Positions 1-64,000 of a stretch of DNA of 64,000 nt are shown here, piece after piece (the stretch's first letter is position 1; each line of letters starts with the position of its first letter). Position numbers and translations under genes: made by a program. This DNA comes from Flavobacteriaceae bacterium UJ101 (GTDB lineage Bacteria; Bacteroidota; Bacteroidia; Flavobacteriales; UJ101). The notes under the pieces were generated by a model. It was not told the DNA's origin. It did not search any database and worked only from the letters and a program-made list of their open reading frames with translations. The stretch lies in NCBI GenBank assembly GCA_001880285.1, contig CP016269.1, positions 2,242,501 to 2,306,500 of the forward strand, written 5' to 3'.

Positions 1-1079
1 TGTATATAATCGTATGCTGCATAACTTGGTCCGTATAGTACAGGCCAGTCACCATATTGTTCACGGTTGAAATAATCTAGCATTCCAATGGCATCCGAAG
101 GATCATTTAAGTTAATAGGAGGATTGGCATTGGCACGAATTGGAATAACCAACCAACAAGAGAATCCAATTAACATAAATGTGATCGATAGAATAGCAGT
201 ATTGAGATAATATTTCCCTTTTTTATAGGAATAATAAAGTCCTCCTACAATAGAACCTACTAATAAAATCATCGCAATAAAAGTTCCTGAGTTGAAAGGG
301 AGACCAAGTGTATTGACCGCAAATATTTCCATCATTCCGAAGAATTTCATGGTATAAGGGAAGATTATTTTAAAAATAATTCCAAAAATAAAAGCAATAA
401 TAATATTGGCTATGATAAAATGAGGTAAAGTAATATTGTTTTTGAATTTTTTGAAGTAGTAGATTAATCCAATAGCTGGAATAACCAATAATACTAATAA
501 GTGAACTCCAATTCCTAAACCAATTACAAAGGATATTAAAATTAACCAACGATCAGCACGTGGAGAGTCATCGTTTTCCCATTTTAATATGATCCAAAAT
601 AAAAGAGCAGTAAATAAAGATCCCATGGCATATACTTCCCCTTCTACAGCTGAAAACCAAAAAGAATCAGAAAATGCATAGGCTAAAGCTCCTGTTATTC
701 CGCTACCATAAATGGCTATATTTTGTGCTTGGGTTAAGGTTTCTTTATAAGTAGATTGTATGATTTTCTTTGCTAAATGTGTAATAGTCCAAAAAAGAAA
801 TAGAACCGTCAGAGCACTAGATAGAGCAGACATTAAATTGATGATCATAGGGAGTTTGGTTTGATCCCCAAAAGAAAATACAGAAAGTGCAGCTCCAATA
901 ATTTGAAATAAAGCAGCTCCTGGTGAGTGTGCAATTTCTAAATTTGATGAAACGGCAATATACTCTCCACAGTCCCAATAACTAGCATTTGGCTCAATGG
1001 TTAAAGCATAAACAATAAAGGTAATAACAAATAAAATCCAACCTATTATGTTGTTATAAAAGTTATATTTAGAAGTCAT
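1..1079 (-). CDS. DUF2723 family multi-pass membrane protein (partial, N-terminal part)
   Basis: The reading frame starts at the ATG complementary to 1077-1079 and is open for 359 codons to the window edge, so the C-terminus is missing. The N-terminus has a membrane segment followed by the motif NASYWDCGEYIAVS and then HSPGAALFQ, which I recognise as the DUF2723 family (also called glycosyltransferase family 117), a Bacteroidota group related to protein O-mannosyltransferases of the GT-C fold. The acidic pair in WDCGE matches the first extracytoplasmic loop that is catalytic in GT-C enzymes. Several further hydrophobic segments follow. The family is thought to glycosylate exported proteins or lipids; the substrate is not visible here. 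It is divergent from the tRNA cluster that begins about 150 bp away. Confidence 0.85.
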   Translation of the reverse strand, partial: MTSKYNFYNNIIGWILFVITFIVYALTIEPNASYWDCGEYIAVSSNLEIAHSPGAALFQIIGAALSVFSFGDQTKLPMIINLMSALSSALTVLFLFWTITHLAKKIIQSTYKETLTQAQNIAIYGSGITGALAYAFSDSFWFSAVEGEVYAMGSLFTALLFWIILKWENDDSPRADRWLILISFVIGLGIGVHLLVLLVIPAIGLIYYFKKFKNNITLPHFIIANIIIAFIFGIIFKIIFPYTMKFFGMMEIFAVNTLGLPFNSGTFIAMILLVGSIVGGLYYSYKKGKYYLNTAILSITFMLIGFSCWLVIPIRANANPPINLNDPSDAIGMLDYFNREQYGDWPVLYGPSYAAYDYI

Positions 1080-1165
1080 GTATTTTCTTTTTCAATATTA
1101 ACGCGAATTTAAAATTTTTATTTGGCATTCTCTCTTAAAAAAAACGAAACTTTTTTTAATTTTTA

Positions 1166-1196
1166 TTTGTAGAATAAGGCTTTTCGATTATATTTG
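1166..1196 (+). promoter_or_regulatory. Promoter of the tRNA-Gln/tRNA-Gln/tRNA-Met cluster
   Basis: TTTG at 1166-1169 and TATATTTG at 1189-1196, spaced by 19 bp, match the Bacteroidota primary sigma factor consensus (TTTG at -33, TAnnTTTG at -7). Transcription would start near 1203, about 24 bp before the first tRNA. Confidence 0.8.
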
Positions 1197-1226
1197 CATC
1201 CGCTAAGTAATACTTGGTAAAGTGCT

Positions 1227-1297
1227 AGACCCATGGTGTAATGGTAGCACACCGGTTTTTGGTGCCGCTTGTCGGGGTTCGAATCCCTGTGGGTCTA
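1227..1297 (+). tRNA. tRNA-Gln(TTG)
   Basis: The acceptor arms AGACCCA and TGGGTCT pair fully, the T arm is CGGGG-TTCGAAT-CCCTG, and the anticodon is TTG with U33. The discriminator is A73 and no CCA is encoded. The outermost anticodon-stem pair is a C-C mismatch, which both copies share. A hairpin followed by a T-rich run (about 1299-1334) lies between this gene and the next. Confidence 0.93.
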
Positions 1298-1347
1298 CAA
1301 CTTCTTAAATAAGGTGTTTAAGAGGTTTTGTTTTTTGAAAATGAACT

Positions 1348-1418
1348 AGACCCATGGTGTAATGGTAGCACACCGGTTTTTGGTGCCGCTTGTCGGGGTT
1401 CGAATCCCTGTGGGTCTA
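1348..1418 (+). tRNA. tRNA-Gln(TTG), second identical copy
   Basis: The 71 bases are identical to the copy at 1227-1297, including a few flanking bases, so this is a recent tandem duplication or a copy kept identical by gene conversion. Confidence 0.93.
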
Positions 1419-1453
1419 CACAGAAAGTCCTATTTGTGACTAAAGATTATGAT

Positions 1454-1527
1454 GGCGAGGTAGCTCAGCTGGTTAGAGCACTGGATTCATAACCCAGAGG
1501 TCGGCAGTTCAAGTCTGCTCCTCGCTA
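1454..1527 (+). tRNA. tRNA-Met(CAT), elongator type
   Basis: The acceptor stem is GGCGAGG with CCTCGCT, the T loop is TTCAAGT and the anticodon CAT. It lacks the three G-C pairs in the anticodon stem seen in initiator tRNA, in contrast to the tRNA at 51081-51153. It could in principle be the tRNA-Ile(CAT) that is modified to lysidine; I favour elongator Met. Confidence 0.85.
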
Positions 1528-1531
1528 CTAG

Positions 1532-1577
1532 ATTCCTTGGAACTGTTTATAAGTAATAGTTTCAAGGAATTTTTTTT
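1532..1577 (+). terminator. Intrinsic terminator of the tRNA cluster
   Basis: A 13-bp stem (1532-1544 with 1558-1570, one G-U pair) is followed by a run of T. Confidence 0.85.
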
Positions 1578-1679
1578 ATTCTTATGTCATATTTGTGTCA
1601 TCTTAATATGCTTTTAAAAAAGTATTAAGATGAATGTAATTAGTAATATAGATTCTATTCTGATCGAATTAAAAAAGTG

Positions 1680-1720
1680 AAAAAGCTGTTACAATAATTC
1701 GAGAAGTGTAACAGCTTTTT
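1680..1720 (-). terminator. Terminator downstream of the amidase-toxin operon
   Basis: Perfect 13-bp arms (1680-1692 and 1708-1720) end in A and T runs, so it can work in both directions. It lies 18 bp after the last stop codon of the operon at 1739-4392. Between the tRNA-Met terminator and this site I see a further AT hairpin near 1600-1630 and no gene. Confidence 0.8.
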
Positions 1721-1738
1721 GTTGTAATATTAAAGTTA

Positions 1739-2050
1739 TCATGGGCTTTCTTTCCAAGCTTTTGTTTTCGAATTATAAATAAAATAAGAATCAAAACCTG
1801 TTACAAAATAAACCTTATAACTTAGAGAATCAACTTTTTCATAATAAGGACCTATACCCTCTTTTTCTTCTATATTTGCATCTAATAATAAACTAGGTAC
1901 AAAACCATTTCTTTTTTTATAATCTTCTACTTTTTCTATTACTATCTGACCTTCTACTTTATATTTTTGACCTTCTATATATTTATTTATATATAAAAAC
2001 CCTAAAAAGAATACAATACCTAACCCTATTATTAAAAACAACTTTTTCAT
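1739..2050 (-). CDS. Small membrane-anchored protein, third gene of the amidase-toxin operon
   Basis: I do not recognise a named family. The 103-residue product has one N-terminal membrane segment (about residues 3-20) and then a soluble domain that would face the periplasm. The order of features, a helix leading to a segment with RNGFVP, GIGPYYEK and GFDSYFIY, looks like the small pseudopilin-like proteins common in Bacteroidota, but this is only a resemblance. Its ATG overlaps the stop of the preceding lipoprotein gene by 4 bp (ATGA), so the two are translationally coupled. Its position after a Tae4-like toxin makes it an immunity candidate by inference only. Confidence 0.6.
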   Translation of the reverse strand: MKKLFLIIGLGIVFFLGFLYINKYIEGQKYKVEGQIVIEKVEDYKKRNGFVPSLLLDANIEEKEGIGPYYEKVDSLSYKVYFVTGFDSYFIYNSKTKAWKESP

Positions 2051-2475
2051 GGAACTGATATAACACCTTCAAAAATGATTTTTCTATCTTTTTCTGTTAA
2101 CATAAAAATTAGAGTTGTTACACCCTCAGCTTTATTATTAAATATTTTATCTATTATTTTTTTTTCTCCTAATGTATATGAAACTCTGTATATATATTCA
2201 TTGTTTCTTTTTTCTTTGTGTGTATAATACTCTTCACCCTTTAGTTTTGAAATGATGCCCCTAAAATCGTTTTTAAAGAACGCTTGTTTAGTAATTAATT
2301 CATTTTCTACATTACATTCACTACACTTTATAGTATCTTTAGAATGATTTAATAAAAAATTAGTATCATCAGTTGTTGTAAAAGTTTCCCAAAAAGTAAA
2401 CTTTTCTACTTGCTTCTTTTCTTTATCACAAGAAAATAATAACATAAGTGTTAAAAATAAAATAATTCGTTTCAT
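2047..2475 (-). CDS. Small lipoprotein, candidate immunity protein for the Tae4-like amidase
   Basis: The 142-residue product starts with a lipoprotein signal ending in LMLLFSC, so Cys16 would be lipidated. The mature part is charged and of unknown family, with a CSEC pair in the middle. The gene begins only 3 bp after the stop of the toxin gene and overlaps the next gene by 4 bp, so the three form one operon. Known Tae4 immunity proteins (Tai4) are small periplasmic proteins encoded directly next to the effector; the position and predicted location fit that role, but I see no clear Tai4 sequence match. The function is therefore inferred from context. Confidence 0.6.
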   Translation of the reverse strand: MKRIILFLTLMLLFSCDKEKKQVEKFTFWETFTTTDDTNFLLNHSKDTIKCSECNVENELITKQAFFKNDFRGIISKLKGEEYYTHKEKRNNEYIYRVSYTLGEKKIIDKIFNNKAEGVTTLIFMLTEKDRKIIFEGVISVP

Positions 2476-2478
2476 AAG

Positions 2479-4392
2479 CTAATCTTCTAATTCCCAAAAA
2501 TAAACTTTTTTAGATCTATATAAACTTGCTGTAGAAAAATATTCCTCCATAAAATTTGGGAAATTTAGTCTAAAATAATCTGCTAACCAACTCTCGCTAA
2601 CTAGCCCATTCCCTGTCCATATATCTACATGATCCCCTGTTCTAGTAGAACCACTTTCTCCATTTCTTTGCCAATAATCTTCAAAATAAATTAGACCTTT
2701 TTTGCCGTTAACATACGCTCTAAAATTACTTCCAGTCAATTCTTTAACAGCTGAAAGTCCATTTATCTTTTTAATTTTAAGCCATTCCCCTAATTCTTGA
2801 GCTCTAATAGCGTGTTGACCTTTATAATTGACATCAGTACATCCATAACATTTTGCAACATTAGAAGAATTTATTTTAACTCCTGATTTTAATAAAGCAT
2901 GACTTAAATTTATTGCGCAATAATCATCAAAATAAGGTTCACCATTTGCTTTAAAATGAGAGTGCCTAATACTTTCATAATTTTTTATCAATTCACTATA
3001 AGTTAATTTAGTATCTTGCTTTAATATTAAATCAAGCATGATGCTATTTAATTCTTTTACTTCATTATTTTCTCTTACTAATATACCTCCAATACTTTCT
3101 AATTGACTTTGAGATATATTACCATCAACATAAGCTTTAATAAGATCTATATTGTTATTCAAAAGATAACTAGATAACCAACTTGCAAAACGAACATCTT
3201 TGTTAGAAGAATAATTTGCTCCGGGGTTATATCCAACAGTTAACATAGTATCTCGATTATCTAAATGATACTGTGCAAATAAGTTAAATATTTTCTCCAT
3301 TGCATTAGGATTGTTACTTAAATATTGGAACAAATTACCATTTTGACGTTGTACATTATAAGACCAGCTCATAAAAGAATCAATAAAAGTTTGTCTTCTT
3401 ATATGTTGATTATAAGGCAAATTAGTAGTGGAAATATAACTATTAATATAACTAACCCAACCTTTATTATAAAAATTAGTAATCAATCCTCTTAGTTCTG
3501 GAAAATAATAAAAATAACGAGTAGTAAAAGGAGAAAATGTATCAGGATCAGAACCTACGATATATAAATCATTTGTTGTGTGTGTTCTAGATGGAGGATT
3601 TATATATTTAGCCGTAATTTCTTGATTCCAAGCTAATCCTGCTACACGTACAATACCAAAAGCTGATAATATTTGCGAATTTCCTGTCTTACGAGCATAC
3701 TGCAACCAAACTGCGGCGGGAGCAACAGAAAGAGTAGGTGAATATCCTCCTCCTCCAATAGATAAAGAAGACGAACTTGTTACCCAATTAATACGACTAG
3801 TAATTCCTCTTGCATCTCTAACCACCCAACAAATAGTACATGAACTACCTCCATTTCTCGCACTTGATTTCATCACATCATTTGATATTTCGTTGGTTAT
3901 TGTTCCCTCTAAATTAAAAGTCATCACCTCACTTATTCCCTCCTCATTAATGTGTAAATCACTTATAAGGTCATCATTGTTTGTATCATAATTAACCCTT
4001 AAATTAACTAATGGTGGTATAAAATCCCCATCACTTTCAACTCTTGGTATATCTATTAAAAAGCGATAAATTTTACTATCAGTAGTTTGATCTTCAAGAT
4101 AGATATAATCGGTATTAAGCCTTACACTATCCCAGTCAATTAAATCTACTTTATCACTATAAAGAGTAGCTAATTTCTCTTTTAAAATGGTTTTGGATAA
4201 ACTGTTTAACTTGGAATATTCACTAACTAATAAAACATCATCAATTTCATCTAAAGTAAGAGGAGTTTCTTCTATTATTTCCTGTTCTACAGGATTTACT
4301 GATACAGTTTGGACTTCTAATTCTTCATCCTGACATGAATGAAAAATACTAATTAAGGTCAATGCGCATAGCATTGTTAACATTTTTTTCAT
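2479..4392 (-). CDS. Lipoprotein with a C-terminal Tae4-like peptidoglycan amidase (toxin) domain
   Basis: The 637-residue product has a lipoprotein signal ending at Cys20 (SIFHSC). Residues 25-170 are acidic and of unknown fold; residues 180-460 include a glycine/serine-rich patch and a long helical region. Residues about 485-600 resemble the type VI secretion amidase effector Tae4 (NlpC/P60-like fold): DDYCAINLSHAL with Cys492, then GQHAIRAQELGEWLK, GLIYFEDYW, and DHVDIWTG with His588 and Asp590. Tae4 enzymes cut the gamma-D-Glu-mDAP bond of peptidoglycan peptides. The domain and catalytic triad residues are seen; activity is inferred. Unlike classical Tae4 (about 160 residues, exported by T6SS), this one is a long lipoprotein, so it may be displayed on the cell surface. 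Two small genes follow immediately. Confidence 0.72.
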   Translation of the reverse strand: MKKMLTMLCALTLISIFHSCQDEELEVQTVSVNPVEQEIIEETPLTLDEIDDVLLVSEYSKLNSLSKTILKEKLATLYSDKVDLIDWDSVRLNTDYIYLEDQTTDSKIYRFLIDIPRVESDGDFIPPLVNLRVNYDTNNDDLISDLHINEEGISEVMTFNLEGTITNEISNDVMKSSARNGGSSCTICWVVRDARGITSRINWVTSSSSLSIGGGGYSPTLSVAPAAVWLQYARKTGNSQILSAFGIVRVAGLAWNQEITAKYINPPSRTHTTNDLYIVGSDPDTFSPFTTRYFYYFPELRGLITNFYNKGWVSYINSYISTTNLPYNQHIRRQTFIDSFMSWSYNVQRQNGNLFQYLSNNPNAMEKIFNLFAQYHLDNRDTMLTVGYNPGANYSSNKDVRFASWLSSYLLNNNIDLIKAYVDGNISQSQLESIGGILVRENNEVKELNSIMLDLILKQDTKLTYSELIKNYESIRHSHFKANGEPYFDDYCAINLSHALLKSGVKINSSNVAKCYGCTDVNYKGQHAIRAQELGEWLKIKKINGLSAVKELTGSNFRAYVNGKKGLIYFEDYWQRNGESGSTRTGDHVDIWTGNGLVSESWLADYFRLNFPNFMEEYFSTASLYRSKKVYFWELED

Positions 4393-4493
4393 AATTAATA
4401 ATTATTTAAATTTTAACCCAAATATAATGTTTAATATAATAAAATCAAAAATGTTATACATAAAAATACATTATTTATATAATTATTATATAA

Positions 4494-4523
4494 TAAAAAA
4501 CCTCCCAACTAACAATTGGAAGG
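4494..4523 (-). terminator. Intrinsic terminator for the 4630-5034 gene
   Basis: On the minus strand an 8-bp stem with one G-U pair (4501-4523) is followed by six T. It separates the small membrane protein gene from the toxin operon. The rest of 4393-4629 is AT-rich and holds nothing else I can identify apart from the leader of the toxin operon. Confidence 0.7.
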
Positions 4524-4629
4524 TAACCTAACTAATTTAAACTATGAAAAAGTTGCTTTAAAATAATTTCTAATTTTAATATCTTTTTTAAATTCAACTT
4601 TTATTTTGTGAAATTTATAGGAATACTTA

Positions 4630-5034
4630 TTAATTATCATTTTGAATACGTTTCCATAAGTATCCAAGAGCAAATAGAGGTGGAATAATTAGTATTCCTA
4701 CCACCATAGGTACACTTGACTTGATAATTTCAGCATCAAAAGCGTATACGGTAACGACATCTGAGATATCGGTTACAATTCTAACGATGAGCATAACGAA
4801 TAATGCTTTGTGACTTCGAAGCAACAAGGCTATTATTAAACCGAGCACTGCGGTTACATTTCTTGTTATGTACAATTGGGTTACATAGTTTAATTCACTA
4901 ACTCCAGGGATAAACTCTCCAGGATTCATAGCTGTACCAATTGAAAAGAATAATACTAATATAATTTCGATTAGAGCGATGATCCATACCCAAACAGGTA
5001 AGAATTTTTTTTTAGATTGATTTTTGTTGTTCAT
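4630..5034 (-). CDS. Hypothetical inner-membrane protein with four membrane segments
   Basis: The 134-residue product has a basic N-terminus (NQSKKKF) and four hydrophobic segments (about residues 12-32, 50-72, 76-95 and 105-127), consistent with an integral inner-membrane protein with the N-terminus in the cytoplasm. Small four-helix proteins of this look are common in Flavobacteriales, but I cannot name a function. It stands alone between two terminators. Confidence 0.7.
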   Translation of the reverse strand: MNNKNQSKKKFLPVWVWIIALIEIILVLFFSIGTAMNPGEFIPGVSELNYVTQLYITRNVTAVLGLIIALLLRSHKALFVMLIVRIVTDISDVVTVYAFDAEIIKSSVPMVVGILIIPPLFALGYLWKRIQNDN

Positions 5035-5073
5035 GATTTATAACTTTTTTAGTTGTATAAAAATTTAGAAAAG

Positions 5074-5107
5074 AAAAACCTTTTGAAAGTGATCAAAAGG
5101 TTTTTTT
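5074..5107 (-). terminator. Terminator of fabI (bidirectional hairpin)
   Basis: Ten-base arms (aaccttttga and tcaaaaggtt) are flanked by A and T runs just after the fabI stop codon. Confidence 0.85.
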
Positions 5108-5128
5108 ATATTACGAATATAATCAATT

Positions 5129-5947
5129 TTATTCTTCGTCATCTACCATGTCCATTAAAGCTTGACTTACTCCCATATTTGAGAATCCTCCATCATGGAA
5201 AAGGTTTTGTAAAGTAACTTTTTTAGTGAAATCTGAGAACATGATGACAATGTAGTTGGCACATTCTTCTGCTGAAGCGTTTCCTAATGGTGACATCTTA
5301 TCTGAAACTGATAAGAACCCTCCAAAGCCTTTCACTCCGTTACCAGCGGTTGTTGGAGTAGGTGATTGAGAAATGGTGTTAACACGAACTCCTCTTTCAG
5401 CTCCCCAATGATACCCAAAACTACGTGCAATAGATTCTAGATATGATTTGTTATCTGCCATATCATTATAATCTGGGAATACACGTTGTGCTGCAATGTA
5501 GCTTAAAGCTAAAATTGAACCATCACGGTTGATTGCGTCTAAATCCCAAGCGGTTTTCATTACTTTATGGAAAGAAACGGCTGAAACGTCCCATCCTTTT
5601 TGAAGCCAATCATAATTAAGATCGGTGTAATGTTTTCCTTTACGAACGTTTACAGACATTCCGATAGAGTGTAGTACAAAATCAAGTTTACCTCCTAATA
5701 TTTCTTGAGCTTTCACAAAAAGATTGTTTAGATCTTCCATAGAAGTGGCATCTGCAGGGATAACTTGTGCATTTATTTTTTTTGCTAATTTATCAATTTC
5801 TCCCATTCGCATAGCAACTGGGGCATTGGTTAATACAATTTCAGCTCCTTCTTCAAAAGCAATTTCAGCTGTTTTCCAAGCGATAGAGTTTTCATCTAAA
5901 GCGCCGAAAATGATTCCTTTTTTACCTTTTAATAATCCGTGTCCCAT
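5129..5947 (-). CDS. fabI: Enoyl-[acyl-carrier-protein] reductase (NADH)
   Basis: It catalyses the last step of each fatty-acid elongation cycle, reducing trans-2-enoyl-ACP with NAD(P)H in the cytoplasm. The 272-residue length fits. The N-terminus has the FabI nucleotide motif (GKKGIIFGALDENSIAW, with the Gly-x5-Ser-Ile-Ala-Trp pattern), HSIGMS near residue 93, and the catalytic pair Tyr160-x6-Lys167. The segment YNDMADNK replaces the more usual YNxMGxAK form, a change common in the flavobacterial branch. It is a single-gene unit with its own terminator. In the Bacteroidota it is normally the main or only enoyl-ACP reductase, hence probably essential. Confidence 0.97.
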   Translation of the reverse strand: MGHGLLKGKKGIIFGALDENSIAWKTAEIAFEEGAEIVLTNAPVAMRMGEIDKLAKKINAQVIPADATSMEDLNNLFVKAQEILGGKLDFVLHSIGMSVNVRKGKHYTDLNYDWLQKGWDVSAVSFHKVMKTAWDLDAINRDGSILALSYIAAQRVFPDYNDMADNKSYLESIARSFGYHWGAERGVRVNTISQSPTPTTAGNGVKGFGGFLSVSDKMSPLGNASAEECANYIVIMFSDFTKKVTLQNLFHDGGFSNMGVSQALMDMVDDEE

Positions 5948-6110
5948 ATGAGTTATTCTTTAAAAGTCTTATTTTGGGGTAAAAATAGGGGATTCTTTTC
6001 AGATGTTAAAATTTTTATTTAAAGATTGGAGAAAAAGCATAGAGATATTAAAAGTTAGTAGTTAGAAATCAGAAATAGACAAAAAAAGAGTAATTATGTT
6101 GAGTGATCAC

Positions 6111-6140
6111 AAAAAAAGGATCTCATTTATTGAGATCCTT
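6111..6140 (-). terminator. Terminator of the M49 peptidase gene
   Basis: A perfect hairpin (6116-6140, arms aaggatctca and tgagatcctt) is followed by seven T on the minus strand. Confidence 0.85.
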
Positions 6141-6164
6141 AATGAATTTTATAATGATGGGTTT

Positions 6165-8207
6165 TTAATTTTCATCAGGTAAAAAAGAATAATCTTTAGC
6201 ATATTGCAACATTTGCTCAGTAAAATTATTTGCATATTCAACTTTAATATCTGTAATCTTACCGTTATCATCTGTTACAGGTACTAAAATAGGATTGATG
6301 AAACCTCCATACGGTTTGTTTTGGAAATTTTTGGTACGATCTAAAACTTCTTTATGAATGTCTTGATCTACTTTTACACCGTAATTCTCTACTAAATTTT
6401 TTCCAGCCTCATAATCACCTTCTGATTTGATACGTTGAATTTCTTTTAATAATTCTCCAAAAATAGCACGTAATTTATCGTAATCTCTTACTACAAAATA
6501 GGTTTTACCGTCTTTGGTTACTTTCTCAATTACGTTGTCTTTTTGACCTTTTTCAAAAGCCCAAGCAGCAACCAATTGTCGATTACGCATATGTGCTTCT
6601 TCAATATCATCTCCTAAATTTAAACGGAATAGTTGGGTCATTAAACCATTACGAATATAACCATCGTAAGCTGCTTTTCCACCTTCAATACTTTCTAAAA
6701 CGCCTAACTCTTGTAATTTAGGATCCATTAAATAGTACAATCCAACTAAATCAGCACGAGCTTCTTCTAAAGTAGAAGCGTAATTCTTCAATGTTTCTTT
6801 AGGTGTACCAATTCCTTTATTAATTTTCCCTGAGGCATGACCGATCACTTCATGTAAAGCAGTATGCATTTTATCAGCTGCTTTTCCATATTTTTTTTCA
6901 CGTTCTATTTCCTCAGGTGAGTATGCAAATTCTTCTAAAATTTCACTGCCGCCTGCTTGCGCATAGGCATATACAATATTTCCTAATGAAACAGATTTTG
7001 AACCATGAGTGGCACGAATCCAGTTATTATTAGGTAAGTTGACTCCAATTGGTGTAGAAGGTGAAGAATCACCAGCTTCACTAGCAACATTCACTACTTT
7101 GTATGAAACACCTACTACATTTTCTTTTTTGTGTTCAGGTAAAATGGTAGATTGATCTTCAAACCATTGTGCGTTATCAGAAAGAACGGCCATTTTTTTA
7201 GATAAATCAAAATCTTTGATTTCAATTATAGTTTCATACGAACCTCTAAATCCTTTTGAATCATTGTACACTTCTACAAATCCATTGATAAAGTCAATAT
7301 TACTTTCAGTATCTTCTACCCAAGCAATATTGAATTCGTTCCATTTTTCTAAATCTCCTGTTTTATAATAGTCGATTAATAATCCGATGGCTTTGGCTTG
7401 TTGATCGTTTTCAGCAACTGTTTTTGCTTTTTCTAACCAATAGACTACTTTTTCAAGAGCATCAGAATACATTCCTCCAATTTTGTAAACTTTTTCTTCA
7501 ATTGTACCATCTTCATGTTTTACAAGTTTAGAATTTAAACCGTATTCAACAGGTGTATGATCTGATTTGTCAATCTTTTTATCGTAATAAGCATCTACAT
7601 CAGCTTCGGTCATGTTTGGTGAGTAGAAATTAGCTGCAGAACCTTTTACTAATCCTTTTTTAGTATTTAAATTTACTTTTTTAGCATCGATTGTAGGACT
7701 GAATATAATGTCTACTATTTCTTCTGAAAGATCGGTATTCGTATCTTTTAATAAAGAAGAAAAATATTCTTTTGAAAATTCAGGAAGAATTTTATCTGTA
7801 GAATAGTGATGGTGAATTCCGTTTGAGAACCAAACACGTTTAATGTACGTATCAAATTTTTTCCAATCTTCACTATTTTTATCACCCTTATAATTCGTAA
7901 AGATATTTTCTAAAGCTCTACGAACTTTTAAATTATGACGATAATTTTGATCCCACATAATATCACGACCTGATAAACCAGCTTGTGATAAATAATAAAC
8001 CAATTCTTTTTGTTTTAACGATAATTGATCCCAGCCTGGAATTTGGTAACGGATTACTTTAATATCGGCAAATTCATCTGTTTTCCATTTGAAATCATCT
8101 TCAGTTTGCCCTGTTTTTGAGGTTTCAGTTACCTCCGCTGTACTTTTTTTTTCATTACAAGCGATTAAAACACTTGCAATGGCTAATGATAAAACTATCT
8201 TTCTCAT
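6165..8207 (-). CDS. Dipeptidyl-peptidase III-type zinc metallopeptidase (family M49), lipoprotein
   Basis: The 680-residue product has a lipoprotein signal ending at Cys17 (SVLIAC). The zinc site is the M49 hallmark HEVIGH (residues 452-457; the family has HExxxH or HExxGH) followed 23 residues later by the second motif EEARAD (481-486), which supplies the third zinc ligand and is diagnostic for dipeptidyl-peptidase III. These enzymes release dipeptides from the N-terminus of peptides. Flavobacterial members are often mislabelled dihydrofolate reductase in databases, which is not supported here. As a lipoprotein it would act in the periplasm or on the outer membrane on imported or environmental peptides. 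Single gene with its own terminator. Confidence 0.9.
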   Translation of the reverse strand: MRKIVLSLAIASVLIACNEKKSTAEVTETSKTGQTEDDFKWKTDEFADIKVIRYQIPGWDQLSLKQKELVYYLSQAGLSGRDIMWDQNYRHNLKVRRALENIFTNYKGDKNSEDWKKFDTYIKRVWFSNGIHHHYSTDKILPEFSKEYFSSLLKDTNTDLSEEIVDIIFSPTIDAKKVNLNTKKGLVKGSAANFYSPNMTEADVDAYYDKKIDKSDHTPVEYGLNSKLVKHEDGTIEEKVYKIGGMYSDALEKVVYWLEKAKTVAENDQQAKAIGLLIDYYKTGDLEKWNEFNIAWVEDTESNIDFINGFVEVYNDSKGFRGSYETIIEIKDFDLSKKMAVLSDNAQWFEDQSTILPEHKKENVVGVSYKVVNVASEAGDSSPSTPIGVNLPNNNWIRATHGSKSVSLGNIVYAYAQAGGSEILEEFAYSPEEIEREKKYGKAADKMHTALHEVIGHASGKINKGIGTPKETLKNYASTLEEARADLVGLYYLMDPKLQELGVLESIEGGKAAYDGYIRNGLMTQLFRLNLGDDIEEAHMRNRQLVAAWAFEKGQKDNVIEKVTKDGKTYFVVRDYDKLRAIFGELLKEIQRIKSEGDYEAGKNLVENYGVKVDQDIHKEVLDRTKNFQNKPYGGFINPILVPVTDDNGKITDIKVEYANNFTEQMLQYAKDYSFLPDEN

Positions 8208-8328
8208 TATGATTTTTATAAAATTTAAGACCCTAAGGTACGAAAAATAAAAAAATGTTAAATGAAATGATAATTAAAATTGGAGTTTAATAATTTTTAT
8301 GCCTTAATAAACAGATAAGGAAAAAGCT

Positions 8329-8793
8329 TTATTGTATCATTTTTTTGATTAAGACAATTTGACCTAAATGATAATAACTATGTTCAATCATGGCTTCTAT
8401 ATTACGTTGATAATGGCCGTATTTTTCATTTACAAACGTTTTTTTTAAGTTTTCTTCTGTGAGAGATTCTACTAATTCAGCTAATTTTTCTGAGTCTTTC
8501 CATAAAGCATTGGTTAAACTTTTCCAATCTTTCTGTGATTTAATAGGAGGTATGTCAAAGCTATATTGATCTTTAATAGTAAGTGGACCTCCTTCTAAAA
8601 CATCAAGAATACCTTTTACATAATAGTGTATATGAAAAGTAAGAGCGACTATAGTATTCAATGATTGAAATTTCCTGTTAGCCTGTTCCCAATTTATATT
8701 GGATAGCTGATCTTTATAATTGGTGTTGGCAATCCATGTTCCATTTAAAATGACTTCTCTAAATCGATTAGCTAATTGTTTTGATGCCTTCAT
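8329..8793 (-). CDS. DinB-like four-helix metalloprotein
   Basis: The 154-residue, mostly helical product has the DinB/YfiT superfamily pattern: a His in the second helix (ALTFHIHYYVKG) and a second His pair in the last helix (IEHSYYHLGQIVLIKK). These form the three-His metal site of the fold. Members include thiol-dependent transferases and damage-inducible proteins of unknown role; the substrate cannot be read from the sequence. It is divergent from the phosphatase gene at 8887. Confidence 0.8.
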   Translation of the reverse strand: MKASKQLANRFREVILNGTWIANTNYKDQLSNINWEQANRKFQSLNTIVALTFHIHYYVKGILDVLEGGPLTIKDQYSFDIPPIKSQKDWKSLTNALWKDSEKLAELVESLTEENLKKTFVNEKYGHYQRNIEAMIEHSYYHLGQIVLIKKMIQ

Positions 8794-8886
8794 TCGTTTA
8801 TATTTTCATTCGTAAAATACAAAAATTAGTTGTAATTTGCTTATGTGTGGAAAGTATAAGGTAGAATAATAAATAGAAACATTACA

Positions 8887-9369
8887 ATGAAACGAATTTA
8901 TTTTATACGTCATGGAAAATCATCATGGAAAGAAAATATAGAAGATTTTGATCGTCCATTGGCACCTAGAGGGGAAAAAGCAGCAGAATTGATAGGAGAA
9001 TATTTAAGTAAACATTATAGTAATCGAGTTATTGCAGCTTTTTCGAGTGCAGCCAATCGGGCGAAATCGACGTTGCAAATTGTAGCGAAACATTTTTCTT
9101 TTTCTTCAATAGAATTACAAGAAGAGTTGTATACATTTAATAATATGACGTTGCAATATCAGATTGCTCATTTAGAAAATGATTTAGAAGAGGTTGCATT
9201 GTTTGGACATAACCCTGCTTTTGAAATGTTAGTAAGTCAATTTACAGGAAAACGGTTTGAGAAATTTCCCACATGTGCGTTAGCTGTTGTTGAGTTTGAA
9301 GAAGTGGATTGGAAATTATGTCAAAAAGGAACATTAATAGATTATGTAGTTCCGAAAGAGTTAGGTTAG
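8887..9369 (+). CDS. SixA-type histidine phosphatase
   Basis: The 160-residue product belongs to the histidine phosphatase (phosphoglycerate mutase-like) superfamily: the N-terminal RHG motif at residues 8-10 carries the phospho-accepting His9, with a second catalytic His in LFGHNPAFE. The short form without inserts matches SixA, which dephosphorylates a phosphohistidine domain in E. coli; in Bacteroidota the target is unknown. The gene tail overlaps the tail of the small convergent gene at 9366-9545 by 4 bp. Confidence 0.88.
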   Translation: MKRIYFIRHGKSSWKENIEDFDRPLAPRGEKAAELIGEYLSKHYSNRVIAAFSSAANRAKSTLQIVAKHFSFSSIELQEELYTFNNMTLQYQIAHLENDLEEVALFGHNPAFEMLVSQFTGKRFEKFPTCALAVVEFEEVDWKLCQKGTLIDYVVPKELG

Positions 9370-9545
9370 TCTTTTCTAGAATTATCTTTTAAACTGATGT
9401 ACATAGCAATTATAAGTAGAATATTGGAGATAATACCTAAATAATTTTCATTCAATAGGTCATCGAAATCTAAATTTAGAAGATTGAGAATTAATAAAAC
9501 AAAACTTGCAGTAATAATTAGGTAATTAAAGTATCTCTTTTTCAT
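9366..9545 (-). CDS. Small two-helix membrane protein (59 residues)
   Basis: The frame from the ATG at 9543-9545 to the TAA at 9366-9368 encodes a basic start (MKKRYF), a hydrophobic helix (about residues 8-24), a short acidic turn (DFDDLLNEN) and a second helix (about 36-51). This is a good small membrane protein by composition. It is convergent with the phosphatase gene and lies just after the chromate transporter start-to-stop block in the opposite sense, 27 bp from it. No family recognised. Confidence 0.6.
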   Translation of the reverse strand: MKKRYFNYLIITASFVLLILNLLNLDFDDLLNENYLGIISNILLIIAMYISLKDNSRKD

Positions 9546-9572
9546 AAATTTTTAAATATTATAGTGAAAATA

Positions 9573-10691
9573 CTAAATAAAAGTCAAAATATATCCTAAA
9601 AAAGCACCTCCTAAGACAATAAAGGCACTATTGAGTTTTTTGAAGTAAAAGACGAAGATCAAGCTAATTAGTGCAATAGTGATGGTACGCCAATCAGTTA
9701 ATGTTTCTTTTCCCATTTCAATACAAACGGCTATGATAACGGCTACAGCTGCTATATTAACAGCATCTAAAAAAGCAGCTATGATTTTTGATTTCCTCAT
9801 TTTTGGGATTAAAGGGTTTAATAAAGCAACAAAAAGAAAAGAAGGAAGAAAAATTCCCAAAGTAGCTGCTATTGCTCCCCAAAAACCATTCATTTGCCAA
9901 CCAATAAAAGTTGCTGTTGATAAAACTGGGCCAGGTGTAAATTGTCCAACAGCAATGGCATCGATTAATTCTTGTCGTGTTAATAAACCTTCATTAACTA
10001 ATTCGGCATCCAGAAAAGCAAATAATACATAACCACTTCCATAAAGTAAAGCACCTACTTTAAAAAAAGACCATAATATCTTTAAGCTACTTATTGAAAG
10101 TGTAGTTTGAAGGAAAATCATAGGTGAAAAAGTATGAAGTGTACCGTTTTTTGTATTTTTTAAAAAATAGAGGATGATTCCTAAAAGACCTGTCCCAAAG
10201 AGTGCTATAATTTCGTGTATTTCTGCTAAACAGGCTAGAAGTGTTAAAGATCCTAGAATGCCCAGTTCTACGTTTTTTAAAGCCTTTTTCCCTAATCGAT
10301 ATACAGCGGAAAGAATAATAGCAATAACAGCAGGTTTAATACCATAAATAAATGGCTCAACATAAGGTAATTGCCCATATTTTTGATAGAGCCAGGCAAA
10401 AACCATTGTAATTAAAATAGCAGGAAATATAAAACAAGTACCCGCAACGATTAAGCCTTTCCAACCCGCTCTTTCGTGACCACAATGCATCGTCATTTCG
10501 GTAGAATTAGGTCCTGGTATAAGATTAGTTGCACCCATGAGGTCAAGAAAATGTTCAGAAGTCATCCATTTTCTTTTTTTGACCACTTCATCTTCCATCA
10601 TGGCAACATGAGCCGCAGGACCACCAAATGCGATACTTCCTAGTTTTAGAAAAAGTTGTGCAATTTCTTTTAAATCGTTTTTATGGGCCAT
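9573..10691 (-). CDS. chrA: Chromate transporter family protein (CHR, two-domain)
   Basis: The 372-residue membrane protein has the duplicated CHR fold. The first half has FGGPAAHVAMM and the signature LIPGPNSTEM; the second half repeats the pattern (GAIAVGQFTPGP-like, here AIAVGQFTPGPVLS). The long two-domain family exports chromate using the proton motive force in Proteobacteria. In Bacteroidota these genes are often not linked to known chromate determinants and the natural substrate may differ. The start at the ATG of MAHKND is preferred because it sits just before the first helix. No regulator lies beside it. Confidence 0.88.
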   Translation of the reverse strand: MAHKNDLKEIAQLFLKLGSIAFGGPAAHVAMMEDEVVKKRKWMTSEHFLDLMGATNLIPGPNSTEMTMHCGHERAGWKGLIVAGTCFIFPAILITMVFAWLYQKYGQLPYVEPFIYGIKPAVIAIILSAVYRLGKKALKNVELGILGSLTLLACLAEIHEIIALFGTGLLGIILYFLKNTKNGTLHTFSPMIFLQTTLSISSLKILWSFFKVGALLYGSGYVLFAFLDAELVNEGLLTRQELIDAIAVGQFTPGPVLSTATFIGWQMNGFWGAIAATLGIFLPSFLFVALLNPLIPKMRKSKIIAAFLDAVNIAAVAVIIAVCIEMGKETLTDWRTITIALISLIFVFYFKKLNSAFIVLGGAFLGYILTFI

Positions 10692-10828
10692 TTGTAAGTG
10701 TTTTAAAATGATTACAGCAAAGATTAAATTTACAATCTTTTTGATAAAAGAGAAAGGTCAAATTTTGTAATGATATAAAAAAGAAATATTGATATAAGGA
10801 TAGTGGGACAGAGAGTAAATATTTAATA

Positions 10829-11152
10829 TTATAATTCAGTTGAAGGATCCCAAAATAAGGTTTCAAAGTCTTGAATTTGATTGTTTATTACTTGAATACC
10901 TTCTTGTTTTAGAAGTTCTTCCATTGGGTTTAATCCAAAATGATGTTTTCCTGTTAGAATACCTTTTCGGTTTACCACTCTGTGTGCAGGAATAGAATCA
11001 TCTCCATGCGAAGCATTCATTGCCCAACCTACCATTCGTGCCGATCGAGGTGCAGCTAAGTATTTAGCTATTGCACCGTATGAAGTAACACGCCCTTTTG
11101 GGATGAGCCGAGCTACTTGATAAACTTGTTGGAAAAAGGAGTCATTTTTCAT
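10829..11152 (-). CDS. Alkyltransferase-like protein (ATL) of the MGMT family
   Basis: The 107-residue product is the C-terminal DNA-binding domain of the O6-alkylguanine-DNA methyltransferase family (IPKGRVTSYGAIAKYL, then the helix-turn-helix and RVVNRKG). The active-site motif PCHRV is replaced by PAHRV, so the alkyl-accepting Cys is absent. Such ATL proteins bind O6-alkylguanine, flip it and pass the lesion to nucleotide excision repair rather than repairing it themselves. The missing Cys is seen directly; the damage-sensor role is known for the family. Its ATG overlaps the trmB stop by 4 bp, so it is cotranscribed with trmB. Confidence 0.92.
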   Translation of the reverse strand: MKNDSFFQQVYQVARLIPKGRVTSYGAIAKYLAAPRSARMVGWAMNASHGDDSIPAHRVVNRKGILTGKHHFGLNPMEELLKQEGIQVINNQIQDFETLFWDPSTEL

Positions 11153-11838
11153 TCGTAATGTAATTTGAAATTTAAATAAGTAATGGCTTTTCCTTTTTCT
11201 AAATATTTTGATTCATAGTAGGTTTGAATTTCTTTTACATATTTAGGGATATGATTGTGTGTATTACTTGGATGGTAAACATCATGACTAGAGACCAATA
11301 CTTCATGTTCTTGAGCATAAATAATTCCATGTGTATAACCGTGTAAATATTCACTATCAGTTTTTAAATGGATGGAACCTTCTGGTTTTAAAATATGATG
11401 ATAACGTTTTAAGAAAATAGGATGTGTTAAACGATGCTTAGAACGTCTGTATTTAATTTGAGGGTCAGGGAAAGTAATCCAAATTTCAGAAACTTCATTT
11501 TCAGCGAAAAGTTGATCGATTAACTCAATTTGTGAACGTAAAAAACCAACATTTTGAATATTGTTTTCTAAAGCTTCTTTAGCGCCAAACCAAAAACGAG
11601 CTCCTTTAATATCAATTCCTATAAAGTTCTTATCAGGAAAAGCTTTGGCTAAGCCTACGCTGTATTCTCCTTTTCCACAACCCAATTCTAAAACGATAGG
11701 TTTTTCATTTTTAAAAAATGTTTTATTCCAATTCCCTTTTAATGAAAAAGTACCTTGGGTAACTTCTTCACGAGCAGGTTCTACTACATTTTTAAAATCT
11801 TTGTTTTGTGCAAATCGGAATAATTTTTTTTTCGCCAC
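11149..11838 (-). CDS. trmB: tRNA (guanine-N7-)-methyltransferase
   Basis: It methylates G46 in the variable loop of tRNAs with S-adenosylmethionine. The 229-residue product has the SAM motif LELGCGKGEYS, the second acidic motif FIGIDIKGAR, and the TrmB signature ITFPDPQIKYRRSKHRL with the tail residue set LKTDSEYL. It ends in a 4-bp overlap with the ATL gene. Cytoplasmic. Confidence 0.95.
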   Translation of the reverse strand: MAKKKLFRFAQNKDFKNVVEPAREEVTQGTFSLKGNWNKTFFKNEKPIVLELGCGKGEYSVGLAKAFPDKNFIGIDIKGARFWFGAKEALENNIQNVGFLRSQIELIDQLFAENEVSEIWITFPDPQIKYRRSKHRLTHPIFLKRYHHILKPEGSIHLKTDSEYLHGYTHGIIYAQEHEVLVSSHDVYHPSNTHNHIPKYVKEIQTYYESKYLEKGKAITYLNFKLHYE

Positions 11839-11914
11839 GTTTCTCTTTTTTTATTTAAACAAAGATAGTGATGAAGCATAAAATTACAATAAGTCGTAAG
11901 AATAATTTTAAAGA

Positions 11915-12931
11915 CTATATTTTTTTTAAATGGAAATAAAAGGTGGACCCTTCTCCTAGTTTACTTTCAACGTTGATTTTTTCTCCGTGGGCATCCAAAA
12001 TATGTTTTACTATGGACAAGCCGAGCCCAGAGCCTCCTTTTTTACGATTTCGACTTTTATCAACACGGTAAAAACGTTCGAATATACGTTGTTGATCTTC
12101 TTGAGAGATTCCTTGTCCGTTATCATGAACGGCAATTTGAATGTTTTGATTTTCGTTTTTAAATGAAACGGTAACTGTGGTGTTATCTTTATTGGAATGT
12201 TTAATGGCATTAACTACAAGATTCACCATAACTTGTTGAATACGTTCTAAATCACCTATAACTTTGATATTATTGTATTCTTCATCAAATTGTAAAGTTA
12301 TTCCTTGTTTTTGAGCCTTGATTTCTAATAAATCAAAAACTTCTTGAGTAACAGCTACAATATTAAAGGATTTGGGGGCAATTTGTATTTTCCCAGATTC
12401 CAGTTCAGAAATCATATCCAAATCTTTTACGATATAACCCAATCGATCTACCGATTTATTAATTCTATTCAGGTATTTATAACGAATTTTTTCATCTTCA
12501 ACACCTCCTTCGATTAAAGTTAAAAGAAATCCTTGAATAGAAAATAATGGGGTTTTTAACTCATGAGAAACATTTCCTAGAAATTCTCTTCGATAATTTT
12601 CACGTTCTGTTAAAACGTCAATTTCTTTTACTTTTTGCTGAGAAAGAAGAGTTACTTGCTCTGAAATTTCATCAATATATTCTGGTATAGAAGCTTCTTT
12701 ATAACGTTTTAAATTAAAAACATTATGGTATAGTTTTCGAATTTTTCGATCTACATTAGCCGTTTTTATAATGATGGTAATCCAAATTGTAAAAAAACTA
12801 ATAAGAAAAACGGCTATAGAAATAATAGGTTGGTAGCTGCCTAAGTAAAAAATGAGTAAAGAAACAAAAGCTGTAATGATACAAGATGTAATCACAGCAA
12901 TTGTTAAAGAAAAAGAATATTTTTTAAGCAT
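11915..12931 (-). CDS. Sensor histidine kinase, PhoR-like
   Basis: The 338-residue product has two N-terminal membrane helices (about 8-30 and 36-56) with almost no periplasmic loop, then a HisKA domain with His123 in FLGNVSHELKTPL and a HATPase domain with N box (NLVVNAIKHS), DNGQGI, and GGSGLGLSIV. The absence of a real periplasmic sensor domain matches the phosphate-sensing PhoR type, which listens to the Pst transporter through PhoU. The gene overlaps the response regulator gene by 8 bp. The assignment to phosphate is an inference from architecture. Confidence 0.88.
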   Translation of the reverse strand: MLKKYSFSLTIAVITSCIITAFVSLLIFYLGSYQPIISIAVFLISFFTIWITIIIKTANVDRKIRKLYHNVFNLKRYKEASIPEYIDEISEQVTLLSQQKVKEIDVLTERENYRREFLGNVSHELKTPLFSIQGFLLTLIEGGVEDEKIRYKYLNRINKSVDRLGYIVKDLDMISELESGKIQIAPKSFNIVAVTQEVFDLLEIKAQKQGITLQFDEEYNNIKVIGDLERIQQVMVNLVVNAIKHSNKDNTTVTVSFKNENQNIQIAVHDNGQGISQEDQQRIFERFYRVDKSRNRKKGGSGLGLSIVKHILDAHGEKINVESKLGEGSTFYFHLKKI

Positions 12932-13607
12932 TTAAAGCATTCATTTTATATCCAACACCTTTTACCGTGCTAAATCGATCATTACCAAATTTTTCTCGTA
13001 ATTTTCTAATATGAACGTCAATGGTTCTTCCTCCAACTACAACTTCATTTCCCCATACTTTTTCTAAAATTTCTTCTCGTTTGAAAACACGTTCTGGTTT
13101 AGAAGCTAATAAAGCCAATAGTTCAAACTCTTTTCTTGGTAATGAAAATTCTTCATCTCCAAAAGTGATTTTATACGTTTCTCTATTAATCGTAATATCT
13201 TGTGCAACGATTGTTTCATTTTGATTGTCGTCTTTTGAACGTCTTAACCATGCATTAATTTTACTAATTAATATTTTAGGTTTAATCGGTTTTGTTATAT
13301 AATCATCAGCACCTGCATCATAGCCTGCTAATTGTGAAAAATCTTCAGTACGAGCTGTTAGAAAAACTACTAAAGTGTTTTTTAAAGCTTCTACTTTTTT
13401 AATTTCTGCACAGGTTTCAATACCATCCATTTTTGGCATCATAACATCTAAAAGAATCAAGTCTGGCTTTTCGATTTTAGCTTTTTTCAATCCTTCTTCG
13501 CCGTTATGTGCTGTTACGACATGAAAGCCTTCTTTATTTAAATTATAGGATAAAAACTCTAAGATATCCGGTTCATCATCCACTAAAAGAATTTTTGATT
13601 TCTTCAT
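12924..13607 (-). CDS. Response regulator, OmpR/PhoB family
   Basis: The 227-residue product has a receiver domain with the acidic pair Asp10/Asp11, the phosphorylated Asp54 (LILLDVMMPKMDG), Thr and Lys switch residues (FLTAR, ITKPIKPK), and a C-terminal winged helix (RKEFELLALLASKPERVF, GGRTIDVHIRKLREKFG, GVGYKM). It is transcribed with the kinase and is divergent from the TonB receptor gene with 207 bp between the start codons, an arrangement in which it could control that receptor. PhoB or a related regulator is likely. Confidence 0.92.
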   Translation of the reverse strand: MKKSKILLVDDEPDILEFLSYNLNKEGFHVVTAHNGEEGLKKAKIEKPDLILLDVMMPKMDGIETCAEIKKVEALKNTLVVFLTARTEDFSQLAGYDAGADDYITKPIKPKILISKINAWLRRSKDDNQNETIVAQDITINRETYKITFGDEEFSLPRKEFELLALLASKPERVFKREEILEKVWGNEVVVGGRTIDVHIRKLREKFGNDRFSTVKGVGYKMNALNA

Positions 13608-13814
13608 TGATTTATTTGTTGTTTATAGTCGTAAATTTACATAATGATTATCTAAAAGTGTAAACTTAACGTTAAAAAAATTACGATAATTTTACATAGT
13701 AACAATAATTTAAACTTCGTAACATTTTCATTACATAAAAAACACAAAACAGTAATTTACGAATAACTTTAATTTTAATAAAATCTATGTTCTTTGTTAG
13801 TGAAAATAAACAAT
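13608..13814. promoter_or_regulatory. Divergent control region between the two-component genes and the TonB receptor
   Basis: This AT-rich gap must hold the promoters of both units. It contains the repeated pieces gtaac and ttac around 13720-13735 (cgtaacattttcattacat), a candidate regulator site with inverted gtaa/ttac arms. No clear TAnnTTTG promoter was found, which would fit an activator-dependent promoter. Confidence 0.4.
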
Positions 13815-16634
13815 ATGAAACAAAAGATTTTTGGATTAATTTTAATGATGTTTACAGGAGTAAATTTATACTCTCAAAGTATTGTTAAAGGAATAGTTAA
13901 AAATGAACTGGGCGAAACCCTAACAGATGTCGAGATCATTACAGACGATGGACAAGATTTTACCTTTACAGATGAAAATGGAGCTTACTCATTAGTTTTA
14001 GAAGAAGGAGTGTATACTTTGAAATTTGATGGAATAGATGGAGGAAAAGCATCAAAAGAAGTGGTACTTAAAAATGGAGAGGAATATGATTTGAATGTGA
14101 CCTTATCAAAAGAAGTAAATGAAACTTCAGATGGAAACTTAAATGAAGTTCAAATTGTAGGAAGAAAAATCCGAAAAGGATCCGAATCAGAAGCGTTAGT
14201 ATTACAGAAAAAAGCCGTAATGCTAAAGGAAGTCGTAAGCGCTCAGGAACTCTCTAGAAAAGGGGTGTCCGATGCAGCAGGCGCGGTATCAAAAATTGCT
14301 GGGGTTTCAAAACAGGAGGGAACCGGAGATGTATACGTTAGAGGATTGGGTGATCGTTATATGAATACGACATTGAATGGATTACCAATGCCTTCTAATG
14401 ATATTGAAAAGAAAAATATAGACTTAGATTTGTTCGCAACGGATGTAATTGAAAATGTTGCGGTATCTAAAACGTTTAGCTCTGAATTTTCAGCTGATTT
14501 TGGAGCAGGGAACGTAGATATTACATCAAAAAACTATACAGGAAATGCATTTATAAGCCCTTCTTTAGGTGTTGGAATTAACACTCGAGCGGTAGGGAAA
14601 GATTTTGTAAAGTCTGAAGGAACGGGTTTTTTTGGGTATTATGGACGTTATGATCATAATCCATTCGCTGTTGTAATTTCTCATGGAGTTGATCCAGAAG
14701 GAGGAGGAATTCCTGTGAATAGCTCTATAGCACTTTCTGGAGGTAATTCGTATAATTTAGGAGAAGAAGGGAAATTAAGTTTTTTTTTGACCGGATCATT
14801 TGGTAATTCTTATAAATATAGAGAAGGACAACAACAAAACTTTACAACGGTTCAAACGGTAAATTTCCCAGATGCAAAGGAGTATGAGTATTCAACAACT
14901 TCTACTTTAATGGGGAATTTAGTATATAAACTAAACGATAAGAATACCTTAAAGTATAACAGTATATTCATTAACAGTTCTAAAGATGAGGTTGGATATT
15001 ATGGTTATAAAGGGCAAGGTTTTTTTCGTGATTTAGATCGAGAAACAGGTTATTATCAACAGAATGTACAGTTTAACCAAGACATGATCATCGTAAACCA
15101 GTTATTAGGAGAACATGAATTAGGTGAAAAATGGAATGTAAACTGGGGGTTGGCTTATAATCATGTAAATTCTGATGAGCCAGATCGTAAACGTATTTCA
15201 ATTGAAAATTATGATTATGAATTAGATGATGATCCAACAACCAATGCATCATTTTGGACCAATAACTCTTTTGATAATCAACGTTTTTTTCAAAAAATCA
15301 AAGATGATGAATTAGCAGGGAATTTAAATTTGTCTTACGAGTTGTCTGATGCTATTAAATTAAAATTAGGTTATACAGGACGTCATAAAGAACGTGATTT
15401 TGAAAATATTCGCTATGGATATAAAAATTTTGATCCTAGCTTACAAACCGTTGATGATATTACGAATTTAAACGCTGTATTTAATTATCAAAATATTAAT
15501 GCAGGTTTAATAGAGACGGATGTCTTTAGACCTTTTTATCCAGAATTAACAGGTTTAACTACAACCAATGCACCAGGTTTGCCAGAAAACACCTACACAG
15601 GACAATTGGATGTACATGCGGGAGTCATAAGTTCTGAAATTAATTTAGGAGAAAAATGGTTGATTGTACCAGGCGTTCGAATTGAAAATGCTTCTCAGGA
15701 AATTGAGTATGATGTGATTAATTTAGGAAATAATGGCATAGGTAAAAATGAATTTGATGAAATGCTTTTTTTGCCCAATTTAAATATAAAGTATGCACTT
15801 ACGAAAGATCAAAACGTACGATTTGCAGCATCTAAAACGGCATCATTTGCAGAATTTAAAGAAGTTGCTCCTTATGTATACGAAGGTGTAACACAGCGTG
15901 TAGGTGGTAATCCAGATTTATTAGGACATCGTGAAGGAATTGAATATACCAATGTAGAAGATGTTGCCTATTCTGATATTTATAATATTGATTTAAAATA
16001 CGAATGGTTTTTAGGTAAGGGAGAACTTCTTTCTTTAGCTTCATTTTATAAACAAATTCATGATCCGGTGAATTTAGTAACAGCGAATGATGCAACCGGA
16101 ACAGAACGTTTTTTTAGAACAGGAGAACAGGCCACTATTTTTGGAGTAGAATTAGAAGTGAAAAAGAAAATTGCTCATTTAGGTTCTGGAAAATTATCAG
16201 GAGGATTGAATGCCGCGTATATGCATACAGAACAAGATTTATATGAAAATATTTCAGGTACATATAGTGTGAATTTTAATCGTACAGAAGAAGAATTACA
16301 GGGCGCATCCCCTTTTATTTTGAATGCAGATTTAAATTATGAAACTACTTGGGGAATTTTAAAACCTACGTTTACGGTTGTAATGAATTATTTTTCTGAT
16401 AGAATTTATTCATTAGGATCAGGACAGTTAGGTAACAAAATGGAAAAGGCTGTACCTACTTTAGATTTTGTAATGAGAAGTAAAATAGGTGAAAAAGCAG
16501 AAGTTAGTTTAAGAGCTTTAAATATATTAGATCCTTCAATTGAAATTTATCGAGAAGGAGAAAATGCTGATATAACCTTGTCAGAATATAAAAATGGAAT
16601 TGAAATAGGACTTGGTTTTAATTATAAATTTTAA
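13815..16634 (+). CDS. TonB-dependent outer-membrane receptor with carboxypeptidase-regulatory-like N-terminus
   Basis: I take the ATG at 13815 as the start because it opens a good signal peptide (MKQKIFGLILMMFTGVNLYS); the frame extends 21 bp further upstream only through a TTG. The 939-residue precursor has an Ig-like CarboxypepD_reg domain (about residues 22-100, SIVKGIVKNELGETLTDVEI), a plug domain (about 125-240, DVYVRGLGDRYMNTTLNGLP) and a 22-strand barrel ending in the terminal aromatic residue (GLGFNYKF). It is not of the SusC type. It is followed after 27 bp by a lipoprotein gene and faces a PhoB/PhoR-like pair, so uptake of a phosphorus compound under phosphate limitation is a reasonable inference, not shown by the sequence. 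Confidence 0.9.
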   Translation: MKQKIFGLILMMFTGVNLYSQSIVKGIVKNELGETLTDVEIITDDGQDFTFTDENGAYSLVLEEGVYTLKFDGIDGGKASKEVVLKNGEEYDLNVTLSKEVNETSDGNLNEVQIVGRKIRKGSESEALVLQKKAVMLKEVVSAQELSRKGVSDAAGAVSKIAGVSKQEGTGDVYVRGLGDRYMNTTLNGLPMPSNDIEKKNIDLDLFATDVIENVAVSKTFSSEFSADFGAGNVDITSKNYTGNAFISPSLGVGINTRAVGKDFVKSEGTGFFGYYGRYDHNPFAVVISHGVDPEGGGIPVNSSIALSGGNSYNLGEEGKLSFFLTGSFGNSYKYREGQQQNFTTVQTVNFPDAKEYEYSTTSTLMGNLVYKLNDKNTLKYNSIFINSSKDEVGYYGYKGQGFFRDLDRETGYYQQNVQFNQDMIIVNQLLGEHELGEKWNVNWGLAYNHVNSDEPDRKRISIENYDYELDDDPTTNASFWTNNSFDNQRFFQKIKDDELAGNLNLSYELSDAIKLKLGYTGRHKERDFENIRYGYKNFDPSLQTVDDITNLNAVFNYQNINAGLIETDVFRPFYPELTGLTTTNAPGLPENTYTGQLDVHAGVISSEINLGEKWLIVPGVRIENASQEIEYDVINLGNNGIGKNEFDEMLFLPNLNIKYALTKDQNVRFAASKTASFAEFKEVAPYVYEGVTQRVGGNPDLLGHREGIEYTNVEDVAYSDIYNIDLKYEWFLGKGELLSLASFYKQIHDPVNLVTANDATGTERFFRTGEQATIFGVELEVKKKIAHLGSGKLSGGLNAAYMHTEQDLYENISGTYSVNFNRTEEELQGASPFILNADLNYETTWGILKPTFTVVMNYFSDRIYSLGSGQLGNKMEKAVPTLDFVMRSKIGEKAEVSLRALNILDPSIEIYREGENADITLSEYKNGIEIGLGFNYKF

Positions 16635-16661
16635 GAAGAAAAAATAAACAATCAAAACAAA

Positions 16662-17837
16662 ATGAAGAAAAACATTCTAAGCTGGGCTTTTATAGCAACT
16701 ACAATTTTAGTATCATGCGAAGATGATACAGCTGATATTATTATAAATAATAACAATGGAGGAGGAACTGATACTTCAGGTACCATTTTTATATCAGGAA
16801 CTTATATAGAAGATTTGACTTTAGATAGTACAAAAGAATATATTATTGATGGACCACTAATTATGTCTGATGGAACAACTTTAACTATTCCTGCAGGAAT
16901 GACTTTAAAATCCTCAGCATCTGGAGCTGAAGTTTATATAGCCATTGCACAAGGTGCTAAAATTGATGCAAGAGGTACAGCAGATGCACCTATTGTGTTA
17001 ACTTCTAGTGCAGCATCACCTAGCGCAGGAGATTGGGGAGGATTAATTTTATTAGGTAAAGCTCCAATAAATTCAGTAGCAAATACTAATACAACGGCAA
17101 CTTCTGAAATAGGTTCTTTGCCTTATGGAGGTGGAGATAGCTCTGATAATTCAGGTATATTACAATATGTACGAGTAGAATACTCTGGAGGAAAGGCAGA
17201 CGGTCAATCAGAAAATAATGGTTTTTCTTTTTATGGAGTAGGAAATGGTACGACTGTAGAATATATTCAAGCTTATGAAGGATTGGATGATGGTGTAGAG
17301 TTTTTCGGAGGAACGGTTAATGTATCCAATGTTTCGGTGATCAATTCTGAAGATGATTCTATTGATTGGACAGAAGGTTACTCAGGAACATTAACAGATG
17401 TATACATAAAGCAAAACACTAAAGGTGATCATGCTTTTGAATGTGATGGCTATAATACGGATATAGGAAATAATTCAAATCCAATTTTTGTATCATCACC
17501 AACGATTACTAACATAACTGCAATAGGAGATGGGGCTACACAAGAAGCGATTCGTTTACGTGCAGGAACTGCAGGAATTTTCACCAATATGGTCTTAACA
17601 GATTATAACGAAGGTTTTGATTTAGATTATGATGCTTCAGGGAATTCGAATACTGAAATAACAGGTCAAAATGTATTGGATGGGAAATTAAAAGCGAATC
17701 AAGTTTTATTGAACAATGTAACTTTAGCAGTAAAAAATGATACTGGAGTTAATTTTGCTGATTCAGCTTTTTTAACTGAAGATGCAAATGCAACAGGTAC
17801 GGATTATGCATCTTGGGGTGCAGGATGGACTAAATAA
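16662..17837 (+). CDS. Surface lipoprotein with predicted right-handed beta-helix
   Basis: The 391-residue product has a lipoprotein signal ending in TILVSC (Cys19), an acidic and Asn/Gly-rich linker (DIIINNNNGGG), then repeated short strands rich in Thr, Ser, Gly and Asn (for example GTYIEDLTLDSTKEYIIDGP, GDWGGLILLG, FFGGTVNVSNVSVINSEDDS) typical of parallel beta-helix proteins. It follows the TonB receptor after 27 bp in the same operon, so it is probably its surface-exposed partner that captures substrate. The operon ends at the long hairpin at 17870. Exact ligand unknown; phosphate-related only by context. Confidence 0.75.
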   Translation: MKKNILSWAFIATTILVSCEDDTADIIINNNNGGGTDTSGTIFISGTYIEDLTLDSTKEYIIDGPLIMSDGTTLTIPAGMTLKSSASGAEVYIAIAQGAKIDARGTADAPIVLTSSAASPSAGDWGGLILLGKAPINSVANTNTTATSEIGSLPYGGGDSSDNSGILQYVRVEYSGGKADGQSENNGFSFYGVGNGTTVEYIQAYEGLDDGVEFFGGTVNVSNVSVINSEDDSIDWTEGYSGTLTDVYIKQNTKGDHAFECDGYNTDIGNNSNPIFVSSPTITNITAIGDGATQEAIRLRAGTAGIFTNMVLTDYNEGFDLDYDASGNSNTEITGQNVLDGKLKANQVLLNNVTLAVKNDTGVNFADSAFLTEDANATGTDYASWGAGWTK

Positions 17838-17869
17838 AGTTTAGTAGTAAAAAGAATCTTTTGATAATG

Positions 17870-17933
17870 ATCTCATATTTAGTAAAAACTCAATTGAATA
17901 TATTGAGAATACTAAATATGAGATTTGTTTGTT
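17870..17933 (+). terminator. Long-hairpin terminator of the TonB receptor operon
   Basis: Perfect 15-bp arms (17870-17884 and 17910-17924) enclose a small internal loop and a second 6-bp stem; a T-rich stretch follows. Confidence 0.75.
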
Positions 17934-17941
17934 ATTAGCAT

Positions 17942-18061
17942 TTAATAAGAATCGTTAAAATGATCTTCTTCCATGGCATCTCTTGCTAAGAAAAGAAACA
18001 ATGCTGTTGTAGAAAACAACAAGAATAAAACAAGTCCTATAAAAAAATATACAGTATTCAT
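17942..18061 (-). CDS. Very small single-pass membrane protein (39 residues)
   Basis: The frame from the ATG at 18059-18061 to the TAA at 17942-17944 encodes one long hydrophobic helix (about residues 4-26) and a charged tail (RDAMEEDHFNDSY). This topology, a short outside start, one helix and an acidic cytoplasmic tail, is like that of CcoS and other small oxidase-assembly proteins, but the sequence does not allow a name. Supported by clean helix/tail composition and by lying alone in a gap of 370 bp. Confidence 0.5.
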   Translation of the reverse strand: MNTVYFFIGLVLFLLFSTTALFLFLARDAMEEDHFNDSY

Positions 18062-18211
18062 TATTATAAAAAATTATTAGTTGGGGTTAAATTATGTATT
18101 TTAATACATTGTGTATCATTTTTTAGACAAATGGAATGGTAACTTCTATGAATTTGAAAATAAATGTAATTTTTGAAATACCTTAACGTCTAATATATTT
18201 AAAACGATAAA

Positions 18212-18796
18212 ATGAAAGAATTTAGTATAATAATTGGCTTAATTTTAAGCAGTATAGTAGTGGGACAAAATAAAAACATTTACTTTGGAGGAGGTTGTTT
18301 TTGGTGTGTAGAAGTGGTTTTTGATGATCTAAAAGGAGTAGAAGAGGCAGAGTCGGGGTATGCAGGTGGTAGAACGTGGAATCCAACCTACAAAGAAATC
18401 TCATATGGAGATACGGGACATGCGGAAGTGGTTAAAGTAACCTATGATCCTTCTGTTATTTCATTAGATCAGTTATTAGAAGTTTTTTGGTATATGCATG
18501 ATCCTACCACTTTGAACAGACAAGGGGCTGATATTGGGACACAATACCGTTCTATAGTTTTATATGAAGAAGATAAAGAAAAAGAAATCATAGAGAAATC
18601 GAAAGCAAAATGGGAACAATCTGGTATTTGGGATGGTAATTATACAACTGAAATCACAAAATTAAAGAAGTATTATCCAGCGGAGGAATACCATCAAAAT
18701 TATTATCAAAATAATACCAGTCAACCTTATTGCTCGTACACTATTGCTCCAAAGATTGAAAAGTTTAGAAAAAGATTTAAAAACTGGTTGAAATAA
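18212..18796 (+). CDS. msrA: Peptide-methionine (S)-S-oxide reductase, exported
   Basis: It reduces the S epimer of methionine sulfoxide in proteins. The 194-residue product has an N-terminal signal peptide (cleavage near VVGQ, about residue 19), then the MsrA core: catalytic Cys29 in GGGCFWC, GYAGGRTWNPTY, GHAEVVKVTYDP, HDPTTLNRQGADIGTQYRS and EEYHQNYY. The export signal points to periplasmic repair, unlike the cytoplasmic MsrA at 55216. Possible resolving cysteines are Cys32 (GCFWC) and the Cys near the C-terminus. Single-gene unit ending at a strong hairpin. Confidence 0.93.
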   Translation: MKEFSIIIGLILSSIVVGQNKNIYFGGGCFWCVEVVFDDLKGVEEAESGYAGGRTWNPTYKEISYGDTGHAEVVKVTYDPSVISLDQLLEVFWYMHDPTTLNRQGADIGTQYRSIVLYEEDKEKEIIEKSKAKWEQSGIWDGNYTTEITKLKKYYPAEEYHQNYYQNNTSQPYCSYTIAPKIEKFRKRFKNWLK

Positions 18797-18836
18797 AAAA
18801 AGAAGCTCTTATTAACAAATAAGAGCTTCTTTTTTT
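18795..18836. terminator. Bidirectional terminator between msrA and the MOSC fusion gene
   Basis: Perfect 17-bp arms (18795-18811 and 18820-18836) begin and end in runs of A and T; it serves both convergent genes. Confidence 0.9.
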
Positions 18837-18838
18837 AT

Positions 18839-20653
18839 TTATATTTCTACTTTTATATTTTCTTTTGGAATTGAAACACATCCTAAAATGTATCCTTGAT
18901 CAACTTCTTCTTTTGTAAGTGCTTCTGAATTTATAGTATTGACTTCTCCTGAAGTTAATTTGATTTTACATTTTCCACAAGATCCCACTCTACATTTATT
19001 TGAAATATTGATTCCATTGTTTTCTAATTGATTTAAAACAGAGTCTTGATTTGAACCAGTGATATTTTTAGATTCGTTTATGTTTATAGTGATTTCTTTT
19101 ATATCTTTTTCCTTTAATAAATTAGCTGAAAAATTTTCATGATATAAATTTTCTTTTGAACACCCTAAATCGCTAAGAATAGATTTAACCCTATCCATAA
19201 AAGGAATGGGCCCACAAATGTAAATATCACTTTGTATTATTTCATTAATTGATTTCAGATGTTCAAAACTAACTAAGCCTGTTTTGCCTCTCCAATCGTT
19301 ATTAGGCTTGTTTAGAATAAATTCAATGTGTAATTTGGAATTTAATTTATCTAACTTAATTAATTCATCATAATAAGAGGTGTCTTCTTCATTTTCACAA
19401 TAATGATAAAGTGTAACATTATTTTTAATTGAAGAAGTGTCAGTCATTTCTCTTATAAACGAAATCATAGGTGTAATACCGCTACCTGCTGATATTAAAA
19501 CAATTTTTTTACTTTTATTTTTGATTACAAAATGGCCTTTAGGGGGTTCCGCAAAAATGGTATCTCCGGTTTTTAAATTATTTGCCAACCAATTAGATAC
19601 AAGACCTTGTTGAACTTTTTTAACGGTAATAGCTAAATTATTTTTTTGAGTAGGGCTAGATGAAAGAGTATACATTCTAGAAACAATGGATTCATTTACA
19701 TTCAAAAGAAGTGGTAAATATTGACCCGCTTTATATTTAGGTAAGGAATCTTTATTTTTTAATTTAAAATTATAAGAATAGAAATCACGAGATATTTTTA
19801 ATTTTTTAGTTAATTCAAGTTCAAGTAGTTCTTCTGTTAGATCTTCATAAATAGGAGGTTTCTGGGTTTCAAGAACTTCTATAGGATCATTTAAGTTAAT
19901 GCTACCTTCATTTAAAGGTATTAAATATTGTCCGAAATGAATGTTTCCATTGTTATCTGATCTAAATTTACTTAATGTATGCAATGGTTCCTTCAATGTG
20001 TTGAATGTGAGTGTTTTGTTATTTATAGTGGTTAGTATACATCTTGGACAAGGTGCGCTCACTTCAAAAAGTACATCACCAATTTTTATTTTTTTCCAAC
20101 TATCTTCAATAAAAGGAGAGGTATTTGAAACGACAAAATTGGGTCTAAATTGAGCCATTTTATGTTGAATAAGACTTTTCTGATTCAACTGATCTAAAGA
20201 TCCTTGTGAAATTAATAATATAGGATATTCATCAGCAAAAGTTACTTTGGTTTTCGATTTTTCTCCTATTCTTTTAGAATCTGTTGATAAGTAAAGTAAG
20301 CTACAATCAATTCCTAATATATTTGAAAACCATTTATCTGCCCTTTCTAATGTTTTATAGGCTAAAAATTTATCATCAAATACGTTTGTTTTGAGTTGTT
20401 CCATTGAAAATTCAGCATAATTAATTTCCAAACATTGATTTTCTAAATTATTGAAGGTTATTTTTTCATTAATAATAGTAACTTTTATATTTAATATTTT
20501 AGGATGCTCTCTAGCGGTCATCATATGACCTTTTTTTGTAGCTAACATAAAATGACGGTCATTGATTAAGCCTGTAAATTGCACATAACTTTTTTTCAAA
20601 GAAATTCCTTTGCTAGATTTTAGGGGGTAATGAATTATTGAACTTAATTTCAT
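18839..20653 (-). CDS. MOSC domain fused to ferredoxin reductase and 2Fe-2S ferredoxin domains
   Basis: The 604-residue product joins three modules. Residues 1-120 are the MOSC N-terminal beta-barrel and 120-265 the MOSC domain, with the molybdenum-cofactor Cys in APCPRCILTT (Cys202 or Cys205). Residues 285-510 are an FAD/NAD(P)H ferredoxin-reductase unit (SRMYTLSSSP for flavin, ISAGSGITPMISF for nucleotide, YICGPIPFMD near its end). The C-terminus is a plant-type 2Fe-2S domain with Cys554-x4-Cys-x2-Cys562-x29-Cys592. E. coli YcbX has only MOSC plus 2Fe-2S and needs a separate reductase (CysJ) to reduce N-hydroxylated compounds; here the reductase is built in, so a self-sufficient molybdoenzyme is inferred. 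Single gene. Confidence 0.88.
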   Translation of the reverse strand: MKLSSIIHYPLKSSKGISLKKSYVQFTGLINDRHFMLATKKGHMMTAREHPKILNIKVTIINEKITFNNLENQCLEINYAEFSMEQLKTNVFDDKFLAYKTLERADKWFSNILGIDCSLLYLSTDSKRIGEKSKTKVTFADEYPILLISQGSLDQLNQKSLIQHKMAQFRPNFVVSNTSPFIEDSWKKIKIGDVLFEVSAPCPRCILTTINNKTLTFNTLKEPLHTLSKFRSDNNGNIHFGQYLIPLNEGSINLNDPIEVLETQKPPIYEDLTEELLELELTKKLKISRDFYSYNFKLKNKDSLPKYKAGQYLPLLLNVNESIVSRMYTLSSSPTQKNNLAITVKKVQQGLVSNWLANNLKTGDTIFAEPPKGHFVIKNKSKKIVLISAGSGITPMISFIREMTDTSSIKNNVTLYHYCENEEDTSYYDELIKLDKLNSKLHIEFILNKPNNDWRGKTGLVSFEHLKSINEIIQSDIYICGPIPFMDRVKSILSDLGCSKENLYHENFSANLLKEKDIKEITININESKNITGSNQDSVLNQLENNGINISNKCRVGSCGKCKIKLTSGEVNTINSEALTKEEVDQGYILGCVSIPKENIKVEI

Positions 20654-20893
20654 AATAATATTAATTTTTTAATTAGTACTCCTAACAATATGTAAATGCA
20701 TAGGTAGTTATATATTTTTATATAAACAAGACATGATATAAAAATATTTATAATGATATAATTGTGCTATTTTAAAAAATTTAATGAATCATTACTATTA
20801 AACTCAAACATAAGTCCAGTGAAGTATATTATATTTACTTTTTAAGTATCTTTGGTACGAAATATGCTATATTTGAATTAAAACAAGGTAATT
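20654..20893. promoter_or_regulatory. Divergent intergenic region with a -7 element for the zinc peptidase gene
   Basis: TATATTTG at 20868-20875 matches the -7 consensus and lies 19 bp before the ATG at 20894; no good -33 TTTG at the normal distance is seen. The rest is AT-rich with no gene. Confidence 0.45.
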
Positions 20894-21580
20894 ATGGATA
20901 TGACTTATATGATTTTAACAGGGGCTATTTTTTTAATCAGTACATTGGTTAGTGGTCAATTAAAATCAAAATTTAAAAAATATTCTCAAATTCATTTGAG
21001 AAATGGAATGTCAGGAAAAGAGGTAGCAGAAAAAATGTTAGCAGATAATGGTATTACAGATGTAAAAGTGATTTCAGTAAGAGGTCAATTAACTGATCAC
21101 TATAATCCAGCAAATAAAACGGTAAATTTGAGTGAGGTAGTTTATCATGAACGAAATGCAGCTGCAGCTGCGGTAGCAGCACACGAATGTGGTCATGCAA
21201 TTCAGCATGCTAAAGGTTATGCATGGTTGAATTTTCGATCAAAAATGGTTCCAGCAGTTCAATTTAGCTCTAAGTTTGTTAATATTGCATTGATGGGAGG
21301 TTTGGCTCTTATGGCTATGAGTGGAAGTACATTGGTTTTAAAAATAGCGATTGCTTTATTTGCTGTTACGGTATTATTTTCTGTAGTAACATTACCTGTA
21401 GAATTTGACGCAAGTAAAAGAGCACTTGCTTGGATGGAAGCTCGAAATATTGTAACTCAAGAAGAATATGCAGGTTCTAAAGATTCTTTAAAATGGGCAG
21501 CCATGACTTATGTAGTAGCGGCTTTAGGAGCCATTGCACAGTTGTTATATTTTATTTCAATGTTAAATAGAAGAAATTAA
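20894..21580 (+). CDS. Zinc metallopeptidase of the YugP family
   Basis: The 228-residue membrane protein has one N-terminal helix, a soluble part with the zinc motif HECGH (in AVAAHECGHAIQHAKGYAW) and further helices near residues 125-165 and at the C-terminus. This is the YugP/DUF2268-like neutral zinc metallopeptidase family, membrane-bound proteases of unknown substrate. Transcribed alone, with a hairpin terminator at 21603. Confidence 0.88.
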   Translation: MDMTYMILTGAIFLISTLVSGQLKSKFKKYSQIHLRNGMSGKEVAEKMLADNGITDVKVISVRGQLTDHYNPANKTVNLSEVVYHERNAAAAAVAAHECGHAIQHAKGYAWLNFRSKMVPAVQFSSKFVNIALMGGLALMAMSGSTLVLKIAIALFAVTVLFSVVTLPVEFDASKRALAWMEARNIVTQEEYAGSKDSLKWAAMTYVVAALGAIAQLLYFISMLNRRN

Positions 21581-21602
21581 AAAATAATTTCAATATAAAT
21601 TT

Positions 21603-21632
21603 AAACTCAGCTTTTATCGGCTGAGTTTTTTA
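21603..21632 (+). terminator. Terminator of the YugP-type peptidase gene
   Basis: Arms aaactcagc and gctgagttt are followed by a T run. Confidence 0.85.
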
Positions 21633-21667
21633 TTTTTAGTAAATTAGAAAAAATTAATAAGAATTAA

Positions 21668-22555
21668 ATGAAAAATATAGCTGTAATTGGTGCTGGAACT
21701 ATGGGTAATGGTATTGCCCATACATTCGCACAACATGGATTTAAAGTAAATCTAATTGATCTCTCAGAGCAATCACTTGAAAAAGGAATAGCAACCATTA
21801 CTAAAAATTTAGATCGAATGATTGTTAAAGAGAAAATAACAGAAGAAAATAAAAAAGAAACCTTACAAAATATTCAAACATATACAGAACTTTCAAAAGG
21901 AGTCTCAAATGTGAATTTAGTAGTAGAAGCGGCTACTGAAAATGTAGAGTTGAAATTAAAAATTTTTAAAGATTTAGATGAGCTTACTAATTCAGATACC
22001 ATTTTAGCAACCAATACATCTTCCATTTCAATTACGCAAATAGCAGCTGTTACAACACGCCCTGATAAAGTAATAGGGATGCATTTTATGAATCCTGTTC
22101 CCATGATGAAGTTAGTTGAAATTATCAGAGGGTATTCTACCTCTGATGAGATTACAAACTTAATTATGGGGCTTTCTGAAAAATTAAATAAAATACCAGT
22201 TGAAGTAAATGATTATCCAGGGTTTGTAGCCAATCGAATTTTGATGCCTATGATTAATGAATCGATTGAGACTTTGTATAATGGAGTGGCAGGAGTTCAA
22301 GAAATTGATACCGTAATGAAGTTGGGAATGGCTCATCCGATGGGACCTTTACAATTAGCAGACTTTATAGGGTTGGATGTTTGTTTATCTATTTTAAATG
22401 TAATGTATGAAGGGTTTAAAAATCCTAAATATGCACCCTGTCCATTATTGATTAATATGGTTACAGCGGGGAAATTGGGAGTGAAATCAGGAGAAGGATT
22501 TTATGATTATTCTGAAAGTAGAAAGGCAGAGAAAGTAGCTAAACAATTTATTTAA
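21668..22555 (+). CDS. 3-hydroxyacyl-CoA (3-hydroxybutyryl-CoA) dehydrogenase
   Basis: The 295-residue product has the Rossmann NAD motif IGAGTMGNGIAHTFAQHG at residues 6-23, the SSIS and catalytic His region (GMHFMNPVPMMKLVEII) and the C-terminal dimer domain (GFVANRILMPMINE, DFIGLDVCL, KSGEGFYDYS). It oxidises (S)-3-hydroxyacyl-CoA to 3-oxoacyl-CoA in fatty-acid degradation or short-chain acyl-CoA metabolism. The single-domain length matches the 3-hydroxybutyryl-CoA dehydrogenase (PaaH/Hbd) group rather than FadB. The next gene follows after 3 bp. Confidence 0.92.
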   Translation: MKNIAVIGAGTMGNGIAHTFAQHGFKVNLIDLSEQSLEKGIATITKNLDRMIVKEKITEENKKETLQNIQTYTELSKGVSNVNLVVEAATENVELKLKIFKDLDELTNSDTILATNTSSISITQIAAVTTRPDKVIGMHFMNPVPMMKLVEIIRGYSTSDEITNLIMGLSEKLNKIPVEVNDYPGFVANRILMPMINESIETLYNGVAGVQEIDTVMKLGMAHPMGPLQLADFIGLDVCLSILNVMYEGFKNPKYAPCPLLINMVTAGKLGVKSGEGFYDYSESRKAEKVAKQFI

Positions 22556-22558
22556 AAG

Positions 22559-23020
22559 ATGAATAAAATAGTATTTTTAGGAATTTTGATCTTTTCTAAT
22601 GTTGTTTTTGGACAAGATGAGAAAGTGATTAATGAGTTGATGAATCAATGGCATCATGCTGCAGCCACAGCTGATGAAGTTACTTTTTTTGGAACTATGC
22701 CTGAAGATGGAATTTACATAGGTACTGATACCACTGAACTTTGGAAACGGGATGAATTAAAAGAATGGAGTAAAAAATATTTTGATAGAGAAAGTGCTTG
22801 GGCATTTACGCCTATTTCAAGAAATATTTATTTTTCAAAAGGTCAAAATGTTGCTTGGTTTGATGAGTTATTGGATACTTGGATGGGGAAATGTCGAGGG
22901 TCAGGCGTTTTAGAGAAACAAAAAGGAAAATGGAAGTTAAAACATTATCATTTAGCTATTGCAGTTCCTAATGATTTAGTAGAAGATTATTTGGAATTAC
23001 TAAAAAAGAGTGAAAAATAG
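22559..23020 (+). CDS. Exported SnoaL/NTF2-like protein
   Basis: The 153-residue product has a signal peptide (MNKIVFLGILIFSNVVFGQ) and then a cone-shaped alpha+beta fold of the SnoaL/NTF2-like type (NELMNQWHHAAATADEVTFF at the start of the fold, GKWKLKHYHLAIAVP at the end), as in many DUF4440-like proteins. Catalytic role unknown. It is 3 bp after the dehydrogenase gene, so both are cotranscribed and end at the palindrome at 23053. Confidence 0.8.
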   Translation: MNKIVFLGILIFSNVVFGQDEKVINELMNQWHHAAATADEVTFFGTMPEDGIYIGTDTTELWKRDELKEWSKKYFDRESAWAFTPISRNIYFSKGQNVAWFDELLDTWMGKCRGSGVLEKQKGKWKLKHYHLAIAVPNDLVEDYLELLKKSEK

Positions 23021-23052
23021 CCTCGTTCTTATAAAAAATATCATTAAATATT

Positions 23053-23082
23053 AAAAAGTGTATTCCTAGGAATACACTTTTT
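23053..23082. terminator. Bidirectional terminator, perfect 30-bp palindrome
   Basis: The sequence from 23053 to 23082 is its own reverse complement, beginning in five A and ending in five T. It serves the convergent genes ending at 23020 and 23081; the stop codon of the latter lies inside it. Confidence 0.9.
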
Positions 23083-24490
23083 ATTTATTTGAATAACGAT
23101 AGATCGTTTTCTTATAATTTTTAGCAATAGGATGTAATTTTTTTTGAGAATCTAAAGTGAGTTCTTTAAAATCACGATCCTTAATGATGACTTTAAAAGA
23201 TTCATTGTGATTGTTTATTTTTTGTTCTAAATCTTCTACGGAAATATTTTCTACTGTACCTTTTGAATAAAATTGAGTGGAGTAGCTCTTTGAGTACAAA
23301 TGATATGTTTTTGTATTGGAGTCTATATTTTCTAGTACTAAATATTTATCAGTAGGTATATATTGCTTTGTATAGGTTTTTGTAAACGATTCTATTAAAA
23401 CAAGTAAAAATGCTAAAATAGGGATTATGAGTACAAATTTTAATAAAGTTTTTCTATACTTTAAGGATTTATACCAATGCGTTGCTAAAAGGGCTATAGG
23501 TACCATTATAGGCATTATATAAGGGTGAATAAGACTTTTGGAAACCGTAAAAAACAAAGGTGTCCATAATAACCATATTAATAGAAAAATAACCCATTCA
23601 TTTTTAAGTATTTGATTTTTTTGTTTCCATACTTTATAAATAACAATTTGAATCCATGGTAAAGCAAATAAAAATAAAAATATCCAAACGATACCTAAAG
23701 GTTGTGTTTTTGGAAAACCGTATTTATCTCCTGACCAACTTGAATCAAAAAAACGTTTAAAATGTTCTCCTATAATAAAATAATCTATAAAACCAGGCGT
23801 GGCTTTTTCAGTTAAAATATACCAGGGAAGTGCTATAGTTAATGTAATAATACTTCCTATTAACCAAGGAATTTTTTTGAATATTTCTCGATAATTTTTT
23901 AATAAGAAGCTCCAGACTACTAAAGGAGGAACCGTCAAAATAAAAATAATAGGTCCTTTTGCAAGTAGCCCCAGTCCAAACCCTACAAAAATGAGGTATT
24001 TCCAATACCATTTCGAATTATTTTGTAAGGCTTCCCAAAAAGAAAGCATAACAAGTGCTACCGAAAAAGCTAAACTAGTATCGGTTGAAACAACACCAGC
24101 ATGTAATAAAAATTCGGGTAATGTGAGTAATATGAATCCAGGAAGAAAAAAGGGTAATTGTTCTCTTTTAGCATATTTTCCAATTAAAAATACCATGAGT
24201 GCAGCTAATAGTAAATAAGGAAATCTTACAGCAAATTCATTTACACCAAAAAGCTTTAAACTTAATGCTGATAACCATGTTGATAAGGGTGGTTTTGCCC
24301 AAAAAGGTACTCCATAATCTATTTGAAGAGTTATCCAGTTTTGGGTTATTATCATAATACGGGCAATTTCTGCATAACGAGCTTCTGTTTTATCCATTAA
24401 GGGAATAACAGCATTTAAAAAACCTCGTATGAATAGTAATCCTAGAACTGCATATCCAAAAAATGAGGTTTTATTCCAATATAGTTTCAT
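23081..24490 (-). CDS. ArnT-like glycosyltransferase (PMT_2/GT83 family), membrane protein
   Basis: The 469-residue protein has about ten membrane helices and a short C-terminal soluble part. The first loop has the acidic catalytic region (MDKTEARYAEIARIM), and WAKPPLSTWL follows, the signature of the ArnT/PMT_2 GT-C enzymes, which move a sugar from a polyprenyl-phosphate carrier to lipid A or another periplasmic acceptor. The start overlaps the end of the upstream GT2 gene by 20 bp; that gene could make the polyprenyl-phosphate sugar donor. The pair is a plausible two-step envelope glycosylation unit. Which sugar and acceptor is unknown. Confidence 0.88.
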   Translation of the reverse strand: MKLYWNKTSFFGYAVLGLLFIRGFLNAVIPLMDKTEARYAEIARIMIITQNWITLQIDYGVPFWAKPPLSTWLSALSLKLFGVNEFAVRFPYLLLAALMVFLIGKYAKREQLPFFLPGFILLTLPEFLLHAGVVSTDTSLAFSVALVMLSFWEALQNNSKWYWKYLIFVGFGLGLLAKGPIIFILTVPPLVVWSFLLKNYREIFKKIPWLIGSIITLTIALPWYILTEKATPGFIDYFIIGEHFKRFFDSSWSGDKYGFPKTQPLGIVWIFLFLFALPWIQIVIYKVWKQKNQILKNEWVIFLLIWLLWTPLFFTVSKSLIHPYIMPIMVPIALLATHWYKSLKYRKTLLKFVLIIPILAFLLVLIESFTKTYTKQYIPTDKYLVLENIDSNTKTYHLYSKSYSTQFYSKGTVENISVEDLEQKINNHNESFKVIIKDRDFKELTLDSQKKLHPIAKNYKKTIYRYSNK

Positions 24491-25253
24491 GCTCTATTAC
24501 GATTAAATTGTTAGAATTTTTATATGCTTTTCCTATGCTGATCAAATCGATCCAAAGTTTGAAGAAGTAACTTAAAGGAACTTTAGAATCTTCAGTATCA
24601 AGCCAAGATTTCAAAGGAATTTCTTTTGTAACATGTTTTAATTGATCTCTACCATATAGTACAATTAAACGATGAAATAATTCAACATCAAATAACCAGC
24701 GAGAAATAAATTTTTCTTTAAAAAGTTCGGTTACTAAATTACTATGAAACACTTTGCAACCACATTGTGTGTCATATACATTAAGGTTTAATTGTCTTGA
24801 TATAAGTGTAGCAATAATTCTTCCTATTAAAAAACGATATGATTTTCTTTGTATAGTACTATCTAATTTAGCAATGCGAGAGCCAAAAGCACAATAAGTA
24901 GTAGTTGAAATTTCTTTACTAATAGAAGTACATTCTTCAAGTGAAGTTGATAAATCAGCGTCTAAATAAGCTAATTTCTCAACATGATATTTTTGGTGAC
25001 ATTTTAAAATACCAGTTCGAACCGTTTCTGCTTTTCCTAAATTTGCAGTCTGATTAATTAGAAGTACTTGAGAAGGATTATGATTTTTAATTTCTTTTAA
25101 TACTTTATATGTATGATCTGTTGAACCATCATTTACAAAGCATAAAAGAACCTCTTTATGATTTTTTATAAAGTTCTTATATTGGTTTATTTTGAGTCGT
25201 TCTGCCTCATTATAACATGGAATTACAATTGCCAAGTCAAAGTTTGTATTCAT
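24471..25253 (-). CDS. GT2 glycosyltransferase, dolichyl/undecaprenyl-phosphate sugar synthase type
   Basis: The 260-residue product has a GT-A fold with IPCYNEAERL near the start, FVNDGSTDHTY, NLGKAETVRTGI and the DxD-type motif YLDADLST. A hydrophobic region (FLIGRIIATLIS) and DTQCGCKVF follow, as in the Alg5/DPG synthase branch that attaches a sugar to polyprenyl phosphate. It is the first gene of the two-gene unit with the ArnT-like transferase, which would use the lipid-linked sugar. Confidence 0.9.
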   Translation of the reverse strand: MNTNFDLAIVIPCYNEAERLKINQYKNFIKNHKEVLLCFVNDGSTDHTYKVLKEIKNHNPSQVLLINQTANLGKAETVRTGILKCHQKYHVEKLAYLDADLSTSLEECTSISKEISTTTYCAFGSRIAKLDSTIQRKSYRFLIGRIIATLISRQLNLNVYDTQCGCKVFHSNLVTELFKEKFISRWLFDVELFHRLIVLYGRDQLKHVTKEIPLKSWLDTEDSKVPLSYFFKLWIDLISIGKAYKNSNNLIVIEHETILE

Positions 25254-25595
25254 TCTTTAATAATTTAATGTATTGATGCTACATAGGCCTTCATTTATTT
25301 TAGGTTTCTATCTTAAGAATATAATTAATGTTTTGTATTTTATGTTATATTTTCGATATAGGGTTATAAGCACTCTATAATGAGTAAAAGAATAAATAGA
25401 AGATGATTATTTTAGAGTTTTAAAAGTAAATTTTTGTTCAAAAGTAAACGAAGTGAGTAGTTTAAGGAAATAAAGTGGGTTCAGAATACTTTTTTTAAAC
25501 CTACTTTGATTTAATGTCCTGATAATCAATTTATTAAATTATTTTTAAAAAAATTGGAATGATGTTCAAAATACGTATTATGAACGTTTGACTTC
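25254..25595. other. Intergenic region, 342 bp, without a gene
   Basis: It holds the upstream region of the GT2 gene. Two structures are visible: a weak hairpin (25473-25482 with 25499-25508) and a 22-bp near-palindrome at 25564-25585 centred on aatacgtatt with gttca/tgaac ends. No convincing promoter or ORF. Confidence 0.5.
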
Positions 25596-26612
25596 TTAGT
25601 TGAGTTGTTTTTTATACTGACTTGGGGTCATACCCTTTAACTTTTTAAAGATGGTATTGAATGATGATTTTGAACTAAATCCTACTTCATTAGCAATGGC
25701 TAAAAGTGTATAATTTTTATAAGTTTCACTTTGTAGACATTCAATAAACTCCTCAACACGGTATTGATTTAGTAAGTCTTGAAATCCAATTTTCATATGA
25801 ACATTTAAAACTTCAGATAAATGTTGTCTTGGTATATTGAGTTGTTTGGCAACGTCGTTAACGGTAAGTTTGTTATTTTTAAATAGTTTTTCTTCCGTCA
25901 TAAGATGGAGTAATTCTGTTTTATACTTTTCAACATTCTTAGGTTGTAAGCTAGAAGTTTTGTATTTAGAAATAGTAGATTTAGGTAGTACATCTTTTGG
26001 AGCTGTAATAAATTTATAGAGCATAAAATAGAATAGAAAAACAGCAATAAGTGTTACACCAAAACTATCTAAAAATAAAGGAGAATTATTAGAGTTGGTA
26101 AATAAAAAAGAAACTTTGTCAGTTATAAAAATAAAGGTTAGAGGTATGATGAAAAAAAGTAACCATTTTTCCTTCTTAAATTTGAAAATATCGTAAATGG
26201 AATAGACTAATAAGTAGAAAATAAAAATAATTTCTATTGATTCTATCATTACTTCAAATATATTGTCCTTTTCTAAAAGACCTATATATTCAAGTGTATG
26301 TAAGAGTATATCAATAAAATAAGGAATGAAAAAAAGAAAATCTTTAGAATCAAAAGTTTCTTTTCCAGATTTATGATATTTTATATATAAAAAGAAAAAA
26401 GTAATGATAAGTGTGTCATGAAAGACAAACCAATCAGTATTATGCATGAAGAGATTATAGTTGTCATCACCAATGGTGTGAAGCAATACGGAAATTATAC
26501 ATCCTAATAATAGCCAGAAATTGGGTTTTTTATAATTATTTCTATGTTTGAAAAGAATAAATAATAAAAAAATACCTTGCAACAAGGCTATTATTTGAAT
26601 GGTTTTTAACAT
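25596..26612 (-). CDS. AraC-family regulator with N-terminal membrane domain
   Basis: The 338-residue product has about seven predicted membrane helices in residues 1-205, a short linker, and an AraC-type DNA-binding domain at the C-terminus (two helix-turn-helix units: LTVNDVAKQLNIPRQHLSEV and LLAIANEVGFSSKSSFNTIF, ending in KKLKGMTPSQYKKQ). Membrane-bound AraC regulators of this kind are common in Flavobacteriales and presumably read a signal at the membrane; the targets are unknown. Single gene. Confidence 0.9.
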   Translation of the reverse strand: MLKTIQIIALLQGIFLLFILFKHRNNYKKPNFWLLLGCIISVLLHTIGDDNYNLFMHNTDWFVFHDTLIITFFFLYIKYHKSGKETFDSKDFLFFIPYFIDILLHTLEYIGLLEKDNIFEVMIESIEIIFIFYLLVYSIYDIFKFKKEKWLLFFIIPLTFIFITDKVSFLFTNSNNSPLFLDSFGVTLIAVFLFYFMLYKFITAPKDVLPKSTISKYKTSSLQPKNVEKYKTELLHLMTEEKLFKNNKLTVNDVAKQLNIPRQHLSEVLNVHMKIGFQDLLNQYRVEEFIECLQSETYKNYTLLAIANEVGFSSKSSFNTIFKKLKGMTPSQYKKQLN

Positions 26613-26723
26613 TAAAAAGTATTTTGTACTAAAAATGTAAAAATAATTGAATTATTTTGATAGACCAAATAATCTGTTTTACTCTATGAAACAGTATAGT
26701 TCGTTAATAAAAGAACGTGTCCA

Positions 26724-27575
26724 TTATTTTTTTGATTCTAACATTACAGAAGCTTCCATGACAATCATTCTTGCATTGGAATCGTATTGGTGAACAATAT
26801 TCTTTAATGTATTTAATCGATTACGATCTACAACAACAAAAAGTAAGTGTTTATATTCTTTTAATTCTAAATCTTGCCCTTTTACCAATGTTCCAGATAT
26901 TTTTAGTGTTTGATTGAGCATAATGCTTAAATCACTTAAATTTTTAAAAGAAGCAATATGAACAATTTTTTGTCTTGGGTTTCCTGTTAAAATAGTGTCA
27001 ATTAATTTAGAAGTTGCATAAATACTAATTAAACTCCATAGAGCCAACTCAATACTTTTAAAAACATATCCTGCAGCAAAAACAACAATTGCATCGAAAA
27101 ATAAAATAACGGTACCTGTTTTTAAATCAAAACGAGAAGTAACCAATTTAGCAATAATTGTTGCTCCACCGGCAGATCCTCCACCTTTAAAAATAAAACC
27201 AATTCCTAAACCTACTAAAATACCACCATATAGGGTAGCAAGCATTAAGTTATGACTCAAATTAGGAAGTTGAATAATCTCAGCTAAAAAATCAACAAAT
27301 AGAGTAATTAGAATAATACTGATAATTGATTTTATAGCAAAAATTCTTCCTAAGTACTTTAAACTGATTAGAAGTAACGGTAAATTGATTAATGACATTA
27401 AAATACCCGTAGGTAAATTTAAAAGATGGTGAAAAATAATAGCAAGACCAGCTGTTCCTCCCGTTGCAATTTTATTAGGAACTAAAAAACCTACGACACC
27501 AAGAGCACATAAGAAACTTCCTAATGTAATAAAGGTATAATTAATAATTTCAAATTTAAGTTTAGATGATATCAT
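26724..27575 (-). CDS. YitT family membrane protein (DUF161 + DUF2179)
   Basis: The 283-residue product has five or six membrane helices (residues 10-195, including GTAGLAIIFHHLLNLPTG and the glycine-rich FKGGGSAGGATIIAKL) followed by the cytoplasmic ferredoxin-like DUF2179 domain (KIVHIASFKNLSDLSIMLNQ to the end). The family is widespread in Bacillota and Bacteroidota and is thought to be a transporter; the substrate is not established. Single gene. Confidence 0.9.
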   Translation of the reverse strand: MISSKLKFEIINYTFITLGSFLCALGVVGFLVPNKIATGGTAGLAIIFHHLLNLPTGILMSLINLPLLLISLKYLGRIFAIKSIISIILITLFVDFLAEIIQLPNLSHNLMLATLYGGILVGLGIGFIFKGGGSAGGATIIAKLVTSRFDLKTGTVILFFDAIVVFAAGYVFKSIELALWSLISIYATSKLIDTILTGNPRQKIVHIASFKNLSDLSIMLNQTLKISGTLVKGQDLELKEYKHLLFVVVDRNRLNTLKNIVHQYDSNARMIVMEASVMLESKK

Positions 27576-27735
27576 TTCTAAAAGTTATCTGTTTAGTGTT
27601 TAGGATATTTAAAATACGAAGATGTAAAGGTAAACATCATATAAATATTTGTAAAATATTTCTTCATGACATTTTTAAGGATTTCTTTGTAATGAGAATT
27701 TTTCTAAAAGCAGGAGGAATCTTTTTTGTTGTATT

Positions 27736-28107
27736 TTAGGGCTTCTTTTTACGTTTTTTACTTGCTTTTGCTAAAGGGTTAAAATCTAGGCATTTTTGAA
27801 TCCAAAATTCCAAATCTTGATCTGTATCAAATCCATCAGGATTGATAAATACAAAGTTTTTCATGGGACGTCCAGTAAAATCCATAGGTAAGCATCCTTT
27901 CAAAGTAAGGGCTTTTTCATAAAAAAGACCTCCAACACGAGCCATTAATAAGCTGTCACCGTATTTTTTATCAATATGAGTTCCACAACACATTTTATCA
28001 TCAACCATAAAACATAAACCACCCATCATCTTCTTTTCTATAAAAGATACCTTTTTCTCAAGTAATATATTTCGAATTCTATCAACTAAATATTCATCGT
28101 ATGCCAT
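27736..28107 (-). CDS. TfoX N-terminal domain protein
   Basis: The 123-residue product matches the TfoX_N fold (KKMMGGLCFMVDDKMCCG, SLLMARVGGLFYEKAL, MKNFVFINPDGF) and ends in a basic tail (KASKKRKKKP). In gammaproteobacteria TfoX/Sxy activates competence; stand-alone TfoX_N proteins of other phyla have no known role and may simply bind nucleic acid. The start at MAYDEYLVDRI is typical. Confidence 0.88.
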   Translation of the reverse strand: MAYDEYLVDRIRNILLEKKVSFIEKKMMGGLCFMVDDKMCCGTHIDKKYGDSLLMARVGGLFYEKALTLKGCLPMDFTGRPMKNFVFINPDGFDTDQDLEFWIQKCLDFNPLAKASKKRKKKP

Positions 28108-28232
28108 AGTCGTCTTTTTAATCTAAATATAGTGATTGTACATTAAATAGTAAAAGTTTAAGATGTTTATGGTTGATTTATTTATAGTGAATGAATACAT
28201 TAACCTGATCCATATATGAACTATTACAAATC

Positions 28233-28276
28233 AAAAAATCCTTGAAGCTATTATATATAAATGGTTTCAAGGATTT
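28233..28276 (-). terminator. Hairpin after the decayed tRNA fragment
   Basis: Perfect 11-bp arms (28236-28246 and 28266-28276) with a T run on the minus strand, directly following the tRNA-like fragment, as expected for a former tRNA terminator. Apart from this and the tRNA fragment I see nothing in 28108-28513. Confidence 0.65.
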
Positions 28277-28325
28277 TAGTAGTGAGAGTAAGACTCGAAC
28301 CTGTGACCTTCGAATTACGAGAACA
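28277..28325 (-). pseudogene. Decayed 3' fragment of a tRNA-fMet gene
   Basis: On the minus strand these 49 bases align without gaps to the 3' part (anticodon stem to discriminator and just beyond) of the intact tRNA-fMet at 51081-51153. About ten positions differ, nearly all C to T or G to A type changes, and the T stem and anticodon stem no longer pair. The 5' part of the tRNA is absent. It is not a working tRNA; it looks like a remnant of an older integration into the same tRNA or of a lost tRNA copy. Confidence 0.7.
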
Positions 28326-28549
28326 AATTTGAAATCTTTAAACAAGAATTAATCTCATTAAATATTTTAGTGAATTTGATTGTTTTTTCTATGAATAATT
28401 ATTTAACCTTTTTACTGAAATTCTTTATCGCTTCACAGAAATTATTGGGCTGTCAATGGATTCTTTTTTAATTAAATAAATAAGGTTTATTTCTTTGAGT
28501 CAAAATTAAACAGATGAAAATATTTAGTATTCATTTAATCATTCAACAT

Positions 28550-29041
28550 ATGAAACAATTTTACTTTGTGTCTGCTATTTTGTTGCTACTTACTTCTTGT
28601 AATAACAAGGAAGAATATGTTCCTGTACAAGGAAAATGGATTAAGGGTACAGAACAGGAGCAAATGAAAACTTTAGAAACTCAATTAAGAGGTTTAGATA
28701 TGGCTATGGTAGAAATAGGATATCGTTACCAAGAATTATATTGGGCTGGACAAGATGAACATTGGGAATTTGCAGATTATCAACTTAAAAAAATTGAAAA
28801 AGCACTTAAATTAGGTTTGCAACGTCGTCCAAATAGAGCGCCAACAGCAGAGCATTTTTTAAATTTTGTAATCCCAGAAGTCAAAAAAACTATTGCAGCA
28901 AAAAATAAAAAAACCTTTAATAAAAAGTTTGATATGATGAGACAAAACTGTACTGCTTGTCACGCTGCTGGAAGAGAAGAAAGTTATCCGTCTTTTAAAG
29001 TAAAAATTCCAACAGAAAGGCAATCTCCAATTATTAAGTAG
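28550..29041 (+). CDS. Lipoprotein with a C-terminal c-type heme motif
   Basis: I place the start at the ATG of 28550, which opens a lipoprotein signal (MKQFYFVSAILLLLTSC, Cys17); the frame reaches 36 bp further upstream. The mature 145 residues are helical (ETQLRGLDMAMVEIGYRYQE, EFADYQLKKIEKALKLGLQR) and end with one heme-binding motif, NCTACH, followed by PSFKVKIP. This is the cytochrome c' -like or small periplasmic cytochrome pattern, a lipid-anchored electron carrier on the periplasmic side. Only one CxxCH is present. It ends at the terminator at 29083 and lies between two tRNA-fMet 3' fragments. Confidence 0.8.
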   Translation: MKQFYFVSAILLLLTSCNNKEEYVPVQGKWIKGTEQEQMKTLETQLRGLDMAMVEIGYRYQELYWAGQDEHWEFADYQLKKIEKALKLGLQRRPNRAPTAEHFLNFVIPEVKKTIAAKNKKTFNKKFDMMRQNCTACHAAGREESYPSFKVKIPTERQSPIIK

Positions 29042-29082
29042 GAACTTTACTCATTACACTTATTTGTTTTACATAGAATACT

Positions 29083-29117
29083 AAAAAAGGGCTTCAATTT
29101 ATTGAAACCCTTTTTTT
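29083..29117. terminator. Terminator between the heme lipoprotein gene and the att site
   Basis: An 11-bp stem (29088-29098 with 29101-29111) has A and T runs on both sides. Before insertion of the island it would also have followed the tRNA-fMet gene on the minus strand. Confidence 0.75.
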
Positions 29118-29118
29118 C

Positions 29119-29139
29119 CTAGTAGCGGGAGCAGGACTC
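29119..29139. repeat. Left attachment site (attL) of the integrative element
   Basis: Twenty-one bases, c followed by tagtagcgggagcaggactc, repeat exactly at 51077-51097 in the same orientation. They correspond to the T-arm 3' side, acceptor 3' strand and flank of tRNA-fMet. Confidence 0.9.
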
Positions 29140-29197
29140 TAGAAATATGTCTAATTTACTCATTTTAATGTGTTTATGATAAAGATCAATATGCTGT

Positions 29198-29223
29198 ATC
29201 CCTAAAAGTATGCCTTTTGGGAT
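29198..29223. repeat. Imperfect inverted repeat at the left end of the element
   Basis: Arms tatccctaaaag and cttttgggata (one bulge) separated by 5 bases lie about 60 bp inside attL, just after the stop codon of the first gene. Could be a weak terminator or an end-specific protein site. Confidence 0.45.
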
Positions 29224-29226
29224 ATG

Positions 29227-29634
29227 CTATATATTTAAATATTCTTTACTACGTAAAGTTAAAGTATTAGATTTTAAATGATACTGTAGTATCAAATACT
29301 TTTTAGGATCAGTCCATATTTTTTCTAAAATAGTTGATTTCTTATTATATTTTAAAATTTGTCTACCATATTTTTTTTCGAGTATTCCAGAGAGGTCAAT
29401 AAATTGCTGTATGGTTTTTTTGGGTTTAAATCTAATTTCTACCTTATGCAATATATCCCAACTGAATGATAAAATAATTCCTTGAACTGATATACCAAAT
29501 AGTTCTGTGATATCCCTCTTGAAATATATGTAGTCATCATAAGGTACATTAAATTCTGAGTTTATTGGCTCTAAGTCAAATTCCCAATACTCATAATGCA
29601 TTCCTATTAGAAAAGGAATAAAATCTATTTTCAT
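29227..29634 (-). CDS. Hypothetical protein (135 residues) at the left end of the island
   Basis: I choose the ATG at 29632-29634 (MKIDFIPFLIG) because the longer form would begin inside the terminator hairpin at 29647-29675. The product is an acidic and aromatic alpha+beta protein (HYEYWEFDLEP, DDYIYFKRDITELFG, HKVEIRFKPKKT) without signal peptide or known motif. It looks like the small SUKH/Imm-type proteins that accompany polymorphic toxins, but no specific family can be claimed and there is no toxin gene next to it. Confidence 0.5.
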   Translation of the reverse strand: MKIDFIPFLIGMHYEYWEFDLEPINSEFNVPYDDYIYFKRDITELFGISVQGIILSFSWDILHKVEIRFKPKKTIQQFIDLSGILEKKYGRQILKYNKKSTILEKIWTDPKKYLILQYHLKSNTLTLRSKEYLNI

Positions 29635-29646
29635 AATCTTTAGGTA

Positions 29647-29675
29647 TAAAAAAACCACTCATTTTGGAGTGGTTT
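29647..29675 (-). terminator. Terminator of the paralog pair 29768-31167
   Basis: Arms aaaccactc and gagtggttt are followed by seven T on the minus strand. Confidence 0.8.
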
Positions 29676-29767
29676 AATGTTTTGTTTTTAATATTACTTG
29701 CTTCATAGTGTTTTCTTAGTACTTTTTCATAAAATGACTGTTTTAACAGGTTAATTCTACTATAATA

Positions 29768-30565
29768 TTATTTTTTTCTAGAAGTACTAAACCATTTTAT
29801 AACTAACTTTTCATTTTTTATGGATTCATAATATTTCAAAAATACAGGTTCATAATAATTATATTTTTCAGCTAGTTCCATATAGTTTTCCCTTGAACTA
29901 GAATGAAAAAAATCCAACCATGCTTGATATAATTTTGAATTTATTATCTGTTGATAATAGACTTCATAATTTGAAGCCCAAACTTCTAAATCATTCAATT
30001 TATTATTATTAATTAGGGATTTTAATTCTTCTAATATTCTTTTTAGCTTTACTTTCCCTAATAAATCCATTTTATTTTGATCTAAGATCAATAAATAGGT
30101 GCTTTTAGCCTTAACATATTCTTTCAGTTTTTCAAGGTTCTCCCTATAGTATAGCTCATTTACCATTATTTTATTGAATTCAACATTATATTTAAAAATA
30201 TCTGGTTGGATTTGAATTACGGTATTATGATATTTTAATTTAAGGTCTGATTCTACTATGCAATATTCTGTAGAATATTTATCAACCCAATAAAATAAAG
30301 CGTTGTTATTATCTTTGTTTGCATTGTAATAATCCAAAAGGGACTTAAAATATAACTCTTTATCACTTAGTACTACCAATTTTTGTACTTTCCAATAAAT
30401 TTCAATAAAAACATTATGGTTACTAATTAATATGCTTTCAGGGATATTTTCCGTAATTATTGATTTGTATAATTTTTCATAAGAATCAAGCCAATTTTTT
30501 AAATCTAAAATACTGATATCAGAGCTTGATAATTTTAGAAGTTTTTCAATACTTTTAATTATCAT
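29768..30565 (-). CDS. Unknown helical protein, member 2 of a tandem paralog pair
   Basis: The 265-residue product is rich in Lys, Tyr, Asn and Leu, predicted all-helical and cytoplasmic, with no motif I recognise. Residues about 50-100 align with the upstream gene: FIEIYWKVQKLVV followed by a Phe, a Leu/Tyr pair and ALFYWVDKY, against FIELYYKLHEIVI and AVMKWVDQN in the neighbour. Its start overlaps the stop of the neighbour by 4 bp (ATGA), so they are translated together. It carries an extra C-terminal region of about 60 residues. Function unknown. Confidence 0.65.
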   Translation of the reverse strand: MIIKSIEKLLKLSSSDISILDLKNWLDSYEKLYKSIITENIPESILISNHNVFIEIYWKVQKLVVLSDKELYFKSLLDYYNANKDNNNALFYWVDKYSTEYCIVESDLKLKYHNTVIQIQPDIFKYNVEFNKIMVNELYYRENLEKLKEYVKAKSTYLLILDQNKMDLLGKVKLKRILEELKSLINNNKLNDLEVWASNYEVYYQQIINSKLYQAWLDFFHSSSRENYMELAEKYNYYEPVFLKYYESIKNEKLVIKWFSTSRKK

Positions 30566-31167
30566 TTTATTCTATTGGTCAGTCTTAAAGATTCAAGTAG
30601 TAACATTAACTTTCCTTCTCTTAATTTGACAATCAGTTTATCTTTATTAATAGAAGAAGGATTATTTTTTAATATTTTAATTTCTTTACGTACTTTTTTT
30701 ACAACTGTTGTAGAACTATAGTATAAAGAATCAAATAATTGATGATATTTTAAAGCATATTGAAAATCTTTTTTATCAATAGTGACTTCATTAAAATCAT
30801 TACTATTATTTATAATTAAATAAATATCCCCTTTTCTATTAATATTCAATAATAATCTTGAGCCTACCCATTCATTTTGATCAACCCATTTCATAACAGC
30901 TTTTTCATCATTTAATATAAGTTCATATTTTTTTAATTCTTCTTTGAAGAAAGTCTGTTTATGATGTATTATGACTATTTCATGTAATTTATAATACAAC
31001 TCAATAAATGCACATTCATTTTCTCTAGAAATACATCCACATTCTATAATATGAATTTGACTTGAGATTAAACTATTTTTCCATTTACTACATTTAGATA
31101 TTTCAATTGATTTTTTAAATAATGGCTCACTTTCAATTAACCATTTTTTTATAATTGAAATTTTCAA
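30562..31167 (-). CDS. Unknown helical protein, member 1 of a tandem paralog pair
   Basis: The 201-residue product is predicted helical and cytoplasmic. It shares with the next gene the pattern FIELYYKL, a following aromatic Phe, a conserved Tyr and AVMKWVDQ, and a basic helical C-terminal half (KKVRKEIKILKNN). It has four Cys in the first 55 residues (ISKCSKW, IECGCISREN), two of them as CGC, which the paralog lacks. The AT content is very high even for this genome. A toxin, defence or stress role is possible for such a coupled pair on an island but nothing in the sequence proves it. Confidence 0.65.
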   Translation of the reverse strand: MKISIIKKWLIESEPLFKKSIEISKCSKWKNSLISSQIHIIECGCISRENECAFIELYYKLHEIVIIHHKQTFFKEELKKYELILNDEKAVMKWVDQNEWVGSRLLLNINRKGDIYLIINNSNDFNEVTIDKKDFQYALKYHQLFDSLYYSSTTVVKKVRKEIKILKNNPSSINKDKLIVKLREGKLMLLLESLRLTNRIK

Positions 31168-31302
31168 AGGTTTATTCCGAATTAATATTTGATTAAGATC
31201 TAAGATAATTTAAGAGGATTATTTTCAATAAATTTATAAAAAATATAAGTGCAAATTTTTACTACAATTATTAAATTGAGATTAACATTCTTTTATATAA
31301 AA

Positions 31303-31836
31303 TCATTTATTGTTAGTGTAATTATAATATAAATTACTCAATATTTCTAATGAATAAAATGATTTCTTTGATATTGAATTATAAAGAACATTTTCCTCTT
31401 CTATATTTTCAATTTGAAAAATATAAGTAGTAGTAGCCCCTTGATATATTTTTTTTATACCATTAGAATTTACGTCAGATTTAATAAGTTTGGGTTTAAA
31501 TGATTTTACTTTATTAAGATATTCAAGATATTTCCTTTTTTCATGTATTTGTACAGAAACTTGATTCGAAGTGGAATTACTATTTTCCCAAAAGTACGTT
31601 ATAAAAGATTCAGCTTTATCATTATATTCACTTTTATTGTATGTAAAAGTAATTCTGTTTAAAAAGTTTGGATTGTTCTTACTGCTATAATATTCCCATC
31701 CTTTATTAATTAATTTTTCTTCAAGTTCTACTACACTTAATTTTCTTAAAGCTATTAATTCATTAGCAGTTAAATTCTGAGCAATAATTATAGAATTAAT
31801 CATTATTGCAAATAATATAAAATATTTTTTATCCAT
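31303..31836 (-). CDS. Hypothetical exported protein (177 residues)
   Basis: The product has a signal peptide (MDKKYFILFAIMINSIIIAQ) and a mature part rich in Asn, Tyr, Lys and Ser (LRKLSVVELEEKLINKGWEY, TYIFQIENIEEENVLYNSIS). This style is common among flavobacterial periplasmic proteins of unknown role. It lies on the island with a similar small membrane protein upstream; no recognised domain. Confidence 0.6.
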   Translation of the reverse strand: MDKKYFILFAIMINSIIIAQNLTANELIALRKLSVVELEEKLINKGWEYYSSKNNPNFLNRITFTYNKSEYNDKAESFITYFWENSNSTSNQVSVQIHEKRKYLEYLNKVKSFKPKLIKSDVNSNGIKKIYQGATTTYIFQIENIEEENVLYNSISKKSFYSLEILSNLYYNYTNNK

Positions 31837-31875
31837 AATAATTTGATTTTATTTATACTGTATGAAATTTTTATT

Positions 31876-32274
31876 TTAGAAATTAATTTTAGAATTATTC
31901 TTTACCCTATTACTAAAATCTTTTGCTATAAAATGCTGTTGTTCTTGATTTATTTCATTGGTATTTGAATAATAAAATGAAAAATCTGTTTTAATCTCCA
32001 TCAAGTTTTCATAGTATTTTAAATAAAGTGTATTCTTTCTATATATAAATTGAACATAACTGATTTTACCTAATGATTTTTTAATTAAATAATGTTCTCT
32101 AGCATCCTTAGATTCAAATTCTGCTTCTCCTCCAAATAGATATTCATTAATACCACTAACTATGATTGGATAAGTATGAATAAATGGATTAGAATTTAAT
32201 TCTGAACTTTCAGTTCTTGTTTTTGAAAGAAAATAAATTACAATAATAACTACTAAGATCAATAATAACCACAT
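31876..32274 (-). CDS. Hypothetical membrane-anchored protein (132 residues)
   Basis: One N-terminal helix (MWLLLILVVIIVIYFL) is followed by a mixed alpha/beta soluble domain (FESKDAREHYLIKKSLGKIS, IYRKNTLYLKYYENLMEIKT). It is divergent from the XRE regulator gene at 32360 across a gap of about 85 bp that holds a perfect 14-bp palindrome, so its expression may be set by that regulator. Family unknown. Confidence 0.6.
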   Translation of the reverse strand: MWLLLILVVIIVIYFLSKTRTESSELNSNPFIHTYPIIVSGINEYLFGGEAEFESKDAREHYLIKKSLGKISYVQFIYRKNTLYLKYYENLMEIKTDFSFYYSNTNEINQEQQHFIAKDFSNRVKNNSKINF

Positions 32275-32304
32275 AACATTTTATTTTTCTACAAATTTAA
32301 AACT

Positions 32305-32318
32305 TGCCATATATGGCA
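32305..32318. promoter_or_regulatory. Perfect 14-bp palindrome, candidate operator
   Basis: tgccatatatggca reads the same on both strands and sits between divergent genes, 42 bp before the XRE start. A second, smaller inverted repeat (ttgac-tt-gtcaa, 32346-32357) overlaps the XRE start region. Either could be an autoregulatory XRE site. Confidence 0.6.
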
Positions 32319-32359
32319 TTTAATTAAACAAATATAAGCATTTTCTTGACTTGTCAAAT

Positions 32360-32590
32360 ATGTCAAGTATGAGAAAAGAGGATTTATTAAAAACTTTAGG
32401 AAAGAATATTCAAGATATAAGACTTAAAAAAGGTTTAACTCAAGTAGATTTAGTTGGAAAAATGGAAGGGGATATTGATACTACAAATATTTCTAGAATT
32501 GAATCAGGAAGAACAAATCCTACTATTTTTACACTTTATAGAATTGCTAATGCATTAGAAATTTCTTTATCTGAGTTAATTAAAATATAA
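32360..32590 (+). CDS. XRE-family helix-turn-helix regulator
   Basis: The 76-residue product is almost only a Cro/C1-type HTH: LGKNIQDIRLKKGLTQVDLV, NISRIESGRTNP as recognition helix region, and FTLYRIANALEISLSELI. I use the ATG at 32360; the in-frame ATG at 32369 is equally possible and a TTG lies at 32351. Genes of this kind control excision or cargo of mobile elements. The island also holds a second XRE gene, broken, at 34177. Confidence 0.85.
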   Translation: MSSMRKEDLLKTLGKNIQDIRLKKGLTQVDLVGKMEGDIDTTNISRIESGRTNPTIFTLYRIANALEISLSELIKI

Positions 32591-32717
32591 TCTTTTGAGA
32601 ACTAAAATTCGCTATAATAAAATATAAAAGATTATTTCAAGGGTACAAATAAAGTAAATATTCAAGGATATATTTGAGTAACACATATAGCTTATTTTAA
32701 TTTTTATAATAGTTATA

Positions 32718-33155
32718 CTACTGTAATAACTCTTTATCAGCAAAACTAAAATATCCATTATTGGAAATAATGAGATGATCTAGGAGTTTTAAATCAAGAT
32801 AATTACATGCCTTTTGTAATTTTTCAGTTATATCTCTATCTCGAATGCTTGGATTTAAATTTCCAGATGGATGATTATGAATTAAAATAATTCCATGAGA
32901 ATTGGTTTTTAATGCTATTGCTACAATAATTTTTATATCAACAATACATCCTGTAGTTCCTCCTTTAGCTAAATCCACTGTTCCTAAAACCTTGTTTGAC
33001 TTATTTAAAAGTAACAATTTAACTTCTTCTTGATATTCAATTATATCTTTATTCCATTTAGATAAAATCAAATCATACACATCATTACTATTTCTAATTA
33101 CAACATTCTCTTGTGCTTTTGATTTATAACTTATTTCAATTTCTGATACATTCAT
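32718..33155 (-). CDS. RadC-like JAB/MPN domain protein
   Basis: The 145-residue product has the JAB metalloprotease motif: HNHPSGNLNPSIRDRD, with His93, His95 and Asp106 as zinc ligands, and the RadC-type VDIKIIVAIAL stretch. It lacks the N-terminal helix-hairpin-helix part of full RadC. Short JAB proteins of this kind are frequent on Bacteroidota mobile elements; the family was once linked to DNA repair, but that role has not held up, and the present function is unknown. A 49-bp inverted-repeat element lies 66 bp upstream. Confidence 0.9.
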   Translation of the reverse strand: MNVSEIEISYKSKAQENVVIRNSNDVYDLILSKWNKDIIEYQEEVKLLLLNKSNKVLGTVDLAKGGTTGCIVDIKIIVAIALKTNSHGIILIHNHPSGNLNPSIRDRDITEKLQKACNYLDLKLLDHLIISNNGYFSFADKELLQ

Positions 33156-33220
33156 GATAATTTAATTTTCAAACATTACTACATAAAACCTCATTTATAG
33201 ACAGTCTTAGGAAAAATTGC

Positions 33221-33269
33221 ACGTCTACTTTTTGTACTCATATAATATATAAGTTTGAAAAGTAGACGT
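33221..33269. repeat. 49-bp inverted-repeat element, copy 1
   Basis: Perfect 12-base arms, acgtctactttt (33221-33232) and aaaagtagacgt (33258-33269), enclose a 25-base AT-rich centre. It matches copy 2 at 47046-47094 without gaps, including 17 consecutive identical bases (atataatatataagttt) in the centre. No T run follows on either strand, so it is not a standard terminator. Confidence 0.85.
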
Positions 33270-33276
33270 ACTTAAT

Positions 33277-33675
33277 TTACATAAACTGTTCTTCTAGTTG
33301 TTGAACTCCATTTTTAGAGAAAACAGGACTATTATCTAATAATTCAGCTACAGCTTGATCTTCTTTTGTTAAAGCAGACTCATTAGGAGAATAACCCCAA
33401 CGATGAGAAAGAATAATTTCTTCTCCTGTTTCCTTTATTGTATAGCTATAGGGCTCTACCTCTTGTTTTAGAATACTACCCTGCATTTCTGTACCTATTA
33501 GGGTTTGGCAAGTAATTTCATCAAAGGTTGAAGTAATGAAAGCTTTTTTAGCTGTAGCATAAAATTGTCCTGTTTCTTTGCTTTGAACCATCTCAATTCC
33601 TCCTTGAATTTCTAAAAGATGAAAAATTGTACCATCTTCTCTTTCCTTTTGTTTGTAACCAACAATTCTAACCAT
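33277..33675 (-). CDS. Small conserved protein of Bacteroidota mobile elements
   Basis: I prefer the ATG at 33673-33675 (MVRIVGYKQKEREDG) over the longer form, because the extra ten residues are AT-rich filler. The 132-residue product is an alpha+beta protein (FHLLEIQGGIEMVQSKETGQ, TSTFDEITCQTLIG, IILSHRWGYSPN) with an acidic tail. I recall similar proteins near integrases and RadC-like genes on flavobacterial islands, with no known function. The inverted repeat copy 1 lies 7 bp after its stop. Confidence 0.6.
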   Translation of the reverse strand: MVRIVGYKQKEREDGTIFHLLEIQGGIEMVQSKETGQFYATAKKAFITSTFDEITCQTLIGTEMQGSILKQEVEPYSYTIKETGEEIILSHRWGYSPNESALTKEDQAVAELLDNSPVFSKNGVQQLEEQFM

Positions 33676-33705
33676 AATAATAAATTTTAAGTTGATGATG
33701 ATCAT

Positions 33706-34176
33706 TTCAATAACTCTACTAAATCAATATAATTGCTACTTTCACCTAGAATTAGTTGATACAGTAGATTTGAAATGAACAAGTCTTAACAGACTTGCAC
33801 AAATAAGAGAGGGTATTAAGTGTGTGGAATAACTGAAAAATAAATAATATCAATTTATAACTACATACACAAAATAATTCCAAATAGATGATTAAGTATA
33901 GTATGAGATTCAAAAGCAAATAAATACCCTAAGGCTATGAAACTATACAGAATAGGTATGAAAAATATAAAGACCTGCTACAATTTGATTATCATTCTCT
34001 CCCTGAAAAAAATCTTTCATTGTATAAAAGGGGTGGGGGAGTTTGAAATTATTAATAAGTGGGGGTGCTTTATATAAGGTAGTTTATACGTACGAAAAAT
34101 CCACTTCAAAAATTTTTTATTTCAAAAAAATAATCTAGTTTTAGAGATATTTTGACAAGTTGTAATTTGACTACTA
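33706..34176. other. Intergenic region, 470 bp, upstream of the defence operon
   Basis: No gene is supported. It contains a 7-bp perfect hairpin (33780-33797, caagtct-taac-agacttg) and, at 34027-34068, three G runs (ggggtggggg and ggggg) that stand out in this AT-rich DNA. The promoter of the XRE/UvrD/Mod/Res operon must be in its right part; ttgacaag at 34153-34160 and taatttg at 34163-34169 are possible elements but do not fit the consensus spacing. It is also a candidate origin or regulatory region of the element. Confidence 0.45.
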
Positions 34177-34479
34177 ATGGTATTAGCAGAATTATTAAAA
34201 TCAAAAAGAGAATCTAAAGGTTTATTAATTAGAGAGGTGACTTATAAAGTAAATGTAGATACTGCTTTAATAAGTAAGATTGAAAAAGGAGATAGAAAAC
34301 CCATTAGAGAGTAAATTCAAAAATTAGTAGTTGCTCTAGACATAAATTACAGTAAGTTACTAACATTATGGCTTAGTGAAAAAGTATACGAAAATGTACA
34401 GGGAGAAAATGCTGTTGTAGATGCTATTAAGCTAACTTTAAAAAGAATTAAGACAGAAGTGAAAGTTAATGACCAGTAG
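34177..34479 (+). pseudogene. XRE-family regulator broken by one in-frame stop codon
   Basis: From the ATG at 34177 the frame reads MVLAELLKSKRESKGLLIRE, then a recognition helix region VDTALISKIEKGDRKP, then a TAA stop at 34312-34314 (codon 46), and continues in the same frame to the TAG at 34477-34479 with a helical C-terminus (KLVVALDINYSKLLTLWLSE). The codon before the stop is GAG and the next residues are IQKL; a CAA (Gln) codon changed to TAA by one C to T step would restore the usual HTH pattern REQIQKL. No other damage is seen, so the break is recent or a sequencing error. Its end overlaps the UvrD start by 11 bp, so it heads that operon. Confidence 0.85.
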
Positions 34480-37378
34480 AAATAATAAAAATCAACAACT
34501 TGCAATAGATACTGCTGAAGGTCCTGTTTTAATTATAGCAGGTCCAGGTGCAGGTAAAACTAGAACACTAGTAGAAAGAACAGTTAATCTTATTCAAAAA
34601 GGAACTAAACCAGAAGAAATTTTAGTTGCAACATTTACTGAAAAAGCTGCTAAAGAATTAGTTACTCGTATTTCTAATAGACTGCTAGAATTAGAGGTTA
34701 AGGTAAATCTTAATGAAATGTATATTGGTACATTGCATTCAATATTCTTAAGATTTCTAGAAGAATATAGAGAATTTACTAGATTAAAAAGAAGTTATAG
34801 ATTACTAGACCAATTTGACCAGAAATTTTTCTTGTATCAAAATATGAGGGATTTTGTGGCAATTGAAAATTCAGAAGAAATTTTAGGAGGACATAATTTA
34901 TCTAGTTGGCATAAGGCAGATAAATTAATTAACTATATAAATAAAGTTGGAGAGGAAAATTTAGACTATCAACAACTAATTAGTTCAGAAGATGCCAATG
35001 TTTCAGTTATTGGTGAGTTCTATAAACTATATATAGAAAAACTAAATGAAGAAAATGCATTAGATTTTTCTTCAATCCAAAGTGAAACCTATGACCTAAT
35101 AAAAAATAATCAAAATGTATTAGATGAGATACAGTCAAAAATAAAATACTTTATGATTGATGAGTATCAAGATACTAACACTATTCAAGAGAAAATAGTA
35201 TTGCTTCTAGCTTCAAAAAACAATAATATTTGTGTCGTAGGTGATGATGACCAAGGGTTATACAGATTTAGAGGTGCTACAATTAGAAATATCTTAGAAT
35301 TTCCAGACAACTTTCAGAAAGGAATTTGTAAGGAAATTAAAATAACAACAAATTATAGGTCACATCCAGAAATTATAAATTTTTATAATAATTGGATGGA
35401 TGAGTTGGACTGGACTAAAGAGGGTAAAACATTTAGGTTTGACAAAACAATTGTGCCTCGTGAAGACAATTTTATTAAAGCACCTACAGTAATTAAAGTA
35501 TCTAGTGAAGCATCATTGCACCATTATTTTGAGGAAGTATATCAATTTATAATAGAACTTGAAAATAAAAGAGTTTTAAAAGATAGAAATCAAATTGCAT
35601 TTTTATTTAAGTCTGTAAAAGGTGAAAGGGTTAATGCTCTAGCAGAATATTTGGAAGAAAGAGGAATTAAAGTGTTTAGTCCACGTTCTGCACTATTTTT
35701 TGAAAGAGAAGAAATTAGATTATTAATTGGTGCTATAGTTTTTATTTTTCCAGATTTATTTGATGTTTTAGCTTGGAGTGATACTGCTAAACTAGATATC
35801 TGGAAATATTATGATTCTTGTAAAAGGCAATTTGGTAATGCAATAAGACAAGACTTAGAAAAACATAAGGCTTTATTGCAATGGTGTCAAGATAAAGCTA
35901 AAAGACATCTCACTTTAACTGAAGGTACAAATTATAGTCTAGCTGCATTGGTGTATCAGCTATTAGAATTTTCAATGTTTTCAGATTGCCTTAATGTAGA
36001 TTTAAAAGCTAACAAAACAGACCTAAGAGCTTCTTATAATATAGCTTTACTTACAAAGTTACTTTGGAAGTTTGAGTATCTATATAATGTAACTGTAATA
36101 ACACCTGAAAATAAGGAGAAAGTTCTCCAAAATCTATTCAATAGATTTTTCAGATTTTTAAATGATGGTGGTTTAGAGGAGTTTGAAGATTTTGATGAAT
36201 ATGCTCCATCTGGATGTGTATCTTTTATGACTATTCATCAATCTAAAGGTTTAGAGTTTCCTATTGTATTTGTTGGTATGCCTACTAATAGACAAGGTCC
36301 AAGAAAACAATATGATGATGTAGATGAGTTACTGCAAGAAGAATACTACCACAAACCACCTTTTGAGCCTTTAGAAGAAGTAAAATATTATGATTTTTGG
36401 AGGTTGTATTATACTGCATTTTCTAGACCTCAAAATGTATTGGTTCTAGGCAACTACGAAACAAGAAATGCCAAAGGAATAGTTAATTCACCTCATAAAT
36501 TACTACAGGATAGTTATGCAAAAGCACCACATTGGAGAAATGAAAATGTAGATATTACAAAGTATAATTTGGCAGAAATTAAGCCTACTAATATAAAACA
36601 TGAATATTCTTTTACTTCTCATATTTTACTTTATGAAAACTGCCCTTTACAATATAAGTTCTATAAGGAATTAGAGTTTACAGAAGTAAGAACTGGAGGT
36701 GTTTTAGGTGGACAATTGCTACACCAAACTATAGAAGACATTCATAAAGCTGTACTTAAAGATGAAGTACATACATTAACTAATGAAAATATTGAGGCTT
36801 GGTTTAATACTAATTACCATCTACTAACTAAACAGCAAAAATCTTATTTACATTTACCACAGAGAAAAGCACTGCTGAAACAAATTTTAAACTATAGAGA
36901 CAAGAATAGTAATGATTGGGACAAGATTGTTGAAGCTGAAGTTGATGTTTCACTTGTTAAAGAAGATTATATATTAAAAGGTACAATAGACCTCATTAGA
37001 GGAGAAAATAACACAGTAGAACTCATAGACTTTAAATCTGGAAGCAAACCAGATGTAAATGCTACAGATGAACTCACAAGAGGTTTATTAGACAGGTACA
37101 GAAGACAACTAGAGGTTTATGCACATTTAGTTGAAGAAAGAACAGGACACAAGGTAAGTAAGATGCATCTGCATTACCCTAAAGAGGAAAATAGTAGTCC
37201 TTATATCACATTTAATAAAAATGAACATACTATTAGTAAGACTGTAGAATCTTTTGATGAAATAGTTGAAAAAATAGAGAGCAAAAACTTTGACAACTCT
37301 CATATTGTTAAAAATGACAAACAATGTGGTGAATGTGATATGAGGTTTTACTGCAACCCAAAACATAATAGAAATTAA
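34469..37378 (+). CDS. UvrD-like helicase fused to a RecB/AddB-type nuclease with Fe-S cysteines
   Basis: The 969-residue product has SF1A helicase motifs: Walker A GPGAGKT (25-31), motif II DEYQD (231-235), motif III GDDDQGLYRFRG (258-269), NYRSHPE (295-301) and MTIHQSKGLEFP (587-598). The C-terminal 250 residues form a PD-(D/E)xK nuclease of the RecB/Cas4/AddB group: His752, Asp841 (GTIDLI), Asp854-Phe-Lys856 and Gln880-x3-Tyr884. Cys725 (ENCPLQYKF) plus Cys953, Cys956 and Cys962 (CGECDMRFYC) match the AddB-type 4Fe-4S arrangement. It probably unwinds and degrades DNA. It is the second gene of the operon and is followed by mod after 20 bp. Arginine codons are almost all AGA/AGG, unlike core genes. 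Confidence 0.9.
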   Translation: MTSRNNKNQQLAIDTAEGPVLIIAGPGAGKTRTLVERTVNLIQKGTKPEEILVATFTEKAAKELVTRISNRLLELEVKVNLNEMYIGTLHSIFLRFLEEYREFTRLKRSYRLLDQFDQKFFLYQNMRDFVAIENSEEILGGHNLSSWHKADKLINYINKVGEENLDYQQLISSEDANVSVIGEFYKLYIEKLNEENALDFSSIQSETYDLIKNNQNVLDEIQSKIKYFMIDEYQDTNTIQEKIVLLLASKNNNICVVGDDDQGLYRFRGATIRNILEFPDNFQKGICKEIKITTNYRSHPEIINFYNNWMDELDWTKEGKTFRFDKTIVPREDNFIKAPTVIKVSSEASLHHYFEEVYQFIIELENKRVLKDRNQIAFLFKSVKGERVNALAEYLEERGIKVFSPRSALFFEREEIRLLIGAIVFIFPDLFDVLAWSDTAKLDIWKYYDSCKRQFGNAIRQDLEKHKALLQWCQDKAKRHLTLTEGTNYSLAALVYQLLEFSMFSDCLNVDLKANKTDLRASYNIALLTKLLWKFEYLYNVTVITPENKEKVLQNLFNRFFRFLNDGGLEEFEDFDEYAPSGCVSFMTIHQSKGLEFPIVFVGMPTNRQGPRKQYDDVDELLQEEYYHKPPFEPLEEVKYYDFWRLYYTAFSRPQNVLVLGNYETRNAKGIVNSPHKLLQDSYAKAPHWRNENVDITKYNLAEIKPTNIKHEYSFTSHILLYENCPLQYKFYKELEFTEVRTGGVLGGQLLHQTIEDIHKAVLKDEVHTLTNENIEAWFNTNYHLLTKQQKSYLHLPQRKALLKQILNYRDKNSNDWDKIVEAEVDVSLVKEDYILKGTIDLIRGENNTVELIDFKSGSKPDVNATDELTRGLLDRYRRQLEVYAHLVEERTGHKVSKMHLHYPKEENSSPYITFNKNEHTISKTVESFDEIVEKIESKNFDNSHIVKNDKQCGECDMRFYCNPKHNRN

Positions 37379-37398
37379 GATTATTAACCATTCGTAAT

Positions 37399-39210
37399 AT
37401 GGCACAAGATAAATTAGACCTAGATATTCAAAAGAAATTGGATACAGTAGAAGAATACAAGTTTGAACCTATTAAAGGTTACCCAATGTTACATTGGAAA
37501 GGAAAGAGACCTTTTACATCTACACAGTACTATCCTGCACAACAAAAAGAAAATTATGGTGAAGAAGTAAATGGTTGGATGAACAAAATTTTTTGGGGAG
37601 ATAACCTCCAAGTTATGTCTCATCTTCTAAAAGAATATAGAGGAAAAATTGACTTAATTTATATTGACCCTCCATTTGATTCTAAGGCTGATTATAAAAA
37701 GAAAATTTCTTTAAAAGGAAAATCAATTACAAATAATCATCAGGCTTTTGAAGAAAAACAATATACTGATTTATGGACAAATGATGGGTTTTTACAGTTT
37801 ATGTATGAAAGACTTCTTTTAATTAAAGAATTATTATCTGATAAGGGTAATATTTATGTGCATCTAGATGAAAAAAGAGTTCATTATGTTAAGCTAATAA
37901 TGGATGAGATATTTGGAATTGATAATTTCCAGAGAGAAATAATATGGGATATTACTGTTTTATCAGGTTTCAAAACTCAGGCACAAAATTGGATTAGAGG
38001 TCATGATACGATTTTATACTATTCTAAAAACAAGAACAATACTTTCAATAAATTAAAACAGCCTCATACCCAAGAGTATCTAGATGGATTTAAAAAATTT
38101 GATGAAAATGGAGACGCTTATATGGTTGCTCATAAATTGAAAAGATATAGAAAAGATGTAGAATTTAAAGGTAAACCATTTGGTGATGTTTGGGGAGATA
38201 TAATGTCTTTTCAACAACAACCAACTGCTGAAGAAAATGTAAAATACCCTACTCAAAAGCCTGAAACTTTATTGGAAAGAATAATCCATGCATCAAGTGA
38301 ACCAGGTTCTATAGTTTTTGATTGTTTTATGGGGTCTGGAACTACACAAGCTGTTGCAATGAGACTAGGAAGAAAGTTTATTGGAGCAGATATAAATTTA
38401 GGAGCTATTGAAACTTCAGTAAAAAGACTAAATAAAGTAGCTGGTAAAATAAGTGATAATCCTCCTAAACTAAATTTGTTTGGAGATTATCAAGAAAATA
38501 TAGATAAATACTATACAGGTTTTTCAATTTATAATGTAAATAACTACGATGTTTTTAGAAATCCTGTACAAGCTAAAGAAATATTAAAACAAGCATTAGA
38601 AATACAACCATTACCTAATAATACTATTTATGATGGTGAAAAAGATGGTAGAATGGTTAAAATTATGCCAGTAAATAGAATAGCTACTCGTGCAGATTTA
38701 AACGAACTAATTTCAGGATTTAACTATAAATCTTTCCAAAAGAAATTTGAGAAGCAACCTAATAAACCTGTAGAAAATCTACTTTTGGTATGTATGGGAC
38801 ATGAACCAGATTTAGCTGCAACACTTCAAAAAGAAATACATCCATACAAAATTGATGTAGAGGTTGTAGATATACTAAGAGACAAGTCTAACCTAGAGTT
38901 TAAAAGAGATTCTGAAGCTGAAATAGTAGTAGAAGATAACAAGCTAGTAATTAAACAATTCTATCCAATGAACTTATTACAGAAGCTCTCTATTATGAAA
39001 GAAAATGTTGAAGATTGGAAAGAGCTTGTAGAATCTGTAAAAGTAGATTTTAATTATGATGATGCTGTATTTGAGCCTAGTGTAGTTGATATACCTGAAA
39101 AAGAAGAAATGGTAATTGGTGAATATGATATACCTGAAAATGCTGGCACAATAAGAGTAAAAATAACAGACCTATTAAGTGAATCATTAGAAATTTCAAT
39201 AGATAATTAA
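37399..39210 (+). CDS. Type III restriction-modification methyltransferase (Mod-like, N6-adenine)
   Basis: The 603-residue product has the beta-class motif order: catalytic DPPF (residues 90-93, a DPPY variant) first and the SAM-binding FDCFMGSGTT (307-316) second, with GRKFIGADIN after it. Between them lies the region that should recognise the target (about 180-290), including WGDIMSF and YPTQKPE, the latter typical of Mod enzymes. The last 250 residues are a further domain that may contact Res. It methylates adenine in an asymmetric site; the site cannot be read. No tandem repeat or long homopolymer is present, so it is not a phase-variable Mod of the known kind. The next gene starts 3 bp later. 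Confidence 0.92.
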   Translation: MAQDKLDLDIQKKLDTVEEYKFEPIKGYPMLHWKGKRPFTSTQYYPAQQKENYGEEVNGWMNKIFWGDNLQVMSHLLKEYRGKIDLIYIDPPFDSKADYKKKISLKGKSITNNHQAFEEKQYTDLWTNDGFLQFMYERLLLIKELLSDKGNIYVHLDEKRVHYVKLIMDEIFGIDNFQREIIWDITVLSGFKTQAQNWIRGHDTILYYSKNKNNTFNKLKQPHTQEYLDGFKKFDENGDAYMVAHKLKRYRKDVEFKGKPFGDVWGDIMSFQQQPTAEENVKYPTQKPETLLERIIHASSEPGSIVFDCFMGSGTTQAVAMRLGRKFIGADINLGAIETSVKRLNKVAGKISDNPPKLNLFGDYQENIDKYYTGFSIYNVNNYDVFRNPVQAKEILKQALEIQPLPNNTIYDGEKDGRMVKIMPVNRIATRADLNELISGFNYKSFQKKFEKQPNKPVENLLLVCMGHEPDLAATLQKEIHPYKIDVEVVDILRDKSNLEFKRDSEAEIVVEDNKLVIKQFYPMNLLQKLSIMKENVEDWKELVESVKVDFNYDDAVFEPSVVDIPEKEEMVIGEYDIPENAGTIRVKITDLLSESLEISIDN

Positions 39211-39213
39211 GCT

Positions 39214-41880
39214 ATGGCTAAAAAAAGAAAACAATCAGAAATTGAGTTTCCTTTTTATACTTATCTAAAGTTATTTCATGATGAGAATAAAAAGAAAATA
39301 TACAAGGCATATAGCCCATTGACAAGGAAATTTTTAAACTTCAATAATTCTGAAAATGCAAATTCTTGGTTAAGAAAGCCACAATTTGAATCTTTAGAAA
39401 TTTATGTGTTCTTAAAAGAATTTTTGGGCAACAGATATTTATACGAGATTTTTGAAGACTGGTATAATAAGTCCAACCAATTTGAAGGCAGACAAGATAT
39501 TGGTGTATCTCAATCAAAAAATACTGTTGGAACATTAGAAATGTTTGGACCTTCTGAATTTTTAGGAGAAGATAAAGTTGCCTTCAATGAAATATTTAAG
39601 CAAATAGAAGCTTTTAAACAATCTTACCCAAACTACATTTTTGCATTAGCAATGGGTATAGGTAAAACAGTTTTAATGGCTACTACTATTTTTTATGAGT
39701 TTTTACTAGCAAATAAATATCCTAAAAATACAAACTATTGTCATAATGCCTTAGTGTTTGCTCCAGATAAAACTGTTTTAATGTCTTTGAAAGAAATTGA
39801 AACTTTTGATAAGGCTAAAGTTGTGCCTCCAGAATATATTAATTGGCTAGATTCTCATCTAAAATTTCACTTTTTAGATGATACAGGTATTTCTTTAAAT
39901 GCAATAGACAATTCAAAATATAACATCATTATATCTAACACTCAAAAGATTATTCTAAAGCAAAAAAGAAAAGAAGATTCTGCTTCTGAAAAACTTTTTA
40001 ATGAGAGTGATGTGCTATATAAAGCTAAGGCTTTAAATAAAGACTTTGAGGATTTATATGGTTTTGAAATAAACACAGACCAAGAATTAATTTCTAACCA
40101 AAGATTTGCCAAGCTGATTAGGTTAAAACAACTAGGAATTTATTTAGATGAAGCTCATCATGCTTTTGGAAGTACATTAGAAAAAGATTTTGGGATTAGG
40201 AAAACTGCAACAAGTTTAAGAGTAACTATTAATGAGTTAGCAGAAGCACTTTCACAGGCTGGTTCTAAAGTGGTTGGTTGTTACAATTATACTGGTACTC
40301 CTTATGTTGGTAAAAGGTTACTCCCGGAGGTAGTATATGCCTATGGCTTAAAAGATGCTATAGATAATAAGTACCTTAAAAAAGTAAAAATACATGGCTT
40401 TGAAAATGTAAGGAACAATGCTAAAGTATTTGTTAGAACTGCAATTACAGAATTTTGGAATGAACATAAAGATAAGAGGTATGAAGAAATGCTTCCTAAA
40501 ATGGCCTTTTTTGCAGCTTCAATAGATGAACTACAAAATGAATTAAAGCCTCTAGTAGAAGAAGTGCTGTCTGAATTAGAAATACCATTAAATAAAATAT
40601 TGGTTAATGTAGGTGACCCTAAAATAACCACAAATGATGATTTAAGAGAGTTCAAAAACCTAGACACACCTAATTCTGAAAAGCAGTTTATTTTATTAGT
40701 TAATAAAGGAAAAGAGGGGTGGAATTGTAGGTCTTTATTTGGAGTAAGTTTATTAAGGTCTCCAAAATCTAAAGTTTTTGTTTTACAAGCAACAATGCGT
40801 TGTCTAAGAGCTATATCAGATGTACAACAAAAAGGTATGGTGTATTTATCTAAAGAAAATGTAGATATTCTAGAAAAAGAACTTGAACAAAACTTTAGGC
40901 TTACTATAGAAGATTTAACATCTGCTGGAGATGAAAAAGAGTTGGTAGAAGTTAGATTGGTTCCACCACCTGTAAAAATAAAACTCAAAAAGATAAAGAC
41001 ACTTCATCAGTTAAAAGAAAAAAAGTTAACAAATGGGGTTGATTTGGAATTTGACACTTTCAATTTTGAGAAATACAGAATTAAAAGAACTGAACGTGAT
41101 ATAACAGATATAACTTCTTCTAGAAAATTACAGGATATTGAGCTTACAGAACAAAGAGTGTTTTCTCAGTTAACATTAGTATCTGAAATAGCAAGATATT
41201 TGTATCATCCTGAGGGAGTTGATAATTTAAGAAAAATAAGCTGTCTAGAGATTAAGAAAGTACTTGAAAATTCAAAACAAGGCTTACCTACTGTTTTAGA
41301 AAAAGTCAACCTTTACAATGATTTTCTTTATGATTGGGTGATTCCTAAACTCTTTGAATCTTTTTATGACATAGATACTTTTACAAAAGAGGAAGAAGAA
41401 GAAATAGAGCTTGTAAAAGAACCAAAAGATGGGTATTACACATTAAGAGCTAAACCTGAATTAATTGCTAACATAGAAGATGATTTATACTCTAGTTACA
41501 AAAACAAATCTTTTCATTTAGACAACTATTGCTTTGATTCTATACCTGAATCTCAAATGTTTTATAACTTGATTAAAACAGGTGAAATTGAAAAAGTTTG
41601 GTTCACAGGAATGTTAACTCATGGACAATCAGATTTTTTAATTAGATACATAGACCCAGAATCTCACACAGTAAGGAGTTATTATCCAGATTTCCTTGTA
41701 AAATTAAATTCTGAAAAAGAAGAATATTTAATTATTGAGGTAAAAGGAGATAATAAAGTTGATGACTCTATTGTAAAGGCTAAGGCAGAATATGCTTCGC
41801 AAATAGCTGGTGCAAGTGGGATGAAATATTTGATGATAAAAGGAACTGATGCACAAAAAAAAATAACCACTCAACAATAA
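39214..41880 (+). CDS. Type III restriction enzyme, Res subunit (SF2 helicase + nuclease)
   Basis: The 888-residue product has Walker A AMGIGKT (146-152), DEAH box (312-315), the SAT-like motif YTGTPYVG and LVNKGKEGWNCRSLFG with QATMRCLRAI as motif VI. The C-terminus carries a PD-(D/E)xK nuclease: PD826 and, 15 residues later, Glu842-Val-Lys844 (YLIIEVKGDN). Type III Res subunits act with Mod: they translocate on DNA with ATP and cut unmodified DNA after meeting a second complex. The gene ends the operon; only about 100 bp of AT-rich sequence separates it from the convergent TPR gene and no clear terminator is seen there. Confidence 0.92.
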   Translation: MAKKRKQSEIEFPFYTYLKLFHDENKKKIYKAYSPLTRKFLNFNNSENANSWLRKPQFESLEIYVFLKEFLGNRYLYEIFEDWYNKSNQFEGRQDIGVSQSKNTVGTLEMFGPSEFLGEDKVAFNEIFKQIEAFKQSYPNYIFALAMGIGKTVLMATTIFYEFLLANKYPKNTNYCHNALVFAPDKTVLMSLKEIETFDKAKVVPPEYINWLDSHLKFHFLDDTGISLNAIDNSKYNIIISNTQKIILKQKRKEDSASEKLFNESDVLYKAKALNKDFEDLYGFEINTDQELISNQRFAKLIRLKQLGIYLDEAHHAFGSTLEKDFGIRKTATSLRVTINELAEALSQAGSKVVGCYNYTGTPYVGKRLLPEVVYAYGLKDAIDNKYLKKVKIHGFENVRNNAKVFVRTAITEFWNEHKDKRYEEMLPKMAFFAASIDELQNELKPLVEEVLSELEIPLNKILVNVGDPKITTNDDLREFKNLDTPNSEKQFILLVNKGKEGWNCRSLFGVSLLRSPKSKVFVLQATMRCLRAISDVQQKGMVYLSKENVDILEKELEQNFRLTIEDLTSAGDEKELVEVRLVPPPVKIKLKKIKTLHQLKEKKLTNGVDLEFDTFNFEKYRIKRTERDITDITSSRKLQDIELTEQRVFSQLTLVSEIARYLYHPEGVDNLRKISCLEIKKVLENSKQGLPTVLEKVNLYNDFLYDWVIPKLFESFYDIDTFTKEEEEEIELVKEPKDGYYTLRAKPELIANIEDDLYSSYKNKSFHLDNYCFDSIPESQMFYNLIKTGEIEKVWFTGMLTHGQSDFLIRYIDPESHTVRSYYPDFLVKLNSEKEEYLIIEVKGDNKVDDSIVKAKAEYASQIAGASGMKYLMIKGTDAQKKITTQQ

Positions 41881-41984
41881 AGAAAGGTGACATATCAACC
41901 TAAAAACTAATAATAGTTGGTATAATAAATTCTCATATTATAATTTTAAATTGTTGTGCAAATTAATGTTAAGCAATATTTATG

Positions 41985-42821
41985 TTAACTGTTTTTATTT
42001 TTTATTATTTTTTCTTTTAGTTTATATAAATCTGAAAGATATAATTGACCAAAAACATCTTTATATGAATCTTTGTTTAAATAACCTTGTTCTGCATATT
42101 TTATAGCCTTATTTATATAAATGAATGCTTTACTTGTATTTTCATTCTTAAGATGAATTTTTGCTAAGTAATAATAAGTGTCTCCACTATTAGGGTAATA
42201 TTTGAGTGCTTTATTTAATGATATAATTGCTTTTTCATTTTGGTTTAGCATATTATGGCAAACACCTAAATAGATGAATGTATATGCATCTACTAAATCT
42301 TCAGATGTACGATGAATACTTTTATTAAAAAAATTAATTGCTTTTTTATATTCTTTTTTTTGCCAATAAGTTTTCCCAATTAAAAAATCTAAATCTTCCC
42401 CTTTTGCTGCTAATTCAATTGAATCATGATGCATATTTCTAAATTGATAAAAATCATCAAGTGCACCGTCAAAATCATGAAGAAAATTCATTTTTATTAC
42501 ACCTCTCCAACCTATATAAATATCAGGATCTAATTCTACTGCTTTATTCATATAATTAAAATACTTCTCATAATCTCCTTTTTTAATTTCCCATGTAGAT
42601 TTTTCAAACCATGCATCTGCATTATTAGGATTATAATATAAAGAACTATCAAATAAAATTTGTTGATATTCTGATCCTTGTCTTATTTCATCCAGTTTTA
42701 ATGCTTTATTAAAATAAAATTCTGATTTTTTAATATCTATTTTATTATTATTGCACGAAATAAGAGTGAAAATAATCAATAATAGCACTTTATTTAGGTA
42801 ATATATCAATAATTTTCCCAT
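41985..42821 (-). CDS. Tetratricopeptide-repeat lipoprotein
   Basis: The 278-residue product has a lipoprotein signal ending at Cys23 (IFTLISC) and then about five to six TPR units (for example NADAWFEKSTWEIKKGDYEK, LVDAYTFIYLGVCHNMLNQN, GDTYYYLAKIHLKNENTSKA). It presumably binds a protein partner in the periplasm or at a membrane. Its start overlaps the upstream lipoprotein gene by 32 bp, so the two are coexpressed. It is island cargo of unknown role; nothing links it to the restriction operon except position. Confidence 0.8.
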   Translation of the reverse strand: MGKLLIYYLNKVLLLIIFTLISCNNNKIDIKKSEFYFNKALKLDEIRQGSEYQQILFDSSLYYNPNNADAWFEKSTWEIKKGDYEKYFNYMNKAVELDPDIYIGWRGVIKMNFLHDFDGALDDFYQFRNMHHDSIELAAKGEDLDFLIGKTYWQKKEYKKAINFFNKSIHRTSEDLVDAYTFIYLGVCHNMLNQNEKAIISLNKALKYYPNSGDTYYYLAKIHLKNENTSKAFIYINKAIKYAEQGYLNKDSYKDVFGQLYLSDLYKLKEKIIKNKNS

Positions 42822-43851
42822 CTTGTAATTTAAATGTTAAGTGTTTATAATTGTCATAAGCTGTTCCATTTTTACGAAGACCTGGATTCCATTCATTTAA
42901 CCCTATAATTATATTGAATAATTGGTTGATTATTTCTTCATTAAATTGAAAAGACTCATATCTACTATTTAACTCTTTTAAAACAAATTGCCCTTTTTCT
43001 CCTTTACAATTAACTATAAATCTGAAAGTAATGAACCCTGTTTGATTCTTTGAATATTTTGGTGTTATATATTTTTCAAATATTTCTTTTTTTATTTTTT
43101 TTAGACCTCCTTTATAGTTTGTTCCTTCACCATTATAATAATATTGACCTATATTAAAATCATAGCATAGAGAAAAATAATTGAATTTTTCATCTTTTAT
43201 TACCTTATCTGTTCTACGAAAAGTTGTTGTGCCTTTATTAATATTATTCAAAAACTCTATTTTAAACTCATCATTAGATTTTTTCAATATTTGCCCTTGA
43301 TAAGAATATCCATTATCCTTATAAAATGTAAGTACATGAATCCTTTTTTCTTTAAAGGAGGTTATATTGTATTTCAATTTTTCCATTTCGTTATAAATTA
43401 TAGCTCCTTTGTATAGATAATCTGTATATCGAATTACAATAGAATCATTTATAAAGGAATAATAATTTTCTTTTTCGAAAGTGTTTTTATCGTTTATTTT
43501 AGCAATGTAATGCCATTTATTTCTTTTTAAATATTCAACATCAAAAGAAGTAATATTAGTAGGTTTTGATTTACTGTAGTACCTAATAAAAATACTGTCA
43601 TTTTTAGACTTAACAATTAAATCGTTTTTATTAAATTTTAATTGTTTTCCTTTCTTGTTTAATTTTATAACTTTATTATTTGTTGAATTATAAACCACTG
43701 AATCCTTAAAGTCTAAAATCATAGGAAGAGGATATTTATAAACTTTATTAGTATAATTTCCTATCCAAATATCATGTTCAACCTTTTTTTTACATGAAAA
43801 AAAGAGGAAGAGAATACAACTATAACAAATTATTTTGATTAAATTTTTCAT
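42790..43851 (-). CDS. Lipoprotein with a TonB-C-like terminal domain
   Basis: I take the ATG at 43849-43851 (MKNLIKIICYSCILFLFFSC), giving a lipoprotein with Cys20 as anchor. Residues 20-260 are beta-rich (IWIGNYTNKVYKYPLPMILD, KFNKNDLIVKSKNDSIFIRY) and repeat a pattern of short strands. The last 90 residues (TGFITFRFIVNCKGEKGQ, then WNPGLRKNGTAYDNYKHLTF) match the TonB C-terminal fold found in many Bacteroidota envelope proteins that are not true TonB. The upstream region 43861-43918 is short. Role unknown; coupled to the TPR lipoprotein. Confidence 0.75.
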   Translation of the reverse strand: MKNLIKIICYSCILFLFFSCKKKVEHDIWIGNYTNKVYKYPLPMILDFKDSVVYNSTNNKVIKLNKKGKQLKFNKNDLIVKSKNDSIFIRYYSKSKPTNITSFDVEYLKRNKWHYIAKINDKNTFEKENYYSFINDSIVIRYTDYLYKGAIIYNEMEKLKYNITSFKEKRIHVLTFYKDNGYSYQGQILKKSNDEFKIEFLNNINKGTTTFRRTDKVIKDEKFNYFSLCYDFNIGQYYYNGEGTNYKGGLKKIKKEIFEKYITPKYSKNQTGFITFRFIVNCKGEKGQFVLKELNSRYESFQFNEEIINQLFNIIIGLNEWNPGLRKNGTAYDNYKHLTFKLQDGKIIDILPK

Positions 43852-43918
43852 AGGGTACAATAAAACATATTAAAAAAGCTTCTTAATCAATAGAAGACTT
43901 CTTCATTTATGTTTAAAA

Positions 43919-44203
43919 TTAATTGTTTAAAGCATAGTTATAGCCCTCATTAAAAGAACTTATAATAGTATCATAATCTATTTGAAGCAAACAAATTACA
44001 ACTGTTGTAATTGTAATAAAAAATAAATTTTTGTTTAATTTTTGTGTTTTCTTTATAGATATGAATAGTAAAATCATTATTCCAAGAGAAATAAATGTTT
44101 TACCATTTATTGACCAATTGAATAAAGGGGTTAATTCTAAATTAAGTAACAAAACAATTGATGTTATGGAGATCAATGGTAAAATGAATGTTTCTTTTTT
44201 CAT
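43919..44203 (-). CDS. Small membrane protein (94 residues, three helices)
   Basis: Three hydrophobic segments (about residues 6-24, 33-49 and 61-76) with a basic loop (KKTQKLNKN) and an acidic C-terminal tail (DYDTIISSFNEGYNYALNN). No family recognised. It begins 46 bp after the terminator of the backbone operon and reads in the same direction as the lipoprotein pair, with which it may be cotranscribed. Confidence 0.6.
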   Translation of the reverse strand: MKKETFILPLISITSIVLLLNLELTPLFNWSINGKTFISLGIMILLFISIKKTQKLNKNLFFITITTVVICLLQIDYDTIISSFNEGYNYALNN

Positions 44204-44248
44204 AATTTTAAATTTAATCCCAATATAGGTTTTTTTATTGACTTTAAA

Positions 44249-44282
44249 TAAAAAATTGAGCCACCTGTAAAAGGTAGCTCAA
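44249..44282 (-). terminator. Terminator of the Sak4-HAD-DUF3871 operon
   Basis: An 11-bp stem with one G-U pair (44256-44266 with 44272-44282) is followed by six T on the minus strand, right after the DUF3871 stop codon. Confidence 0.8.
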
Positions 44283-44286
44283 ATCA

Positions 44287-45369
44287 TCAACCTAAAAACC
44301 AAGAATAGTTAGAATTTCCATTCAAGGTATTTTTAAGCCCATTTGTAAAATCAAATACATTGGTATTTCTATCTAAAAAGGTATCAATATAACTGCTCTT
44401 ATTTGCTGATGTAAAAAGGTTGTACACATTCCAAAGATTGATATTTTCTTCTCCATTTCTACAAAAAGATTCATCTGTGTAATAATCTTTTGCAATAGTA
44501 GAAATCTGTCCATCATTTAATAATAATTCAGGAAGCTGTGATTTTTCCTTTTTTGGTAAATAATGATACAGCTTAATCTTTCCTATGAGTTGTGCAAATT
44601 GTCTTTCAGATAAACTATAATTAGGGAGCTCTTGCATTTTTAGTAAATGGTTTTCCATACTGTACGATTGGAGTAGATCTGTGATTTTTTGCTTTAGCTC
44701 CGTATAATTCCTTACTCTTATTTCAGAAGAAAATCCATCTGTAGAAATACACAAATTGCAACACACCAAATTCTGAAACCCAATAAAGAATTTAAACTTT
44801 TCAATACTCTTCTTTGAGTACAAATTTTCATGATTATAAGCTCTTACACCTCCTGCAATTAAAGAAAGTTGATTACTATTAACATCTTCTGTAATACTTG
44901 GAATCCTTACTACAAAAGCCATCCTTTCAAAATATTGAGTTCTTTCGTGATCTAATAGGTCTTTAGCAGGCTTATGAATTGCATCAGGCACTCTACCTTT
45001 TATTTGATGTGATACTCTAATTTCTGGACTGTTTATAATATGGTTTCTAAATACATTAGAAATGCTCTCTTGGGCTATATCTATAAACTCCTGATGTGCA
45101 ATGGTCTTTTCATTATCCTTTGAGAACACAGGAATAATACAATCATTTTTTAGTTCCTTAAAGTCAATTTCTTTAGTATTTGCTTCAATAAATGGTTTTT
45201 GAACAAATTGAGTTTTTTCTACAGCTTTTATTCCATCAAATAAATTGCTATTATTCTCTATTGGATATAATTCTTTCTCTATTATGTTGCTACTTTTTTG
45301 AATAGGCTTTAAATCCAATTCAAATGCTTCTTCTATAGAAGTGGGTTGTATGATATTATTATGTGTCAT
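44287..45369 (-). CDS. DUF3871 family protein of Bacteroidota mobile elements
   Basis: The 360-residue product has a variable acidic N-terminus (1-100) and a conserved core with IRVSHQIKGRVPDAIHKPAK, LLDHERTQYFERMAFVVRIP, and VRAYNHENLYSKKS, which I recognise as DUF3871. The family is found almost only next to integrases and recombination genes of Bacteroidota islands and prophages; its role is unknown and may concern replication or recombination, in the manner of phage DUF932 proteins. The start overlaps the HAD gene end by 11 bp. Third gene of the backbone operon. Confidence 0.85.
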   Translation of the reverse strand: MTHNNIIQPTSIEEAFELDLKPIQKSSNIIEKELYPIENNSNLFDGIKAVEKTQFVQKPFIEANTKEIDFKELKNDCIIPVFSKDNEKTIAHQEFIDIAQESISNVFRNHIINSPEIRVSHQIKGRVPDAIHKPAKDLLDHERTQYFERMAFVVRIPSITEDVNSNQLSLIAGGVRAYNHENLYSKKSIEKFKFFIGFQNLVCCNLCISTDGFSSEIRVRNYTELKQKITDLLQSYSMENHLLKMQELPNYSLSERQFAQLIGKIKLYHYLPKKEKSQLPELLLNDGQISTIAKDYYTDESFCRNGEENINLWNVYNLFTSANKSSYIDTFLDRNTNVFDFTNGLKNTLNGNSNYSWFLG

Positions 45370-45859
45370 TTGTAATGTTATTTAAAAAATTAATCATTTG
45401 GTCTGTTAACCATGAGGTTAATCCTATTTTGGGGTCAGTAATAAAAGTATGTCTCTTTTGACTTTCTAGAAAATCATTATAATCATCTAGAATAACATAT
45501 TGTAAAGGCTTTTTTCTTTTGCTTTGATAGTTCTTAACCCATTGTAGTATTTCATAGCCTCTTGGGGCTGGATTATTAGAACTGGGATCTTGTAAGGCAT
45601 CTGTTTTTCCTATAATTCTTCCTTTAAAGCCTACTTGAATAAAGAGAGCTTCTAAATCCTTAATGGAATATAATGTCCTCCAAGCAGAAGAAATTACAAT
45701 ATGTGCATCTGTCTTTTGAATTAATTTGTTTAGTAGTTCAATAGCTCTAGGATCAAAATTAGCCCTAGAATCTCCTATTTCAAATTCTCTGTACTTTTCT
45801 GATTTAAACCAATTTAAATTATTAAGTACCCCATCAATGTCTAAAAATATAACTTTCAT
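45359..45859 (-). CDS. HAD-like phosphatase domain protein
   Basis: The 166-residue product has the HAD motif I FLDIDGVLNN (Asp7 nucleophile, Asp9), motif II VISSAWRT, and a late acidic motif ILDDYNDF. It fits the small HAD domain of the 'Swiss army knife' RNA-repair group (PF18143 type), which may act on nucleic-acid ends. Between a recombinase-like ATPase and DUF3871 it is likely part of the DNA-processing module of the element. The start is 13 bp after the ATPase gene stop. Confidence 0.85.
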   Translation of the reverse strand: MKVIFLDIDGVLNNLNWFKSEKYREFEIGDSRANFDPRAIELLNKLIQKTDAHIVISSAWRTLYSIKDLEALFIQVGFKGRIIGKTDALQDPSSNNPAPRGYEILQWVKNYQSKRKKPLQYVILDDYNDFLESQKRHTFITDPKIGLTSWLTDQMINFLNNITNDT

Positions 45860-45872
45860 ATCCTAAATATAG

Positions 45873-46739
45873 TTAATGCGGCGCATTATTATGCACTCCA
45901 TTGGAACTAAAATGATCATGGTTGGTTAGTTGTTCCAATTGTAATTTCTTTGTTTGAAATTGAGGTTGTAAAGCTTTTTGAAACTGTGGGTAAGAAGAAT
46001 ATAATTTTTCTAATTCAGTTATGCTTAGAGCACCATTAATCCTAGCAATAACCTCTTTTACTGATATAGAATCATGATTACACCATTTTAGAATCTTTTT
46101 ACCTGTGGTTGGACTTATTGTAAATTCAGGTTTTCCCATAAATAGTCCTGTTCTGTCTTTTGAACTTGTAGCATAATGTTTTATATCTAAATCAAATACA
46201 ATAGTAAATTCATAATCTACACCATCTTTTTGTACAGCTTTTAGACCTACTTTTTCGGGAATATATTTCCCATCCTTTTGATTGAGTACATAGTCTTGTT
46301 TGGTTCTCATAGTGGCTATAATATGAGCATCAGCTTGTAACATTTTATCTACAAAAGCTTTTTGTAAAGGCATGATTTTACTCCAATTCGTAAAGCTATT
46401 ACCTGCTAGTTTAGAATGATAATCTAATAGATAATCCCAACAATGACTGATACTATCTAGTATAATAACTTCCATACCTGCTTGTAAGCATACATCTATG
46501 GCTTTAATGTATTTTTCAGTAGTAAAAGGAGGTTTTAATGTAAGTACATTATAATTCCCAAGATCAGCATATAAATCAGCACTTCCATTTTCTGTATCTA
46601 TAATGGCTACTTTGGTTAGATCATCATTAGAAAGTCCTTTTGCTAGTAATATGCTAGAGTAGGTCTTCCCTGAACCAGCACTACCTTGTAATGCCAATTT
46701 GATTTTTGCTTGTTTCCTTTCGGTTTTTCTTAATTGCAT
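45873..46739 (-). CDS. Sak4-like RecA-fold ATPase (single-strand annealing/recombination)
   Basis: The 288-residue product has Walker A GSAGSGKT (19-26), an acidic Walker-B-like strand VIILDSISHCWD, and ATMRTKQDYVLNQ, a pattern of the phage Sak4 group of RecA-like ATPases. Sak4 proteins promote strand annealing with a phage SSB; here the C-terminal 50 residues are Gln/Leu-rich and may bind a partner. It is the first gene of the backbone operon and its 5' region is 379 bp long. Such a gene is typical of prophages and satellites. Confidence 0.88.
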   Translation of the reverse strand: MQLRKTERKQAKIKLALQGSAGSGKTYSSILLAKGLSNDDLTKVAIIDTENGSADLYADLGNYNVLTLKPPFTTEKYIKAIDVCLQAGMEVIILDSISHCWDYLLDYHSKLAGNSFTNWSKIMPLQKAFVDKMLQADAHIIATMRTKQDYVLNQKDGKYIPEKVGLKAVQKDGVDYEFTIVFDLDIKHYATSSKDRTGLFMGKPEFTISPTTGKKILKWCNHDSISVKEVIARINGALSITELEKLYSSYPQFQKALQPQFQTKKLQLEQLTNHDHFSSNGVHNNAPH

Positions 46740-47118
46740 GATTATTATGTGTTTATAAAGGGTTAATATTAAAGTGAAAAATGATTCATATAAAAATGAA
46801 TATAACTTACTGTAATACAGTAAAATAAATTAAAAATAGTTATTGAAATATTTGGTGGTTTGCTAAAAAATAGTTAGCTTTGTGCATCAATAGCTTGCTA
46901 CAAAAAACTAACTCCTAAAGTAGTTCCTCGTCCATAGATCCTGCGTTGTAAAAAAATAATTTTTTGAAAGAGAGGGTGTTTAGAAATGAGGGAGAGAAAA
47001 CTTGTACAAGAGTTGTGTAAACTTTTTCATATTTGATACTTTTTTACGTCCACTTTTCGTGATTATATAATATATAAGTTTAAAAAGTGGACATTAAATA
47101 TACTTTAACTTTTCAAAA
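46740..47118. promoter_or_regulatory. Long leader region of the Sak4 operon with a plus-strand promoter
   Basis: TTTG at 46851-46854 and TAGCTTTG at 46875-46882, 20 bp apart, make a good Bacteroidota promoter reading rightward, away from the Sak4 gene. Its RNA would start near 46889 and enter the helicase gene antisense. Also seen are a palindrome tactgtaatacagta (46808-46822) and the inverted-repeat copy 2. No protein gene is visible. Confidence 0.55.
47046..47094. repeat. 49-bp inverted-repeat element, copy 2
   Basis: Arms acgtccactttt (47046-47057) and aaaagtggacat (47083-47094) pair in 11 of 12 positions around a 25-base centre. Compared with copy 1 a T-A pair has become C-G in both arms, keeping the pairing. 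It lies 24 bp after the helicase stop codon, as copy 1 lies 7 bp after a stop. Confidence 0.85.
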
Positions 47119-49632
47119 TTAATCAAGGATATTATTAATTTCTTCTTGTAGTCTATAATAATAGTTTTCCTCTCCACCAGCATGAGCTATTTCGGCTTGA
47201 ATTCTGTTTTCTAAATTATTATAATCTTGTGGAGTTATAAGGTTTATAACATTAATACTCTGTGGGAGAGTTTTTAAAGCAGTTATTTTATAAATAGAAC
47301 TTCTATCTCCAATAGGTATCTTGGATCTATTAAATACAAGAAAATCTTCACATAACATGGAGTAAAAACTATCAAGTTTTTTATCTAAAGGTTTATTTTG
47401 TAATCTGCTTTTAAATTTAAATATATTATTGGCTAATAGTTTATCATATTGTATTAAATTTTCTAATTCTTCAAATTTTGAAATATCATCTTCTGTAAAA
47501 AAAGTTGTAGAGGGTTTTGTAGGTACATAATAGAAATGTAGATGATCTGATTTATATTCTTGAATAGAGTCTGTGATTTTTGATTTAAAATGGTTTAATA
47601 GAGTGAAAAACCTTTTTTTATTAATTGACTCAGTAGATGAGTGAGTAACATGATCTACTGTACATAATTTTATATTGTCTAAAAAATAAGTGCTTCTATT
47701 ATAGCTTTGATCTGTATCAAGGTTATATTCATATTGTTTTCCATAGTACATGATAGCAATAAATTGTAGTAGTTGTATTTCAAATTCTTTAGTTCTGCCA
47801 GAATAAGGGATTATATTTTGGTAATGAGCCTCCGTATCTCTTCTGTATTTAAGTTCAAATTCATTGAATAATGTATTTCTAACCTCGTGATAATAAAATG
47901 AAAAATTAGTCCATTCCTTATAAAAATAGAAATGATCTTCTCCAAAATATTGATTATAATAATAATTTAAATCCTGTTGGATTTGACCATTAGTAAAATA
48001 CAATGTAGATTTAATATTAATTTCTTTAAGTTTACAATTTACAAACTGATTTGTTAAAGCTCCATATGTCATATAAGAGCTAATATCTTCCCCAAAGAAT
48101 GGATAGTTATTAGCAATATAATTTTCTCCATGGTTTAATTTGAATTGTTCATAACTAGGGAATTTTAATTGTAGCATGTGCTCCCGCTCAATATTATCTA
48201 TATGTTGAATTTCTTCTTTTACATTTTCTCGTAATTCATCATTGTAAAATTTGCGTATTAAAAGATCTTGATTATTTAGTTGGGAATAAGAAACTAGTTT
48301 ATCATCAACATTATACCCTAATATTGAATAAAGGTTTTGAAATTCTGCTTTTTGCACTTCTGTCATATGAGAGTGTCTTAGAGATTCATAATTAAATGCA
48401 TTAGGTCTAGGTAGTATAATGTGTATTTCTCCTTTTTTTCTTTGTCTAGCAAGGGCTTGAATAATTGAATTAATACCTCCTGAAAAAATACCATATTGAT
48501 TTTTAAATCCTAATTTTGTACTTCTAGGAGGCATAATAATGATAAAAGCATGATTTTCTTTTTTGATACTAACTCCTGTTTTAAAATTAGTACCAACATT
48601 ACATTTAGTATTATCATATTGATTTTTGGGAGTATGATTTTTTGTTCTTTGGTTAACTATTAATTCAGAGGTACAATCTTTTACATCCACAAAAGTATCT
48701 TTAAGAAGCTTTCCTATTTCCTCTTTGGAATCAATTAGACTTTTAGCTAAGGTTTTGGAATAACATAATATGTCAATATTTTTTCTTTTTGAAATAAGTT
48801 TTTTAATAAGGTCTACTATTTCAGGAGTGTTGTTATTATACCTGTAGGTTGGAGAGTAATGTAAATGCAATGAGCTTTGTTTTTCAGAAAACCTAACCCT
48901 TTTAGACTCTATAATTTTGATTTTTTTGTCTGTTAGTTCAGCTAGATATTCAATAACTATTTTTGAAGCTTCATTATAGGTAGCACTTAAAATAAAATTT
49001 TTATGAATTACATCACGCCATTTCCAAAGGTTAAAAATATACTCTTCTTTAAAATTATGGTAAGAATCATGAATTTCATCATAAATAAATATAGCTTTGG
49101 TATTTGTTGATTTACAGTAACCTATTAATTCATTTATATATGTTCTTTTTGCATCTGAATTTTTAAAAGCATCTTCTCCTGGATTACCCAGTAGGGTATT
49201 TGCGGTTACTACTTGTATAGGTTTATCCAAATAAGTTTCATCAGATCTTCCAATATTACCATAATTATAAATTTTATCTTCGGGTATTTCAGCATCTTTA
49301 TGAATATCATCACAGTATTGTTTTACAAGACTTACAAATGGTGAGGCAACTATAATAAGGTAATTTTGTCCTCCATTTTGCATTTCATTATAATATCTTT
49401 TAATGGTTTGAATAATAGCATAAGTTTTTCCTTGTCCTACTGCTGCATTGATAACTACAGTATTCTTTTGCTCTAATTGAATATTACTTTGTAAAACATC
49501 ATGAATATATCCAGTTGTTTCATTTGGTGTTATAATAATCTTATCATTTAGAATAAATTCAGGAAAATCTGAAGAATTAATTTCTTTAAATTCTATTGCG
49601 AAATCTTCGAAGCTACTATTTGGGATACTCAT
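47119..49632 (-). CDS. DEAD/DEAH-type SF2 helicase of the element backbone
   Basis: The 837-residue product has Walker A AAVGQGKT (63-70), a DEIH box (185-188), motif III ILSAT, and motif VI IIQALARQRKKGEI, so it is an SF2 nucleic-acid helicase. The region between (KCNVGTNFKTGVSIKKENHA) looks like motifs IV-V. The C-terminal 400 residues are of unknown fold. There is no nuclease motif. Genes of this type sit after the integrase on Bacteroidota islands and probably serve replication of the excised form, by inference. Own promoter region 49633-49685 has a 7-bp inverted repeat. Confidence 0.85.
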   Translation of the reverse strand: MSIPNSSFEDFAIEFKEINSSDFPEFILNDKIIITPNETTGYIHDVLQSNIQLEQKNTVVINAAVGQGKTYAIIQTIKRYYNEMQNGGQNYLIIVASPFVSLVKQYCDDIHKDAEIPEDKIYNYGNIGRSDETYLDKPIQVVTANTLLGNPGEDAFKNSDAKRTYINELIGYCKSTNTKAIFIYDEIHDSYHNFKEEYIFNLWKWRDVIHKNFILSATYNEASKIVIEYLAELTDKKIKIIESKRVRFSEKQSSLHLHYSPTYRYNNNTPEIVDLIKKLISKRKNIDILCYSKTLAKSLIDSKEEIGKLLKDTFVDVKDCTSELIVNQRTKNHTPKNQYDNTKCNVGTNFKTGVSIKKENHAFIIIMPPRSTKLGFKNQYGIFSGGINSIIQALARQRKKGEIHIILPRPNAFNYESLRHSHMTEVQKAEFQNLYSILGYNVDDKLVSYSQLNNQDLLIRKFYNDELRENVKEEIQHIDNIEREHMLQLKFPSYEQFKLNHGENYIANNYPFFGEDISSYMTYGALTNQFVNCKLKEINIKSTLYFTNGQIQQDLNYYYNQYFGEDHFYFYKEWTNFSFYYHEVRNTLFNEFELKYRRDTEAHYQNIIPYSGRTKEFEIQLLQFIAIMYYGKQYEYNLDTDQSYNRSTYFLDNIKLCTVDHVTHSSTESINKKRFFTLLNHFKSKITDSIQEYKSDHLHFYYVPTKPSTTFFTEDDISKFEELENLIQYDKLLANNIFKFKSRLQNKPLDKKLDSFYSMLCEDFLVFNRSKIPIGDRSSIYKITALKTLPQSINVINLITPQDYNNLENRIQAEIAHAGGEENYYYRLQEEINNILD

Positions 49633-49642
49633 ATCTTAAAAA

Positions 49643-49665
49643 ATTAACTATGCTATAAAGTTAAT
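49643..49665. promoter_or_regulatory. Inverted repeat upstream of the helicase gene
   Basis: attaact and agttaat, 9 bases apart, lie 11 bp before the helicase ATG and downstream of the integrase stop; candidate operator. Confidence 0.45.
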
Positions 49666-49685
49666 CATAACATAATTAATTTTTC

Positions 49686-50906
49686 TTATTTTGAATTTAA
49701 TTTATGAGCTAATAATGAAATATGTTCACTCACTTTCTTTTGAACCACTTTAGCATAGTGATCTTGAGTAGTTTGTAGTTTACTATGTCCTAGTAATTCT
49801 GATACAATTTCCATAGGTATATCATTATAGAGTAGTATAGTAGTAGCAAAAGTCTTTCTCGCAATATGATGAGTCAATCTTTTTTTAATACCTACAATTT
49901 CAGCAATTTCTTTTAAGTAAGAGTTAAATTTTTGATTTGAAATTTCAGGTAATTTTTTATGGCTATAAGGGATATTTGTATGAAATTGATTTAAATATTG
50001 CTCAGCTTTGGGTAATAAAGGAACTGAAATCCAAGAATTAGTTTTCTTTCTATACATTTGAATCCATTGATTACCATCAAATCCTATTACAATATGCTCT
50101 TTGGATAAAGCATTCATTTCTGCATAGGCTAATCCTGTATAACAGCAGAATATGAATAGATCTCTAACTTGTTTCAACCTCTTTTGAGCAAATTGGTAAT
50201 TTTCCAATTGTTTTAATTCCTGTTGAGTTAAATAAACTACTTTCTTTTCATATCTCTTAGGTTGGTACATAATAAAAGGATCTTTTTGTAAATAACCTTC
50301 TGCTAGTGCCAGCTTGATGATTTTTCTAATCCTCTGAATACTTTTGTTAATGGTAATTTGCTTATGGTTCTTTTCTGACTTTAAGTAAAAATCAAAATCC
50401 TTTAGAAAACTCATTTTTAGAGACTCTAATAGCATATCATTTTTACCATACTGAAACTTAATGAAGTTAGTAGTATGTTTCTTAGCTTCAATGAATTTAC
50501 TATAGGTTGATTTAGTATATTCCTTTCCTATCAGCTTTAACATTCTGTTATTGTGTAGTTCAAATACTTCTAATAGGGTTTTCTTTGTTTTTATATTTTT
50601 GCCCTTGTATTGTAAATAGATATCTTCTACATCAAATGATTCTTGATTAACCTGTAGAAATAAAAAAGCCTTATTAATCTTTTGACTAATAAGGTTTATC
50701 TGTGTATTGATAAAATTATTCTCTGAATTAGATGGTTTAGCTATTTGTTGTTTACTATACCATTGTTCTGGAGTTATAAAAAGTCCTAATGAAAATTCTT
50801 TACGTTTTTGCTGAAAGGTAATTCTACACCTTATTGGGCATTTACCTTGTTTATTTACTCTAACCTTTTGTAAAAGAAAGAGAATTGATAACTTATTTTG
50901 ATTCAT
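49686..50906 (-). CDS. int: Tyrosine recombinase (integrase) of the element
   Basis: I use the ATG at 50904-50906 (MNQNKLSILFLLQK); the longer frame of 48 bp upstream runs through the repeats that probably bind the protein. The 406-residue product has an arm-binding N-terminal domain (about 1-85), a SAM-like core-binding domain (about 95-200) and a catalytic domain with Lys in the beta-hairpin, HHIARK as His-x2-Arg, LLGHSKLQTTQDHY with His and the nucleophilic Tyr. The usual first catalytic Arg is absent: the box reads CYTGLAYAEM. IntDOT and related Bacteroidota integrases also lack it. It lies beside attR, reads toward the element interior and would cut within the tRNA 3' end. Confidence 0.93.
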   Translation of the reverse strand: MNQNKLSILFLLQKVRVNKQGKCPIRCRITFQQKRKEFSLGLFITPEQWYSKQQIAKPSNSENNFINTQINLISQKINKAFLFLQVNQESFDVEDIYLQYKGKNIKTKKTLLEVFELHNNRMLKLIGKEYTKSTYSKFIEAKKHTTNFIKFQYGKNDMLLESLKMSFLKDFDFYLKSEKNHKQITINKSIQRIRKIIKLALAEGYLQKDPFIMYQPKRYEKKVVYLTQQELKQLENYQFAQKRLKQVRDLFIFCCYTGLAYAEMNALSKEHIVIGFDGNQWIQMYRKKTNSWISVPLLPKAEQYLNQFHTNIPYSHKKLPEISNQKFNSYLKEIAEIVGIKKRLTHHIARKTFATTILLYNDIPMEIVSELLGHSKLQTTQDHYAKVVQKKVSEHISLLAHKLNSK

Positions 50907-50925
50907 TGTATTAAATTTTGAAAAG

Positions 50926-50968
50926 TGGTACACCTGAAAAAGAAAATGGTACACCTAATTGTATACCT
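50926..50968. repeat. Direct repeats upstream of the integrase, candidate arm-type sites
   Basis: tggtacacct occurs at 50926-50935 and 50947-50956, exactly 21 bp apart (two helical turns), and a weaker copy tgtatacct at 50960-50968. Their place between the integrase start and attR is that of arm-type integrase or excisionase sites. Confidence 0.6.
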
Positions 50969-51043
50969 AATTTTTAGAAAACTTAGTGAAGTTTGAAATA
51001 GATTAGAATTTAAAAAGCCCTGAAATACTTCATTTTATTGTAT

Positions 51044-51073
51044 AAAAAAAGAGAACCAATTTCTTGATTCTCT
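51044..51073 (-). terminator. Terminator of tRNA-fMet
   Basis: A hairpin with agagaa and ttctct arms (51050-51055 and 51068-51073) is followed by a T run on the minus strand. It belongs to the element side of attR, so the insertion replaced the original terminator at 29083. Confidence 0.75.
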
Positions 51074-51080
51074 ATTCTAG

Positions 51081-51153
<73 letters not shown>

Positions 51154-51164
51154 CTATTGGACTG

Positions 51165-51195
51165 CAAATATAGAACAGTTTTTATTTCTTGCAAA
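51165..51195 (-). promoter_or_regulatory. Promoter of tRNA-fMet
   Basis: On the minus strand TTTTG ending at 51192 and TATATTTG (complement of 51165-51172), 19 bp apart, fit the consensus exactly and repeat the architecture of the tRNA-Gln promoter. Start near 51158. Confidence 0.8.
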
Positions 51196-51219
51196 ATTTT
51201 TTAAAATTATTTTAGAATA

Positions 51220-52350
51220 TTATTTCACTTTGATTGGAGGGTGCTCTTTTAAAAAGTTTACAACTAACTCAGGATCATCAGTTAAGTATAATAATTGCTT
51301 ATAATCTTTTCCTTTTGCCAATTGATGCAATACGGAATAAATGGAAGTATCTTCCACATAACGTTTTTTACTTAAAAAGACCATAGGACTATAATAACCA
51401 AAGGTTCCATAGTGATTTTGTGCTGCTTCTTGAAAGATTTCTTGAGTTGTACCTGCACTTCCAGGAGCATATACAACACCATATAAACTAATAGCTAATA
51501 AAGTATCTTCTCTAATGGAGTTAGAAAAATATTTGGCAATATTGGAAGCAAATAAATTACTCGGTTCATGACCGTAAAACCAAGTTGGAATAGCTAAACT
51601 TTCTTCTCCATTTGGATATAAATCTAATACATCCATTGCTTTCTGAATAAAACCTTGATCAGTGTACTTAGGTGCTTCTGCTAAAATTGTAATGGCTTTT
51701 TTTAAATCCTCATCTGCACGATGTGCAAAATAAGCTCCTAAATTGGCTGCCTCCATAATTCCTGGACCACCTCCTGAAACTACATAATAACCATTTTCAG
51801 TAGCTAATTTAGCTGAAAAAGCAGCTTTTATGTAAAATTCATCTCCTCTAGGTGTACCATGTCCACCCATAAATCCTACCGCTTTTTTTTGAGTCATCCC
51901 ATTTTCATCATAACCTAATAATTGGCGTAAAGCATCATCAATACTATGATCATGAATTCGTTGAGCTAAGGCTTCGTTAATTGAAGGTGTATATTTATTT
52001 TTTACAAAATGATTGTAAATATGTAGATCAATAGAATTATCTTCTGTTGGGTCATAACCTTCCATTAATTCTTCCCAAGTATAAAGTGATTGGCGGTAGG
52101 GTTTATAAGGAATGTTTTTAAATTTAGGATAGACATAACCTCCTTTATTAACAATAGTAGAAACATCTTCTCGATTAAATTTACATCCTAAAAAAGTAGT
52201 GTTATTGTAAATAAATTCTCCCCAATTAATGGTTGTTTTGGTAAAGTCTATATCTTGAATAACTAGATTAGATAAATCGATGGTTTTAGGTAATAATTTT
52301 TCGAAAGCATTTAAGTTTCGTATAATATTCTTATGTTGTTTTAAGCTCAT
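51220..52350 (-). CDS. LOG family (Rossmann, lysine-decarboxylase-like) protein
   Basis: The 376-residue product has the LOG signature VVSGGGPGIMEAANLGAY and, instead of PGGxGTxxE, the variant PGSAGTTQEIFQ. LOG proteins remove ribose 5-phosphate from nucleoside monophosphates. The N-terminal 130 residues are an extra domain found in longer bacterial members. Cytoplasmic; substrate unknown. It is the first core gene to the right of the element. Confidence 0.85.
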   Translation of the reverse strand: MSLKQHKNIIRNLNAFEKLLPKTIDLSNLVIQDIDFTKTTINWGEFIYNNTTFLGCKFNREDVSTIVNKGGYVYPKFKNIPYKPYRQSLYTWEELMEGYDPTEDNSIDLHIYNHFVKNKYTPSINEALAQRIHDHSIDDALRQLLGYDENGMTQKKAVGFMGGHGTPRGDEFYIKAAFSAKLATENGYYVVSGGGPGIMEAANLGAYFAHRADEDLKKAITILAEAPKYTDQGFIQKAMDVLDLYPNGEESLAIPTWFYGHEPSNLFASNIAKYFSNSIREDTLLAISLYGVVYAPGSAGTTQEIFQEAAQNHYGTFGYYSPMVFLSKKRYVEDTSIYSVLHQLAKGKDYKQLLYLTDDPELVVNFLKEHPPIKVK

Positions 52351-52374
52351 ACAATAAATTTTGAAATCAAATAT

Positions 52375-52565
52375 AGTTAAAGAAAAAGGGAAAAGCGAAA
52401 AGAGAGAAGTGAAAAGTGGTGTTAATCGTATATTTTTGCTTTTCGTTTTTCACTTTTCATTTTAAAATTATAAGTTACAGGTTATGAGTTTTGAGTATAA
52501 AATACTAATACGATTCAAACTTTTCATTGTTCACTTTTCACTTTTCATTTAAAAGATTGTAATTT
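52375..52565. repeat. Low-complexity repeat-rich intergenic region
   Basis: The words cttttcacttttcat and gaaaagtgaaaag recur in both orientations several times between the LOG gene and era. The pieces at 52390-52420 and 52437-52465 are roughly complementary, so the RNA could fold. This looks like a degenerate dispersed repeat; no gene. Confidence 0.6.
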
Positions 52566-52572
52566 TGCCACG

Positions 52573-53466
52573 ATGAAAGCAGAGAAGAAACATAAAGCAG
52601 GATTTGTTAATATAATTGGGAATCCTAATGTAGGAAAATCAACTTTGATGAACCAATTAGTAGGAGAGCGATTGTCTATTATTACTTCAAAAGCTCAAAC
52701 AACACGTCATCGTATTTTAGGAATTGTGAGTGATGAGAATTATCAAATTGTTTTTTCTGATACTCCAGGAGTGATTAAACCCGCTTATGAAATGCAAGAA
52801 GGGATGATGACTTTTGTAAAACAAGCTTTTAAAGATGCAGATGTTTTGCTTTATATGGTTGAAGTAGGGGATAAGGTTTTGAAAGATGAAGTTTTTATGG
52901 ACAAAATTAAGAACACAGATATTCCTGTTTTGTTATTAATTAATAAAATTGATCAATCAGACCAAGAAAAATTAATCCAAGAAGTTGGATATTGGAAAGA
53001 AACATTACCAAAAGCTGAGATCATTCCACTTTCTGCTTTAGAAGGTTTTAATATTGAAACGATTAAAGAGTTAATTGTAGAAAAACTTCCTGAATCACCT
53101 GCTTTTTATCCTAAAGATGCTTTAACGGATAAACCAGAGCGTTTTTTTGTAAATGAGACCATTCGTGAAAAGATTTTATTAAATTATAAAAAAGAAATTC
53201 CTTATTCTGTAGAAGTAGAAACCGATGAATTTAAAGAAGATGAAAAAATTATTCGGATTCATGCTAATGTATATGTGGAACGTGATTCACAAAAAGGGAT
53301 TCTTATTGGTCATCAAGGAAAGATGCTAAAGAAAACTGCAACAGAAGCACGATTAGATTTAGAAAAATTCTTTCAAAAAAAGGTTTTCTTAGAACTTTTT
53401 GTTAAAGTAAATAAAGATTGGCGTAAAAATAAAAAACAATTAAAACGCTTCGGATATGATAATTAA
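52573..53466 (+). CDS. era: GTPase Era
   Basis: Era binds the 3' end of 16S rRNA and helps assemble the small ribosomal subunit. The 297-residue product has G1 GNPNVGKST, G3 DTPGV, G4 NKID and G5-like SAL, and the C-terminal KH domain with the GxxG loop in LIGHQGKMLKKTATEARLDL. Length and domain order fit the family. Cytoplasmic, sometimes at the membrane. Single gene; convergent with the reductase at 53480. Confidence 0.97.
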   Translation: MKAEKKHKAGFVNIIGNPNVGKSTLMNQLVGERLSIITSKAQTTRHRILGIVSDENYQIVFSDTPGVIKPAYEMQEGMMTFVKQAFKDADVLLYMVEVGDKVLKDEVFMDKIKNTDIPVLLLINKIDQSDQEKLIQEVGYWKETLPKAEIIPLSALEGFNIETIKELIVEKLPESPAFYPKDALTDKPERFFVNETIREKILLNYKKEIPYSVEVETDEFKEDEKIIRIHANVYVERDSQKGILIGHQGKMLKKTATEARLDLEKFFQKKVFLELFVKVNKDWRKNKKQLKRFGYDN

Positions 53467-53479
53467 ATTGTAATGTGTT

Positions 53480-54013
53480 TTACGCTCGTTCGTAATGACT
53501 TTGAACGATTTGGTTTAAAAACACTTCTGTTTTTATATGGTTAAATTTTAGTGAGTTGGGTATTTTGTTGAATAAAGGAATTCCATCTCCTAATAAAATA
53601 GGAATAGTAGAAATTCTAAGCTCATCAATTAAATCTTCTTTTAGAAAATTTTGAACTGTTTTTCCTCCATCAATATATAATTTGTGAAAACCTTTTTGGT
53701 GAATATGGTTTAAAACCTCTTTTATATCACCACTTAATATAATGGCTTTTTCTTTAAGTTTTTCTGGAACTTCTTTTAACGAATGACTCAAAACAAATAC
53801 TGGCTTACGATAAGGCCATTCACCACCAAAGTTACAAACTGTTTCAAAAGTAGTTCGCCCCATAACGATAGCATCAATTTCATTCATTAAATTAACGAAC
53901 CCCATATCCTTATTTTCTGGATTTGGGATAGAATGTAGCCACTCCAATTCTCCATTTATACCTGCTATGAACCCGTCTAAGCTTTTGGCAATAAATACAA
54001 TATTTTTATTCAT
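53480..54013 (-). CDS. Dihydrofolate reductase/RibD C-terminal-like protein
   Basis: The 177-residue product has the RibD_C fold pattern: IAKSLDGFIAG at the start, AIVMGRTTFETVCNFG, and LYIDGGKTVQNFLKEDLIDE, followed by ELRISTIPILLGDGIPLF. It binds NADPH and reduces an unknown substrate; it is a homologue of YwjB/YyaP proteins of other bacteria and not the folate enzyme. The gene ends 14 bp from era. Confidence 0.9.
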   Translation of the reverse strand: MNKNIVFIAKSLDGFIAGINGELEWLHSIPNPENKDMGFVNLMNEIDAIVMGRTTFETVCNFGGEWPYRKPVFVLSHSLKEVPEKLKEKAIILSGDIKEVLNHIHQKGFHKLYIDGGKTVQNFLKEDLIDELRISTIPILLGDGIPLFNKIPNSLKFNHIKTEVFLNQIVQSHYERA

Positions 54014-54170
54014 TATTTTGTTTTTAAAATGAGTAAGTAAATATAGTAAATAGAATGTAAGTTATTGATAAAAATAGAGACTAAGTAGGTGTATAATTAA
54101 TAAGAAATAACCATTATGTGATATGGAGCAAATAATGGTTATTTTTGAATAGAAAAATAAGGAAAAGGAT

Positions 54171-54644
54171 ATGAACAACAAAATGCTTACTTGGAAAGAA
54201 GTTTTACATTTGAGTACGCAAGGAAACTTAATTCCAGACAAACGTGTAGAAAAAACTGAAGATGAATGGCGTAAATTGTTAACTCCAGAACAATTTCGAA
54301 TTACAAGACAAAAAGGTACAGAACGTCCTCATTCAGGAGCTTTATGTAGTCTTTATGAAGCAGGTCAGTATAATTGTGTATGTTGTGATACACCATTATT
54401 TGACTCAACGATAAAGTATGATTCAGGTACAGGTTGGCCGAGTTTTACACAACCTGTGAAAGAGAATGCAGTGGCTTATAAAAAAGATACGTCTTTTGGA
54501 ATGGTACGCATAGAAACTTTATGCAATACGTGTGATGCACATTTAGGACATGTTTTTCCAGACGGCCCTGAGCCAAGTGGATTACGTTATTGTATTAATT
54601 CTGAATCATTGGTTTTAGAGAGTGATAGTATGGAGGTAAAGTAA
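54171..54644 (+). CDS. msrB: Peptide-methionine (R)-S-oxide reductase
   Basis: It repairs the R epimer of methionine sulfoxide. The 157-residue product has the SelR fold: zinc Cys69, Cys72, Cys118 and Cys121 (CVCC and CNTC), SGTGWPSF, HLGHVFPDGP and the catalytic Cys141 in LRYCINS; Cys59 may resolve the sulfenic acid. No signal peptide, hence cytoplasmic. Its stop overlaps the ATG of the next gene by 1 bp (TAATG). First gene of a six-gene redox-repair operon. Confidence 0.96.
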   Translation: MNNKMLTWKEVLHLSTQGNLIPDKRVEKTEDEWRKLLTPEQFRITRQKGTERPHSGALCSLYEAGQYNCVCCDTPLFDSTIKYDSGTGWPSFTQPVKENAVAYKKDTSFGMVRIETLCNTCDAHLGHVFPDGPEPSGLRYCINSESLVLESDSMEVK

Positions 54645-55177
54645 TGAAACGAAATATTCCTGTACTAAAATTGTATGGTAAAAAAGATTGTAGAAAAACA
54701 CAGTATTACCAATCTATTTTAGAAGAAATAGGTTTACCATATCAATTTTTAGATGTAATAGAGAATGAAGATTTTGCAGAAGAATTACGTAATTTGTATA
54801 CGAATAAGAAGTTAAATTTTCCTACAATAACAATAGGAGATAAAAAACTTCGTAATCCCTACAAAGAAGAACTTTTAAAATGGATAAATAAATTGATACC
54901 GAGTATGATTGATATACAACACGATAAGGAAAAGCAAATCTTTATTTTACCTATTAATGGTGAAGAGGCAAAAGTAGAATATACTTGGAAAAAGGGTATA
55001 ATGTATTTAACACATTCTGAAGTTCCTCATAATTTAAGAGGAAGAGGAATTGGTAAAGAATTGGTTTTAAAAACATTTGAAAAATTGACAGAAGAAGGTT
55101 TTAAAGCTGTGGCGATTTGTACCTATATTCAGCATGTTAAAAATAGAGATACCTATTGGAAGAATATAATAGGATAA
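54644..55177 (+). CDS. Glutaredoxin-like domain fused to a YjdJ-type GNAT domain
   Basis: The 177-residue product joins two modules. Residues 5-85 are glutaredoxin-like (VLKLYGKKDCRKTQYY, FPTITIGDKKLRNPYK), with the active site CRKT: one Cys (Cys16) and no second. Residues 92-177 are the short acetyltransferase-like CG type (LTHSEVPHNLRGRGIGKELV, then VAICTYIQHV), which is known as a stand-alone family (YjdJ). It lies between msrB and msrA, so the glutaredoxin part could feed electrons to them; this is an inference. The fusion itself is seen directly. Confidence 0.85.
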   Translation: MKRNIPVLKLYGKKDCRKTQYYQSILEEIGLPYQFLDVIENEDFAEELRNLYTNKKLNFPTITIGDKKLRNPYKEELLKWINKLIPSMIDIQHDKEKQIFILPINGEEAKVEYTWKKGIMYLTHSEVPHNLRGRGIGKELVLKTFEKLTEEGFKAVAICTYIQHVKNRDTYWKNIIG

Positions 55178-55215
55178 TTAATTAGTATAATATAAATACA
55201 AAAAATAAAAGAAAA

Positions 55216-55710
55216 ATGAATACATATAAGAAAGCCTATATAGCAGGAGGTTGTTTTTGGGGAATGGAAGATCTCTTTAGAAAAAGAAAAGGAATTATAG
55301 ATACAGAAGTAGGATATTTAGGAGGGGAAAATAAATACCCTACATATAAAAACCACCCAGGGCATGCAGAAGGTATCGAATTAATTTATGACCCGAATGA
55401 GACTTCGTTTAAAGAAATTTTAGATTATTTCTATAGAGTACATGATCCGACAACAGTTGATCAACAAGGAAATGATAAAGGTTCGAGTTATCGTTCAACG
55501 ATTTTTTTTCAAAATGAAGAAGAAAAAAAAATAGCAGAGGAAGTTATAAAAATTGTGGATGACTCTGGGAGGTGGAAAAGTAAAGTAGTAACTACTTTAG
55601 AGCCTTTTACGAAGTTTTGGAAAGCGGAAGAATATCATCAAGATTATTTAGAGAAGAACCCTAATGGATATACATGTCATTTTGAACGATTCGGTAGTTT
55701 TTTTAAATAA
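55216..55710 (+). CDS. msrA: Peptide-methionine (S)-S-oxide reductase, cytoplasmic
   Basis: The 164-residue product has the catalytic Cys13 in GGCFWGMED, GYLGGENKYPTY, HAEGIELIYDP, HDPTTVDQQGNDKGSSYRST and EEYHQDYLEKNP. It has no signal peptide, in contrast to the MsrA at 18212. The second Cys of the CFWC form is replaced by Gly (CFWG), so the resolving Cys is elsewhere, perhaps the one near the C-terminus (TCHFERF). Third gene of the redox-repair operon. Confidence 0.95.
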   Translation: MNTYKKAYIAGGCFWGMEDLFRKRKGIIDTEVGYLGGENKYPTYKNHPGHAEGIELIYDPNETSFKEILDYFYRVHDPTTVDQQGNDKGSSYRSTIFFQNEEEKKIAEEVIKIVDDSGRWKSKVVTTLEPFTKFWKAEEYHQDYLEKNPNGYTCHFERFGSFFK

Positions 55711-55719
55711 AAATCTAAC

Positions 55720-56679
55720 ATGAATAAATTGGAAAATAAAATAGGGTTAGGAACTTCCGCCATAGGGCGACCTGTTTATATTAATGTTCGTAAAGAAGAA
55801 AAAGAAAAACAATCCATAGAAGAGTTTAAAAAGAATAGTATTGAAGTTCTTGATAAAGCTTATCAACTAGGGGTGCGTTATTTTGATACAGCACCTGGTT
55901 ATGGTTTTGCAGAAGAATTATTAGAAAATTGGGTTAGAAAGAAACAAGATTCTTCAATTGAAGTAGCAACAAAGTGGGGGTATACTTATACAGCCAATTT
56001 TAATGAAGATACAATACTTCATGAAGTTAAAGAACATTCATTAGAAAAATTAAATGAACAATGGGAGGTATCTAAAAGACTCCTCCCATATTTAAAATAT
56101 TATCAAATACATTCGGCAACTTTAGAAACAGGTGTTTTAAGTAATGAATTGATTTTAAGAAGATTGTATGAGTTGAAGAAAGTGTATGGAATTCAAATAG
56201 GTTTAACAACTACAGGAGCAAATCAATCAGAAGTTTTGGAAAAAGCACTAAATGTAAAAATAGAAGATGAAGTGCTATTCGAAGTTTTTCAATGTACGTA
56301 CAATATTTTAGATCAAAATATATTGAACATAGGAGAAAAAATTATTCAGTTAGGAAAACGTTTGGTTTTAAAAGAGACATTAGCTAATGGTCGATTATTT
56401 CCGACAGATAAATTCAGTCATTACCATAAACTGTACTCTATTTTAGAGTCTTTAGCTAAAAAGTATGAGGTAGGCATAGATGCTATTGCACTAAATTTTT
56501 GTTTACAAACTCTTCCAGGGGCTTTAATTTTGAGTGGGGCAAGTAAAACGTTGTATTTAAATGAAAATTTAAAAATAAATAAGTTTAAATTATCTAGTAA
56601 GGAATTGGATTGTCTTAGAAATTTCCAAATAGAACCTATAAGTTATTGGAAGGAACGAAAACAACTAGCATGGAATTAA
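55720..56679 (+). CDS. Aldo/keto reductase
   Basis: The 319-residue TIM-barrel product has the catalytic tetrad of the superfamily: Asp and Tyr in YFDTAPGYGFAE, Lys in VATKWGYTY, and His in YYQIHSATLE. It reduces an aldehyde or ketone with NADPH; the group is not further resolved. It follows msrA after 9 bp. The next gene starts inside its end: its ATG (56670) precedes the stop of this gene by 7 bases. Confidence 0.9.
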   Translation: MNKLENKIGLGTSAIGRPVYINVRKEEKEKQSIEEFKKNSIEVLDKAYQLGVRYFDTAPGYGFAEELLENWVRKKQDSSIEVATKWGYTYTANFNEDTILHEVKEHSLEKLNEQWEVSKRLLPYLKYYQIHSATLETGVLSNELILRRLYELKKVYGIQIGLTTTGANQSEVLEKALNVKIEDEVLFEVFQCTYNILDQNILNIGEKIIQLGKRLVLKETLANGRLFPTDKFSHYHKLYSILESLAKKYEVGIDAIALNFCLQTLPGALILSGASKTLYLNENLKINKFKLSSKELDCLRNFQIEPISYWKERKQLAWN

Positions 56680-57233
56680 ACTTATCATCTATACATAAAA
56701 TAGGTTTTGGAGGAGGATGTCATTGGTGTACAGAAGCTGTTTTTCAATTTTTAAAAGGTGTGGTTAAAGTTGAACAAGGTTGGATAGCTTCGAAGGAAAA
56801 GGATAATTATTTTTCAGAAGCAGTTATTGTGACATATAACGCTACTTTAATTTCATTAGAGGATTTGATTGAGATCCATTTATATACACATAAAAGTACA
56901 TCGAATCATAGTATGCGTATGAAGTATAGGTCGGCGATTTATTATTTTTTTGAAGAACAAAAAATGAAAAGCTTATATAAAATTGATAGTTTACAATCTT
57001 TATTTGAGGAGAAAATTATTACAAAAGTACTACCTTTTGAAACGTTTAAAGCTTCTAGAGAAGAAATACAAAATTATTACCAGAAAAATCCTCGTAAACC
57101 TTTTTGTGAGAAATATATTAATCCAAAGTTAGATTTGTTATTAAAAAAGTATACCTTGTTTGTTGATAGTAAAAAAATAATTCATAGTAAAAAAAGTAAA
57201 AATGAAAAGTTCAAAATTGAAAATAACGAATAG
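56670..57233 (+). CDS. Diverged MsrA paralog
   Basis: I place the start at the ATG of 56670, overlapping the reductase gene end by 10 bp; the frame extends 24 bp upstream only through a TTG. The 187-residue product keeps the MsrA active-site box as [17 protein letters not shown] (Cys17, with His in place of Phe) and [10 protein letters not shown], but lacks GHAE (it has SEAV), the HDPTT-RQG block (it has [11 protein letters not shown]) and the EEYHQxY motif. The pocket residues that bind methyl sulfoxide are therefore changed. It could be a different sulfoxide reductase or a partner that lost activity. Operon gene five. Confidence 0.8.
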
Positions 57234-58419
57234 AAAAGGGTATGATCTTTTTGCTCATTTAGAATTACCAGCAAATCAGAAATCCAATGAATATGCCATT
57301 TTTGCACATTGTTTTACTTGCAGTAGTACGTTAAGTGCAGTAAAAAACATTAGTAGAACGTTAACATCTCATGGCTTTGGGGTGTTACGTTTTGATTTCA
57401 CAGGGTTAGGACGCAGTGAAGGAGCATTTTCTGAAAGTCATTTTTCAGGTAATATTGAAGATTTGTTGGATGTACATACTTATATGAAAGAGCATTATAA
57501 AGCTCCTTCTTTATTGGTAGGACATTCACTTGGGGGAGCTGCATCAATTGTTGCTGCTTCAAAATTAGAAGAAATTAAAGCAGTAGCTACTATAGGAGCT
57601 CCTTCTGATATTGAGCACACTAAAGAACATTTTTCTCATCAGATTGAAGAAATTGAGTCAAAAGGAGCTATAGAAGTAAATATAGGAGGAAGACCTTTTG
57701 TAATAAATAATGATTTTGTGAAAGGATTTAGTGAAACCAATGTATTAGAAGTGGTTAAAAACCTTAGAAAACCACTTTTAATAATGCATTCTCCACAAGA
57801 TAGTATTGTAGAAGTACAGCATGCTCAAAATTTGTTTGTTTCAGCCTTTCATCCAAAGAGTTTTGTAACATTGGATGGAGCCGATCATCTGTTGACTAAT
57901 AGTGAAGATAGTCTTTATGTAGGTGATGTGATTGGAGCATGGGTACAGCGGTATTTTGATAAAGAAGAAAATACAATGTTGGAACCTAATGGAGAACAAT
58001 TGGTTGGACATCTAAATTTAAAAGAAGATCATTTTACAACACAATTACAAACGAAAAATCATACACTTATTGCAGATGAACCCAGTAGTATAGGAGGAGA
58101 TGATTTTGGGCCATCACCGTATGAATATTTGAGTGCCAGTATAGCAGCATGTACAACAATGACTCTGAAACTGTATGCAGAACGCAAAAAGTGGGATTTA
58201 GAAGAAGTGTATGTTTATATTTCGCATTCGAAGAAACATAGTGATGAATTGAATATTGATATTGAAAAGCCAGGTAGAATTGATTATATCACTAAAAAAC
58301 TCAAATTTGTAGGAAATTTAGATGAGACACAAAAACAAAAATTAAAAGAAATTGCTTCTAAATGTCCTGTACACAGAACAGTAGCAAGTGAAGTGATATT
58401 TGATACTACTTTGTTGTAG
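57202..58419 (+). CDS. Alpha/beta hydrolase fused to an OsmC domain
   Basis: The 405-residue product is a known fusion type. Residues 1-255 are an alpha/beta hydrolase: nucleophile Ser109 in VGHSLGGA, acid and His in [13 protein letters not shown] and DGADHLL. Residues 270-405 are an OsmC domain with the reactive Cys317 ([15 protein letters not shown]) and Cys388 ([12 protein letters not shown]), which reduces organic hydroperoxides by thiol chemistry. The start overlaps the previous gene by 32 bp. It closes the redox-repair operon at the terminator 58436. Confidence 0.93.
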
Positions 58420-58435
58420 TCTTGAAATGATATTT

Positions 58436-58474
58436 GAAAAGTTGATAATTTTAAATCTAAATTATCAACTTTTC
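58436..58474. terminator. Bidirectional terminator of the redox operon
   Basis: Perfect 16-bp arms (58436-58451 and 58459-58474), T run after; serves the convergent gene at 58481 also. Confidence 0.85.
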
Positions 58475-58480
58475 AGTTTT

Positions 58481-58840
58481 CTATTCTTTTGGTATAGGAA
58501 GGTTGTGTTGTCTTAAAAAAGATAGTTTATCCCAGTAACCACGTTGTAGTTTTATTTTGCCGTCAATAACATGAAAAAAGCCACATCCTCTTAAGCCTAG
58601 AGGATCTTTCCATTCGAGAATTCCCCATTCACCATCTTCAAATATATTTTCAATAATACAAGTCATTTTTGCTTGATCAAATTCTTCTTTGAACATATTG
58701 TTGATAGATTCGCGACCTATAATAGGTTCATTTACCACTTGATGGTTTACAGCATCATCATGATAAAGTTTACTAATTTCATTAGCATCTCCTGTATTAA
58801 AAATTTCAACCCATTTTTTTATTAGTTCTTTTGGTGACAT
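58481..58840 (-). CDS. SnoaL-like polyketide-cyclase-fold protein
   Basis: The 119-residue cytoplasmic product has the SnoaL/NTF2-like pattern: WVEIFNTGDANEISKLYHDD, GRESINNMFKEEF, and GFFHVIDGKIKLQRGYWD. Substrate unknown. It lies 30 bp downstream of topB on the same strand, after the topB stop, and may be cotranscribed with it. Confidence 0.85.
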   Translation of the reverse strand: MSPKELIKKWVEIFNTGDANEISKLYHDDAVNHQVVNEPIIGRESINNMFKEEFDQAKMTCIIENIFEDGEWGILEWKDPLGLRGCGFFHVIDGKIKLQRGYWDKLSFLRQHNLPIPKE

Positions 58841-58870
58841 AACACAACAAGTTTTATTTGATATATGAAG

Positions 58871-60961
58871 TTATTCTTTTTTGACTTCTTCTCTTGATGG
58901 AAAAATCATATCTACACGTGCCGTTTCTTTATTGATTTTAAGTCCTGCATCAAATTTGTTTCCTGATTTAGCTGTAAAACCTTTTAAAATAGTGGTTTCA
59001 CCTTTAGTTAATAAGGTTTCAATTTGTTTTTCTGTTAATTTTTTTTGTGCAATAGTTTTAGGAAGGTAGAAATTACAATCTCCGTTATTGTATTTATTAT
59101 TTGTACAAAAAGCTGATTTAGGTGAATGTTTAATTTTTCCTTTTCCACAACAAGGACAATCTTGTAAAGAAGGATCTACAAAAACTTTGAATTTCCCGCC
59201 TGTCTCTTTCATTTGACTGGTAATCAAGTGTGTATATTCTTTTATTTGTTCAGAGAAATTTTTGTAATCCAGTTCTCCACGTTCAATTTGTTTTAATTTA
59301 TGTTCCCAATCTCCCGTAAGTTTAGGAGATAGAATGGCAAAACCATCTAAATTTTTTACAAGTTCCAATCCCAATTCAGTTGGAATCAATTTTGATTTTT
59401 GACGCTCAATATAACCTCTTTTGATAATAATTTCGATAATACTGGCACGAGTGGCAGGAGTTCCAATTCCTTTCTCTTTCATAGCGTCAGCTAAATCCGA
59501 ATCTTCATCGTCCAGTAATTTACCTGCTGTTTCCATTAATTTTAACAAGGTAGCTTCTGTTAAAATAGAAGGAGGTGTGGTTTTCTTAGCAATAATTTCT
59601 TTTTCTTTTACATCTGTTACATCATCTTTTTGTAAAGGAGGTAAAATAGAATCCTCATCTTCTTCCGTTATTTTTTTACCATCGAATATTTTAAATCCAA
59701 TATCTTTTAAAATATTTCCTCTGGCAATCAATTCTACATCTTCTGATTGTAAAACCAATTTGGTAGAATCTTTTAAAACGGGTTTATGAAAAGCTTTACA
59801 AAATTGAAACAAAACCAGTTTGTAAATAGAACGTTCTCCTTCAGATAATCCTTGAGGATCTTTTCCTGTAGGAATGATAGCATGGTGATCAGTTACTTTC
59901 TTATCATTGATGGGTTTTTTATTTTTACGTTCTAAAATAACGTCAAGATGTTCTGCATAGTTTTTTAATTGAAAATTCTTCAACGTTTCAAAGGTTTGGT
60001 AAATATCTTCAATCATATCCGTACTTAAATAACGGCTATCAGTTCTTGGATAAGTTAAAACTTTATGCTTCTCATATAAATTTTGAGCAAATTGTAAGGT
60101 TTCTTGAGCAGAATAACCGTGTTTTTTATTTGCTTCTGCTTGTAAAGATGTTAAATCAAAAGGAAGTGGGGTGGTGGTTTTTGTTTCTTTTTTTTCTATT
60201 TCTTTAACCGTTGCTTTCTCTGTAATTTTATTAAGAATGACTTCTGCATCTTCTTTTTTATCAAAGCGTCCCTCTACTAGAGCTTTAAAATCTTGTTCAT
60301 GACTATTTAATAAAGTTGAAATAGTGAAGTAATCTTTAGGAACAAAATTCTTGTTTTCCAAATAACGGTTGGTAATCAAGGCAACAGTAGGTGTTTGAAC
60401 ACGTCCAACACTTAACATTTTACCAGTATTAGCACTTCTTGTCAAAGCAATGGATCCATTTAATCCAACTAACCAATCTGATTCTGCGCGTGCACGTGCA
60501 GAGTAATACAAATTATTATAATCTAAACCATCTTTTAAAGTAGCAAACCCTTTTTTAATAGCTTCATCTGTCATGGATGAAATCCACAAACGTTTAAAAG
60601 GAACACGTATTTTTGCCATTAAATAAATGTAACGAAAAATTAATTCTCCTTCACGTCCAGCATCGGTTGCATTTATAATTTCATCTGCTTCTTTGAAAAG
60701 TTTTTTGATAATATTAAATTGTTTCTTCTTTCCTGAATCATCGGCTAATTGAATATCTAATTTATCAGGAATTACGGGAAGATTATCAAGGTTGAGATGT
60801 TCTTGATATTTTTTGATGTTAGCGAGTTCTATTAAATGCCCAAAAGCATAAGTTACAGCATAATCATTTCCACTCATATAACCATCGTGTCGTTGATTAG
60901 CACCTACAATTTTGGCAATATCTCTCGCAACGGATGGCTTTTCGGCTAGTATAACTTTCAT
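58871..60961 (-). CDS. topB: DNA topoisomerase III
   Basis: It is a type IA topoisomerase that decatenates single-stranded or nicked DNA. The 696-residue product has a Toprim domain (EKPSVARDIA with Glu7; ATDAGREGELI with Asp100, Glu104 and Glu106), the active-site Tyr304 in TYPRTDSRYL, the SVGRVQTPT loop near residue 184, and a C-terminal zinc-ribbon (CPCCGKGKIKHSPKSAFC). No operon partner of the mobile-element type is near, so this is the chromosomal enzyme. In Bacteroidota a second copy often lies on conjugative elements; this one is not of that context. Confidence 0.96.
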   Translation of the reverse strand: MKVILAEKPSVARDIAKIVGANQRHDGYMSGNDYAVTYAFGHLIELANIKKYQEHLNLDNLPVIPDKLDIQLADDSGKKKQFNIIKKLFKEADEIINATDAGREGELIFRYIYLMAKIRVPFKRLWISSMTDEAIKKGFATLKDGLDYNNLYYSARARAESDWLVGLNGSIALTRSANTGKMLSVGRVQTPTVALITNRYLENKNFVPKDYFTISTLLNSHEQDFKALVEGRFDKKEDAEVILNKITEKATVKEIEKKETKTTTPLPFDLTSLQAEANKKHGYSAQETLQFAQNLYEKHKVLTYPRTDSRYLSTDMIEDIYQTFETLKNFQLKNYAEHLDVILERKNKKPINDKKVTDHHAIIPTGKDPQGLSEGERSIYKLVLFQFCKAFHKPVLKDSTKLVLQSEDVELIARGNILKDIGFKIFDGKKITEEDEDSILPPLQKDDVTDVKEKEIIAKKTTPPSILTEATLLKLMETAGKLLDDEDSDLADAMKEKGIGTPATRASIIEIIIKRGYIERQKSKLIPTELGLELVKNLDGFAILSPKLTGDWEHKLKQIERGELDYKNFSEQIKEYTHLITSQMKETGGKFKVFVDPSLQDCPCCGKGKIKHSPKSAFCTNNKYNNGDCNFYLPKTIAQKKLTEKQIETLLTKGETTILKGFTAKSGNKFDAGLKINKETARVDMIFPSREEVKKE

Positions 60962-61043
60962 GTATTAATATAATTCAAAACAAAAAGCAAAGATAGTCTT
61001 CCTGTTTTGAATTATAAAAATAAATAATAAGATCAGCTCATAA

Positions 61044-61334
61044 TTATTGTATACTGGTCGTTTCACAAACTTTAAACTCTTCTAAAATATTACTTTCGTC
61101 TAAAAAGTTTGAAAACTGATCAAAATGTGGCTGATTAAGGTGTTTCAACCATAACATTCTATTTTCCCACTTAGAGTAGATAATAAAATGATTTTGGTTT
61201 TCAACATCCATGTTTACATCGTATTGTAAACATCCTTCGTCATTAACTGAAAAGGATACTAATTTCTTCAATTCATTTTTGAAGAAATCTCTCTTCTCCT
61301 CCTTCACATAGATGTTTTTTGATAAGGCATACAT
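61044..61334 (-). CDS. Antibiotic biosynthesis monooxygenase (ABM) family protein, paralog 1
   Basis: The 96-residue ferredoxin-like product (VKEEKRDFFKNELKKLV, DEGCLQYDVNMDVENQNHF, WENRMLWLKHLNQPHF) fits the small dimeric ABM family. The related gene at 62252 shares the order and spacing of all blocks. Such proteins act as quinol or small-molecule monooxygenases or as heme-binding enzymes; the substrate is unknown. Lies 83 bp from topB, on the same strand. Confidence 0.85.
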   Translation of the reverse strand: MYALSKNIYVKEEKRDFFKNELKKLVSFSVNDEGCLQYDVNMDVENQNHFIIYSKWENRMLWLKHLNQPHFDQFSNFLDESNILEEFKVCETTSIQ

Positions 61335-61538
61335 AATAATAGAATTTTATTAAATTTAAACTATATACTTCATTAAGTAAATACATAATGTGTTTTCTTT
61401 ATATGAAATTCTATTAGGTGTTTTTTAAATACGGTGAATTGACATAATTTATCGATGAAACACAATTGAATTTTACGTTTGGATCATTCTAGATAAAAAA
61501 GGATATTATTTTAAAAGATTAGTCTTAGGTTTTTAGGT

Positions 61539-62162
61539 TCATTTTTGAATAAAACTTAGTGTTGTAGATAGGATAAGTTCAACTCCAATAGAGATGATAA
61601 TAAAGCCAATAATTCGAGATAAAGCATTAATTCCAGAAGCACCTAAAAATTTTGTGATTTGATGTGAGAATTTTAAAATGATAAAAATAATGAGAGTAAC
61701 TAAAATAATGGATAAACAAATGATTATGATGTCAGTTAGTTTTTGGTATTCTTTGTTTAGACTAATCAATAACGATATAGTTCCCGGACCAGCTAGCATA
61801 GGTATTGCAAGAGGGGTCAGAGCAATATCATTACGAGAAAAAGCATCATCTTTTTCACGTTCTTTCATTCCTTTATGCTTTGAAAATTGTCCAGTTAGTA
61901 GGGCAAAGCCAGAAGAAGCGATAATTAATCCTCCTGCGATTCTTAATGAAGGCAAACTGATTCCAAAAAAGTTTAATAAATAACTCCCCAAGAAAAAACA
62001 GATTAATAAAATGATCAAAATATTAACAGAAGTCCAAAGTGCTACACGATGAATTTCTGTTTTGGCTTTATTTTGAGTGAGTCCAACAAAAATAGGAACT
62101 GTTCCTAATGGATTCATAATGGAAAATAAAGCACCTGTAATCGTTACTAATAATGTTATCAT
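61539..62162 (-). CDS. MarC family membrane protein
   Basis: The 207-residue product has six membrane helices with the MarC pattern at the N-terminus (GALFSIMNPLGTVPIFVGLT) and the glycine/proline-rich loop TPLAIPMLAGPGTIS. The family, once thought to be multidrug resistance transporters, has no established function. It is flanked on both sides by ABM paralogs. Confidence 0.92.
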   Translation of the reverse strand: MITLLVTITGALFSIMNPLGTVPIFVGLTQNKAKTEIHRVALWTSVNILIILLICFFLGSYLLNFFGISLPSLRIAGGLIIASSGFALLTGQFSKHKGMKEREKDDAFSRNDIALTPLAIPMLAGPGTISLLISLNKEYQKLTDIIIICLSIILVTLIIFIILKFSHQITKFLGASGINALSRIIGFIIISIGVELILSTTLSFIQK

Positions 62163-62251
62163 AGCACAAACGTATTATAGTTATGTGAAGGCTATGTTAT
62201 ATCAGTTTTATATAATAGTTATGGTACTTTATTTTCGATATATAGAATGAT

Positions 62252-62551
62252 TTAACGGTCAATTTGAGTCATCTCGTGTACTATAAAATCTTTAACAAAT
62301 CCTTCTGTGTTTTTCATATACTGCTTTATATGAGGTGTCTCCATATGGTCTAACCATAAAGGACGTGTTTCCCAGTTTTCAAAAAAGATAAAATGTTCAG
62401 GATTTTCATTGTTGCAATGTAAATCATATTGTAGGCAACCTTTTTCTTCTAAAGTAGGTTTGATTAGTTTTTGTAATTCATTTTTCAGAAATTCACCTTT
62501 TCCTTCTACAGCGTAGATATTGGCTACAATGGTTAATTTTTTTTTGTTCAT
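62252..62551 (-). CDS. Antibiotic biosynthesis monooxygenase (ABM) family protein, paralog 2
   Basis: The 99-residue product keeps all blocks of the paralog at 61044 (GKGEFLKNELQKLI, EKGCLQYDLHCNNENPEHF, WETRPLWLDHMETPHI). It starts with a short hydrophobic strand (KKLTIVANIYAVEG), not a signal peptide. It lies 12 bp downstream of the nucleotidyltransferase gene, so it may be cotranscribed with it and the kinase-RapZ gene. Confidence 0.85.
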   Translation of the reverse strand: MNKKKLTIVANIYAVEGKGEFLKNELQKLIKPTLEEKGCLQYDLHCNNENPEHFIFFENWETRPLWLDHMETPHIKQYMKNTEGFVKDFIVHEMTQIDR

Positions 62552-62563
62552 ATAAATTTTGTT

Positions 62564-63277
62564 TTATTTAAAAATTTGAGTGGCTTGTTGCAGGGTTTCA
62601 TGTTTTCCAACATCAATTAGAATATCACCTGAATGGTCGTAACCTAAAATAGTATGTGTTTTAGCTACTTTTAAATAAGGATCTATTATAGAATGTTTAT
62701 CAGAACGATCCATTAGGTTGATAAAAGTAGGTGATATAATATGAATTCCACTGAAAGCTAATTCTGCTAAAGAGGAATTAGGCCTAGAAATTACTTTTTC
62801 ATGGGTAATTTTATTACACCAACCACTTAATTCTTTTTGAGTATTGAATAGTAATTTACGTGAACTCTCACGATTGGTAACAGCTAGAGTAGCGATAGGT
62901 TTACGTTGAGTATGAAAATCAATCATATGTTGTAAATTCATATTAGTTAGAATATCAACATTCATAACGATAAAATCTTCTTTTGATAAAAAAGGAGCCG
63001 CTTTTTTTAAACCACCACCTGTTTCAAGAACTTCTTCACGTTCATCAGAGATTTGAACATTCATTCCAAAATGGTTGTTTTCTTCTAAATGTTGAAGTAT
63101 TTTTTCTCCAAAATGATGAATATTGATAACGAAATCTTGAATTCCATACGAATTTAAGTATTCTATATTGCGTTGTAAAAGTGTTTTCCCATTTACAGGA
63201 ACTAATGCTTTAGGAATATCATTAGTAATGGGACGTAGACGAGTTCCTAAACCCGCACAAAAAAGCATGGCTTTCAT
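62564..63277 (-). CDS. Sugar nucleotidyltransferase, MurU-type
   Basis: The 237-residue product is a GT-A nucleotidyltransferase: nucleotide motif AMLFCAGLGTRLRPIT, PKALVPVNGKTLLQ, the acidic MNVDILTNM, and EEVLETGGGLKKAAPFL. The short length without a C-terminal beta-helix resembles MurU (N-acetylmuramate-1-phosphate uridylyltransferase) of the peptidoglycan salvage pathway. It lies 3 bp from a kinase-RapZ fusion. AmgK (kinase) and MurU act in series to make UDP-MurNAc, bypassing MurA; the pairing here suggests that route but the true sugar is not proven. Confidence 0.83.
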   Translation of the reverse strand: MKAMLFCAGLGTRLRPITNDIPKALVPVNGKTLLQRNIEYLNSYGIQDFVINIHHFGEKILQHLEENNHFGMNVQISDEREEVLETGGGLKKAAPFLSKEDFIVMNVDILTNMNLQHMIDFHTQRKPIATLAVTNRESSRKLLFNTQKELSGWCNKITHEKVISRPNSSLAELAFSGIHIISPTFINLMDRSDKHSIIDPYLKVAKTHTILGYDHSGDILIDVGKHETLQQATQIFK

Positions 63278-63280
63278 TGA

Positions 63281-64000
63281 TTAATACATTTCGTTAATCC
63301 AATTTTTAGCTTCCTGTTCTCTATGAAAAGGTTTGGTAATGATACCGTATTTTTCTTCTAAGTGTTTAGCCATAGCATCTGCAGAATATACAGAACGATG
63401 TTGACCTCCAGTACAACCAAACATAATTTGTAGGTTTTCAAAACCACGATCGATATAATCTTCTATTGTAATATCCACTACATTAAAAACATTTTGAATG
63501 AATTCTGGCATACGTGTTTTGGTTTCTAAATATTCGATAACACCTTGGTCTCTACCTGTTTGTGTTTTATATTCATCAATTCTTCCTGGATTTAAAATTC
63601 CACGGCAGTCAAATACAAATCCACCACCATTTCCAGAGGTATCTTCTGGGATTCCTTTTTTATAAGAAAAACTACCTACGTTGATTTTTAATTTGGGATT
63701 ACTTGTTGCTTTTTTCACAATAAATTTATTTTTAATATTGGGTGTTGTAATTTTTTGTAATAATTGAAAAAGTTCTGGAAGCTCTATTCCAATGGTTTTA
63801 TTTTGTAAAAACCACTCTAAATTTTCTAGAGCAGGTAAAATACTGGTAATAAAGGCTTGTTTTTTTTCAAATAATCCTCTAAATCCGTATGCTCCTAATA
63901 CTTGAATTAAACGAATTAAAACATACCCGTTGTATTCTTTTTTGAAAGATTCTGTTTGTAACGGTGTATCCAATTGTTTGTTTGCTAAAGTAATATAATC
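63281..64000 (-). CDS. Sugar kinase (APH-like) fused to RapZ C-terminal domain (partial)
   Basis: The frame is open to the window edge, so the N-terminus is missing (240 codons are seen). The first part (YNGYVLIRLIQVLGAYGFRG, then FITSILPALENL) is the C-terminal end of an aminoglycoside phosphotransferase-like kinase, as in AmgK. After a short linker, residues from about 110 form the RapZ C-terminal domain: FVFDCRGILNPGR, TGRDQGVIEYL and the signature MFGCTGGQHRSVYSAD. In E. coli that domain senses glucosamine-6-phosphate and binds small RNAs. It sits 3 bp from the MurU-type gene, so the unit may link cell-wall sugar salvage with sensing. Confidence 0.82.
   Translation of the reverse strand, partial: DYITLANKQLDTPLQTESFKKEYNGYVLIRLIQVLGAYGFRGLFEKKQAFITSILPALENLEWFLQNKTIGIELPELFQLLQKITTPNIKNKFIVKKATSNPKLKINVGSFSYKKGIPEDTSGNGGGFVFDCRGILNPGRIDEYKTQTGRDQGVIEYLETKTRMPEFIQNVFNVVDITIEDYIDRGFENLQIMFGCTGGQHRSVYSADAMAKHLEEKYGIITKPFHREQEAKNWINEMY

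Follow-up and report, generated by a model that had tools for sequence, protein, structure and literature searches.

The design closest to the locus described here is that of the pIP501-type countertranscript attenuators (RNAIII; PMC4981023), in which the leader that precedes a gene on a mobile replicon contains a short antisense promoter facing alternative hairpins. We find a comparable predicted layout between a helicase gene and a Sak4-like ATPase gene on an island of Flavobacteriaceae bacterium UJ101, although, set against the pIP501 systems as that source portrays them, the downstream gene is Sak4 rather than an initiator, the element is integrated at a tRNA gene, and neither a complete leftward promoter nor a constant terminator U-run was found. 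The cis-antisense RNAs of Bacteroides (DonS type) and RteR of the element CTnDOT share with our locus the phylum Bacteroidota, a -7 box of sigma-A type and the character of short antisense or mobile-element RNAs, whereas in the account of PMC7366714 DonS acts on susC-type genes and RteR on a tra operon. The sgm-sRNA of SGI1 is likewise a conserved, island-encoded RNA adjoining its island's own transfer genes, yet it belongs to another phylum, involves other genes and, as PMC9299015 presents it, arises when the 3' end of a longer primary transcript is processed. Rfam also describes structured RNA motifs of flavobacteria, Flavo-1 among them, but none of its families matches the conserved block of our locus in the stretches searched. 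A final comparison concerns the helicase, which has in common with the herpesvirus UL9 or origin-binding protein described in PMC12543377 its membership of SF2, its approximate length and a C-terminal domain that begins near residue 540, and which is accompanied by a palindrome that recalls the inverted boxes round an AT-rich spacer of oriS in the same source; unlike UL9, it has no sequence-family match of this kind, the fold match of its C-terminal domain is not significant, and its DNA binding is putative. As for antisense transcription in general, PMC9723704 reports that 12% of the genes of F. psychrophilum have antisense RNAs, and PMC7366714 allows that part of the antisense starts in Bacteroides may be spurious, so that, on what these two sources report, the rightward RNA proposed below calls for caution.

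The window, by which we mean the whole 64,000-nucleotide stretch of DNA analysed, contains a 22 kb island whose direct repeat lies at the 3' end of a tRNA-Met gene (51080-51153, minus strand; Table 1). The island encodes an integrase, a helicase, the Sak4-like ATPase, HAD_SAK_2, DUF3871 and a RadC-family protein, the last assigned below the NCBIfam curated cut-off. Cargo at 34469-41880, read from the translations, includes a putative UvrD-like helicase and a restriction-modification-like pair. The chromosome has a sister island at 1.20-1.23 Mb (G000; L007/L008), which carries Sak4 (99% amino acid identity), HAD, DUF3871, a 142-aa ORF and RadC, with another integrase directly upstream of Sak4, and gave no match to the helicase and none to the block. 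In the helicase's place it has what we take to be a DUF3987-like gene. To judge from their sequences, the two sister islands are an instance of module swapping within one genome. Relatives of the island occur throughout the Flavobacteriia and in some other Bacteroidota. A search of the genome collection with Sak4 gave 55 loci, and in a sample of 296 genomes from the order (UJ101 included) Sak4 led to 26 and the helicase to 7. A match in G016, located between unrelated genes, was rejected.

Table 1. Positions of the features discussed, in window coordinates except for the viral copy
Feature	Position	Strand	Remarks
Island, 22 kb	29119-51097		21-bp direct repeat, 29119-29139 and 51077-51097
Exact TTTG-N17-23-TANNTTTG match	32329-32358	-	spacer 18
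Second palindrome copy	33221-33269		in front of RadC
Exact TTTG-N17-23-TANNTTTG match	45754-45784	-	spacer 19; inside the HAD gene
Sak4-like ATPase	45873-46739	-	AAA_24; phrog_1366, phrog_124
379-nt gap	46740-47118		bounded by the start of Sak4 (46739, -) and the stop of the helicase (47119, -)
Conserved block	46845-46979	- (leftward orientation)	covariance model R1, 93.9 bits
-33 element TTTG	46851-46854	+	rightward promoter; followed by a 20-nt spacer
Hairpin AGTTAG...CTAACT	46872-46913	-	3' arm holds the complement of the -7 box
-7 element TAGCTTTG	46875-46882	+	rightward promoter
Predicted start region and body of rightward RNA	46887-47000	+	inferred from the promoter; conserved block 46845-46979
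Near-invariant core CAACGCASGA...GGASGAGGA	46926-46948	-	comparison of relatives
AT-centred palindrome ("inverted-repeat copy 2")	47042-47098		directly after helicase stop
SF2 helicase, 837 aa	47119-49632	-	ResIII and DEAD
Tyrosine integrase	49686-50954	-	
L243 copy of the block	70550-70672 of a 100,482-base virus record (= L243 11236-11358)	-	between small ORFs

The initial annotation had placed a rightward promoter, TTTG-N20-TAGCTTTG, at 46851-46882 on the plus strand, and a direct reading of the sequence puts it exactly there. Judged by Bacteroidota sigma-A criteria, both a -7 box of the form TAnnTTTG (46875-46882) and a -33 TTG/TTTG are present, and N20 falls within the N19-21 spacing used by the genome. 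Strings of this kind do arise by chance: TTTG-N17-23-TANNTTTG is present in 4.0% of 1000 dinucleotide shuffles of the 379-nt gap, the TTTG-N19-21 form in 1.7% of 1000, and across the whole window the former is not enriched (10 found against 7.9 +/- 3.2 in 20 shuffles), so the promoter string alone is little proof. Calling it the best promoter on the island was fair, but it is not unique, since two more exact TTTG-N17-23-TANNTTTG matches lie between the island ends. As a calibration, we took 800 kb of UJ101's own genome with a simple ORF map and expressed TTG-N19-21-TANNTTTG per 100,000 strand-bases, which gave densities of 39.1 for the 200 nt that precede ORFs (23 sites), against 3.7 inside coding sequence (53 sites) and 14.7 at other intergenic positions (15 sites). 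The 10.6-fold higher density upstream of ORFs than in coding sequence marks TTG-N19-21-TANNTTTG as a promoter form of the UJ101 genome, and the intergenic density gives a match away from ORF starts a fair chance of being a promoter. A coding function of the gap was rejected, the sole ORFs of at least 20 aa there being 22 and 29 aa long. Upstream of the promoter, about 70 nt before Sak4, there is also a palindrome, TTACTGTAATACAGTAA, at 46807-46823, and in some relatives with a short gap a different palindrome occupies a comparable position; these are perhaps operators.

The promoter lies within a block of about 135 nt, found between the helicase stop and the Sak4 start in 11 of 20 helicase loci and absent from the other nine (L027 having been left out as a duplicate of L073). 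The covariance model R1, for which the window was one of 11 building sequences, finds the block as a single copy in the window's genome, and a wider search with it covered two families, recovering the block in 15 of the 320 genomes from the first and in 3 of the 397 from the second. Five of these 18 matches fall in genomes already in the set (L115, L119, L125, L128, L130), and the remaining 13 together with the 11 make 24 loci, of which 19-20 are distinct in sequence; pairs with identical blocks, such as L118/L113, L131/L080, L117/L081 and L126/L030, may represent the same or close genomes. The viral copy discussed below (L243) stands outside all counts of 24. In all 24 chromosomal loci the block lies between this helicase and Sak4, and in 74 other loci (35 besides the window plus 49, with 10 common to both sets) R1 found nothing better than E 0.6, two weak matches in the set of 35 loci and the window having E 0.64 and 0.93. 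The label "block" takes four changes on the helicase tree and four on the Sak4 tree, against a shuffled mean of 6.8 (13 and 14 of 500 shuffles were as low). Near-identical Sak4 genes exist with and without the block (the window versus L008; L081 versus L077), which argues that in chromosomal elements the block travels with the helicase side. A known RNA family was rejected for the block because no Rfam family matched in the stretches searched: Rfam 15 gave no match to the block in the window at the gathering threshold, no family matched at E up to 1 in L018, L020 and L022, and the one match on 46700-47160 was a chance match of E 9 outside the block. Searches of the literature on integrative elements and Sak4 of Flavobacteriia and on conserved RNA motifs turned up nothing like the block among the matches listed.

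Conservation of the promoter letters is what lifts them above chance. Within one mismatch, rightward TTG-N20-TANNTTTG is present in every one of the 24 chromosomal loci with the block, facing from Sak4 toward the helicase 3' end just as had been claimed for UJ101 and always with N20 spacing, and 17 of them carry it exactly. The -7 box TANNTTTG is kept in 19 loci, while TANNTTCG, a TTCG change, is found in five (L081, L117, L121, L127, L129); the -33 TTG is kept in 22, with TGG in L123 and L124. Across 56 columns round the box (-6 to 49) in 20 distinct sequences, seven never vary. Five of them belong to the -7 box, which had been located with a pattern that presets these five, and two to the -33 box, whose columns, like the spacing, were left free. 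All seven fall within the nine positions that make up the two boxes, every one of the other 47 columns varies, and so do the two free positions of the -7 box. The same box columns are invariant in MAFFT alignment A1, together with one between the boxes (T155), and in alignment A4, together with three in the 5' part. In the window, L065 and L030, whose neighbouring sequence has diverged, the -33 TTG nonetheless stands at N20. For a baseline, the exact rightward N20 form occurs near Sak4 in 4 of 70 Sak4-upstream stretches without the block, a set in which L033 and L072 are the same sequence. A complete leftward TTG-N17-23-TANNTTTG was found in none of the 24 gaps, and leftward -7 boxes alone in 10. 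On this comparison we consider the rightward promoter likely to be real.

Three of the other loci, L082, L037 and L086, have a different conserved element upstream of Sak4 (GGAGCTGTGCC...), 76-79% alike over 200 nt, which has low folding energy on both strands and no Rfam match at the gathering threshold.

The opposite strand carries a second kind of conservation. Leftward folding energy is below rightward in 24 of 24 loci (mean z -2.61 versus -1.29), and the expected hairpin is the best leftward fold in 21, the exceptions being L065, L026 and L129; in L065, L127 and L129 z is about zero or positive. Covariation in the outer arms reaches 58 of 76 pairs against 45.6 +/- 3.3 after permutation, a value attained in none of 5000 permutations, and is weaker once collapsed to six arm classes (17 of 24 versus 12.4; 136 of 5000). 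RNAalifold on alignment A2 missed the outer helix because MAFFT had misaligned the 5' arms. In the five loci with the TTCG change, leftward pairing is retained as U.G wobbles, as if the hairpin weighed more than the promoter. The sigma-A promoter letters are thus kept, and so is the leftward hairpin containing half of them. To judge by eye, the half of the block before the hairpin is also able to pair with the same arm, and the two leftward structures may be mutually exclusive.

The reading that we prefer, and hold tentatively, is that a real sigma-A-type promoter makes a short cis-encoded antisense RNA that would dampen read-through from the helicase into Sak4. The promoter would fire rightward, with the RNA starting near 46887; the initial annotation had put the start at 46889, and the shift follows from the flavobacterial sigma-A box, which according to PMC9723704 spans -12 to -5, with the start about 5 nt after TTTG. 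The short RNA would run antisense to the helicase-Sak4 gap, and the -7 box of its promoter is built into one arm of the predicted leftward-strand hairpin. Sak4 would be reached by read-through from the helicase side, as is suggested by the lack of a complete canonical leftward promoter among the sequences found in the gap, where, in the light of PMC7366714, a leftward promoter may still be present. Either the antisense RNA or the converging polymerase would then lower leftward read-through into the Sak4 operon, and the element's recombination genes would thereby be kept off until induction. The alteration of the promoter box in 7 of the 24 loci speaks against this scheme, as does the existence of near-identical Sak4 genes that lack the block.

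Two parts of the earlier proposal change shape under it. The promoter probably makes a real antisense or small RNA, as had been suggested, and its conservation in all 24 loci favours this; against it, the covarying structure is leftward, and between its predicted start and a point just beyond the block the rightward transcript folds much as shuffled sequence does (mean z +0.33 in 21 sequences), which also holds for its complement (mean z -0.03 in 21 sequences). Transcription into the helicase gene holds insofar as the promoter faces the helicase 3' end, but the RNA would cover the strand facing the gap and could enter the helicase frame only by crossing the palindrome at 47048-47092, the next structure downstream of the predicted RNA body. 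Control of the helicase or of copy number, the role that had been suggested for the RNA, is hypothetical, and the block also exists on a viral contig with neither gene detected.

The leftward structure could instead be all that matters. The hairpin, the alternative helix and the core would then form an attenuator or a protein-binding leader of Sak4, and the rightward promoter string would be a by-product of the CAAAG..TA arm. The lower leftward energies and the covariation suit such a leader, as do the U.G-compatible -7 box changes in five loci, the apparent alternative helix on the same arm and the U-run that follows the hairpin in the window, L073, L113 and L026. That U-run is absent from L028, L123 and L030, however, so the hairpin is not a general terminator (nor was it among the results of a terminator scan), and a complete leftward promoter to transcribe a leader was not found in the gap. 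A leader also leaves the conserved TA and TTTG, and the TTG 20 nt off and outside the hairpin, unexplained, and we regard it as unlikely to be the whole account.

The block also has a copy on a viral contig. A loose core pattern matched at least 120 stretches in IMG/VR, and R1 found the block in 0 of 80 of these and in 1 of 40, namely L243, where it scores 60.4 bits (E 2.8e-8 in 384,518 bases). In L243 the two arms of the hairpin once more complement each other (GTATC/GATAC), the -7 box reads TATCTTTG, and TAG takes the place of TTG at N20. Neither the helicase nor Sak4 has a match in the 100,482-base record of L243, which may be a fragment, and for the nine proteins tested there was likewise no helicase or Sak4 match in an 11.4-kb stretch of it that includes the block. 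The block is thus not tied to either gene, and the statement that it always lies beside the helicase is true of chromosomal copies only. Elsewhere, in phage and plasmid collections, the L073 block had no match at the DNA level and the helicase none at the protein level, while in IMG/VR the Sak4 search confirmed two loci and the helicase search and the palindrome pattern none.

Because a copy with no detected Sak4 or helicase is unexplained by a Sak4-specific role, a stand-alone RNA becomes a serious rival to the cis-antisense reading, and L243 speaks for a more self-contained element. The block would on this account be the gene of a trans-acting sRNA, a rightward RNA whose core UCCUCSUCC...UGCGUUG targets other RNAs or a protein. 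It would have a promoter of its own and a core conserved across genera, it would live apart from Sak4 and the helicase in the virus, and it would have a precedent in the SGI1 sgm-sRNA, which, in the description of PMC9299015, serves its island. Sites like GGACGAGGAAC with up to two mismatches number 9 in the window against at most 6 in any of 100 shuffles, an excess that may reflect targets of the core or the use of Gly-Asp-Glu codons. Against a free-standing sRNA, CAACGCAGGA has no extra site above chance in the window (two including itself, a number reached by 21 of 100 shuffles), the rightward RNA is not specially folded, and the viral copy lacks the -33 TTG. We think this reading quite unlikely.

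The palindrome after the helicase stop, which the initial annotation listed as the second copy of an inverted repeat in the path of the rightward RNA, is a real palindrome with perfect 10-bp arms (47048-47057 and 47083-47092), but it is a separate element that goes with the helicase, also in loci that lack the block. Of 20 helicase loci, 17 have an AT-centred palindrome of 48-61 bp that starts at most 32 nt from the helicase stop, whether or not the block is there, and none was found in L031, L092 and L099. The palindrome score was never reached in 60 shuffles each for 11 of the 17, and the window's was reached in four. The arms vary between elements and follow the helicase: L065 and L077, whose helicases are sisters (support 87/87) and whose Sak4 genes are not, have alike arms, and L073 and L081, with helicase cores 99% alike and C-termini 53% alike, have different ones. 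A link of the arms to the helicase C-terminus rather than to the whole helicase was tried and proved inseparable from it (Spearman 0.33, 10 of 2000 permutations, versus 0.31, 27 of 2000). A second palindrome with matching arms stands before RadC in two of the three elements with both genes (the window and L080, not L092), and the two copies in the window differ in their arms by a compensated change, GTCTAC/GTAGAC versus GTCCAC/GTGGAC. In several loci A- and T-runs flank the palindrome, and an ordinary terminator was considered for that reason and set aside as less likely in view of the constant length and the AT-rich centre.

The helicase itself was compared by fold. Its AlphaFold2 model has a mean pLDDT of 82.4, and in Foldseek against the PDB ranks 1-4 were the HSV-1 origin-binding protein on oriS (best E 3.8e-9, with TM 0.28-0.31 and rmsd over 20), followed by many other SF2 helicases; among the best 20 viral matches, 14 are named and 10 of those are called origin-binding proteins. 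VIA-align with residues 16-540 ranked ordinary DEAD-box cores first, and the HSV protein was absent among the 50 matches listed; PF02399 had no match in three helicases at E up to 10. The C-terminal 298 residues modelled alone (pLDDT 88.9) gave no significant fold match, the best being a winged-helix regulator at Z 4.1, with the HSV protein at Z 3.2. This C-terminal domain is strongly variable. A link between UL9-like phage helicases and mobile-element primases was predicted earlier, as PMC5862659 puts it. From these models, the helicase may be a putative bacterial relative of herpesvirus origin-binding proteins by fold, and its working like an origin-binding helicase is a lead.

A further reading, the least probable of these, makes the helicase an initiator that binds an origin, takes the palindrome for that origin and has the rightward RNA prime, activate or limit replication there. 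The Foldseek ranking, the viral matches, the 17 palindromes with arms that follow the helicase and the confinement of chromosomal blocks to this helicase all favour it. Against it, the TM-scores are low (about 0.3), the HSV protein is not among the 50 VIA-align matches listed, PF02399 gives no match at E up to 10 and the C-terminal domain alone no significant one, palindromes also stand before RadC, the block is absent from 9 of 20 helicase loci, and the viral copy has no detected helicase.

The short antisense RNA stays our preferred reading. A promoter string in AT-rich DNA is usually unremarkable; here it is the comparison of relatives that singles out the promoter letters. It gives a precise place for 5' mapping, tied to a conserved element that we found described nowhere in the literature searched, and the copy on a viral contig shows that this element can travel. 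A broader possibility, which we consider improbable, is that the locus represents a new kind of replication control: a UL9-like, origin-binding helicase of a bacterial integrative element would lie next to its own oriS-like palindrome, whose arms change with the helicase, and beside a mobile promoter-hairpin element shared with a phage. A single DNA arm of that element would act on one strand as an antisense promoter and on the opposite strand as a switch helix, and Sak4 expression would thereby be tied to the firing of the origin. Should the palindrome prove to be the origin of the helicase, the locus would provide a testable replication model for a family of flavobacterial islands.
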